From NCBI GenBank assembly GCA_018222825.1, contig JAAEZO010000011.1, positions 1-35,746 of the forward strand: 35,746 nucleotides of DNA, in the 5' to 3' direction. A model generated the notes under the pieces. That model did no database searches. It saw only the letters and a list, made by a program, of their open reading frames with translations, and was not told where the DNA came from. Shown piece by piece: positions 1 through 35,746 of this stretch (the stretch's first letter is position 1; every line of letters begins with the position of its first letter). This DNA is from Gammaproteobacteria bacterium. GTDB lineage: Bacteria > Pseudomonadota > Gammaproteobacteria > Enterobacterales > Aeromonadaceae. Made by a program: the position numbers and the translations under genes.

Positions 1-375
1 GTGAAATCAGTTTGTTTGCTGCAAGAGTGCGCAATAATGGGCTAAATCTGCACCGGTGAGCGTAAAAGAGGCTGTTTAGGCGCCATTTGATAGGAATATT
101 GCCTGTTTGAAGGCAAGCCGGAGCACAGCATTAGGGGCCGCAAGTTGCTGTACAGCCACTGTTATGACGAAGTAATAGCTCCAGAGCATAAAAGCTCAGT
201 TTCCTCTTAAGGATTGCAACCCTCAGCATCTCCATCGACGGGGAAACAACTAGGGAGATGCCCGACAGAATTGTCATGACCGTACGGCATGGCTTTCATG
301 TTCACCTTGGTCACTGCTCGGTAGCCTGGCGGTCGATGAACCCGACTCAAGGATCTGCGGGGCGGAGTCGGTCTC
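1..375 (+). ncRNA. Candidate large structured RNA (HEARO/omega-RNA-like relic)
   Basis: No believable protein is encoded here, but the plus strand is rich in complementary segments: TTGCCT 99-104 with AGGCAA 111-116; GAGC 184-187 with GCTC 194-197; GCATCTCC 226-233 with GGAGATGC 254-261; TGACC 277-281 with GGTCA 309-313; CCGACTC 342-348 with GAGTCGG 365-371. Such dense nested pairing over ~370 nt is typical of a large ncRNA. The general look recalls the HEARO/omega-RNA class that guides IscB/IsrB nucleases, but this is from memory and no nuclease ORF follows. The left end may lie outside the window. Alternatives are an RNA from another mobile element or an unknown regulatory RNA. Confidence 0.4.
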
Positions 376-857
376 ACAGATGTTGGGTGATTGCACCGCT
401 TTTGTTTCGCAGAGTTTTTTACGGTGTTATCTATAGCTTTAAGTCGAATGCAGTGACAGGGAGGAGGAACTATTTTGTTTTAGTAATTCGCGATATAGGT
501 GTCGCAACATGTATATATGATAGTGACACAAAGGTATATACATACGATGGGCGTTATTTGACGCCGGGGTTGAGTAGTTTTTTCACCTTCCCTTAAGTTT
601 TTTGTGGTTTTTTATATCGACTTTACATTAACTTCCAGTGTCTAAGTTTTTTTTTACGGTTTAATAAAAAACAGTGGCAAGTTAATTTATTTGTCATGAA
701 AACAGGCTTATAGTAGGTTCTTAATTGCGGTGCAGACTTGACTATTAAGTCTATTTTTACAGTGCGTTTGTTTAATGGAGTACAAACGCCGCACCCTAAA
801 TTTTTAAGCTCAGTATGATGCTGGTCTTTAATAGCAGAGAAACAAAGGAGTGCTTTG
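376..857. other. AT-rich non-coding leader upstream of phaB
   Basis: This stretch of about 480 bases holds no ORF with convincing start, Shine-Dalgarno and composition. It is much more AT-rich than the pha operon, with T tracts near 410 and 645. An interrupted dyad GTGTC 499-503 / GACAC 525-529 and a sequence resembling a -35 (TTGACT, 738-743) are visible, but no well-spaced -10 pairs with it. The phaB promoter must lie in this region or upstream; I cannot place it with confidence. Confidence 0.5.
762..794 (+). promoter_or_regulatory. Leader hairpin upstream of phaB
   Basis: GTGCG (762-766) plus TTTGT (767-771) pair with ACAAA (782-786) and CGCAC (790-794), leaving a 3-nt bulge and a 10-nt loop. 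The stem is followed by a short T run at 801-805. It could be an attenuator, an mRNA-stabilising element or a regulator site in the 5' leader of the PHB operon. It lies about 65 nt upstream of the phaB start. Confidence 0.35.
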
Positions 858-1604
858 ATGTCGGATAAGAAAATTGTACTGGTTACCGGCGCCGCTGGCG
901 GAATTGGTACAGAAGTGTGTCGTTTGTTTTTGAACAATGGATACAAAGTAGTAGCGACACACCGTCCGGGTAAAGAAGAGCAGGCCAAGCAATGGCTGCA
1001 GGAAGAAAAACTGAACGGTAACGACATTCAATTGCTGGCTCTCGATGTCAGCGACCACAAGGCGGTCAGTGAAGTACTGTCCGAAACCCTTCGTGACCTG
1101 GGACGCCTGGATGTACTGGTAAATAACGCCGGTATTACCCGTGATTCCACCTTCAAGAAGATGTCATGGGATCAGTGGCAGCAGGTGATGGACACCAACC
1201 TCAACAGCCTGTTCAGTGTCACACAGCCCATCTTTAATTTGATGTGCGAACAGGGCAGCGGTCGCATTATTAATATTTCTTCGGTTAACGGACTGAAAGG
1301 CCAGTATGGCCAGGTAAATTATTCTGCTGCCAAGGCGGGCATGATTGGCTTTACCAAGGCGCTGGCCGCAGAAGGTGCTCGTTTCGGTGTTTGCGTTAAC
1401 GCCGTCGCTCCCGGTTATACCGCCACGCCGATGGTAACCGCCATTCGTGAAGATGTACTGGATTCCATTAAAGCCACTATTCCCATGAAACGACTGGCGA
1501 CCACAGAAGAAGTGGCCGGTGCGGTATTGTACCTGGCCGGAGAGCATGGTGGTTACGTTACGGGTGAAACGCTGTCGGTTAACGGCGGCCTTTACATGCA
1601 ATAA
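858..1604 (+). CDS. phaB: Acetoacetyl-CoA reductase PhaB
   Basis: Reduces acetoacetyl-CoA to (R)-3-hydroxybutyryl-CoA with NADPH, the second step of polyhydroxybutyrate synthesis, in the cytoplasm. The 248-residue protein is a classical short-chain dehydrogenase: Rossmann motif TGAAGGIG at residues 10-17, NNAG near 89-92, catalytic Ser around 141-142 and YSAAK with Tyr155 and Lys159, and a C-terminal NGGLYMQ typical of PhaB/FabG proteins. The ATG at 858 is preceded by AAGGAG (845-850) at 7 nt, so I prefer it to the in-frame TTG three bases upstream. It is the first gene of phaB-phaA-phaP-phaC. FabG is the close paralogue, but the context favours PhaB. Confidence 0.93.
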   Translation: MSDKKIVLVTGAAGGIGTEVCRLFLNNGYKVVATHRPGKEEQAKQWLQEEKLNGNDIQLLALDVSDHKAVSEVLSETLRDLGRLDVLVNNAGITRDSTFKKMSWDQWQQVMDTNLNSLFSVTQPIFNLMCEQGSGRIINISSVNGLKGQYGQVNYSAAKAGMIGFTKALAAEGARFGVCVNAVAPGYTATPMVTAIREDVLDSIKATIPMKRLATTEEVAGAVLYLAGEHGGYVTGETLSVNGGLYMQ

Positions 1605-1648
1605 CAGTAAGACCCAACAATTTGTTATTTATAGTGAGAATTTAATTT

Positions 1649-2860
1649 ATGTCTGAATCTGTATACATTGTTGCGGCAAAACGCACACCTATTGGTAGTT
1701 TTTGTGGTTCATTGAAAACAATTCCTGCCGCCGAGCTGGCGGGTATTGCAATTAAAGGCGCGCTGGCCCAGGCCGGGCTTGCGGCCGAGCATGTTAACGA
1801 AGTGATTGTCGGTAATGTGATCAGTGCCGGCCAAGGCATGGGCATTGGTCGCCAGGCCGCCCTTGCCGGCGGTATTCCGGTTGGTGTTCCTGCCTATAGC
1901 CTGAACATGGTGTGCGGCAGCGGCATGAAGACACTGATGGATGCCTGCGCCCACATCAAGGCGGGTGATGCCGATGTGGTTGTGGCCGCCGGCTGTGAAA
2001 ACATGTCGCAAATTCCTTTTGTAGCCAAAGGCGATCTGCGCAATGGTCACAAGATGGGTGACATGGCCCTGAGTGATTTGCTGATTAACGACGGTCTGAC
2101 CGACGTATTCAATAAGTACCACATGGGCGTGACCGCCGAAAACGTGGTAGCGCAGGAAAATATCAGTCGCGAAGCACAAGATGCACTGGCCGTTGCCAGC
2201 CAGGCGAAGGCGGTTGCCGCCATTGAAGCGGGTCACTTCAAGGCCGAAATCGTGCCGGTAGAAGTGAAAGGCCGCAAAGAAACCGTGACCGTCGATACCG
2301 ATGAGTATCCCAAGGCCGGTACCACTATCGAGGGCCTGGCCAAACTGCGTCCGGCGTTCAAGCGTGATGGTGGCTCTGTCACCGCCGGTAACGCCTCCGG
2401 TATCAATGACGGCGGTAGTGCCATTATCGTGGCCAGCAAGGCGGCGGTAGAGAAATATGGTCTGACACCGCTGGCGGAAGTGGTCAGCTATGGCCAGGGC
2501 GGCATTAACCCCGAAATCATGGGACTGGGCCCGGTACCGGCTATCGAGCAGGCGCTGACGCGTGCCGGTCTTACTTTGGCACAAATGGAACGCCTGGAGC
2601 TTAACGAAGCCTTTGCCGGTCAGGCGCTGGGTGTGGTCAGACAGCTGTCCGGCAAGCATGACATCGCCGAGCAGGCGCTGCTGGAAAAAACCAATATCAA
2701 TGGTGGCGCCATCGCCCTGGGTCATCCGCTGGGTGCATCCGGTAACCGTATTCTGGTGACCTTGCTGTATGAACTGCAGCGCAGCAACAGCTCGTTGGGT
2801 CTGGCATCACTGTGCGTTGGTGGTGGCATGGGTACAGCCGTGGTGCTGAAGCGCGTTTAA
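1649..2860 (+). CDS. phaA: Acetyl-CoA acetyltransferase (beta-ketothiolase) PhaA
   Basis: Condenses two acetyl-CoA to acetoacetyl-CoA, the entry step of PHB synthesis. At 403 residues it has the normal length of a biosynthetic thiolase. Visible hallmarks: nucleophile Cys89 in NMVCGSG, the NEAFAGQ motif, the GHPLGASG motif with the catalytic His, and the C-terminal Cys in LCVGGGMG. It starts 44 nt after phaB, with only a weak GTGAGAA-type Shine-Dalgarno, and is probably cotranscribed. A degradative acetyl-CoA acetyltransferase (AtoB-type) would look the same by sequence; the operon decides the call. Confidence 0.93.
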   Translation: MSESVYIVAAKRTPIGSFCGSLKTIPAAELAGIAIKGALAQAGLAAEHVNEVIVGNVISAGQGMGIGRQAALAGGIPVGVPAYSLNMVCGSGMKTLMDACAHIKAGDADVVVAAGCENMSQIPFVAKGDLRNGHKMGDMALSDLLINDGLTDVFNKYHMGVTAENVVAQENISREAQDALAVASQAKAVAAIEAGHFKAEIVPVEVKGRKETVTVDTDEYPKAGTTIEGLAKLRPAFKRDGGSVTAGNASGINDGGSAIIVASKAAVEKYGLTPLAEVVSYGQGGINPEIMGLGPVPAIEQALTRAGLTLAQMERLELNEAFAGQALGVVRQLSGKHDIAEQALLEKTNINGGAIALGHPLGASGNRILVTLLYELQRSNSSLGLASLCVGGGMGTAVVLKRV

Positions 2861-2899
2861 TGGGCTCTGTTATTGGCTTCTTTTATCAAGGAACATGTT

Positions 2900-3235
2900 A
2901 TGTACACGAATATTTTCCAGAACTTGAACGAACAGACCGAAAAGACCTTTGGCCCTATGCTGAAATTCAATCAGCTGGTCGCCAACAATTTTACCGCGCT
3001 GACTAATTTGCAACTGGATGCTGCTCGTCAGTATGCCGATATCGGTCTGGCTCAGCTTCAATCCGGTAGCCAGGTTAAAGATGTTCAGTCTCTGCTGAGC
3101 AGCGGCTCCAAGCAGCTGGAAACCATGACCCGGATCAGTCAGCAGATGATGGAAGACGGCAAAAAGCTGGCGGATCTGACGCAGGAATTCAAGTCAGGTC
3201 TGGAAGCACTGGCGGCAGACGCACAGAAAAAATAA
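2900..3235 (+). CDS. phaP: Phasin (PHB granule-associated protein) PhaP
   Basis: Small amphipathic protein of 111 residues that coats intracellular PHB granules and controls their size and number. The sequence (MYTNIFQNLNEQ start) is almost wholly helical, with heptad-like spacing through residues 30-110 and no Cys or signal peptide, as in the phasin_2 family. The ATG at 2900 has AAGGA at 2888-2892; an in-frame TTG at 2873 would add nine residues without a better ribosome site. It lies between phaA and phaC, as in Vibrio and some Aeromonas relatives. Confidence 0.88.
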   Translation: MYTNIFQNLNEQTEKTFGPMLKFNQLVANNFTALTNLQLDAARQYADIGLAQLQSGSQVKDVQSLLSSGSKQLETMTRISQQMMEDGKKLADLTQEFKSGLEALAADAQKK

Positions 3236-3275
3236 CGTCTGTTAAGGGTTATCCCTTCAGCGGGTACATATTGCA

Positions 3276-3301
3276 GGGAAGGGGCTTGACGGCTCCTTCC
3301 C
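3276..3301 (+). promoter_or_regulatory. Intercistronic hairpin between phaP and phaC
   Basis: GGGAAGG (3276-3282) pairs with CCTTCCC (3295-3301), extended by G-T, G-C and C-G pairs to a 10-bp stem with a 6-nt loop. No T run follows, so it is not a classical terminator. A smaller hairpin, AAGGG/CCCTT, precedes it at 3244-3257. The pair could stabilise an abundant phaP transcript or reduce read-through into phaC, giving more phasin than synthase. Confidence 0.45.
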
Positions 3302-3347
3302 GTTGTCGTTGCTGTGGGGTAGGTGCAATCTCTATCAGGGAAAGGCA

Positions 3348-5132
3348 ATGCAACAAAATACGTTTAGCGGTAATGATCCCATCGGCCAGTTTTTCAACTG
3401 GAATGAAACCATGTGGTCAGAAATGCAAAAAGCCAAACTGGGCGATAACCCGGTCAGTCAGGCGTTATCCCAGGTCAATTCCGACGATTTACAGGTTTTT
3501 TACCAGGCGGTGTCAACCAACCCAATGCGACTGCTCGATATGCAGATGCAATGGTGGCAAGGCCAGCTGGCTATCTGTCAGAACAGCATGATCAGAAGCA
3601 TGGATAACAGCACCGAAAGCCTGGTGTCCGATCCGCCCGGAGATCGACGCTTCAAGCATCAGTCCTGGAAAGACGATCCTCACTTCGATTTTATGCGTCA
3701 GTCCTACCTGCACTTTGCCAAGTCGCTGACCGAGATGCTGGAAGTGGTAGAAGGCGTGCCGGAGCCGGTTCGCCAGCGGCTGAGCTTTACCTTTCGTCAG
3801 ACCATCAACGCGCTTGCACCGACCAATTTTATCTGGAGTAACCCGGAGCTGTTACAGCGCACCATTGAAGAAAAAGGTGCCAATCTGGTCAAGGGCATAG
3901 AGCTGTTTCAGGAAGACATGGCAGCCAGTGCCGATCTGCTGAAAATCCGCATGACCCGCCAGGGGGCCTTTACCCTGGGACAGGATCTGGCTACCACGCC
4001 GGGTGAAGTGGTATTCAGAAACGATATTTTCGAATTGATCCAGTACGGTGCCAGCACCAAGACGGTGCATCAGACACCGCTGCTGGTTATCCCGCCGTTT
4101 ATCAACAAGTTCTATATTCTGGATTTGAAAGAGCAGAATTCACTGGTTGGCTGGTTGCGTGATCAGGGGCATACCGTCTTTATCATGTCCTGGCGCAATC
4201 CGGGTAAAAAGCAGGCCAGTATCGGTTTTGAGGATCTGATCCAGTCCGGCACCATGGAAGCGATTCGCGTCATCGAGCAAATCACCGCCGAAAAAGAAGT
4301 CAATGCCATTGGGTATTGCATCGGTGGCACCCTGCTGGCCTCCACCATGGCCCTGTATGCGGCTCGCCGCATGAAGTCCCGGGTGAAGAGCGCCACCTTT
4401 CTGACGACCTTGCTGGACTTTACCCAACCGGGTGAAGTAGGGGTCTTCATCAACGATCCGGTGATCAGCGCCATCGAACAGATGAGCGAGGCTCAGGGGT
4501 TCTTCGATGGCCGGCAGATGGCGGTGACCTTCAGCCTGTTGCGGGAAAACAGCCTGTACTGGAACTACTACATCGATAATTATCTCAAGGGAGAAGAGCC
4601 TTCAGATTTCGATATCCTGTACTGGAACAGCGACAGCACCAACCTGAGCGCCGCCTGTGCCCGTTTTTTGCTGCGCGAGCTGTATCTCAACAATCGTCTG
4701 AGCCAGCCCGGCGAGGTCAAGGTCGGCAACTTTGGTATCGACCTGAGCAAGGTCAAGACGCCGAGTTACTTCCTGTCGACCAAGGAAGATCATATCGCCC
4801 TGTGGGACTCAACCTTCAAGGGTTCAGGCTTGCTGGGGGGGGATACCACGCTGGTACTGGGCGAGTCCGGCCATGTGGCCGGAGTGGTCAACCCGCCGAG
4901 TAAAAACAAGTATGGTTACTGGCTGAGTGATGCGGCGTTCGATACGCCGGATCAATGGTTGGCGTCGGCCAAGCGCGAGGCCGGCTCCTGGTGGACCCAC
5001 TGGCAACAATGGGTCACGCCTCATCTGGGGGACGTTTCTATACCGGCTCGTGCCGTCGGCTCCGAGGAATGCCCGGGCCTGATGCCGGCCCCGGGCCAGT
5101 ATGTGCAGCAGACGCTGCCGGTTGAAGACTAA
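3348..5132 (+). CDS. phaC: Class I poly(3-hydroxyalkanoate) synthase PhaC
   Basis: Polymerises (R)-3-hydroxyacyl-CoA into PHA on the granule surface. The 594-residue length matches class I synthases. The N-terminal PhaC_N domain is followed by an alpha/beta-hydrolase core with the lipase-like box GYCIGG carrying nucleophile Cys324. Asp481 (KEDHIALW) and His509 (ESGHVAGV) complete the triad. The substrate signatures SLLRENSLYWNYYIDNY and NPPSKNKYGYW are also visible. The start ATG 3348 follows AGGGAAAGG (3337-3345); an upstream in-frame start at 3303 would sit at the intercistronic hairpin and is unlikely. Last gene of the pha operon. No phaJ or phaR is seen nearby, so monomer supply should come mainly from PhaA/PhaB. 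Confidence 0.95.
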   Translation: MQQNTFSGNDPIGQFFNWNETMWSEMQKAKLGDNPVSQALSQVNSDDLQVFYQAVSTNPMRLLDMQMQWWQGQLAICQNSMIRSMDNSTESLVSDPPGDRRFKHQSWKDDPHFDFMRQSYLHFAKSLTEMLEVVEGVPEPVRQRLSFTFRQTINALAPTNFIWSNPELLQRTIEEKGANLVKGIELFQEDMAASADLLKIRMTRQGAFTLGQDLATTPGEVVFRNDIFELIQYGASTKTVHQTPLLVIPPFINKFYILDLKEQNSLVGWLRDQGHTVFIMSWRNPGKKQASIGFEDLIQSGTMEAIRVIEQITAEKEVNAIGYCIGGTLLASTMALYAARRMKSRVKSATFLTTLLDFTQPGEVGVFINDPVISAIEQMSEAQGFFDGRQMAVTFSLLRENSLYWNYYIDNYLKGEEPSDFDILYWNSDSTNLSAACARFLLRELYLNNRLSQPGEVKVGNFGIDLSKVKTPSYFLSTKEDHIALWDSTFKGSGLLGGDTTLVLGESGHVAGVVNPPSKNKYGYWLSDAAFDTPDQWLASAKREAGSWWTHWQQWVTPHLGDVSIPARAVGSEECPGLMPAPGQYVQQTLPVED

Positions 5133-5189
5133 GCGGATAACACACCTGCAGGCGAGGTGATTAAACATCCTCTTCAATAATGCAGTAAG

Positions 5190-5219
5190 CGGGATGGGCG
5201 CGAGCCCATCCCGTTTTTT
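5190..5219 (+). terminator. Intrinsic terminator of the pha operon
   Basis: A perfect 10-bp stem CGGGATGGGC / GCCCATCCCG with a 4-nt loop (5200-5203) is followed by six T residues at 5214-5219. It lies 57 nt after the phaC stop. Confidence 0.93.
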
Positions 5220-5247
5220 GTTCAACTGGCGGTCATTTCACCAGCAG

Positions 5248-5272
5248 CCGGTTTTTTGGTTGGCAAAACCGG
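5248..5272. promoter_or_regulatory. Inverted repeat upstream of glnS
   Basis: CCGGTTTT (5248-5255) and AAAACCGG (5265-5272) form a perfect 8-bp dyad around a 9-nt spacer, about 90 bp upstream of the glnS start. It may be a protein-binding operator in the glnS promoter or a back-up hairpin after the pha terminator. There is no T tract to support termination. Confidence 0.35.
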
Positions 5273-5359
5273 TTATTCCCGCTCTGGCTATTGAGCAGCG
5301 GGCGGAGATCATGGATCATGGACGTTTGATTATGTCATTCCCACGTTCGAGGTGCATGA

Positions 5360-7021
5360 ATGAGTCAGGCGGACCATCGTCCCAGCAATTTTATTCGTCA
5401 AATCATTGATGAAGACTTAGCCAGTGGCAAACATCAGTCGGTGCAGACCCGCTTTCCACCCGAGCCGAATGGATATCTGCATATTGGCCACGCCAAATCC
5501 ATCTGTCTGAATTTCGGTATTGCTCGGGACTATCAGGGCCGGTGTAATCTGCGCTTCGATGACACCAACCCGGCAAAAGAGAGTGTCGAATACGTCGAGT
5601 CGATCCAGCGTGATGTGCAGTGGTTAGGCTTTGAATGGAGTGGCGACATTCGCTATTCCTCCGACTACTTCGACCAATTGTATGGTTATGCTGTCGAGTT
5701 GATCGAGAAAGGGCTGGCCTATGTCGACGAGTTGACCCCAGAGCAGATTCGGGAGTACCGCGGTACCCTGACCTCACCGGGTCGCAGCAGTCCCTACCGG
5801 GATCGGTCGGTTGAAGAAAACCTGAGCCTGTTTACCCGCATGCGCAATGGTGAGTTTGCGGAAGGCACCGCCTGTCTGCGGGCTAAAATCGACATGGCAT
5901 CTCCCTTTATGGTGCTGCGTGATCCCGTGCTGTACCGGGTGCGTTTCGTCCATCATCACCAGACCGGTGACAAGTGGTGCATCTACCCGATGTATGACTT
6001 TACCCACTGTATTTCGGATGCAATTGAAGGCATCAGCCATTCGCTGTGTACTCTGGAGTTTCAGGATAACCGTCGTCTGTACGACTGGGTGCTGGACAAC
6101 ATCAGCATCGAATGTCACCCGCGCCAGTATGAGTTCTCTCGACTCAACCTGGAATATACGGTGATGTCGAAGCGCAAACTCAATCAGCTGGTGACCGACG
6201 GTCACGTTGAAGGGTGGGATGATCCGCGCATGCCGACCATCTCTGGTTTGCGTCGTCGCGGTTATACGCCGGCGTCCATTCGCGAGTTTTGCCAGCGTAT
6301 CGGTGTTACCAAACAGGACAACACCGTAGAAATGGGCATGCTGGAAGCCTGCATTCGGGACGATCTGAACGAGAATGCCCCGCGTGCCATGGCAGTATTG
6401 CGGCCGGTACGTCTGGTGATTGAGAACCTGGCCGAAGAGCACGAAGAAACACTGAAGGCTCCCAACCACCCCAGCAAGCCGGAAATGGGGCTGCGCGAGC
6501 TGCCCTTTACCCGCGAAATCTTCATTGATGAAGCGGATTTCCGTGAAGAAGCCAACAAGAAGTACAAACGCTTGGTGCTGGGTAAAGAAGTACGGTTGCG
6601 CAACGCCTATGTGATCAAGGCCGAGCGGGTAGAAAAAGATGCCGATGGCAACATCACCACCATTTTCTGCAGCTACGATCCCGACACCCTGGGCAAGGAT
6701 CCGGCCGATGGCCGCAAGGTCAAGGGTGTGATCCACTGGGTGTCCGCCCGGTATGGAGTGCCGGCCGAGGTGCGTTTATATGACCGGTTATTCAATGTGC
6801 CCAATCCGGGTGCTGCCGAGTCCTTTGAAACGGCGCTGAATCCGGGTTCATTGCAGGTACTGAGCGGCGCCGTGGTTGAGCCGTCACTGTGCAAGGCCGA
6901 GCCTGAACATGCGTTCCAGTTTGAGCGCGAGGGCTACTTCTGCCGGGATAGCAAGGCAGAAGGCATGGTGTTCAACCTGACGGTGGCACTGCGTGACTCC
7001 TGGGGCAAGGAAGAGGGCTAA
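5360..7021 (+). CDS. glnS: Glutaminyl-tRNA synthetase
   Basis: Charges tRNA-Gln with glutamine using ATP. The 553-residue protein is very close to the E. coli enzyme throughout. Class I signatures are visible: HIGH at residues 41-44 and the KMSKS-equivalent VMSKR near 268-272, followed by the two C-terminal anticodon-binding beta-barrels ([21 protein letters not shown]). ATG 5360 has GAGGTG at 5349-5354. It is a single transcription unit ending at the terminator shared with fur. Confidence 0.98.
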
Positions 7022-7041
7022 GGCGCCTTCATATCAGCCAT

Positions 7042-7072
7042 AAAAAAAGCCGCAGTTTACTGCGGCTTTTTT
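7042..7072. terminator. Bidirectional terminator between glnS and fur
   Basis: GCCGCAG (7049-7055) and CTGCGGC (7060-7066) form the stem around a TTTA loop. An A7 tract at 7042-7048 and a T6 tract at 7067-7072 give a U tail in both directions, suiting the convergent glnS and fur genes. Confidence 0.93.
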
Positions 7073-7090
7073 AATGCTGATGATTGACGA

Positions 7091-7528
7091 TTAATTGTGT
7101 TCGTCATTATGGCTGCACTCATCGTTCAGGCAGTGACCATAGAGGTACAGGCTGTGATTGGTCAGCTTGATATTATAGTGGGCGGCAATATCACGCTGGC
7201 GCTGCTCGATGGTTTCATCGTGGAACTCGATAACCTTGCCACAGTCGAGGCAGACCAGATGGTCATGATGTTCCTGAGTGGCCAGTTCGAATACCGATTT
7301 TCCGCCTTCAAAGTGGTGACGGGCGACAATGCCGGCGTCATCGAACTGGTTCAGCACCCGATAAACGGTAGCCAGGCCAATCTCTTCACCCTGATCAATC
7401 AGTAGCTTGTAAAGATCCTCTGCACTGACGTGCTGGGTTTCGGGTTGCTGCAGCAACTCAAGAATTTTTACGCGGGGGAGCGTGACTTTGAGGCCTGCTT
7501 TCTTCAGCGCTTGATTGTTGTCAGCCAT
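7091..7528 (-). CDS. fur: Ferric uptake regulator Fur
   Basis: Iron-responsive transcriptional repressor. The 145-residue product has the N-terminal winged helix (KVTLPRVKIL, VSAEDLYK, GLATVYRVLNQFDDAGIV) and the C-terminal metal-binding dimerisation domain with HHDHLVCLDCGKVIEF and a final Cys pair (HCLNDEC). The start at MADNNQALKK matches the E. coli Fur N-terminus; an in-frame ATG six codons upstream also exists. There is no strong Shine-Dalgarno at either start. The flavodoxin gene fldA lies about 2 kb away rather than directly upstream as in E. coli. Confidence 0.97.
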   Translation of the reverse strand: MADNNQALKKAGLKVTLPRVKILELLQQPETQHVSAEDLYKLLIDQGEEIGLATVYRVLNQFDDAGIVARHHFEGGKSVFELATQEHHDHLVCLDCGKVIEFHDETIEQRQRDIAAHYNIKLTNHSLYLYGHCLNDECSHNDEHN

Positions 7529-7692
7529 AAGAATAATGTTTCGCATTTCGTTTGGTTATTGCTTTCATTGTGCTTGTTCCCGGCGCTAAAGGCAACCGTA
7601 ATCTGGCTTTGCTACATAGTCACCAGCTCAGGCGGGAAGCCTGCCCATGACGGCTTATCTTTGTTAGTATCGGGTTTAATCATGCTGGTCGG

Positions 7693-8169
7693 ATGAGATT
7701 GATGAAGCTGATATTTTCCCGCCCTCGGTTACTGAGATCACTCTTGAATTGTTGGCCGCCTTTTTGGGGGGCCGGTATTTGTATCGAACAGCTCAGTACC
7801 GATTACAGTTACTGCCGGGTCGGGCTGGTGCTGCGCTGGTGGAATAAAAATGCCAACGGCACCCAATATGGTGGCAGCCTGTTTTCGATGACGGACCCAA
7901 TCTACTCGATGTTGCTGATGGCGTTGTTGGGGCCGGATTATCAGGTATGGGACAGGGCAGGCAGCGTGACGTTTCTCAAGCCGGGCAGAGGGCGAGTCTA
8001 TGCTGATATTCATTTGAGTCGAGAGCGGCTGGATGAGATACTGAGGGCGACGGAAGGCGGCGAGAAATATTTTCCTCTTTTTCGCATTAATATTGTAGAT
8101 GAACAGGGAAGTCTGGTCGCCGAAGTCGAGCGTACTCTCTACGTGCGCAAAAAACAAACAAACAAATGA
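7693..8169 (+). CDS. DUF4442 family hotdog-fold protein
   Basis: The 158-residue protein carries the DUF4442 pattern: a conserved core RWWNKNANGTQYGGSLF, then MTDPIYSMLLMALLG, as in thioesterase-like hotdog proteins (YiiD C-terminal type). By analogy it may bind or hydrolyse an acyl-thioester, but no substrate can be inferred. No signal peptide is obvious despite the hydrophobic stretch at residues 12-30. The start could be ATG 7693 or ATG 7702; GGATGAG (7691-7697) could serve the second. It stands alone between fur and lpp. Confidence 0.75.
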   Translation: MRLMKLIFSRPRLLRSLLNCWPPFWGAGICIEQLSTDYSYCRVGLVLRWWNKNANGTQYGGSLFSMTDPIYSMLLMALLGPDYQVWDRAGSVTFLKPGRGRVYADIHLSRERLDEILRATEGGEKYFPLFRINIVDEQGSLVAEVERTLYVRKKQTNK

Positions 8170-8220
8170 TATATCAGGGTGTTAAGCAAAATTTCCTACT
8201 GTCATGATTTATAAAATAAT

Positions 8221-8250
8221 TTGCGATAAGCAGGGAACTTCGTCCATACT
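8221..8250 (+). promoter_or_regulatory. Possible lpp promoter
   Basis: TTGCGA at 8221-8226 and CATACT at 8245-8250 are 18 bp apart, about 50 bp upstream of lpp; the -10 resembles the TAATACT of the E. coli lpp promoter. An alternative -10, TAAAAT, lies at 8212-8217. Assignment is by eye only. Confidence 0.3.
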
Positions 8251-8301
8251 TAGCTTGCCTAAGTGGTCTTTTTGACTCCCATACAAATTAAGGAGCAAGT
8301 A

Positions 8302-8544
8302 ATGCGTAATAAAATGATGTTGGTTGGTGGTGTTGTAGGTTCTCTGCTGCTGGCAGGTTGTAGCTCTACTGATGCTCTGGAAACCAAAATGGACAGCCTG
8401 GCCCAGGACGTACAAGCCGTTCAGCAAGGCCAGCAAATGAACTCTGCCAAGATCGATCGTCTGGCTGCCGATGTTGCCGAAGCTCGTGCTTCTGCCGACC
8501 GCGCCAACTCTCGTCTGGATCAGATGGGCCGTTACACCAAGTAA
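8302..8544 (+). CDS. lpp: Major outer membrane (Braun-type) lipoprotein Lpp
   Basis: Small abundant lipoprotein linking the outer membrane to peptidoglycan. The 80-residue precursor has a type II signal (MRNKMMLVGGVVG) with lipobox LAGC, Cys21 being the lipidated residue. The mature part is a heptad-repeat helix (residues 30-72), as in trimeric Lpp, ending RYTK: a C-terminal Lys is the residue cross-linked to diaminopimelate in E. coli. AAGGAG precedes ATG 8302. An upstream in-frame start at 8263 is rejected because it would bury the signal peptide. It is convergent with an L,D-transpeptidase that probably uses it as substrate. Confidence 0.92.
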   Translation: MRNKMMLVGGVVGSLLLAGCSSTDALETKMDSLAQDVQAVQQGQQMNSAKIDRLAADVAEARASADRANSRLDQMGRYTK

Positions 8545-8557
8545 TTTGGTGCTACGG

Positions 8558-8587
8558 AAAAAAGCCTGGCTTATGCCAGGCTTTTTT
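8558..8587. terminator. Bidirectional terminator between lpp and the L,D-transpeptidase
   Basis: GCCTGGC (8564-8570) and GCCAGGC (8575-8581) form a perfect stem around TTAT, with A6 before and T6 (8582-8587) after. It serves both convergent genes. Confidence 0.93.
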
Positions 8588-8611
8588 ATGTCTGTCATTC
8601 AGCAAATAAGC

Positions 8612-9517
8612 TTAGGGTAATTGCCCTATCAGTTTTGGCATGCCTTGCTGGTTATGAATGACCTGTTCGATCAATTGACGGTCTGCTCCCTGCTCCAGCA
8701 GCGGCGCGAGCTGGGTCATATCCAGAGGGCGCTCATCGGCCTTGCCTTCAGGCGTCAGTGGTTCGTGGGCTTCAACAAAGGTCTGGCCGTACTGATCGGT
8801 GCTGACCTTGAGTGCCTGATTGACGATTTGCACCTGAGTGCCGCTATCAACCTGGGCAAACAGCCATTCCACATGCTCGGGGTACATGCGAATACAACCG
8901 GCGCTGGCGCGCAGGCCCACATCCAGCGGGTCATTGGTGCCGTGGATCAGATACTCACCACGGCCATAAGCCAGCCGCATGGCATATTCGCCCAATGGAT
9001 TATCGGGGCCAGCCGGAACCACAGCCGGCAGTGGCAGGCCTTTTGCCTCATATTCGCGCCGGGTGGTGGCGGTGGGCGTCCAGGTTGGATTCTTGCGCAT
9101 CTGGCTGATGCGAGTAATCATCTCCGGGGTGGCCCGGCCGACCCGACCGATACCGATGGGAAATACATAAACTTCGCCACCCTGTTCCGGGTAGTAGTAC
9201 AGTCTCAGCTCGGCGAGGTTGATGACGATGCCGGTGGTTTCTGCGCGGGGTAATAACAGCTGATTGGGGATCACCACCTGCTGTCCCGGTTTAAGCAAAA
9301 ACAAGTCCTGATCCGGGTTGGCAGCCAGCATCAATATCGGGCTGACACCGTAATAGCGTGCCAGACTGGCCAGGGTGTCACCGTCCTGGGCGGTGTGCAG
9401 CAGTATCTGTCCAACCGGTTGACCTCGATCCTCCGGCAAGGGCAGCGGATTGATATTGGCCTGGGCCATTGCGGCAGGCAGCAATAGTATCAACAGTAAA
9501 ACACCTAATCTTTTCAT
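8612..9517 (-). CDS. Periplasmic L,D-transpeptidase (ErfK/YbiS family)
   Basis: Predicted to form L,D-cross-links, most likely anchoring Lpp to meso-diaminopimelate of the peptidoglycan. The 301-residue protein has a Sec signal peptide (residues 1-20, cleavage near AQA-NIN), a LysM domain (about 37-84, DGDTLASLARYYGVSP), then a YkuD catalytic domain (95-235) with His192 in HGTNDP and nucleophile Cys208 in SAGCIRMYP. The C-terminal extension is typical of YbiS/ErfK/YcfS proteins. The adjacent convergent lpp gene supports an Lpp-attaching role. It could instead make 3-3 cross-links, but those enzymes usually have a different domain layout. Confidence 0.9.
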   Translation of the reverse strand: MKRLGVLLLILLLPAAMAQANINPLPLPEDRGQPVGQILLHTAQDGDTLASLARYYGVSPILMLAANPDQDLFLLKPGQQVVIPNQLLLPRAETTGIVINLAELRLYYYPEQGGEVYVFPIGIGRVGRATPEMITRISQMRKNPTWTPTATTRREYEAKGLPLPAVVPAGPDNPLGEYAMRLAYGRGEYLIHGTNDPLDVGLRASAGCIRMYPEHVEWLFAQVDSGTQVQIVNQALKVSTDQYGQTFVEAHEPLTPEGKADERPLDMTQLAPLLEQGADRQLIEQVIHNQQGMPKLIGQLP

Positions 9518-9574
9518 CTGTGTTCTCGTGAGTATGTTGGGGGAATGGAATAACGTTCATCGTATCATGGGCAC

Positions 9575-9601
9575 AAAAAAGGGACGCGCCCACCGCATCC
9601 C
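9575..9601 (-). terminator. Terminator downstream of fldA
   Basis: On the minus strand GGGATGCG pairs with CGCGTCCC (one mismatch) across a 5-nt loop and is followed by six T residues (the A run at 9575-9580 on the plus strand). It lies just after the fldA stop. Confidence 0.8.
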
Positions 9602-9623
9602 TTAGTAGACCTTAAAGTCTGGC

Positions 9624-10151
9624 TTACGCTTCCAGTTCCTTTAAGCACATTTCTTCATATACCTGCTTGCACCAGTCTTTTACCCGGCCTTGGGTCAGCT
9701 CGGGCTGGCGATCTTCGTCGATACCCAGACCGATGAAGTGAGCATCGTCTACCAGCGCGCGCGAGGCTTCAAACTCGTAGCCTTCGGTCGGCCAGTGGCC
9801 AACGATAATGGCGCCTTTGGGCTCGATGATTTCACGCAGGGTGCCCATGGCATCGAGGAAGTATTCGGCGTAGTCTTCCTGATCGCCACACCCGAACAGT
9901 GCTACCAGCTTGTCGTTGAAATCGATGTTCTCCAGCTCGGGAAAGAAATCGTCCCAGTCAGCCTGAGATTCGCCGTAGTACCAGGTGGGGATACCCAGTA
10001 GCAGCAGATCGAACCCGGCGATGTCCTCTTTGGTGCTCTTGGCAATGTCATGCACCTCAATCAGATGCTTGCCCAGCTCTTTCTGGATCATCTTGGCCAC
10101 GGCTTCGGTGTTGCCGGTGTCACTTCCAAAAAACAGACCTACACTTGCCAT
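9624..10151 (-). CDS. fldA: Flavodoxin
   Basis: FMN-containing one-electron carrier. The 175-residue product is a long-chain flavodoxin: phosphate-binding loop GSDTGNTEAVA near residues 9-19, the W of TWYYGESQADWDDF and the Y of GCGDQEDYAEYF stacking the isoalloxazine ring. The start MASVGLFFGSDTGNT fits E. coli FldA; upstream in-frame codons run through the intergenic region and are not needed. It follows ybfE by 46 nt in the conserved ybfF-ybfE-fldA order. Confidence 0.96.
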   Translation of the reverse strand: MASVGLFFGSDTGNTEAVAKMIQKELGKHLIEVHDIAKSTKEDIAGFDLLLLGIPTWYYGESQADWDDFFPELENIDFNDKLVALFGCGDQEDYAEYFLDAMGTLREIIEPKGAIIVGHWPTEGYEFEASRALVDDAHFIGLGIDEDRQPELTQGRVKDWCKQVYEEMCLKELEA

Positions 10152-10197
10152 AATAATGCTGTACCTGTCGAAAATGTGGGTGGTCAGGCCGCCCGGC

Positions 10198-10482
10198 CTA
10201 ATTGCCGTCGTGCTGCTCAAGTTGTTGCAACAGCAAGGCCTGGATCAATTCGGCCCGGCTGAGCTGCTGCTCGGCGGCCAGTAAGTTCAATCGGCTCAAC
10301 AATTGTTCATCTACCTTCAGCTCTATGCGACGAAGACCACGTTCGCGATCGCGCTTGAGCTGATTACGCTTGTTGAGTTTGAGTTGTGCTTCCCGGGGCA
10401 GGGGATTGGTCTTGGGCCTGCCGCGCCGGCGTTCGTCAGCGAACAAGTCCAGCGTGGTTCTGTCTGTATCTTGCTTGGCCAT
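10198..10482 (-). CDS. ybfE: YbfE, LexA-regulon-type ribbon-helix-helix protein
   Basis: The 94-residue protein matches E. coli YbfE in its conserved N-terminus (DRTTLDLFADERRRGRPKT) and has a C-terminal CopG/ribbon-helix-helix-like segment (RRIELKVDEQLLSRLNLLA). YbfE is known as a LexA-controlled gene of unknown function in E. coli; I see no clear CTG-N10-CAG box upstream here, so SOS control is not supported by this sequence. It starts 3 nt after the DUF2788 gene and precedes fldA, implying cotranscription. Confidence 0.88.
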   Translation of the reverse strand: MAKQDTDRTTLDLFADERRRGRPKTNPLPREAQLKLNKRNQLKRDRERGLRRIELKVDEQLLSRLNLLAAEQQLSRAELIQALLLQQLEQHDGN

Positions 10483-10485
10483 GAA

Positions 10486-10707
10486 TTAACCGACACCGCC
10501 TCCTTCCCAGACGGCCTCGATAATGCCCTTGGCCACAAAGCCAGCACAGCCCAGAAACAGAACTGCCCAGACGATGTAACGACCAAACTTGGGCACATTG
10601 CCTCGTTTGAGTACATCCTGAATAGCCAGTCCGATCAACAGAAATATCGCCACGAAAAACAGCTTGAGACCGAGGGTTTCCAGTAGCTCGATTTGTTCCA
10701 ATGACAT
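10486..10707 (-). CDS. DUF2788 family small membrane protein
   Basis: The 73-residue protein has two predicted transmembrane helices (about 13-29 and 44-64) with a short basic loop DVLKRGNVPKFGRY between them, the pattern of DUF2788 proteins found beside ybfE/fldA in Aeromonas, Shewanella and Vibrio relatives. Function is unknown. It lies between ybfF and ybfE, nearly touching ybfE, so it is probably in one operon with ybfE and fldA. Confidence 0.8.
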   Translation of the reverse strand: MSLEQIELLETLGLKLFFVAIFLLIGLAIQDVLKRGNVPKFGRYIVWAVLFLGCAGFVAKGIIEAVWEGGGVG

Positions 10708-10763
10708 CTTGTTGTCCGACCCTGTAAATTGAGCGCCACTATATCACAAAGGATTTGAGCCTG

Positions 10764-11531
10764 TTAACTGGCCTCGGCCAGGAAATCCAGTACCAGACGA
10801 TTGAACAGCTGGGGCTTTTCCGCATGCAGCCAATGGCCGGTTCCCGGGATCACCCGGGCTCGGGCTTTAGGAAACTGCTGCACGACCTGTGGCTGGTGTT
10901 CGGGTAGCAGATAGTCGGACTCGCTTCCCTTGATAAACAGCACCGGTCCCGGGTAAGGCTGTTCGACCCCGGGCCAGTCCATGATATTGCGATAATGACC
11001 GAACAACACCGGCACGTTGAAGCGCCAGGGATCGGCACTGTTCGGGACAAAGGATTTCAACAAAAACTGACGAACCCCCGCGATCTGCACATGCTGGCTC
11101 AGCACCTCGTCGGCGGTTTTACGATCACGGCAACCGGCCTCGGTGACGGCCTGCAACCCTTTGAATACTTCATCATGGCGGGCCTGGCTGTAGGCCACGG
11201 GCGCCATGTCGGCCACCACCAGCCCACCAATGATGTTCGGGGCCAGACCGGCGGCCATCATGGCAATCTTGCCGCCCATGGAATGCCCGACCAGTACGGG
11301 GCGTTCGAGTTGCAGTTGCTCGCTCAGATGCAGAATGTCTTCGGCCATGTCGCGATAGTTCATGTGTTCGCTGCGCGGTGACAAACCGTGATTGCGGACA
11401 TCCACGGCGATCACATCGAAATGCTCGGACAGTGATTTGCTGAGTCCGTTCAGATTATCCAGGCTGCCGAACAGACCGTGAATGACGATCACCGGTCGAC
11501 CTTGCCCCTGGCGGCGAAAATTCAGTTGCAT
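10764..11531 (-). CDS. ybfF: YbfF-type alpha/beta-hydrolase esterase
   Basis: Predicted acyl esterase of 255 residues. The alpha/beta-hydrolase core is clear: oxyanion region HGLFGSLDNL, nucleophile elbow GHSMGG and catalytic His in GTGHWLHAEKP. E. coli YbfF hydrolyses short-chain and acyl-CoA esters; the native substrate is uncertain. The ATG at 11531 (MQLNFRRQG) has GGAAG upstream; the longer reading would overlap the seqA leader. Divergent from seqA, as in E. coli. Confidence 0.9.
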   Translation of the reverse strand: MQLNFRRQGQGRPVIVIHGLFGSLDNLNGLSKSLSEHFDVIAVDVRNHGLSPRSEHMNYRDMAEDILHLSEQLQLERPVLVGHSMGGKIAMMAAGLAPNIIGGLVVADMAPVAYSQARHDEVFKGLQAVTEAGCRDRKTADEVLSQHVQIAGVRQFLLKSFVPNSADPWRFNVPVLFGHYRNIMDWPGVEQPYPGPVLFIKGSESDYLLPEHQPQVVQQFPKARARVIPGTGHWLHAEKPQLFNRLVLDFLAEAS

Positions 11532-11649
11532 GTGTACTTCCAGACGAGGAATCAAGGGCAATATTGTTGCCTGCCAATGCGGGCGGCGCAACCTGCTTGG
11601 GCCTGTGGTCCGCTCCATGTATAATCAGGCTCCGTCATTGGGAGTGGAC

Positions 11650-12171
11650 ATGCCAGAAAACATGATGAAAACCATAGAGGTAGATGAAGATCTTTATCGT
11701 TATATTGCCAGCAACACCCGGCATATCGGTGAAAGTGCCTCGGATATTCTACGACGCCTGCTGAAATTGGAGCCGATAGCGACGATTGATGAGCCGTTAC
11801 CGGCTGCGCCGACAACCCCCGTAGCCCAGCCCGGGAGAGGTGTGGTGCAGATGCTTGAGGGAGACGAACTGGCGGCACAGGAATCCGCCATCGACCGCTT
11901 CATGCATATTCTGTCGGTACTGTACCGTGAAAACCCGTCGGCCTTCTCGCAGGCCAGCGACATCAAGGGGCGCAAGCGCATTTATTTTGCCGACGACGAA
12001 GCGGCACTGCTTGCCTGTGGTAATACCACCAAGCCGAAAGCTATAGAAGGCAGTCCTTACTGGGTTATCACCAACACCAATACCGGTCGAAAACGCAATA
12101 TCGTGGCTCAGCTGATGGCGGCCATGGGCTATCCGCATGGGTTGATCGAACGGGTGTGCCAAAGCATCTGA
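11650..12171 (+). CDS. seqA: Negative modulator of replication initiation SeqA
   Basis: Binds hemimethylated GATC pairs to sequester oriC and organise new DNA. The N-terminal oligomerisation domain ([32 protein letters not shown]) and C-terminal DNA-binding domain ([30 protein letters not shown]) are well conserved; the linker is proline-rich and divergent. GGGAG at 11640-11644 sits 5 nt before ATG 11650, giving 173 residues with a five-residue extension (MPENM) before the usual MKTIEV start. ATG 11665 would give the family start but lacks a ribosome site. Just upstream of pgm, as in E. coli. SeqA implies Dam methylation. Confidence 0.95.
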
Positions 12172-12193
12172 TGAATTATTAAGGACGTATGTG

Positions 12194-13837
12194 ATGAGTA
12201 CAGACCCGAGAGCCGGAATGCCGGCCAGTGCCGCCGACCTGGTGAATGTTCCGCGGTTGATGGCTGCATATTACCAGCTACGGCCCGATGTGGCCGAGGC
12301 CGGACAAAAGGTGGCGTTCGGCACCTCCGGACATCGGGGCTGCTCGCTGGATCTCAGTTTTAACGAGCGGCATATTCATGCCATCTGCCAGGCCATCGCC
12401 GAGTATCGTCAGCAACAGGGGCTGACCGGTCCGCTGTTTCTGGGTATGGACACCCATGCGTTGTCGGAAGCGGCCTGGGGCTCGGCACTGGAAGTGCTGA
12501 CGGCCAATGGCGTGGAGGTCAGAATTCAACCGGAGCGTGGCTATACGCCGACGCCGGTGATCTCTCATGCCATTCTTAATCACAACCGAGCCCATCCCGA
12601 TGCGCTGGCGGACGGCATCGTGATCACGCCTTCTCACAATCCTCCTCGGGATGGCGGCATCAAATACAATGGTGCCGACGGTGGCCCGGCATCAAGCGAA
12701 GCCACCGGCTGGATTCAGAACCGAGCCAACGCGCTGATTGTCGCCGATGATAACGGTATTCGTACCCAGCCTCTGGCAACGGCATTGGCTCAGGCGGTGC
12801 CCTTTGATTATATCGGCAACTATGTTGCGGAGCTGGGTGACGTGGTGAACATGGCCGCCATTCGTGATGCCGGTATTCGTATCGGCATCGACCCCCTGGG
12901 AGGGGCCGGGCTTGCCTATTGGCCACATATCGCCGAACGCTACGGTCTGGATATCACAGTGGTTAATCCCCGTCAGGAGCCGACCTTTTCCTTCATGACG
13001 CTGGATCATGACGGCAAGATCCGCATGGACTGCTCCAGTCCTTACTCCATGGCCAACCTGCTGGCGATGAAGGATGACTTCGATATCGCCTGTGGTAATG
13101 ACCCCGATTACGACCGTCATGGCATCGTCGATGCAGACGGCCTGATGAACCCGAATCATTATCTGGCGGTGTGTATTCATTATCTGTTCACCCACCGGGC
13201 GGACTGGTCGCCGAACCTGGCCGTCGGCAAGACCCTGGTATCTTCTTCCATGATCGATCGGGTGGCGGCACGGCTGGAACGTCGGCTGATGGAAGTACCG
13301 GTCGGTTTCAAGTGGTACGTCAAGGATCTGATGGACGGCCAGCTGGGCTTTGTGGGGGAAGAAAGCGCCGGCGCGTCTTTTTTACGAATGAACGGCGCAG
13401 TATGGAGTACCGATAAAGACGGCTTTATTCCTTCTTTACTGGCGGCAGAAATACTGGCCGTTACCGGGCTGACGCCGCATCAGTATTATGCGCAGTTGAC
13501 GGCGGAGCTGGGGCAACCGGTATACCGCCGCGTCGATGCGCCTGCAACCCCGGCTCAGAAGCGGGTGCTGGCGCAGCTGGATGCCGACTCTATTGATGCC
13601 GACACCCTGGCCGGAGACCCCATTATCGCGCGTTTGACCCGTGCTCCGGGGAACGGGGCCGCCATTGGCGGACTCAAGGTGGTGACCGAACAGGGCTGGT
13701 TTGCGGCGCGGCCCAGCGGCACCGAGCAGGTCTACAAGATTTATGCGGAAAGCTTTCGGGGCGATGCTCACCTCGAGACGCTGATCCAGGAAGCACAACA
13801 ACTGGTCAGCGCCACCTTCGCCAACGCAGGCGTTTAA
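12194..13837 (+). CDS. pgm: Phosphoglucomutase (alpha-D-glucose-specific)
   Basis: Interconverts glucose-1-phosphate and glucose-6-phosphate, linking glycolysis to glycogen and envelope sugar synthesis. The 547 residues cover all four domains: active Ser147 in TPSHNPP, metal site [10 protein letters not shown], sugar loop GEESAGASF and phosphate-binding [17 protein letters not shown] (12181-12185) is 8 nt before ATG 12194. It follows seqA by 22 nt and is probably cotranscribed. Confidence 0.97.
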
Positions 13838-14139
13838 TCACTCCAGGGGTGGCCATGCTGCCCCTTTGACTCACCCCGATGTTCTACACCCCGCTGTTTT
13901 CCGTGTTTATTTTTCAGATTCATCACCATTCGTGGGCGTTGCATAATCATACGGCCAGATTGCTTATAAGCGCATGAATTATCATGATTTATGCCAGTTA
14001 ACGCACCCCGAACGGGTAACGATCACCTGCATCTTCACGTTGCAAGCACATAGACGGCGTCATCGCTAGACTTTAGTACTGCAATCGTGTCTTATCACCC
14101 TCTGATATTTTGATTTTATCGGTATTATTGGAGGTAAAT
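13838..14139. other. Intergenic region between pgm and astE
   Basis: No gene is seen. Just after pgm an imperfect hairpin (13845-13853 with 13857-13865, two wobble pairs) is followed by only three T residues, so it is a weak terminator candidate. Two ARG-box-like fragments, TGCATAATCAT (13940-13950) and TGAATTATCATGAT (13975-13988), lie upstream of astE; their spacing is not the usual adjacent-box arrangement, so ArgR control is only a possibility. Confidence 0.35.
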
Positions 14140-15165
14140 GTGAACGGAAGCCGGCTCGATGATTTTTTAGCGCTCAGCAGGGCGCACCCCTGGGAGCTTA
14201 CCCCCTTCAGCGAATCCCTGGCCGACGGTGCTCGGGCTCAGGTGTGGGATACGGGGGTGTTGTGTATTGAGCCGGCGGTGCCGGGCAATCGGGATCTGGT
14301 GTTGTCTTGCGGCATACACGGCAATGAAACCGCGCCCATCGAGCTGTGTGAACGGCTGTTGAACGCCATATTGAGCGGCCGTTTAACCTGTCGACAGCGA
14401 CTGCTGTTTATTTTCGGCAATCCGGCGGCGATGAATCTGGGCGTGCGCGAAGTGGAAGAAAATCTCAATCGGCTGTTTTCCGGTGCCCATGCTCGAGGTG
14501 AAAAACGTAATCACGAACGCGAGCGGGCGGCCCGGTTGGAACAGTATGTCACCCGTTTCTTTGAGGCCCGTGATGGTGCCGAACGACTGCATTATGATTT
14601 ACACACCGCGATTCGCCCCTCGGCATACGAGAAATTTGCCATCTATCCCTTCACTCACGGCGCGCCCTATAGTCGCCAGCAGCTGGCTTTTTTATGCAGT
14701 GCCGGGGTCGAGACCATACTGCTGGCCGATGGCCCGACTACGACCTTCAGCTATTTCAGCGCCCATGGCTTCGGCGCTCATGCCTTTACCGTTGAGTTGG
14801 GCAAGGTGATGCCTTTTGGCCAGAACGACGCTCGTCGTTTTGCCGCCATGGAGCGAAATCTGGAACAGTTGATTAGCGAGCCTGACTGGCAGCCCCCTGC
14901 GCTTGACCTTAACCAGCTGCGTGTGTTCCGGGTATGTCAGGAAATTACCAAGCAGAGTGAACAATTCCGTTTTCATTTTGCCGATACCATTGCCAACTTC
15001 AGCGCCTTTGCGGCGGGTACATTGCTGGCCGAAGATGGTGAACAACAATGGTTTGCCCAAGAGCAGCAAGAGGCGGTGGTGTTCCCCAATGCCGGGGTGG
15101 CTAACGGGCAGCGTGCCGCGCTGATGGTCACGACCGCAGAGCTGACTACCGATATGCTGGCTTGA
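14140..15165 (+). CDS. astE: Succinylglutamate desuccinylase AstE
   Basis: Last enzyme of the arginine succinyltransferase pathway: zinc-dependent hydrolysis of N-succinylglutamate to succinate and glutamate. The 341-residue protein has the AstE/AspA carboxypeptidase-like fold, with the zinc motif CGIHGNE (His60, Glu63), the third ligand in YDLHTAIRPS, and the catalytic Glu in TVELGKV. I choose GTG 14140 because GGAGGT lies at 14130-14135; upstream in-frame codons have no ribosome site. Unusually it stands alone, without astC, astA or astD; astB is 7 kb away on the other strand. Confidence 0.93.
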   Translation: MNGSRLDDFLALSRAHPWELTPFSESLADGARAQVWDTGVLCIEPAVPGNRDLVLSCGIHGNETAPIELCERLLNAILSGRLTCRQRLLFIFGNPAAMNLGVREVEENLNRLFSGAHARGEKRNHERERAARLEQYVTRFFEARDGAERLHYDLHTAIRPSAYEKFAIYPFTHGAPYSRQQLAFLCSAGVETILLADGPTTTFSYFSAHGFGAHAFTVELGKVMPFGQNDARRFAAMERNLEQLISEPDWQPPALDLNQLRVFRVCQEITKQSEQFRFHFADTIANFSAFAAGTLLAEDGEQQWFAQEQQEAVVFPNAGVANGQRAALMVTTAELTTDMLA

Positions 15166-15420
15166 TGCCAACGTGGCACTCGGTTCCTTATGAAGCCGTA
15201 AGTAAAGGCCGGAAAAACCGATGATAAACCAAGGGCGAAAAGGGGAGCAGGATCACAGATGCGACTTGATGTGTAATATTTCTATATTTTTTGTGAACAA
15301 AATGTAGATTTATGGTGTCGGTCTATGTAATTATTTTTGTGTTAAAGACAAATCACTGACGCCGTTTAAATGAATAAAAATCAGGACGTCATACTTCAAG
15401 AATGTGAGGGAATCACGAAT

Positions 15421-16269
15421 ATGAAGCAAATCAGCAAGCGCATCCTTACCGTTTCCGCCCTGGCTCTGGCCGTTTCTGCCGCTCCCCAGGTAAGCGCCGC
15501 CACCTGGTCCGACACCTATGTCGGCTATCGTTACGGCTCTGAGTTTACCGAGCCAAGCAACACCAAGGATATCGAAAAACACATTCTGCAGCTGACCCAT
15601 GCCAGTGGTTATGCCTACGGTCAGAATTTCTTCAATCTGGATCTGCTGCAATCGGATGAAAATGATCCGGCTAGTGGAGATAAACCCGGTGAAGGTGATG
15701 GAGCACTCGAAGCCTATCTGACCTATCGTCATCAGCTGCATCTGGGCAAGGTGCTGGACAAGGATCTGAGTTTCGGTCCGGTGAAGGAAGTGGCGCTGAG
15801 TGCCGGTTTCGATCTGAATACCAAGAACACTTCTTTTGGTCCGCGCAAGCAGTTGCTGCTGGTGGGGCCGACCTTGAAGTTCGATGTGCCCAAGGGTTTT
15901 GTAGATTTCAGTATTTTTTACGCCTATGAGCGCAACCGGAACGGCTTCAAGCCTGCGGGCGAGAAAGATATAACTTTCGATGATTACACCGTTTACAACC
16001 TGGCTTGGGGACTGCCTTTCCAGGCTGGTCCGGTGCCGATGAAGTTCCAAGGCTTCGGTAACTATAACACTGCTAAAGGGCTGGGTACCGAAGATGAAAT
16101 TCTGGTACGTACTTCCTTAATGCTGGATGTGGGTCAGCTGGCGTTCGACAAGAGCAACACCCTGTGGGCCGGTGTTGGCTACGAATACTGGGATAACAAA
16201 TTTGGTAACCACGGCAAGCCGGGCGTCGACACCCGTGCGCCGACTTTCCAGATGGAATGGCACTTCTAA
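15421..16269 (+). CDS. OmpK/Tsx-family outer membrane channel
   Basis: Predicted nucleoside-specific channel-forming porin of 282 residues. It has a Sec signal peptide (cleavage near residue 24, VSA-ATWSD) and then amphipathic beta strands, opening with WSDTYVGYRYGSEFTEP, a signature of the OmpK/Tsx family, and ending FQMEWHF with the terminal Phe used for Bam-dependent insertion. GAGGGA (15406-15411) precedes ATG 15421; the in-frame start at 15370 would spoil the signal peptide. The AT-rich upstream region contains a TGTGAAC half-site but no clear full CRP site. Confidence 0.88.
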   Translation: MKQISKRILTVSALALAVSAAPQVSAATWSDTYVGYRYGSEFTEPSNTKDIEKHILQLTHASGYAYGQNFFNLDLLQSDENDPASGDKPGEGDGALEAYLTYRHQLHLGKVLDKDLSFGPVKEVALSAGFDLNTKNTSFGPRKQLLLVGPTLKFDVPKGFVDFSIFYAYERNRNGFKPAGEKDITFDDYTVYNLAWGLPFQAGPVPMKFQGFGNYNTAKGLGTEDEILVRTSLMLDVGQLAFDKSNTLWAGVGYEYWDNKFGNHGKPGVDTRAPTFQMEWHF

Positions 16270-16302
16270 GCCGACTTCAATCTCTGTGATATCTGTCTTC
16301 GC

Positions 16303-16334
16303 AAAAAAAAGAGCGCCTCGGCGCTCTTTTTTTT
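16303..16334. terminator. Bidirectional terminator after the OmpK-family gene
   Basis: GAGCGC (16311-16316) and GCGCTC (16321-16326) enclose a CTCG tetraloop, with A8 before and T8 after. It serves the porin gene and the convergent HPP-family gene. Confidence 0.93.
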
Positions 16335-16395
16335 ATCGTGTTTTCAATCTGTGTTACGCCGCATCTTTACCCCGATTGTCAGCGGTAGCGGGCAC

Positions 16396-16890
16396 TTATT
16401 CGGCGACTTTCGCTACCTTGGGGCCGAAGGGATAGCGGCGATGAGTAAAGATATAATGATACAGGCTGGCAAAGCCGACCATGAACAGGCTGCCGACCAG
16501 GGTAGGGACCATAAAATCCAGTGCCGGCAGATGGGCACCGGAAAGATAAATCAGCACCGGGTTGGCACCTGCGGGCGGGTGCAGGGTATCGGTCAGTACC
16601 ATCAGGGTGATGCCGAGGCCAAAGCAGGTGGCCAGCCCCAGCATGGGATCGGGTATCAGTGCCATGCCGATCACGGCAATGCCGGTGGTCAGCAGATGGC
16701 CGAAAATGACGTTTTTGGGACGTGACAGCGGGGCCGACGGCAACAACAGCAGCAACACCAGGGTGGCGCCCAACGGCGCACTCAGTACCATGAAGTGGGC
16801 CCAGCTTTTCAGGTAACTCAGCAAGATAACGGCGACAAAGGCCGCCAGTCCGGCCAGGCCGGCGTCGCGCAGTCGGTGTTTGAAGTGCAT
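16396..16890 (-). CDS. HPP-family integral membrane protein
   Basis: The 164-residue protein has about four transmembrane helices (around 11-28, 35-52, 63-80 and 83-101) plus a C-terminal helix, and the defining HPP motif in LTDTLHPPAGANP (near residues 99-111). Some HPP proteins are linked to nitrite or ion transport in plastids and cyanobacteria; the bacterial role is poorly known, so I give no substrate. GAGG precedes the ATG at 16890. Confidence 0.87.
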   Translation of the reverse strand: MHFKHRLRDAGLAGLAAFVAVILLSYLKSWAHFMVLSAPLGATLVLLLLLPSAPLSRPKNVIFGHLLTTGIAVIGMALIPDPMLGLATCFGLGITLMVLTDTLHPPAGANPVLIYLSGAHLPALDFMVPTLVGSLFMVGFASLYHYIFTHRRYPFGPKVAKVAE

Positions 16891-17031
16891 AAAACCTCGA
16901 TGATGGAAAAGGTGGTATGTGCGGAGCTCGAACAGCAGCGGGAAAGTGTATGCAAAATGTATAAAGAATAAAAGGTACGGCTGCTACGCTGAAGTTATCA
17001 GCAAGTCTAATAACCCGGTACCGGAGGCGAC

Positions 17032-17241
17032 ATGAACGAGCATGAGTCCTTACGCAAGGCACTGTCCTGGCTGCTGGAGCAGCCTCAACTGGATCAAGAG
17101 GCGATTGCCGAGGCAAGCCGGCATTTCGATCTTTCTCCGGTCGATGAGCAGTTTCTGCATCGCTATTTTGCTGAGGAACAGCGGCGCCAGGCCAAGATGC
17201 AGTCAAAAAACACTCGGAATGATGATTTAGGCAGCAGTTGA
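17032..17241 (+). CDS. Small hypothetical protein
   Basis: The 69-residue ORF has an excellent ribosome site (GGAGG at 17023-17027, 4 nt before ATG) and a charged helical composition: [18 protein letters not shown], then a second helix rich in Gln, Arg and Glu near residues 43-58. It has no signal peptide, Cys or membrane segment. I do not recognise the family. It lies alone between the HPP gene and tRNA-Ser, and its final codons overlap the start of the tRNA promoter region. Confidence 0.65.
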
Positions 17242-17252
17242 ATCGCAAGCTG

Positions 17253-17281
17253 TTTACAGCGGTCATCGGGTTCAGTATTAT
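17253..17281 (+). promoter_or_regulatory. Promoter of tRNA-Ser
   Basis: TTTACA (17253-17258) and TATTAT (17276-17281) are exactly 17 bp apart and end 11 bp before the mature tRNA 5' end, a typical sigma-70 arrangement. Confidence 0.65.
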
Positions 17282-17292
17282 TCATCTCGTTC

Positions 17293-17383
17293 GGAGGGGT
17301 GGCAGAGTGGTTGAATGCACCGGTCTTGAAAACCGGCATGGGTTTATAGCCCATCCAGGGTTCAAATCCCTGCTCCTCCGCCA
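17293..17383 (+). tRNA. tRNA-Ser (anticodon UGA)
   Basis: Acceptor GGAGGGG pairs with CTCCTCC (one G-U pair), discriminator G and encoded CCA at 17381-17383. The anticodon stem CCGGT/ACCGG presents TGA. The long variable arm (CATGGGTTTATAGCCCATC type) and 91-nt length are those of a class II serine tRNA. The T loop is TTCAAAT. Confidence 0.97.
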
Positions 17384-17394
17384 TATAGAAAAAG

Positions 17395-17429
17395 AAAACG
17401 CCGCCTGGCTTATGCCAGGCGGCGTTTTT
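17395..17429. terminator. Terminator after tRNA-Ser
   Basis: CGCCGCCTGGC (17399-17409) and its exact complement (17414-17424) form an 11-bp stem with a TTAT loop, T5 after it and a short A run before it. Confidence 0.92.
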
Positions 17430-17684
17430 CGTTGTGCTGTCCCCTGACGTTTCGCCAAGTATTCAACGTTTGTGGGGCATCACAATCCCACTCAATAAAA
17501 TCTATTTCATGTCAGTGTAAACGCCAGACAAAGAACCCGAGCTCAATACCTTCACTGTCGGTTCAGCCGACCATCCTTGGTGGGGATAGTCGGCCTAGTC
17601 GGTCCCTTTACTTTGGTTTGGCGCCAGCGTCGCTTCTGGCACCAGCGTGCAAAAGGTTGTCAACGCCTTATCGGAATCACATCA

Positions 17685-18821
17685 TCAGCGATTGTTGATG
17701 GCGGCAATCATGCGATGCAGGGCTTCATCCAGCATGGCACGCGAGCAACCGAAGTTGAGCCGAACAAAATCGCTGCCGCCGAACTGGCCGCCGGGAGACA
17801 GACCTACGCCGGCCTGTTCGAAGAAGCCGATGGCATCGTCCAATTTCAACGCACTGATATCAACCCAGGCCAGGTAAGTGGCTTCAGGTGCCAGTACCTT
17901 GACGCCGGGCACCTGATTAAGGCGCTCAACCAACAAGTCCCGATTCTGGCGCAGATAGGCTATCTGAGCTTCCAGCCAATCATCTCCATCCCGGTAGGCG
18001 GCTTCGGCCGCCACAAAGCCGAGCAGGTTGACGTCGGCCATGATGCCACGAGCCGCGCGAGTAAAGCGGGTACGCAGCTCGGGGTTGGGAACGATGGCAA
18101 AAGAACAGCACAGGCCGGCGATATTGAAGGTCTTGCTGGGTGCCATCAGAATCACACTGCGGCTGGCGGCATCGTCGTCCAGTGCGGCATAGGGGATGTG
18201 AGGCTTGCCTTCATCCAGCAGCAGGTCGCAGTGAATTTCGTCCGAGCAGACAATCAGTTCATGGCGTTTGGCAATGTCGTTGATGGCCAGCAGCTCTTCA
18301 CGGGTGTAGATGGTGCCACCCGGATTGTGCGGGTTACAGAACAGCAGTAATTCGCTTTCTTTGGCTTGTTGTTCCAGCTGCTCCAGATCCAGCAGCCAGC
18401 GGCCGTCTTTTTCAACCATCTCCACATAGGCGGCTTTGCGGCCATGAAAGCCCGGCGCATGCAGAAACGGATAATAAATCGGTTTGGGGGTGAGTACGGC
18501 GCTGCCGGGTTCGCTGAAGGTCTGGCAGGCCAGGTTCAGAGCAGGCACCACACCCGGCATGTACACCAGCCAGTCGGCCTCGATTTGCCAGCCGTAACGG
18601 TCTTCCATGCGTTGTATGATCAGTTCGGTCAGCTGCGGGCTGGGCCGGCTGTAGCCGAAAATGCCGTGTTCAACGCGCTCGCTCAATGCCTCGATAACGG
18701 CGGGCGGTGCCTTGAATTCGGTATCTGCCACCCACATCGGCAGAATATCGGTACCTTCGTATTTCAGCCACTTCAGGGCACGGGTAGGGCGGCGGTCTAT
18801 CCACTGATCAAAATCAAACAT
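17685..18821 (-). CDS. PatB/MalY-type PLP-dependent C-S beta-lyase
   Basis: Fold-type I aminotransferase-like enzyme of 378 residues, of the MalY/PatB cystathionine beta-lyase group that cleaves cystathionine or cysteine conjugates to a thiol, pyruvate and ammonia. Signatures: FGYSRPSPQL near 55-64, CNPHNPGGT (162-170), SDEIHCDL (193-200), and the PLP lysine Lys230 in APSKTFNIAGL. A role as transaminase is possible but the sequence favours lyases. The adjacent LysR gene lies upstream in the same orientation. Confidence 0.88.
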   Translation of the reverse strand: MFDFDQWIDRRPTRALKWLKYEGTDILPMWVADTEFKAPPAVIEALSERVEHGIFGYSRPSPQLTELIIQRMEDRYGWQIEADWLVYMPGVVPALNLACQTFSEPGSAVLTPKPIYYPFLHAPGFHGRKAAYVEMVEKDGRWLLDLEQLEQQAKESELLLFCNPHNPGGTIYTREELLAINDIAKRHELIVCSDEIHCDLLLDEGKPHIPYAALDDDAASRSVILMAPSKTFNIAGLCCSFAIVPNPELRTRFTRAARGIMADVNLLGFVAAEAAYRDGDDWLEAQIAYLRQNRDLLVERLNQVPGVKVLAPEATYLAWVDISALKLDDAIGFFEQAGVGLSPGGQFGGSDFVRLNFGCSRAMLDEALHRMIAAINNR

Positions 18822-18881
18822 CGGGGTTCCTTGTCAAATGCGAGGCCATCAGCATAAGGAAGCCGCTTCGGCCTGGCAAGG

Positions 18882-19826
18882 TCAAGGTGCGGGTAGCGTT
18901 CCTTCACGACCGTTCGAGCTTGTTATATGTTCTTCATTCAGCGCCCCTTCATGATCGCCGTAATGATGACGGATCAGGCTGAGCAGCAAGCTGGCGGCCG
19001 GGCCCGGTGGCATGGAGCGGGGCAATATCAGATGGGTAAAACGCTTGCGTAGTGCCTGATTTGCCATGGGCAGACGTTGCAGCAGACCGCTGTCGATCAT
19101 CGGGGATACCACTTCCAGCGGCAACCAGGCAAAGCCAACCCCCCGGCGCAGCAGCGACAGGGTGTCGTGCAGATGATTGATAATCCAGCGTTGCTCTGCT
19201 CGTTCCCAACCCTCTTCCTGCTCGCTGCCATCGGCCAGAATCAGTTCCAGTTCGGGATCCAGTTCATGGGCGGTGACTTCATCAAAGCGGGCCAAGGGGT
19301 GTTCGGGTGCGCAGACCGGCACATAAACGGTGGTGGCCAAAGGCAGGCTGGTCACCCCACTAAAGGCACGGCAGGCGAACACCAGATCGGCGGCCTGTTT
19401 GTTCACCACGGCCTGGCAGCCTGAAGGCTGGGCTTCGACCAGATGAATGCGACAACCGCGCGAGCGAGAAGAAAAATCTGCCAGTGCCTGATACAGCGGC
19501 TGACGGGGGAGTGACGCCTCTACCACTATGCGCAGAATCGGCTCCCAGCCACTGGCAAGTACACCTGCAAGCAGTTCCAGCTCTTCTATGCCTTGGGTCA
19601 GCTTGCGTGAACGGCGCAGGAATACTTCTCCTTCCGGCGTCAGATAGGCCTTGCGGCCCCTGACTTCCAGCAGGGGTACACCCAGCCCCTGTTGCAGCTT
19701 GGCCACGGCGTGATTGAGCGATGACTGGCTTTTATTGAGCTGTTCTGCCGCCTGGGCATAACCGCCACAGTCGACGACGGCCTGAAAAATTCGCCATTGC
19801 TCTACCGTGCTCTTGGGACGATACAT
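18882..19826 (-). CDS. LysR-family transcriptional regulator
   Basis: The 314-residue protein has an N-terminal winged helix-turn-helix (residues 8-67: FQAVVDCGGYAQAAEQLNKSQ, then LNHAVAKLQQGLGVPLLE and YLTPEGEVFL) and a periplasmic-binding-like effector domain (about 95-295). The target and effector are unknown; the downstream PatB-type gene in the same direction is the obvious candidate partner. The C-terminal tail beyond residue 295 is poorly conserved-looking. Confidence 0.9.
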   Translation of the reverse strand: MYRPKSTVEQWRIFQAVVDCGGYAQAAEQLNKSQSSLNHAVAKLQQGLGVPLLEVRGRKAYLTPEGEVFLRRSRKLTQGIEELELLAGVLASGWEPILRIVVEASLPRQPLYQALADFSSRSRGCRIHLVEAQPSGCQAVVNKQAADLVFACRAFSGVTSLPLATTVYVPVCAPEHPLARFDEVTAHELDPELELILADGSEQEEGWERAEQRWIINHLHDTLSLLRRGVGFAWLPLEVVSPMIDSGLLQRLPMANQALRKRFTHLILPRSMPPGPAASLLLSLIRHHYGDHEGALNEEHITSSNGREGTLPAP

Positions 19827-19928
19827 GAGTGGTGCCTCATCCTTTTGGCAATGGGGTCAAGCGGTTATGACCCCGGAGTTAACGAATCCGTACGCTTAGT
19901 TCTAGACGAAGTTATGTCGCCTGTCAGC

Positions 19929-20696
19929 TTATTGTTCGGTGGTGGGGCGGACTTTGTCGGGTTGCGCATCCAGTGACTGGCCGTTGATATCCCGGCTGTC
20001 TTCGCCCATCAGATACAGATACAGCGGCATGAGATCCTTGGGGGTACGCAGGGCCGACGCATCTTCGCCGGGGTAGGCTCGGGCCCGCATTTCGGTACGG
20101 GTGGCGCCCGGATTGATGCAGTTGACGCGCACACTGGTGTTGTCGAGTTCGTCGGCCAGTACTTCCATCATGCCTTCGGTGGCGAACTTGGACACCGCGT
20201 AGCTGCCCCAGTAGGCCCGGCCCCGTTTACCCACGCCGGAGCTGGTATAAACGATGGAGGCGTTGGGGGTGGCCTTGAGCAGCGGCAACAGCGCCTGGGT
20301 CATCAGGAACTGGGACTTGAGGTTAACCTGCATCACGCTGTCCCACTCGTCTTCTCCGATCATTTCGAAGGGGCCAAGCGCGCCCAGTTGCCCGGCGTTA
20401 AACAGTACTCCGTCCAAACGGCCGAATTGCTGACGAATGGTTTCGGCCATGTCCAGGTAATGCTGTTTGGTCGCGCCCTGCAAATCCAGCGGAATGATGG
20501 CCGGCTCGGGGCTGCCCTGGGCCAGCAGTTCATCGTAGACCGCTTCCAGTTTTTTCACGGTTTTGCCCAGCAAAATAACGGTGGCACCATGAGCACCGTA
20601 GCTCAGCGCCGCCTCGCGGCCAATGCCAGCGCCGGCACCGGTGACCAGAATCACCTTGTCTTTGAGTAAATCGGGGGATGCATGATAGTCGAGCAT
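19929..20696 (-). CDS. yciK: YciK-type short-chain dehydrogenase
   Basis: The 255-residue oxidoreductase closely follows E. coli YciK: TGAGAGIGREAAL for cofactor binding, FNAGQLG, active YAVSK with Tyr and Lys, and the C-terminal LYLYLMGEDSRDINGQSLDAQP. The physiological substrate is not established. The start is ATG 20696 (MLDYHASPDLLKDK); a TTG-type extension seven residues longer is unnecessary. It is divergent from sohB, matching the yciK-sohB-topA neighbourhood of E. coli. Confidence 0.9.
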   Translation of the reverse strand: MLDYHASPDLLKDKVILVTGAGAGIGREAALSYGAHGATVILLGKTVKKLEAVYDELLAQGSPEPAIIPLDLQGATKQHYLDMAETIRQQFGRLDGVLFNAGQLGALGPFEMIGEDEWDSVMQVNLKSQFLMTQALLPLLKATPNASIVYTSSGVGKRGRAYWGSYAVSKFATEGMMEVLADELDNTSVRVNCINPGATRTEMRARAYPGEDASALRTPKDLMPLYLYLMGEDSRDINGQSLDAQPDKVRPTTEQ

Positions 20697-20826
20697 GTGC
20701 CTGTGTTCTCTCAGCAAAAATCAAAGTGTTCAGATCAAACCAGACTCTGGCCACGGATGCCAGTCTCGTAAGCCAAAAGTTGGCAGGAAAAACGGTAAAG
20801 GAACAGAGCCGACGGCAAAAAGCCCG

Positions 20827-20855
20827 TTGGTGTTCGCCATGATGGCTTTTACAAT
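20827..20855 (+). promoter_or_regulatory. Promoter of sohB
   Basis: TTGGTG (20827-20832) and TACAAT (20850-20855) are 17 bp apart, 30 bp upstream of the sohB start. Confidence 0.5.
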
Positions 20856-20885
20856 GGGGGTCGAATTAGGTCTCAAGGAAATCTT

Positions 20886-21908
20886 ATGCTGGAATTTTTA
20901 TACGAATATGGCCTGTTCATGGCCAAGAGCCTGACCTGGGTGCTGGCCATCGGTGCCGTGGTGGCGTTGATCGCCGGGGCCGCGATGCGCCAAAAGCGGG
21001 GAGAGGATCGACTGGAAGTCGAGGATCTCGGGGCCGGGCTGCGCCGACAGCAGCAACGGCTGCAACTGGACTCGGCGGTCAACGACAGCGAACGCAAGGT
21101 GCTCAAGCAGCAATTCAAACAACAGGCCAAAGACGAGAAAAAAGCCGAGGAGACGGGAAAACGACTCTATGTGCTCGATTTCAAGGGCAGCATGGATGCC
21201 CACGAAGTGAGCGGCCTCAGCCGGGAAATCACCGGTCTGCTGCAACTGGCCCGTGAAGGGGACGAGGTGCTGGTGAATCTGGAGTCCGGCGGCGGTGTGG
21301 TGCACGGCTACGGGCTGGGGGCTGCCGAGCTGGCGCGGCTCAAGGCGAAGGGCCTGCACCTTACGGTGGCGGTAGACAAGGTGGCCGCCAGTGGTGGATA
21401 CATGATGGCTTGTGTGGCCGAGCGTATTATCGCCGCGCCCTTCGCCATCGTCGGCTCCATCGGCGTAGTGGCGCAGTTGCCCAATTTCAATAAATTTCTC
21501 AAGAACAAAGACATCGACATCGAGCTGCATACCGCGGGCCAATACAAACGGACCCTGACCCTGTTTGGCGAGAATGACGACGAAGGTCGTGCCAAGTTTC
21601 GCGAAGAGCTGGAGGTGATTCACCACAGATTCAAGGACTTTATCGCTGAAAACCGGCCGGCATTGGCGCTGGACAAGGTGGCGACCGGTGAGCACTGGCT
21701 GGCGACCGATGCGCTGGCGCTGGGGCTGGTGGACGAACTGATGACCAGCAGCGACTACCTGCTGGCAGCCAGCGCCGACAAGCGGGTGATTCGATTGCAT
21801 TACCAGCCGAAGCAGCGTCTGAAAGACAAGCTGGGCAAGGCGGTGGAAGCGGGGGTCAGCCGGGGGCTGATGAAGCTGGTGGAAGCGGGACAACGCCCCT
21901 TCGGGTGA
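20886..21908 (+). CDS. sohB: Inner-membrane S49-family protease SohB
   Basis: Signal-peptide-peptidase-like serine protease of 340 residues. An N-terminal membrane anchor (about 14-33) precedes a basic coiled segment (45-90) and the S49 catalytic domain with ESGGGVVHGYG, nucleophile Ser in VAASGGYMMA, and the Lys of GQYKRTLTLFG as general base. AAGGA precedes ATG 20886. E. coli sohB suppresses htrA loss when overexpressed. It is a single gene ending at a terminator shared with astB. Confidence 0.94.
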   Translation: MLEFLYEYGLFMAKSLTWVLAIGAVVALIAGAAMRQKRGEDRLEVEDLGAGLRRQQQRLQLDSAVNDSERKVLKQQFKQQAKDEKKAEETGKRLYVLDFKGSMDAHEVSGLSREITGLLQLAREGDEVLVNLESGGGVVHGYGLGAAELARLKAKGLHLTVAVDKVAASGGYMMACVAERIIAAPFAIVGSIGVVAQLPNFNKFLKNKDIDIELHTAGQYKRTLTLFGENDDEGRAKFREELEVIHHRFKDFIAENRPALALDKVATGEHWLATDALALGLVDELMTSSDYLLAASADKRVIRLHYQPKQRLKDKLGKAVEAGVSRGLMKLVEAGQRPFG

Positions 21909-21912
21909 GATT

Positions 21913-21939
21913 AAAAAGGGCCGCGATTGCGGCCCTTTT
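21913..21939. terminator. Bidirectional terminator between sohB and astB
   Basis: GGGCCGC (21918-21924) and GCGGCCC (21929-21935) pair around GATT, with A5 before and T4 after. Confidence 0.9.
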
Positions 21940-21951
21940 CATGAGTGCGGG

Positions 21952-23289
21952 TTAGCGCTGAAAGGGATAGACGGAGCCCAGTTGCAGTATCTGGGTCAGC
22001 TCGTCCAGCGCGGTGCGCGACTCCAGCAACAAGGCCGGGTCTCGCAGATCGTTCAGGCTCAGGCTGTCGCGGTAATGGCGGTCTACCCACTGGTTGAGTC
22101 GGCCAAACAGCACCTCGTTCATCAGGCCGGCGGGATTGGTGGCCGCATGTTCGGCGGCGGTCATCGCCACTCTCAGTCGCAGACAGGCCGGGCCGCCACC
22201 GTTACGCATGCTTTGTTTCACATCCATGAAGTGGACTTCCCGAATGGGGGTGTTCAGGGTCAGCAGCTTGTCCAGATAGGCCTTGACGCTGGGCGTGTCG
22301 GCACATTCCGAAGGCGCGATAATCGCCATGTGACCGGGGCGCAGGGTCACAATCTGGGTGTTGAACAGGTAGCTTTTTACCGCGTCCAGCACCGGCACGT
22401 CGGCGGTGAGAACTTCGATGAAATGCAGCTCGGTGCCGGGCAGCTTGCGGCGAATTTCGTCCAGCGCGGCGGCGCTGTCGAGGAAGGCCTGCTGATGGTA
22501 GAACAGCACATTCTGGTTGCCGACGGCGATCACGTCGTTATGGAATACCCCCTGATCGATCACTTCCGGGTTCTGCTGGATGAAGATGGCGGTGTCGTCG
22601 TTCAGGCCATGCAGGCGGGCCACCGCGCGAGAAGCTTCCAGCGTCTGGCGGGCCGGATAACGGCGCGGCGCCGGCCGGCTTTGATCGAAGGCGCTGCGGC
22701 CATAAACGAACAGCTCTACCCCGGCCTGGCCGTAGTCGGTACACAGGCGAGTGTGATTGGCGGCGCCTTCATCCCCGAAATACTCGTTGGCGGGCAGGGC
22801 GGCGTGATGACAAAAATAACGATCATCGGCAAAGACTCGGCCCAGAATACGGCCGGTAACTTCGTGTTCGATGGAGCGATGAAATTTGTTGGTCAGATTG
22901 GCCGGGGTAAAGTGAATGCGACCATCCAGGGTATCGGCGCCGGGCGAAACGGTGGCGGCGTTGGCGGTCCACATGCTGGACGCAGAGCAACAGGCGGCCA
23001 GCAGCACCGGATCTTCGCGAAAGGCTTTTTCCAGTACTTGGGCATCGCTGCCGGTAAAACCGAGTCGGCGCAAAGTATGAATATCGGGGCGTTCCTGGGG
23101 GGCCAGCACACCCTGTACCAGACCCAGATCGCTCAGCGCTTTCATTTTTTCCAGCCCTTGTCTGGCCGCCTGTTTGGGGCTGGAGGCATCCTGCGCATTG
23201 CTTTGAGAGGCTACATTGCCGTAAGAAAGGCCGGCGTAGTTATGGGTCGGGCCAACCAGACCGTCAAAGTTAGCTTCAAACTGTACCAT
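21952..23289 (-). CDS. astB: Succinylarginine dihydrolase AstB
   Basis: Second enzyme of the arginine succinyltransferase pathway: converts N-succinylarginine to succinylornithine, ammonia and CO2. The 445-residue protein opens with [22 protein letters not shown], strongly conserved in AstB, and has the guanidinase-fold residues Glu174, His250 (GVFHND) and nucleophile Cys369 in [11 protein letters not shown]. It is not in an astCADBE operon here: neighbours are sohB and topA, and astE is 7 kb away. Confidence 0.96.
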
Positions 23290-23624
23290 TATATTGTCCT
23301 TTTAAATGGTGGAAATGACCAAGATAATTCTGCATTGCGCCATTATATGTGGATTTTTAGAGGAGATGTAACCCGAATTTAACAACAGATTATGCCTTAA
23401 TCATAACAATGCATAAAAAGCGGTCGAACAGGCAACTTAATCAAAAAAGCGGTTGATTCCTGCTGATATGAAGGTGTTAATAAGTAAATATAAATTCACT
23501 CAACTTTTTTCCGGCCCTAGCCTGGTAAGTTTGCTTTTTACGGCTTTTTCACTTATACAGCCGTCATTACCTTGCCGCCGTACCCCTGACCGGGGGCCAG
23601 ACCTTAAGGACCTATACGCGCTTT
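23290..23624. other. Intergenic region between astB and topA
   Basis: No gene is seen in these 335 bases. They should hold the divergent promoters of astB and topA. Visible elements: two copies of AAAAAGCGGTYGA at 23415-23427 and 23444-23456 (29-bp period), and an ARG-box-like palindrome at 23483-23500. A weak AAGGA near 23606 precedes topA but is 14-15 nt from its start. Confidence 0.5.
23483..23500. promoter_or_regulatory. Candidate ArgR operator (ARG box)
   Basis: Read on the minus strand the 18-mer is AGTGAATTTATATTTACT, which fits the ARG-box pattern of TGAAT, four A/T bases, then ATTCA with a single mismatch in the second half. It lies about 195 bp upstream of astB. ArgR is known to control ast operons in enteric bacteria. 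Only one box is seen, whereas ArgR usually binds pairs, and the region is AT-rich, so chance is possible. Confidence 0.4.
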
Positions 23625-26252
23625 ATGAGCAAATCCCTCGTTATCGTGGAATCGCCCGCCAAGGCAAAAACCATCAACAAATATCTGGGTAAAGACTTCA
23701 TCGTCAAATCCAGTGTCGGCCATGTGCGGGATTTGCCCACCGCCGGCTCCTCTGCCGCCAAAAAAACCGGAGGGAAAAAAGCCGACACCAAGCAGCTGAG
23801 TCCGGAAGAAAAGGCCCGACTCAAGCAGCAGAAAGAGCAGAAAGCGCTGATCGCCCGCATGGGGATTGATCCCAATAACGGCTGGAAGGCGAATTATCAG
23901 GTGCTGCCCGGCAAAGAGAAGGTGGTGAGCGAATTACAGACGCTGGCCGAAAAAGCCGACACCATTTATCTCGCAACGGATTTGGACCGCGAAGGGGAGG
24001 CGATTGCCTGGCACCTTAAAGAGCTGATCGGCGGTGACGATGAGCGCTTCAAGCGGGTGGTATTCAACGAGATCACCAAGTCCGCCATTCAGGATGCCTT
24101 CAGTCGTCCGTCCGAGCTCAACCAGAACCGGGTTAACGCCCAGCAGGCGCGTCGTTTTCTGGACCGCGTTGTCGGCTATATGGTCTCGCCGCTGCTGTGG
24201 AAAAAAGTGGCCCGCGGCCTGTCTGCCGGTCGGGTTCAGTCGGTAGCGGTACGTCTGCTGGTAGAAAAAGAACGCGAAATCAAGGCGTTTGTACCGGAAG
24301 AATACTGGGATATTCAGGCTGATCTGACCAACAAGGAAAAGCTGGCGCTGTCGATGGCGGTGGCTAAGTACCAGGGTAAGGAATTTCGCCCGGTCAACGA
24401 AGCCCAGACCATGGCAGCGGTTGATGCGCTCAAGGCGAGTCGCTTCGAGGTGGTGTCGCGTGACGACAAGCCCACCCAGAGCAAGCCGCCGGCGCCCTTT
24501 ATCACCTCGACCCTGCAGCAGGCGGCCAGTACCCGGCTGAGCTTTGGCGTAAAACGCACCATGATGCTGGCCCAGCGCCTGTATGAAGCGGGTTATATCA
24601 CCTATATGCGAACCGACTCCACCAACCTGAGTCAGGAAGCGGTAGCCAGTGCGCGAGACTTTATTCAGGAACAGTACGGGCCGGATTATCTGCCTGAAGA
24701 TCCCAATGTATACAGCGCCAAGGCCAATGCCCAGGAAGCACACGAAGCGATTCGTCCTTCCGATGTGGCCCTGTCTGCCGACAAGCTCGACGGCATGGAG
24801 GCGGATGCCAAGCGGTTGTACGATTTGATATGGCGCCAGTTTGTCGCCTGTCAGATGGTGCCGGCGCTGTATGACAGCACGACCATTACCGTGCGTGCCG
24901 GTGACTACGATCTCAAGGCGCGTGGCCGCATCCTGCGCTTTGCCGGCTGGACCAAGGTACAGGCCGCCGCTCAGGGCCGCAAAGGCGAAGACACGGTATT
25001 ACCGGCGGTGCAGGCGGGCGAGGTACTGACCCTCGAGAAGCTCGATCCCAAGCAACACTTCACCAAGCCCCCGGCGCGCTTTACCGAAGCGGCGCTGGTG
25101 CGCGAGCTGGAAAAACGCGGCATCGGCCGGCCTTCCACCTACGCATCCATTATTTCCACCATTCAGGATCGGGGTTACGTCAAGGTCGAAAGCCGCCGCT
25201 TCTATGCGGAAAAAATGGGCGAAATCGTGGCCGACCGGCTGCAGGAAAGCTTTGCCGAGTTGATGAACTATGATTTTACCGCCCAGATGGAAAGCAAGCT
25301 GGATGAAATTGCCGGCGGCAGTCTCAACTGGACTCAGGTGCTGGATGCCTTTTATGCGGAATTCAGCGAAGACCTGGAAAAGGCCGAACGGCCGGTGGAA
25401 GAAGGTGGCATGCGTGCCAATGAAATGGTGCTGACCGACATCGACTGTCCTACCTGTAGCCGCAAGATGGGTATTCGCACTGCCAGCACCGGGGTGTTTC
25501 TGGGTTGCTCCGGCTATGCACTACCGCCCAAGGAACGCTGCAAGCAGACCATCAACCTGATTCCGGGTGATGAATTTGTGCTGGCCAACGACGAAGAGGC
25601 GGAAACCGATGCCCTGCGGGCCAAGCACCGTTGTGGCAAGTGCGGCACCGCCATGGATGCCTATCTGATCGATGACAAGCGCAAACTGCATGTGTGCGGT
25701 CAGAACCCGGACTGTGACGGTTACGAGCTGGAAGAAGGTCAGTTCAAGCTGAAAGGCTATGAAGGTCCGGTGATCGACTGTGACCGTTGCGGCGCCGAGA
25801 TGCAGCTCAAAACCGGTCGGTTCGGCAAGTACATGGCCTGCACCAACGAAGAGTGCAAAAATACCCGCAAAATCCTCAAGAGCGGCGAGGTGGCACCGCC
25901 CAAGGAAGATCCGGTACACCTGCCCGAGTTACCCTGTACCCAGTCAGACGCCTATTTCGTGTTGAGAGACGGTGCGGCAGGTATCTTCATGGCGGCCAGC
26001 AACTTTCCCAAATCGCGTGAAACCCGAGCGCCATTGGTGGAAGAGCTGGTGCAGTTCAAGGATCGGCTGCCGCCCAAGTTTCTGTATCTGGCCGAGGCGC
26101 CGACTCAGGATCCGGAAGGCAACAAGGCGGTGGTGCGCTTTAGCCGTAAAAACAAGGAACAATATGTGATGACCGAGGTCAATAAAAAAGCGACCGGCTG
26201 GACGGCACATTATGTTGACGGCAAGTGGCAGCAAAGCCAGAAAGGTAAATAA
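23625..26252 (+). CDS. topA: DNA topoisomerase I
   Basis: Type IA topoisomerase relaxing negative supercoils. The 875-residue protein has the TOPRIM domain ([31 protein letters not shown]), the four-domain toroid with active-site Tyr327 in [10 protein letters not shown], three four-Cys zinc-ribbon modules (for example CPTCSRKMG and CGKCGTAMD), and the C-terminal DNA-binding domain ending [14 protein letters not shown]. The insert after [12 protein letters not shown] is Lys-rich, as in E. coli. ATG 23625 has a distant AAGGA, so translation initiation may be modest. Confidence 0.98.
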
Positions 26253-26277
26253 CCGGATCTAAAACGTCCATTACCAG

Positions 26278-26308
26278 GAACCGGCCGCCACACCAGGGTC
26301 GCCGGTTC
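26278..26308 (+). terminator. Possible terminator hairpin after topA
   Basis: GAACCGGC (26278-26285) pairs with GCCGGTTC (26301-26308) across a 15-nt loop, followed by AATTTGGG rather than a clear T tract. It may be a weak terminator or an mRNA-stabilising end. Confidence 0.4.
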
Positions 26309-26325
26309 AATTTGGGTTATTGTCA

Positions 26326-26331
26326 TATAAT
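26326..26331 (+). promoter_or_regulatory. -10 element for the 54-residue gene
   Basis: A perfect TATAAT lies 70 bp upstream of the small gene. No good -35 is present at 16-18 bp (CGGTTC at 17), so an activator may be needed. Transcription would start close to 26338, where the 14-nt repeat begins. Confidence 0.4.
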
Positions 26332-26337
26332 GACCGA

Positions 26338-26351
26338 GTGAAGCGCGATGA
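26338..26351 (+). repeat. 14-nt direct repeat, copy 1
   Basis: GTGAAGCGCGATGA recurs exactly at 26678-26691. The two copies bracket the 54-residue gene; this one sits at the expected transcription start. Confidence 0.8.
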
Positions 26352-26400
26352 AACAGGGACGTTAATTCTACGCAGGCATGCCTGCTAATGGAGACTGAAT

Positions 26401-26565
26401 ATGGATATTCATGACATCAGACCGGGTATGATCTGCCACACCTCGGACGGTTCGGGCTATGTGCTGGAAGTCGACACCAATAATCAACTGGTATTGTTAC
26501 AACGCGAAGACGAGACCATTCCGTTTCAGGTTCATGTCAGCGAATTGCTGGAAGAAAAAAACTGA
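26401..26565 (+). CDS. Small hypothetical protein (54 residues)
   Basis: The reading frame runs from ATG 26401 (GGAG at 26390-26393, 7 nt upstream) to TGA 26563-26565. The product begins MDIHDIRPGMICHTSDGSGY and continues through a segment with YVLEVDTNNQLVLLQREDE, then ends SELLEEKN. The alternation of hydrophobic and charged residues and the PGM-turn suggest a small beta-barrel (SH3-like) domain followed by a short helix. I do not recognise a family; it is not YciN, which occupies the equivalent region in E. coli. Coding is supported by the ribosome site, the TATAAT upstream and the composition. Confidence 0.7.
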   Translation: MDIHDIRPGMICHTSDGSGYVLEVDTNNQLVLLQREDETIPFQVHVSELLEEKN

Positions 26566-26659
26566 GCCGGTACGGTTTTATAGCAGCTTGGTAACTATTC
26601 AATCACAGTATCCCATCGCTGCCGCTTCAGCCGGCAGGTTTTTGTGTCTAATTAATCGG

Positions 26660-26699
26660 TGTTTACGGGGTTAATGCGTGAAGCGCGATGACCCCGTTT
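26660..26699 (+). terminator. Hairpin downstream of the 54-residue gene
   Basis: ACGGGGT and ACCCCGT pair over a 20-nt loop that itself contains GCG/CGC and the second 14-nt repeat. A short T-rich TTTATT follows. It may end the small transcript and that of the convergent alkyltransferase-like gene. Confidence 0.4.
26678..26691 (+). repeat. 14-nt direct repeat, copy 2
   Basis: Exact second copy of GTGAAGCGCGATGA, 340 bp from the first and lying in the loop of the downstream hairpin. Confidence 0.8.
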
Positions 26700-26712
26700 A
26701 TTCCTGACATGT

Positions 26713-27066
26713 TCAATGATCCATCAACATCAGAATGGCGGCCAGATCGGGTTGCCATCGGTATTGTGCCATCGAAACTCTGTCTCCTTTCAGTAATACC
26801 CCTTCTGCCTGTAATCGTTGCCGTTGTTCATGCCAGCCATCACTACCGGTGGGCAGACTGATGCGGCCACTGGCGGCCACCACCCGGTGCCAGGGCAGCA
26901 TTGAGGTATCTTCGGTGCGCAGAATGCGGCCGACCAGTCGGGCGCGACCGGGTAGGCCGGCCAAATCCGCTAGCTGGCCATAACTGACTACTCGCCCCGG
27001 GGGAACCAGGGCAAGCAGGGTCAGTATCTTGTGGCCGCTGTCAGGCTGCTTGATGTTGTTAGGCAA
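26713..27066 (-). CDS. DNA alkyltransferase-like protein (ATL)
   Basis: The 117-residue protein is related to O6-methylguanine-DNA methyltransferase but carries PWHR (residues 58-61) where the repair enzyme has PCHR, the hallmark of ATL proteins, which bind O6-alkylguanine and hand the lesion to nucleotide excision repair without repairing it. The helix-turn-helix part (VPPGRVVSYGQLADLAGLPG) and the following Arg finger region (RLVGRILR) are intact. The only plausible start is TTG 27066; no ATG or clear ribosome site is near. It begins 4 nt after the upstream chemoreceptor gene stops, so translation is probably coupled. Confidence 0.87.
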   Translation of the reverse strand: MPNNIKQPDSGHKILTLLALVPPGRVVSYGQLADLAGLPGRARLVGRILRTEDTSMLPWHRVVAASGRISLPTGSDGWHEQRQRLQAEGVLLKGDRVSMAQYRWQPDLAAILMLMDH

Positions 27067-27070
27067 GGTT

Positions 27071-28624
27071 TCAGGAGAAGGTTCGCGTCAGATCGTTGAG
27101 TCCGTGCGAGCGCTCCAACAGCTGCTTGCTGGCGTCTTCCACATGGGAAATCTTGTCCAGGTTGGCCGAGGAGGTTTCGGAGATCTGATGGACATTGTGG
27201 CTGATTTCTTCGGCCACCAACTGCTGCTGCTCGGCCGCAGAAGAGATTTGAACCGTAATGCCGACAATGTTGTCGATTTCAGCCATTACCCGGGCCAGGC
27301 TGGCGCTGCCGGCTTCGGCCGAACTCACGCAATCCCGGCTGTGCTCCATATTGATACTCATCATAGAGCGCCACCGGCCCAGAGTCTGCTGGATCTGGCT
27401 GATGCTGGTCTGGATCTGTTCGGTAGCCCCGTGAGTGCGGGTAGAGAGCGCACGTACCTCTTCCGCTACCACCGCAAAGCCTCGGCCATGCTCACCGGCA
27501 CGGGCGGCCTCGATGGCGGCATTAAGGGCCAGCAGATTGGTCTGATCGGCAATGCCCTGGATTTCACTCATCAGGGTTCCGATACGATCCGACTCCTGGG
27601 TCAGGGCCTGAGTGGCCTCGGCGGCTTGCTCCGCCTCCTGAGCCAGTTCGATGATCTTCAGCCTGGTTTGCTCCAACTGCTCTTGGGTTTGATGGCACTG
27701 ATGCTGCGCTTCACCCGCATTGGCGGCTGCCTGTTGGGTATTATGGGTGATCTCGTTGGCGGTGGCCGACATCTCGTTGATGGCGGCGGCAATCTGATGG
27801 GTATCACTGTCCTGCTGGCTCAGCTCGACCCTGGCGCCGGTCATGGCCTGCATCATGGAGCCGGCCAGTTCTTTCAGCGTGTCGGTGGCGTCATCGACCC
27901 GGCCAAGAATGGTGCGGGTACGGGCCTGCCACATTTTCAGGTGATAGTCGGCGATGGAGTGGGGTTCATCACCGGAATAGACCAACCGGGAAATACTGTC
28001 GTATTCGCGGCCCAACCCCTGCAGGTAATGCCGAGTGCCAAACAGCGACTTTCGATAGCTGAGTGCGAACCAGGTGACGGGCAGCAGGCTCCAGAGCAGT
28101 TGGCTGCCACCGCCATTGATAAAGGCGCCGGCCAGCAGAGCAACCAGGCCGCCTGCCGCCAGCCAGGTGTTGGCCTGTTTCGGCCAGAAACGTCCGCTGC
28201 GATTGCTCTGCTGCTGTTTCAGTAACTGACGATAAGCCTGGGCGGCTCTGTCCCGTACACGGTCGTCGAGCTGGGTGCGAACCGACTGGTAACCGGTTAT
28301 TTTTCCCTGTTGGTAGATAGGGGTGACATAGGCATCTACCCAGTAATAGCGGCCGTCTTTACAACGGTTTTTAACCGCTCCACGCCAGGCCTGACCGGCC
28401 TTGGCATGTTCCCACAAATCCTGAAAGGCCGCTTTGGGCATGTCCGGATGACGCACAATATTATGGTTTTTGCCGATAAGCTCTTCCGGCCGGTAGCCGG
28501 CGACACGACAGAATACTTCGTTGGCATACGTAATAACGCCGCGCAGATCCGTGGTAGAAACCAGTTGTTCCTGGCTGCTGTAGGTGACTTCCTCGTCAAT
28601 GATGTGCTGGTTGCTTGTGTTCAT
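27071..28624 (-). CDS. PAS-domain methyl-accepting chemotaxis protein (Aer-like)
   Basis: Redox or energy-taxis-type chemoreceptor of 517 residues. An N-terminal PAS domain (about 15-125: [24 protein letters not shown], then the NIVRHPDMP loop typical of Aer) lacks any periplasmic domain. One or two membrane segments lie near 152-188. The cytoplasmic signalling domain follows, with the conserved tip [20 protein letters not shown], then [12 protein letters not shown]. The PAS may bind FAD as in Aer, but that is inferred. A sigma-28 promoter lies 46-72 bp upstream, and the ATL gene is immediately downstream. Confidence 0.92.
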
Positions 28625-28669
28625 CAGTATCCGGTTTCTGTTATCGGGCTGCGGTGACTCGTGCCGGTT

Positions 28670-28696
28670 CTATCGGCCTCCCGGGCCCAAACTTGA
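28670..28696 (-). promoter_or_regulatory. Sigma-28 (FliA) promoter of the chemoreceptor gene
   Basis: On the minus strand TCAAGTTT (28696-28689) and GCCGATAG (28677-28670) are separated by exactly 11 bp, matching the consensus TAAAGTTT-N11-GCCGATAA at 14 of 16 positions. Transcription would begin near 28662, leaving a leader of about 40 nt. Confidence 0.8.
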
Positions 28697-28793
28697 GCCG
28701 AGTCGTTCAGAACAGCCAATATACGAGGGTTCGCGATAAAATTCATGCGCTACCTCTCTATTATGCAAGGTCGTTTGGCCGTGGAGGTGCTCT

Positions 28794-30560
28794 TCAGTCT
28801 GCAGCCAGCGCCACGCCTTCTCGTCGGGGATCGGCCGCGGCACTGAGATGGTCTTTGTGCCGCATGATGCCGTGCAGGCCGGAATTGAGTTCGGTCAGCC
28901 GGGTTTCAAAGCCCAGTTGTGTCATGGCGGCTTGCAGCGGCAGGTTTCGCCCGACCGGCTCCATTTCCAATACGCTGCCACGATGCAGTACATGAGGCTG
29001 ATGCAATGCTTCCTGCAGGGTCATGCCCCAGTCGAGTACGCTGATCAGGCTGTGCAGTACATAGCCGATGATACTGCTGCCACCGGGAGAGCCGATCACC
29101 AGCAAAGGCTGGTTCTGATGCAGCACTATGGTGGGTGCCATGGATGAACGCGGGCGCTTGCCCGGCTGCAGCCTATTGGCTACCGGTATGCCATCGCGGC
29201 TCGGGCTGAAGGAAAAATCGGTCAGCTCGTTATTGAGTAAAAAACCCTGCACCATCAGGCGGGAACCAAAGCCGTTTTCGATGGTGGAGGTCATCGACAA
29301 CGCATTACCCTGGGCATCGACGATGCTGATGTGGGTGGTAGACGGGAACTCGGGAGAGCGGTCAGGCGCCAGGCTGCCAAGAGAAGGCACCGGGTTTCCG
29401 GGGCTCACCTGCGGCAGGGCGACGGCGCCGTCGGTAAGCAGCCTGGCCCGACCGGCCAGATAGTCAGGGTCGAGCAGTTCGGCCACCGGCACCGAGACAA
29501 AGTCGCTGTCGGCGGCATACAGGTTACGGTCGGCAAAGGCCAGACGCGAGGCATCGGCAATCCATCGCCAGCTGACGGGGGAATTGGGCCCCGTGGTGGC
29601 TAGGTCGACATGAGAGAGGATACCGAGGATCTGCCCCAGGGCCAGGGTGCCGGAGCTGGGCGGCCCCATGCCGCAAATCTGATATTGACGATAAGGGGCA
29701 CAGAGCGGTGCGCGTTCCTTGACCCGGTAATCGGCCAGATCGGTCAAGCTCAAATGGCCGGCTGGGCTGGCCTGACGTACCTTGTTGACCATGGCGGCGG
29801 CGAGCTGGCCCTGATAAAACGCCGAAGGACCTTCAATGCTGATCCTGCTCAGCGCCGCGGCCAGCATGGAATTGGTTTTGGTGCTGCCGGCCTGCAACGG
29901 ACGGCCCTGCTCATCGAAGAAGTAATTTCGGCTTTCGGTGTCTCGCGCCAGATAATCCTGATCCTGTGCGATTAATCGTGCCAGGCGCGGTGATACCGTA
30001 AAACCGTTTAATGCCAGTTCGATGGCGGGTTTGAACAGCTCGCGCCAAGTCAGGGCGCCAAAGCGTTGATGCGCCTGCCACATCAGCATGAGAGTGCCGG
30101 GAGTACCTACCGACTGCCCGCCGACCACGGCGTCGAAGAAGGCTTGTGGCTTACCCTCGTCATCGAGAAACAGGTCTTCCGGTGCGGTCATGGGGGCGGT
30201 TTCCCGCCCGTCCAGCGTGGTCAACCGGGCCTGTTGCTGCTGCCAGTACACCAGAAAGGCACCGCCGCCGATGCCTGAAGACTGGGGTTCAACCAGGGTC
30301 AGTACCGCCTGAGCCGCGATCATGGCGTCGACCGCACTGCCGCCTTGTTGCAACATCTTTTGTGCTGCCTGACTCGCATAGGGGTTGGCCGTGACCACCA
30401 TGGCTTTTTGGGCGGTGACCAGCGGCTTGTTGCGCCAGCCGGTGGCGGCCTCCGACGCCGGCGTCTCGGCGAGCGTGGGCGCCGTGTTAATAGCGTCGGC
30501 CCACGCATGAGACAGGGGTAGGGGAGCCAGCAAGATAAGCGACAGTAACAAAATGCGCAT
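28794..30560 (-). CDS. ggt: Gamma-glutamyltransferase
   Basis: Periplasmic N-terminal-nucleophile hydrolase that cleaves glutathione and other gamma-glutamyl compounds; the proenzyme cuts itself into two subunits. The 588-residue precursor has a signal peptide (residues 1-22, HAWADA), the start of the large subunit with AMVVTANPYASQAAQ, QSSGIGGGAFLVYW, and the small subunit starting at Thr408 in PSTTHISIVD. Later motifs include GSPGGSSI and DPRREGVA. ATG 30560 is preceded by GGAG; a longer TTG/ATG form would disrupt the signal peptide. Confidence 0.95.
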   Translation of the reverse strand: MRILLLSLILLAPLPLSHAWADAINTAPTLAETPASEAATGWRNKPLVTAQKAMVVTANPYASQAAQKMLQQGGSAVDAMIAAQAVLTLVEPQSSGIGGGAFLVYWQQQQARLTTLDGRETAPMTAPEDLFLDDEGKPQAFFDAVVGGQSVGTPGTLMLMWQAHQRFGALTWRELFKPAIELALNGFTVSPRLARLIAQDQDYLARDTESRNYFFDEQGRPLQAGSTKTNSMLAAALSRISIEGPSAFYQGQLAAAMVNKVRQASPAGHLSLTDLADYRVKERAPLCAPYRQYQICGMGPPSSGTLALGQILGILSHVDLATTGPNSPVSWRWIADASRLAFADRNLYAADSDFVSVPVAELLDPDYLAGRARLLTDGAVALPQVSPGNPVPSLGSLAPDRSPEFPSTTHISIVDAQGNALSMTSTIENGFGSRLMVQGFLLNNELTDFSFSPSRDGIPVANRLQPGKRPRSSMAPTIVLHQNQPLLVIGSPGGSSIIGYVLHSLISVLDWGMTLQEALHQPHVLHRGSVLEMEPVGRNLPLQAAMTQLGFETRLTELNSGLHGIMRHKDHLSAAADPRREGVALAAD

Positions 30561-30692
30561 GGGATACACTCCGCAGGACAGGGTGTCTGCAAGCTTAGCC
30601 AGTTCTGATGGGGTGGCCAAGGACTCAAGCTGTTAAAAAATATTCAAGATGCTGAAAATTAAAACAAATAAACCAGATGTCATAAAAAAGCC

Positions 30693-30720
30693 TTGTATTG
30701 TTCAACGGCCTGCCTATAAT
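30693..30720 (+). promoter_or_regulatory. Promoter of the tRNA-Gly/tRNA-Cys operon
   Basis: TTGTAT (30693-30698) and a perfect TATAAT (30715-30720) are 16 bp apart, followed by the GC-rich discriminator GCGC expected of stringently controlled stable-RNA promoters. The first tRNA starts 50 bp downstream. Confidence 0.75.
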
Positions 30721-30769
30721 GCGCAGCCATCGGACGGCAGCAACTGCAGCCCGATACACCAGTAAAAAA

Positions 30770-30845
30770 GCGGGAATAGCTCAGCTGGTAGAGCACAACC
30801 TTGCCAAGGTTGGGGTCGCGAGTTCGAATCTCGTTTCCCGCTCCA
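30770..30845 (+). tRNA. tRNA-Gly (anticodon GCC)
   Basis: Acceptor GCGGGAA / TTCCCGC, discriminator T, encoded CCA. The anticodon stem CAACC/GGTTG presents GCC, and the T loop is TTCGAAT. Length is 76 nt. Confidence 0.98.
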
Positions 30846-30856
30846 AATTCTGCAAA

Positions 30857-30930
30857 GGCGCGTTAGCAAAGCGGTTATGCAGCGGATTGCAAATCCGTTC
30901 AGTCCGGTTCGACTCCGGAACGCGCCTCCA
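30857..30930 (+). tRNA. tRNA-Cys (anticodon GCA)
   Basis: Acceptor GGCGCGT / ACGCGCC, discriminator T, encoded CCA. The anticodon stem CGGAT/ATCCG presents GCA, and the T loop is TTCGACT. Length is 74 nt. It follows tRNA-Gly by 11 nt in one operon, as in E. coli glyW-cysT but without a leucine tRNA after it. Confidence 0.98.
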
Positions 30931-30953
30931 TCATCTCTTCTGTACTCCCTTCT

Positions 30954-31754
30954 TTATTTATCTTCAAGCCACTCCGAATCTACCCTGATATACCAATTAC
31001 CTCGCTTGTCCTGAAAATTCTGTCTTCTGTCCTGATATTCGCTGTGTCGTCCACCGGTCAGCCAGCCCAGTTTTTGCTGTGGCTCGAAAGAAGCATCCGG
31101 ATACTCGCAACCCCAGCGCCCACGTTCGCCCTGATCGGATAAAAACTGCTGGCAGGAAGGCGGATAATAGAGACGACCCTTCATGATCATCCGAGTGCAT
31201 TGCGGCATCAGCTTTTGCCGTATGAGGCGTTCACGGATTTGCGGTTGCTGACTGAGTTTGAGCTGATGTTGAAGCATATGTTCGACTTTGTGTCGTAACT
31301 TGTCGCGTGTATTTATGCCGCAGGCTCTATCGTAGGCTTCATTTGGATTACTTATCAGGTAGAATTTGACTGCCAGCTCCCAGTGCTCGATGCGCTGCGA
31401 CTGTTGATCCCAAACGATAAAATCGAAGGCGCCCACCGTGGTGCCGTCGATTACCTGCTGCCAGTTATGGGCCAGCAGCTGAAAACGGGAATGGTCGAGC
31501 AGGAAAAAGTGCCAAAGTGCTTCGAAATACAGGCCCAGGCGACGATAAGGTCGGCAATGGGCGTGTAATACCCCGGGTGCGGCATCCAGTTCGCACAGCC
31601 GCGGTTGGTACTCGGCGAGCAATTGTCGATACCAGTCGTTGTCTGGGGCCTGGGGCGAGCTTTGCAGCAGATTGGGGCTGGCCAGCGCCCAGGCCAGATC
31701 CCGCACCACAGGATCGGTCAGCCGCATTAATAAAAGGCGGAGTGAATCGCTCAT
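30954..31754 (-). CDS. DUF1853 family protein
   Basis: The 266-residue protein shows the DUF1853 core: LGLYFEALWHFFLLDHSRFQ, then LAHNWQQVIDGTTVGAFDFIVWD and HWELAVKFYL. The spaced Asp (FDFIVWD) and Glu-x-x-Val-Lys (ELAVKFY) resemble a PD-(D/E)XK nuclease core, but that is an inference from residue spacing. No partner is nearby apart from the divergent ybgI. The C-terminal 60 residues are rich in Trp, Tyr and Arg. Confidence 0.82.
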   Translation of the reverse strand: MSDSLRLLLMRLTDPVVRDLAWALASPNLLQSSPQAPDNDWYRQLLAEYQPRLCELDAAPGVLHAHCRPYRRLGLYFEALWHFFLLDHSRFQLLAHNWQQVIDGTTVGAFDFIVWDQQSQRIEHWELAVKFYLISNPNEAYDRACGINTRDKLRHKVEHMLQHQLKLSQQPQIRERLIRQKLMPQCTRMIMKGRLYYPPSCQQFLSDQGERGRWGCEYPDASFEPQQKLGWLTGGRHSEYQDRRQNFQDKRGNWYIRVDSEWLEDK

Positions 31755-31806
31755 CTAAGGGAACCTTTTGTTTTACAATGGACCGAAATCACGCCATGGA
31801 GTCAGC

Positions 31807-32565
31807 ATGAACAATCTGGAACTCGAACGGCTGCTGAACAGGCAGCTCAACGTAGCAGCCATCAAGGATTATTGTCCGAATGGCCTGCAAGTGGAAGGCA
31901 AAACCGAGGTGAAGCATCTGGTGACCGGTGTTACTGCCAGCCAGGCGCTGATCGATCATGCCATCGAGGTGGGAGCAGATGCCCTGCTGGTACATCATGG
32001 CTATTTCTGGAAAGGGGAAGATGAGCGGGTGCGCGGTATCAAGCGCAAGCGACTCAAGGCTCTGCTCAGTCATGACATCAATCTTTATGGTTATCACCTG
32101 CCGCTGGACATCGCTCCCGAGCTCGGCAATAACGCCCAGCTGGCCGCCTTGCTGGGGATCAGTATCGATGGCCCACTGGAGCCGGGCAACGCGCTCTCGG
32201 TATCGATGCAGGGGACGCTTGATACTCCGCTCAGTGGCGCAGAGCTGAGCGCGCGGCTGCAACAACAACTCGGCCGGCCGGTGTTGCATGTGGGTGAACA
32301 GGGGCCCGCGCTGATCCGCCGGGTGGGCTGGTGTACCGGCGGTGGTCAGGGTTATATCGATCTTGCAGCCGACCAGGGCATGGATGCCTTCATCACGGGT
32401 GAAGCGTCAGAGCAAACCGTGCATGTGGCGCGAGAGCGGGGTATACACTTTTTTGCGGCCGGGCATCACGCGACCGAACGCTATGGCATCAAGGCGCTGG
32501 GTGAATGGCTGGCCCGCGAGCAGGGACTGCAGGTCAGTTTCAAAGATATCGACAATCCGGTGTAG
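31807..32565 (+). CDS. ybgI: NIF3-family dinuclear metal protein YbgI
   Basis: The 252-residue protein matches E. coli YbgI closely: NGLQVEGKTEVKHLVTGVTAS, metal ligands in VHHGYFWKGE, YGYHLPLD, the GWCTGGGQGYID segment and the C-terminal FAAGHHATERYG. YbgI binds two metal ions and is often described as a GTP cyclohydrolase I type 2-like or NIF3 protein; the true reaction is unsettled. GGAG (31798-31801) is 5 nt before ATG 31807. Confidence 0.94.
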   Translation: MNNLELERLLNRQLNVAAIKDYCPNGLQVEGKTEVKHLVTGVTASQALIDHAIEVGADALLVHHGYFWKGEDERVRGIKRKRLKALLSHDINLYGYHLPLDIAPELGNNAQLAALLGISIDGPLEPGNALSVSMQGTLDTPLSGAELSARLQQQLGRPVLHVGEQGPALIRRVGWCTGGGQGYIDLAADQGMDAFITGEASEQTVHVARERGIHFFAAGHHATERYGIKALGEWLAREQGLQVSFKDIDNPV

Positions 32566-32580
32566 TCGTAACAGGCGCAT

Positions 32581-32611
32581 AAAAAAGACCAGGGTACATG
32601 AATACCCTGGT
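32581..32611 (-). terminator. Minus-strand terminator downstream of ybgI
   Basis: ACCAGGGTA (32588-32596) and TACCCTGGT (32603-32611) make a perfect 9-bp stem with a 6-nt loop. Read on the minus strand it is followed by C then six T; on the plus strand only three T follow. It is therefore best for a leftward transcript, for which no coding gene exists. Confidence 0.8.
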
Positions 32612-32674
32612 TTCGCAGCAGCCACACAGGCTTAAAACGGTTGTCGTTACTAACGCTGGCAATGAGAAACAATG
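32581..32674 (-). ncRNA. Candidate sRNA A, divergent from luxO
   Basis: A leftward transcript of about 94 nt would run from a sigma-54-like promoter to the minus-strand terminator. On the minus strand TGGC (32698-32695) and TTGAC (32687-32683) place GG and GA at the correct 10-bp spacing for a -24/-12 element, with one mismatch at the invariant -12 GC. The RNA could fold with GTTTC/GAAAC and CAGC/GCTG closing stems, CGTT-agt-AACG, AGCC/GGCT and the terminator. Position and direction equal those of Vibrio qrr1 beside luxO, but I cannot recognise the Qrr core convincingly. Confidence 0.42.
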
Positions 32675-32682
32675 AAGTGGCA

Positions 32683-32698
32683 GTCAATATAATAGCCA
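32683..32698 (-). promoter_or_regulatory. Sigma-54-like promoter of candidate sRNA A
   Basis: The minus strand reads TGGCTATTATATTGAC. It matches the spacing of TGGCACG-N4-TTGC, with A in place of C at the -12 dinucleotide. Upstream, TTGCGACTCA and TTGTAACTCA form an imperfect direct repeat (about 32710-32732) that could be an activator site. Confidence 0.35.
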
Positions 32699-32845
32699 CG
32701 AAGTGAGTTACAAATGAGTCGCAAGCAGTGTTGATCTGATGTTAACATGAAGTTAATTCACTGCAAGTGTTTTTTGTAGGTAATGTTTTCGTAGAAAATT
32801 TTTCGCAGAGAAGACGAACCAGACGGTTAAGGGTGAGAGATAAAG

Positions 32846-34219
32846 ATGGTAGATGAGAGACTGAATGTCTTGTTGGTAGAGGATACGGCATCGCTGGCGG
32901 CGCTGTATCAGGCCTATTTGCAGGATGAGCCACTGTCGCTGACGGTGGTCAGCAATGGTCAGCAGGCGCTGGAACATATTCGGCGACAACCACCAGATAT
33001 TCTGTTGCTTGACTTGATCTTGCCCGACATGCCCGGCATGGAAATCCTGAAATGGTTGCACCGGGAGCAGCCGAACGTCACCACCATCGTCATGACCGCC
33101 CATGGCTCGGTAGACGTGGCGGTGGATGCCATGCGCCTGGGTGCGCATGATTTCATCAATAAACCGGTGGAAGCCGAGCGGCTCAAGGTGACCCTGCATA
33201 ACACCATGAAGTTCCGCCATCTGAATCAGTTGGTAGACCGCTATCGTCACGAAATCGAGCGCGAGCCCTTTCAGGGCTTTATCGGCGCCAGTTTGCCGAT
33301 GCAGAAGGTGTTCCGCCTGATTGAGAATGCCGCGCCCAGTACCGCCACTGTGTTTGTTACCGGTGAAAGTGGTACCGGCAAGGAAGTCTGCGCCGAAGCG
33401 CTGCATCAGCTCAGTGGTCGCCGCGAAGGTCCCTTTATTGCCCTGAACTGTGCCGCCATTCCCAAGGATTTGATGGAAAGCGAGTTGTTTGGCCATATCA
33501 AGGGGGCCTTTACCGGCGCCCTGCAGGATCGGGACGGCGCCGTCATTCGGGCCGATGGCGGTACCCTGTTCATGGATGAAATCTGTGAAATGGATCTGGA
33601 GCTGCAGAGCAAGCTGCTGCGTTTTCTGCAGACCGGGCAGATACAGCCGGTGGGCAGCTCACAGCAGATCAAGGTCGATGTTCGCATCGTCTGCGCCACC
33701 AACCGGGATCCCCTGGTCGAGGTGGAGCAGGGCCGTTTTCGGGAAGATCTGTATTACCGCCTGCATGTCATTCCCATCCATCTTCCTCCGTTGCGAGAAC
33801 GGGGAGGTGATGTGATTAGTATCGCCAATGCTCTGGTGCGTCAGGCGTCGCGGGAAGAAAACAAGTCGTTTGTCGGCCTGTCCGAGGCCACCAAAGACCG
33901 ACTGCAGGGCTACCACTGGCCGGGTAACGTGCGTCAGCTGCAAAACGTGATCCGCAATGCGGTGGTGCTGCATCAGGGCGAATGGATAGAGCAGGACATG
34001 CTGCCGGCCCCGCTGGATACCCCCCAGGCGCACAGCTCAACGGCCCAGCCGGTAACCGATGCCATGCCGGCTCCCATAGTGCCGCTGTCGGTGATCGAGC
34101 GCCAGGCGATAGAAAGGGCCATCAGTCATTGCCAGGGCAATGTTTCCCGGGCCGCGGCCCTGCTGGAAGTCAGCCCTTCCACCATTTATCGCAAGCTGCA
34201 GAGTTGGGACAATAACTGA
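32846..34219 (+). CDS. luxO: LuxO-type sigma-54-dependent response regulator
   Basis: Quorum-sensing response regulator of 457 residues that, when phosphorylated, activates sigma-54 promoters. It has a receiver domain (1-120) with phospho-acceptor Asp56 in LLLDLILPDMPG and Lys106 in INKP; an AAA+ domain (about 142-365) with Walker A GESGTGKE (173-180), the sigma-54 contact loop GAFTGA (220-225) and LFMDE; and a C-terminal Fis-type helix-turn-helix (GNVSRAAALLEVSPSTIYRKL). ATG 32846 follows GGGTGAGAGA. The downstream luxU gene overlaps by one base, which identifies it as LuxO rather than another NtrC-family regulator. Confidence 0.9.
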   Translation: MVDERLNVLLVEDTASLAALYQAYLQDEPLSLTVVSNGQQALEHIRRQPPDILLLDLILPDMPGMEILKWLHREQPNVTTIVMTAHGSVDVAVDAMRLGAHDFINKPVEAERLKVTLHNTMKFRHLNQLVDRYRHEIEREPFQGFIGASLPMQKVFRLIENAAPSTATVFVTGESGTGKEVCAEALHQLSGRREGPFIALNCAAIPKDLMESELFGHIKGAFTGALQDRDGAVIRADGGTLFMDEICEMDLELQSKLLRFLQTGQIQPVGSSQQIKVDVRIVCATNRDPLVEVEQGRFREDLYYRLHVIPIHLPPLRERGGDVISIANALVRQASREENKSFVGLSEATKDRLQGYHWPGNVRQLQNVIRNAVVLHQGEWIEQDMLPAPLDTPQAHSSTAQPVTDAMPAPIVPLSVIERQAIERAISHCQGNVSRAAALLEVSPSTIYRKLQSWDNN

Positions 34220-34593
34220 TGACTGACTGGCAACGGCTGCAGGCACGACTTCCCTTGCTGGATCAGCATCAGTTACAGCGGATGGAGCAAGAGCTGGGAG
34301 CCGAGGTGCTGACTCGATTGCTGCGGCTCTTTGTCGAAGACAGCCGGCAGCAGGGAGAGGCTCTGCAAGGGGCCTTTGCCGAGCGGGACAATGCCCTGAT
34401 GGCCCGCTGTTGTCACAGCCTGAAATCGGCCTGTGGCAGTTACGGTGCACTGCGCTGTCAGTATCTGAGTGAAAAACTGGAACAGGCCTGCCATGAGCAG
34501 GATAACGACCAGGTGGAAAACCGGATGCGGGCATGGCAAGAAGCGCTGGAAGAAACCCTGCAGCAACTCGAAACCCGATTGAAAGCTGAATAA
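34219..34593 (+). CDS. luxU: LuxU-type histidine phosphotransfer protein
   Basis: The 124-residue protein is a single HPt helix bundle: phospho-accepting His66 lies in CCHSLKSACGSYGA, followed by YLSEKLEQACHEQD. It should relay phosphate from hybrid sensor kinases to LuxO. Its start codon overlaps the luxO stop (TGATG), so the two are translationally coupled. No kinase or autoinducer synthase gene is in the window. Confidence 0.87.
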   Translation: MTDWQRLQARLPLLDQHQLQRMEQELGAEVLTRLLRLFVEDSRQQGEALQGAFAERDNALMARCCHSLKSACGSYGALRCQYLSEKLEQACHEQDNDQVENRMRAWQEALEETLQQLETRLKAE

Positions 34594-34598
34594 CAGGC

Positions 34599-34627
34599 AA
34601 AAAAATGGCCAACCCAAAGGGTTGGCC
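34599..34627 (-). terminator. Minus-strand terminator beside luxU
   Basis: GGCCAACCC (34607-34615) and GGGTTGGCC (34619-34627) pair across a 3-nt loop. The minus-strand reading is followed by A and seven T; the plus-strand reading has no T tract (GAACTTC). It is therefore oriented for a leftward transcript starting between luxU and moaA. Confidence 0.85.
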
Positions 34628-34671
34628 GAACTTCAGCTAGAGCTGAAGAGAGCACGGGATAAAAACAACTG
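34599..34671 (-). ncRNA. Candidate sRNA B, between luxU and moaA
   Basis: A leftward RNA of about 73 nt is predicted from the sigma-54-like promoter to the minus-strand terminator. Its parts are a single-stranded U-rich 5' end (CAGTTGTTTTTATCCC), a compact hairpin CTTCAGCT/AGCTGAAG (34631-34648) and the terminator hairpin with a U7 tail, a layout like Hfq-binding sRNAs. No protein-coding gene on this strand could use the promoter or terminator. The sequence is not recognised as any known sRNA. Confidence 0.5.
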
Positions 34672-34681
34672 CATACATATA

Positions 34682-34697
34682 TGAAATAATCGTGCCA
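34682..34697 (-). promoter_or_regulatory. Sigma-54-like promoter of candidate sRNA B
   Basis: The minus strand reads TGGCACG (34697-34691), ATTA, TTTCA (34686-34682). The -24 element is a perfect consensus and the spacing is exact; the -12 element has T for G (TTTCA for TTGCA). The predicted start is near 34671. Confidence 0.5.
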
Positions 34698-34758
34698 ACT
34701 TTTCAAATGCAGTCATGGCGGGGTTTCTCAGCCATTCGGTCAAAATTCATACCGAGCA

Positions 34759-34802
34759 TATTGCGAAATATATTCTTTTTGCAATGTCATATTTTCGCAA
34801 TA
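34759..34802. promoter_or_regulatory. TTGC/GCAA dyad, possible enhancer for LuxO
   Basis: TATTGCGAAATA (34759-34770) and TATTTTCGCAATA (34790-34802) are inverted copies, with a further TTGCAAT (34779-34785) between them. The centre is about 110 bp upstream of the sRNA B start, a usual distance for sigma-54 activators. LuxO sites in Vibrio also contain TTGC/GCAA halves, but the match is by inspection only. Confidence 0.45.
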
Positions 34803-34811
34803 TAAAAATGC

Positions 34812-34838
34812 ACACACCACACCACACCACACCACACC
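34812..34838 (+). repeat. ACACC pentanucleotide tandem repeat
   Basis: Five perfect ACACC units (34814-34838) with a partial unit before them. Such short tandem repeats can change length by slippage. It lies between the dyad of sRNA B and the moaA promoter. Confidence 0.9.
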
Positions 34839-34902
34839 AATGAAGCTGTGAGTTCCTCCAGAAAATTCGGGTCGTTTCTACATTCTTCTTGATCTGAAAC
34901 TA

Positions 34903-34931
34903 CGTTTGTACCTAAGGTGGGCGTATATAAT
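34903..34931 (+). promoter_or_regulatory. Likely moaA promoter
   Basis: TATAAT (34926-34931) is perfect; CGTTTG (34903-34908) at 17 bp is a poor -35. The start would be near 34937, giving a leader of about 128 nt. Confidence 0.4.
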
Positions 34932-34946
34932 CGGAATATGTCAAAA

Positions 34947-35058
34947 ACTCCGAGTCGAGTACACCTACGTTGGCCAAGGCCAATAAGGTTGCCAGACCGT
35001 TCAGCCGATGGCTGTCAGGGTTGGGAGAGAAATGTCCCTGCCTCCCGTATTGGAAAGG
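34947..35058 (+). promoter_or_regulatory. Probable molybdenum-cofactor (Moco) RNA motif
   Basis: The moaA leader begins with CTCCGAGTC and ends with CTGCCTCCCGTATTGGAAAGG just before the start codon, matching my memory of the conserved edges of the Moco riboswitch. Helices: TTGGCC/GGCCAA (34970-34983), CAGCC/GGCTG (35002-35014), CAGGG/CCCTG (35016-35020 with 35036-35040) and GGGAG/CTCCC (35023-35027 with 35042-35046). The last two cross each other, so they form a pseudoknot or exclude one another. The moaA ribosome site GGAAAGG abuts the 3' end, suggesting control of translation by Moco. Confidence 0.6.
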
Positions 35059-35064
35059 TGTTTT

Positions 35065-35746
35065 ATGTTTGAATTACAGGATGCGTTTGCACGCAAGTTC
35101 CAGTATCTGCGGCTGTCGGTGACCGATGTCTGCAACTTCAAGTGTCAGTATTGCCTGCCGGACGGTTACCGCCCCGACGGGCGCAAGTCATTCCTTACCC
35201 TGGATGAAATCCGCCGTTTGACCCGGGCCTTTGCCGCCATGGGCACCAGCAAGGTGCGCATTACCGGCGGAGAGCCCTCGTTGCGCAAGGATTTTACCGA
35301 CATCATCGAAACTGTGGCGGCCACGCCCGGCATTCAAAAGGTAGCCATGACCACCAATGGCTATCGCATGGCGAAGCACGCCGTTGACTGGCGTCGTGCC
35401 GGCCTGACGGCCATCAACGTCAGCGTCGACAGCCTGGATCCGCGCATGTTTCATCAAATCACCGGCCAGAACCGTTTTCATGAGGTAATGGCGGGCATCG
35501 ATGCGGCCTTTGACGCCGGTTTCGAGCAGATCAAAGTCAATGCGGTGCTGATGCGCGGCCTCAACGACGGCGATCTCGACCGCTTTCTGGACTGGATCAA
35601 GCACAATCCCATTCAGCTGCGGTTTATCGAACTGATGCAGACCGGCGAAATGGACGAGCTGTTCAATCGTCACCATGTGCGTGGCGCCCTTATCAAGCAA
35701 CAATTGCTGCAGCAGGGCTGGCAGCAGAAGCTGCGCGCTCATAACG
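35065..35746 (+). CDS. moaA: GTP 3',8-cyclase MoaA (5' part)
   Basis: Radical SAM enzyme of the first step of molybdenum cofactor synthesis (GTP to 3',8-cyclo-GTP). The frame is open from ATG 35065 to the window end, 227 codons of roughly 325-330, so it is cut by the boundary and not by mutation. The radical SAM cluster CNFKCQYC (Cys23, Cys27, Cys30), [12 protein letters not shown] and [16 protein letters not shown] are conserved. GGAAAGG (35052-35058) precedes the start at 6 nt. Confidence 0.95.

Follow-up and report, generated by a model that had tools for sequence, protein, structure and literature searches.

The closest described counterparts of the gene treated here are the Qrr small RNAs of the Vibrionaceae (RF00378), which carry a sigma-54 promoter and a terminator of their own, have LuxO sites upstream and lie close to luxO-luxU, qrr1 being placed directly upstream of luxO and divergent from it. 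In Vibrio, Qrr is driven by the LuxO phosphorelay; it is produced at low cell density, depends on phosphorylated LuxO and on Hfq, and pairs with the mRNA of the hapR/litR/luxR type. Four stem-loops are described for Qrr (PMC11443567), and the published LuxO site reads TTGCAWWWTGCAA (PMC10162802, PMC11443567, PMC3352281). For Aeromonas, LuxQ-LuxU-LuxO and LitR appear in quorum-sensing reviews with genetic support only (PMC5247445, PMC7512022), and a word search of the available text of these two reviews found no mention of Qrr or of any sRNA between LuxO and LitR. Nor did any title on a LuxO-dependent sRNA in Aeromonadaceae appear in the literature searched, a collection that mostly excludes subscription journals and preprints.

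The window analysed here is 35,746 nucleotides long and comprises the whole of contig C83 from the metagenome-like assembly G000 (84.8% complete), with Oceanisphaera as the closest named kin of its genome. The putative sRNA gene sits on the minus strand in the gap between luxU and moaA. Like Qrr, it has a sigma-54 promoter and its own terminator, LuxO-type sites upstream at similar spacing (although the site in the window itself, 10/13, is not significant) and, in the genus of the window, a position close to luxO-luxU. Unlike qrr1, it is found downstream of luxU and convergent with it. Its predicted RNA of ~72 nt, with one hairpin and a terminator, also differs from the 93–96-nt matches of the Qrr model in family f22, which we read as Vibrionaceae because that model matches its luxO loci. 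Further differences from Qrr are the single copy per genome, the lack of any detectable match in sequence or structure and the lack of evident pairing with litR mRNA. On the best reading, the sRNA would act in the manner of Qrr, with the same promoter logic, but is not recognisable as a Qrr itself. The locus is very probably a stand-alone gene for a trans-acting sRNA of ~72 nt, activated by LuxO and sigma-54 and pairing through the stretch UUUUUAUCCCGUGCUCUC, and the Aeromonadales family that it represents, uncatalogued in Rfam, is real and most likely under the same activation.

Promoter, fold and terminator in the window

The initial annotation of the window had listed a minus-strand terminator with a U7 tail, a near-consensus sigma-54 promoter, a TTGC/GCAA inverted repeat further upstream and an adjacent LuxO with an intact GAFTGA loop. 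All four were found again at the positions given in Table 1, the loop by reading the LuxO of the window. The start of the RNA (34671 or 34670) was derived from the spacing of the -24/-12 element, and its 3′ end was set at the end of the T7 run.

Table 1. Coordinates of the predicted sRNA gene and associated features in the window.
Feature	Position	Strand	Basis
luxO, sigma-54 response regulator, presumed activator	32846..34219	+	NF041946 LuxO, 664.7 bits (cut-off 800, not reached)
luxU, Hpt phosphorelay protein	34219..34593	+	Hpt; LuxU model 43 bits (cut-off 140, not reached)
sRNA transcript, predicted, ~72 nt	34599..34671	-	Model R1 match 34670-34599, 104.7 bits; fold z = -5.0
Intrinsic terminator GGCCAACCC-UUU-GGGUUGGCC + U7 tail	34599..34627	-	Arms 34627-34607; 9-bp stem, 3-nt loop, T7 run 34605-34599; 8/9 pairs with two-sided changes
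Stem-loop 1, CUUCAGC-UCUA-GCUGAAG	34631..34648	-	Predicted fold; 98.9% of cells paired, 41 distinct sequences
Unpaired, almost invariant stretch UUUUUAUCCCGUGCUCUC (presumed seed for target pairing)	34648..34665	-	Mostly unpaired in predicted fold
Sigma-54 promoter TTGGCACG-N4-TTTCA (-24/-12)	34682..34698	-	1 mismatch to YTGGCACG-N4-TTGCW
Degenerate LuxO-type site TCGCAATATGCTC	34754..34766	-	10/13 to TTGCAWWWTGCAA; same place as better sites of relatives
Inverted repeat ATTGCGAAATAT / ATATTTTCGCAAT	34760..34801	.	Sequence reading; arms 34760-34771 and 34789-34801; promoter-proximal arm overlaps LuxO-type site

Taken singly, these elements are near the level of chance inside the window. Four sites matched the sigma-54 consensus with at most two mismatches, where 4.8 are expected by chance, although the one ahead of the sRNA was the only site with a single mismatch. 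A terminator scan gave 3 sites, where shuffled sequence had 2.9 on average, no site came within two mismatches of the LuxO consensus TTGCAWWWTGCAA, and the best upstream match, the 10/13 site of Table 1, did not stand out from shuffles (p = 0.41). Since single elements do not decide the matter, it rests with conservation in relatives. What exceeds chance is the folding of the sRNA segment, which none of 200 shuffles equalled, and above all its conservation in relatives.

At gathering score no Rfam family was found over the sRNA, either in the window or in 10 loci of other groups, and the Qrr model RF00378 was absent at gathering from the whole window as well as from the 7 matches at E <= 10 in the segment 34560-34940. 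SorY, suhB/mmgR and MicA scored 15–16 bits, far under their gathering scores of 111, 41 and 41 bits, and do not count the sRNA among their members; the likeness to them is at chance level and consists of a hairpin with a GC-rich terminator. An ordinary molybdenum cofactor riboswitch (RF01055, 80.9 bits) lies ahead of moaA at 34936-35076 on the plus strand. Just past the upstream region of the sRNA, at about 34806-34840, are short CACAC/CACCA tandem repeats, and the same spot is occupied by GGCGTGA-type repeats in the close relatives L002-L004 and by a GAGGTGT type in L005.

Distribution, conservation and gene neighbourhoods

The initial annotation had tied its proposal to conservation among relatives with the gene order luxO-luxU-moaA, and the sRNA was indeed conserved in 22 of 23 genomes of the same genus group. 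A DNA search matched these 22 and one genome of another genus, 23 of 41 genomes altogether, with matches that cover the promoter and the RNA, the sequence further upstream having diverged in most. By covariance model R1, a single copy was found in each of 70 of the 75 Aeromonadaceae genomes, among them members of Oceanisphaera, Oceanimonas, Zobellella, Tolumonas and Aeromonas. The order-wide set of 394 genomes gave 40 with a match: 34 of the same family, five of family f3 with a diverged sRNA, and a doubtful one of a third family (G321, 33.8 bits), which was rejected as its match rests on the terminator and the unpaired core is missing. A pattern search of named genomes returned 22 stretches, 21 of them from Aeromonadaceae (Oceanisphaera, Oceanimonas, Zobellella, Tolumonas and unnamed Aeromonadaceae); the hit L047, which falls within coding sequence of a Clostridia bin, was discarded. 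The gene is not confined to the luxU-moaA gap and is more widespread than had been annotated, extending across the Aeromonadaceae and into a second family. The genus g20 was identified as Aeromonas from an 8-kb piece with the sRNA that shares 86% identity with a record of Aeromonas caviae. An Aeromonas caviae record of 4.94 Mb (NZ_AP026896.1) is labelled a plasmid and looks like a chromosome.

A set of 63 loci was assembled from 22 same-genus genomes, 9 of the Tolumonas group, 3 of genus g21, 24 of the 36 Aeromonas-group genomes with a match, and 5 of f3; L084, from the same genome as L023, and L150, from G321, were left out. Counts over these loci are not independent, as relatives share ancestry. 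The element TGGCAC/T stands ahead of the RNA core in 63/63 loci, and UUUAUCCCGUG occurs exactly once in each of them. One locus of the second family (L149) has a perfect promoter, TTGGCACG-N4-TTGCT. In nearly all family members, however, the -12 box reads TTTC rather than TTGC, which counts against activation through LuxO and sigma-54. The two helices are paired in 95.9% of cells over the 63 sequences (41 distinct). Compensatory changes in both hairpins, for which a covariance-model search of relatives had been suggested, were seen: 10 of 16 base pairs have changed on both sides (37 cells), a result found in 0 of 500 shuffles, with slid versions reaching 4 pairs at the most. The alignment used here was fitted to the tested structure and is hence biased towards it. 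When 23 close sequences were aligned with MAFFT, 3 pairs with two-sided changes and no broken pair were seen.

The sRNA unit was found in four different gene neighbourhoods, in which the neighbours vary and the promoter and RNA remain constant. In the genus of the window it follows luxU and faces moaA, 0.37–0.48 kb downstream of luxO in all 22 same-genus genomes that have it. In two of the three g21 genomes it lies 4–5 kb from luxO and faces a hybrid kinase at the end of a luxO-luxU cluster, with a folE-like gene beyond the sRNA in one of them. In Aeromonas it is unlinked to luxO, with a LON-domain gene on one side and a hybrid kinase on the other, and in Tolumonas it stands between folE-like and sbcB-like genes; folE and sbcB, like FIST and yvcK, are names for what we take these genes to be from their sequences. 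Because neighbours are shared between the groups, the arrangement suggests an ancestral place near luxO-luxU, the kinase and folE that was later rearranged. As the neighbours differ while promoter and RNA stay, the sRNA appears to be a stand-alone unit.

These observations bear on whether there is an sRNA at all. The segment faces luxU convergently, in a region where chance alone yields many terminator-like sites, so that it could be a two-way terminator for luxU and moaA or some other inert intergenic sequence. We consider this very improbable, since the promoter and RNA recur as a unit next to other genes, and the most conserved parts are the promoter and the unpaired stretch, neither of which a terminator would need.

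LuxO and its candidate sites

The LuxO of the window contains the domains Response_reg, Sigma54_activat and HTH_8. Eleven DNA-binding residues are critical in V. cholerae LuxO (PMC11407668); ten of these are identical in the window protein and the remaining one is changed from I to V. A LuxO of at least 56% identity was found in 73 of 75 family genomes. The sRNA and LuxO occur together in 69 of the 75, LuxO alone in four (G011, G071, G088 and G089), the sRNA alone in one (G085, 63% complete) and neither in one. At E <= 1e-120, LuxO was matched in all five f3 genomes with the sRNA and in five that lack it. Strict orthology of the Aeromonas, window and Vibrio proteins was not settled by a LuxO tree of 34 rows out of 42, the other 8 having missed a strict GAFTGA filter. 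A second LuxO-like protein, with 58–59% identity to the window LuxO, is present in two same-genus genomes (L318 in G006, and G003:C64), and in the tree the one from G006 falls next to Aeromonas LuxO, with modest support.

G011 (locus L144) is the only same-genus genome without the sRNA. It has kept the luxO-luxU-moaA order, and its LuxO is well conserved, including the P-loop and the DNA-binding helix, apart from the sigma-54 contact loop, which reads GGFSGA. The other 22 same-genus proteins have GAFTGA (20) or GSFTGA (2). This parallel loss of the sRNA and change of the loop, a single event, is suggestive of a link between the sRNA and LuxO. Among the fragmented assemblies that also gave no sRNA match, the two of the Tolumonas group (G088 and G089) keep GAFTGA and the Aeromonas one (G071) keeps GSFTGA.

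LuxO-type sites were scanned for by comparing the best match over the 150 bp preceding the promoter with shuffles. Of the 63 loci, which are related by descent, 44 had a match with p <= 0.05, distributed as 13/22 in the same genus, 1/9 in the Tolumonas group, 3/3 in g21, 23/24 in Aeromonas and 4/5 in f3. Exact sites were present in 16 loci: 3 in g21, 10 in Aeromonas, 3 in f3 and none in the same-genus and Tolumonas groups. In many Aeromonas loci the site is located 74–77 bp ahead of the sRNA promoter, and in two Vibrionaceae-type loci an exact site is located 75 bp ahead of the qrr1 promoter. The initial annotation had placed an enhancer site at the inverted repeat of the window. The repeat stands, and the position that aligns with the LuxO sites of relatives is narrowed to its promoter-proximal edge. 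Two loci of family f10 (L123 and L124) have paired exact or near-exact LuxO-type sites by a luxO homologue with neither Qrr nor the R1 family assigned, possibly marking another LuxO-driven RNA.

The sigma-54 promoter might instead be driven mainly by another enhancer-binding protein, SypG- or NtrC-like, with the vicinity of luxO in the window being incidental. Further regulators of the LuxO/NtrC class are present in the same genomes, SypG of V. fischeri shares the sites of LuxO at qrr1 (PMC10162802), and a significant LuxO site is lacking in most Tolumonas-group loci, the site of the window being weak as well. We nevertheless regard this as unlikely, given LuxO-type sites that are exact in three groups, the linkage of the sRNA to luxO in two genera and the changed LuxO loop in the genome that lacks the sRNA.

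Activation by LuxO, the reading we prefer, may be depicted as follows. LuxU would feed a phosphate relay leading to phosphorylated LuxO, which would bind sites ~60–140 bp upstream of the promoter, contact sigma-54 RNA polymerase by its GAFTGA loop and open the promoter. The ~72-nt RNA would stop at its own terminator, and the exposed UUUUUAUCCCGUGCUCUC would pair with mRNAs, probably with Hfq. Transcription, LuxO binding, the use of Hfq, the mode of pairing and the targets are the parts of this explanation that we infer. The proposal of a sigma-54- and LuxO-dependent sRNA distinct from Qrr is nonetheless backed, at the level of sequence comparison, by conservation, covariation, upstream sites, co-occurrence with LuxO and the loop change in G011.

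Relation to Qrr and candidate targets

The Qrr model scored 71.6–85.8 bits in all four f22 luxO loci, which served as positive control, and R1 reached at most 18.7 bits in the same loci. None of the 29 listed f22 genomes with LuxO was among the order-wide matches of R1. Conversely, the Qrr model matched 0/75 family genomes in a search in which the control genomes were silent as well, and the Qrr core is not present in the sRNA of the window. The sRNA could still be a true but very diverged Qrr, descended from an ancestral qrr1 that left its place upstream of luxO, came to lie downstream of luxU and was rewritten past recognition: both share the promoter type, the LuxO-site motif at similar spacing and the luxO region, and non-coding RNAs are able to diverge beyond detection. 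With each model blind to the other RNA and the Qrr core missing, such a descent seems improbable to us.

A homologue of LitR was found in 0/23 same-genus genomes and 0/11 of the Tolumonas group at E <= 1e-20, and it was present in 37/37 Aeromonas and 2/3 g21 genomes. Where LitR exists, no pairing with its leader is evident: in 30 of the 39 LitR loci, these 30 all being of the Aeromonas group, no contiguous complementary run is longer than 6 bases. In 30 Aeromonas genomes (L272-L301) the ~50 bases ahead of litR show almost no variation, less than would be expected of a plain leader. Tentatively, and with slightly more doubt than confidence, we propose that the LuxO relay of the Aeromonadales drives an unrelated RNA with a regulon of its own, that Oceanisphaera, Oceanimonas, Zobellella and Tolumonas have no master regulator of the LuxR/HapR/LitR type, that the RNA output of the relay was replaced or arose independently, and that LuxO gives up sigma-54 activation upon loss of the sRNA. 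If true, a conserved signalling relay keeps its promoter logic yet uses a different RNA. The sRNA is a concrete candidate for the missing LuxO output across a whole order that includes common aquatic and clinical bacteria.

That the unpaired stretch is so extremely conserved points to constraint from several targets. In 10 genomes the exact complement CACGGGATAA had 60 matches, the antisense of the sRNA in each genome included, whereas the same pattern reversed had 34. With an ATG no more than 14 bases after it, CACGGGATA was counted 28 times and its reversed form 26 times, with no overall enrichment. A scan of part of the G005 genome gave a best energy of -25.4, no better than for 12 shuffled seeds, of which 4 were lower. 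The comparison set of 18 moaA loci had no complementarity, and the leaders of luxO in 23 same-genus loci gave pairing energies of -9.9 to -17.1, values that stand without a background set.

The leader of asmA was chosen because two same-genus genomes matched there in the CACGGGATA-ATG search. Of 23 same-genus genomes, 8 have ACGGGATAA adjoining the start of asmA, and 14 reach 7 or more complementary bases, as compared with 13% of shuffles. This motif may simply be the ribosome site of asmA, and among the 3204 candidate start sites scanned in 1.6 Mb of G005 asmA came no higher than rank 147. In the three Aeromonas sequences examined, ACGGGATA lies just ahead of the ATG of galE, and the leaders of asmA and galE, whose ribosome sites carry matches of the ACGGGATA type, are weak candidates for targets.
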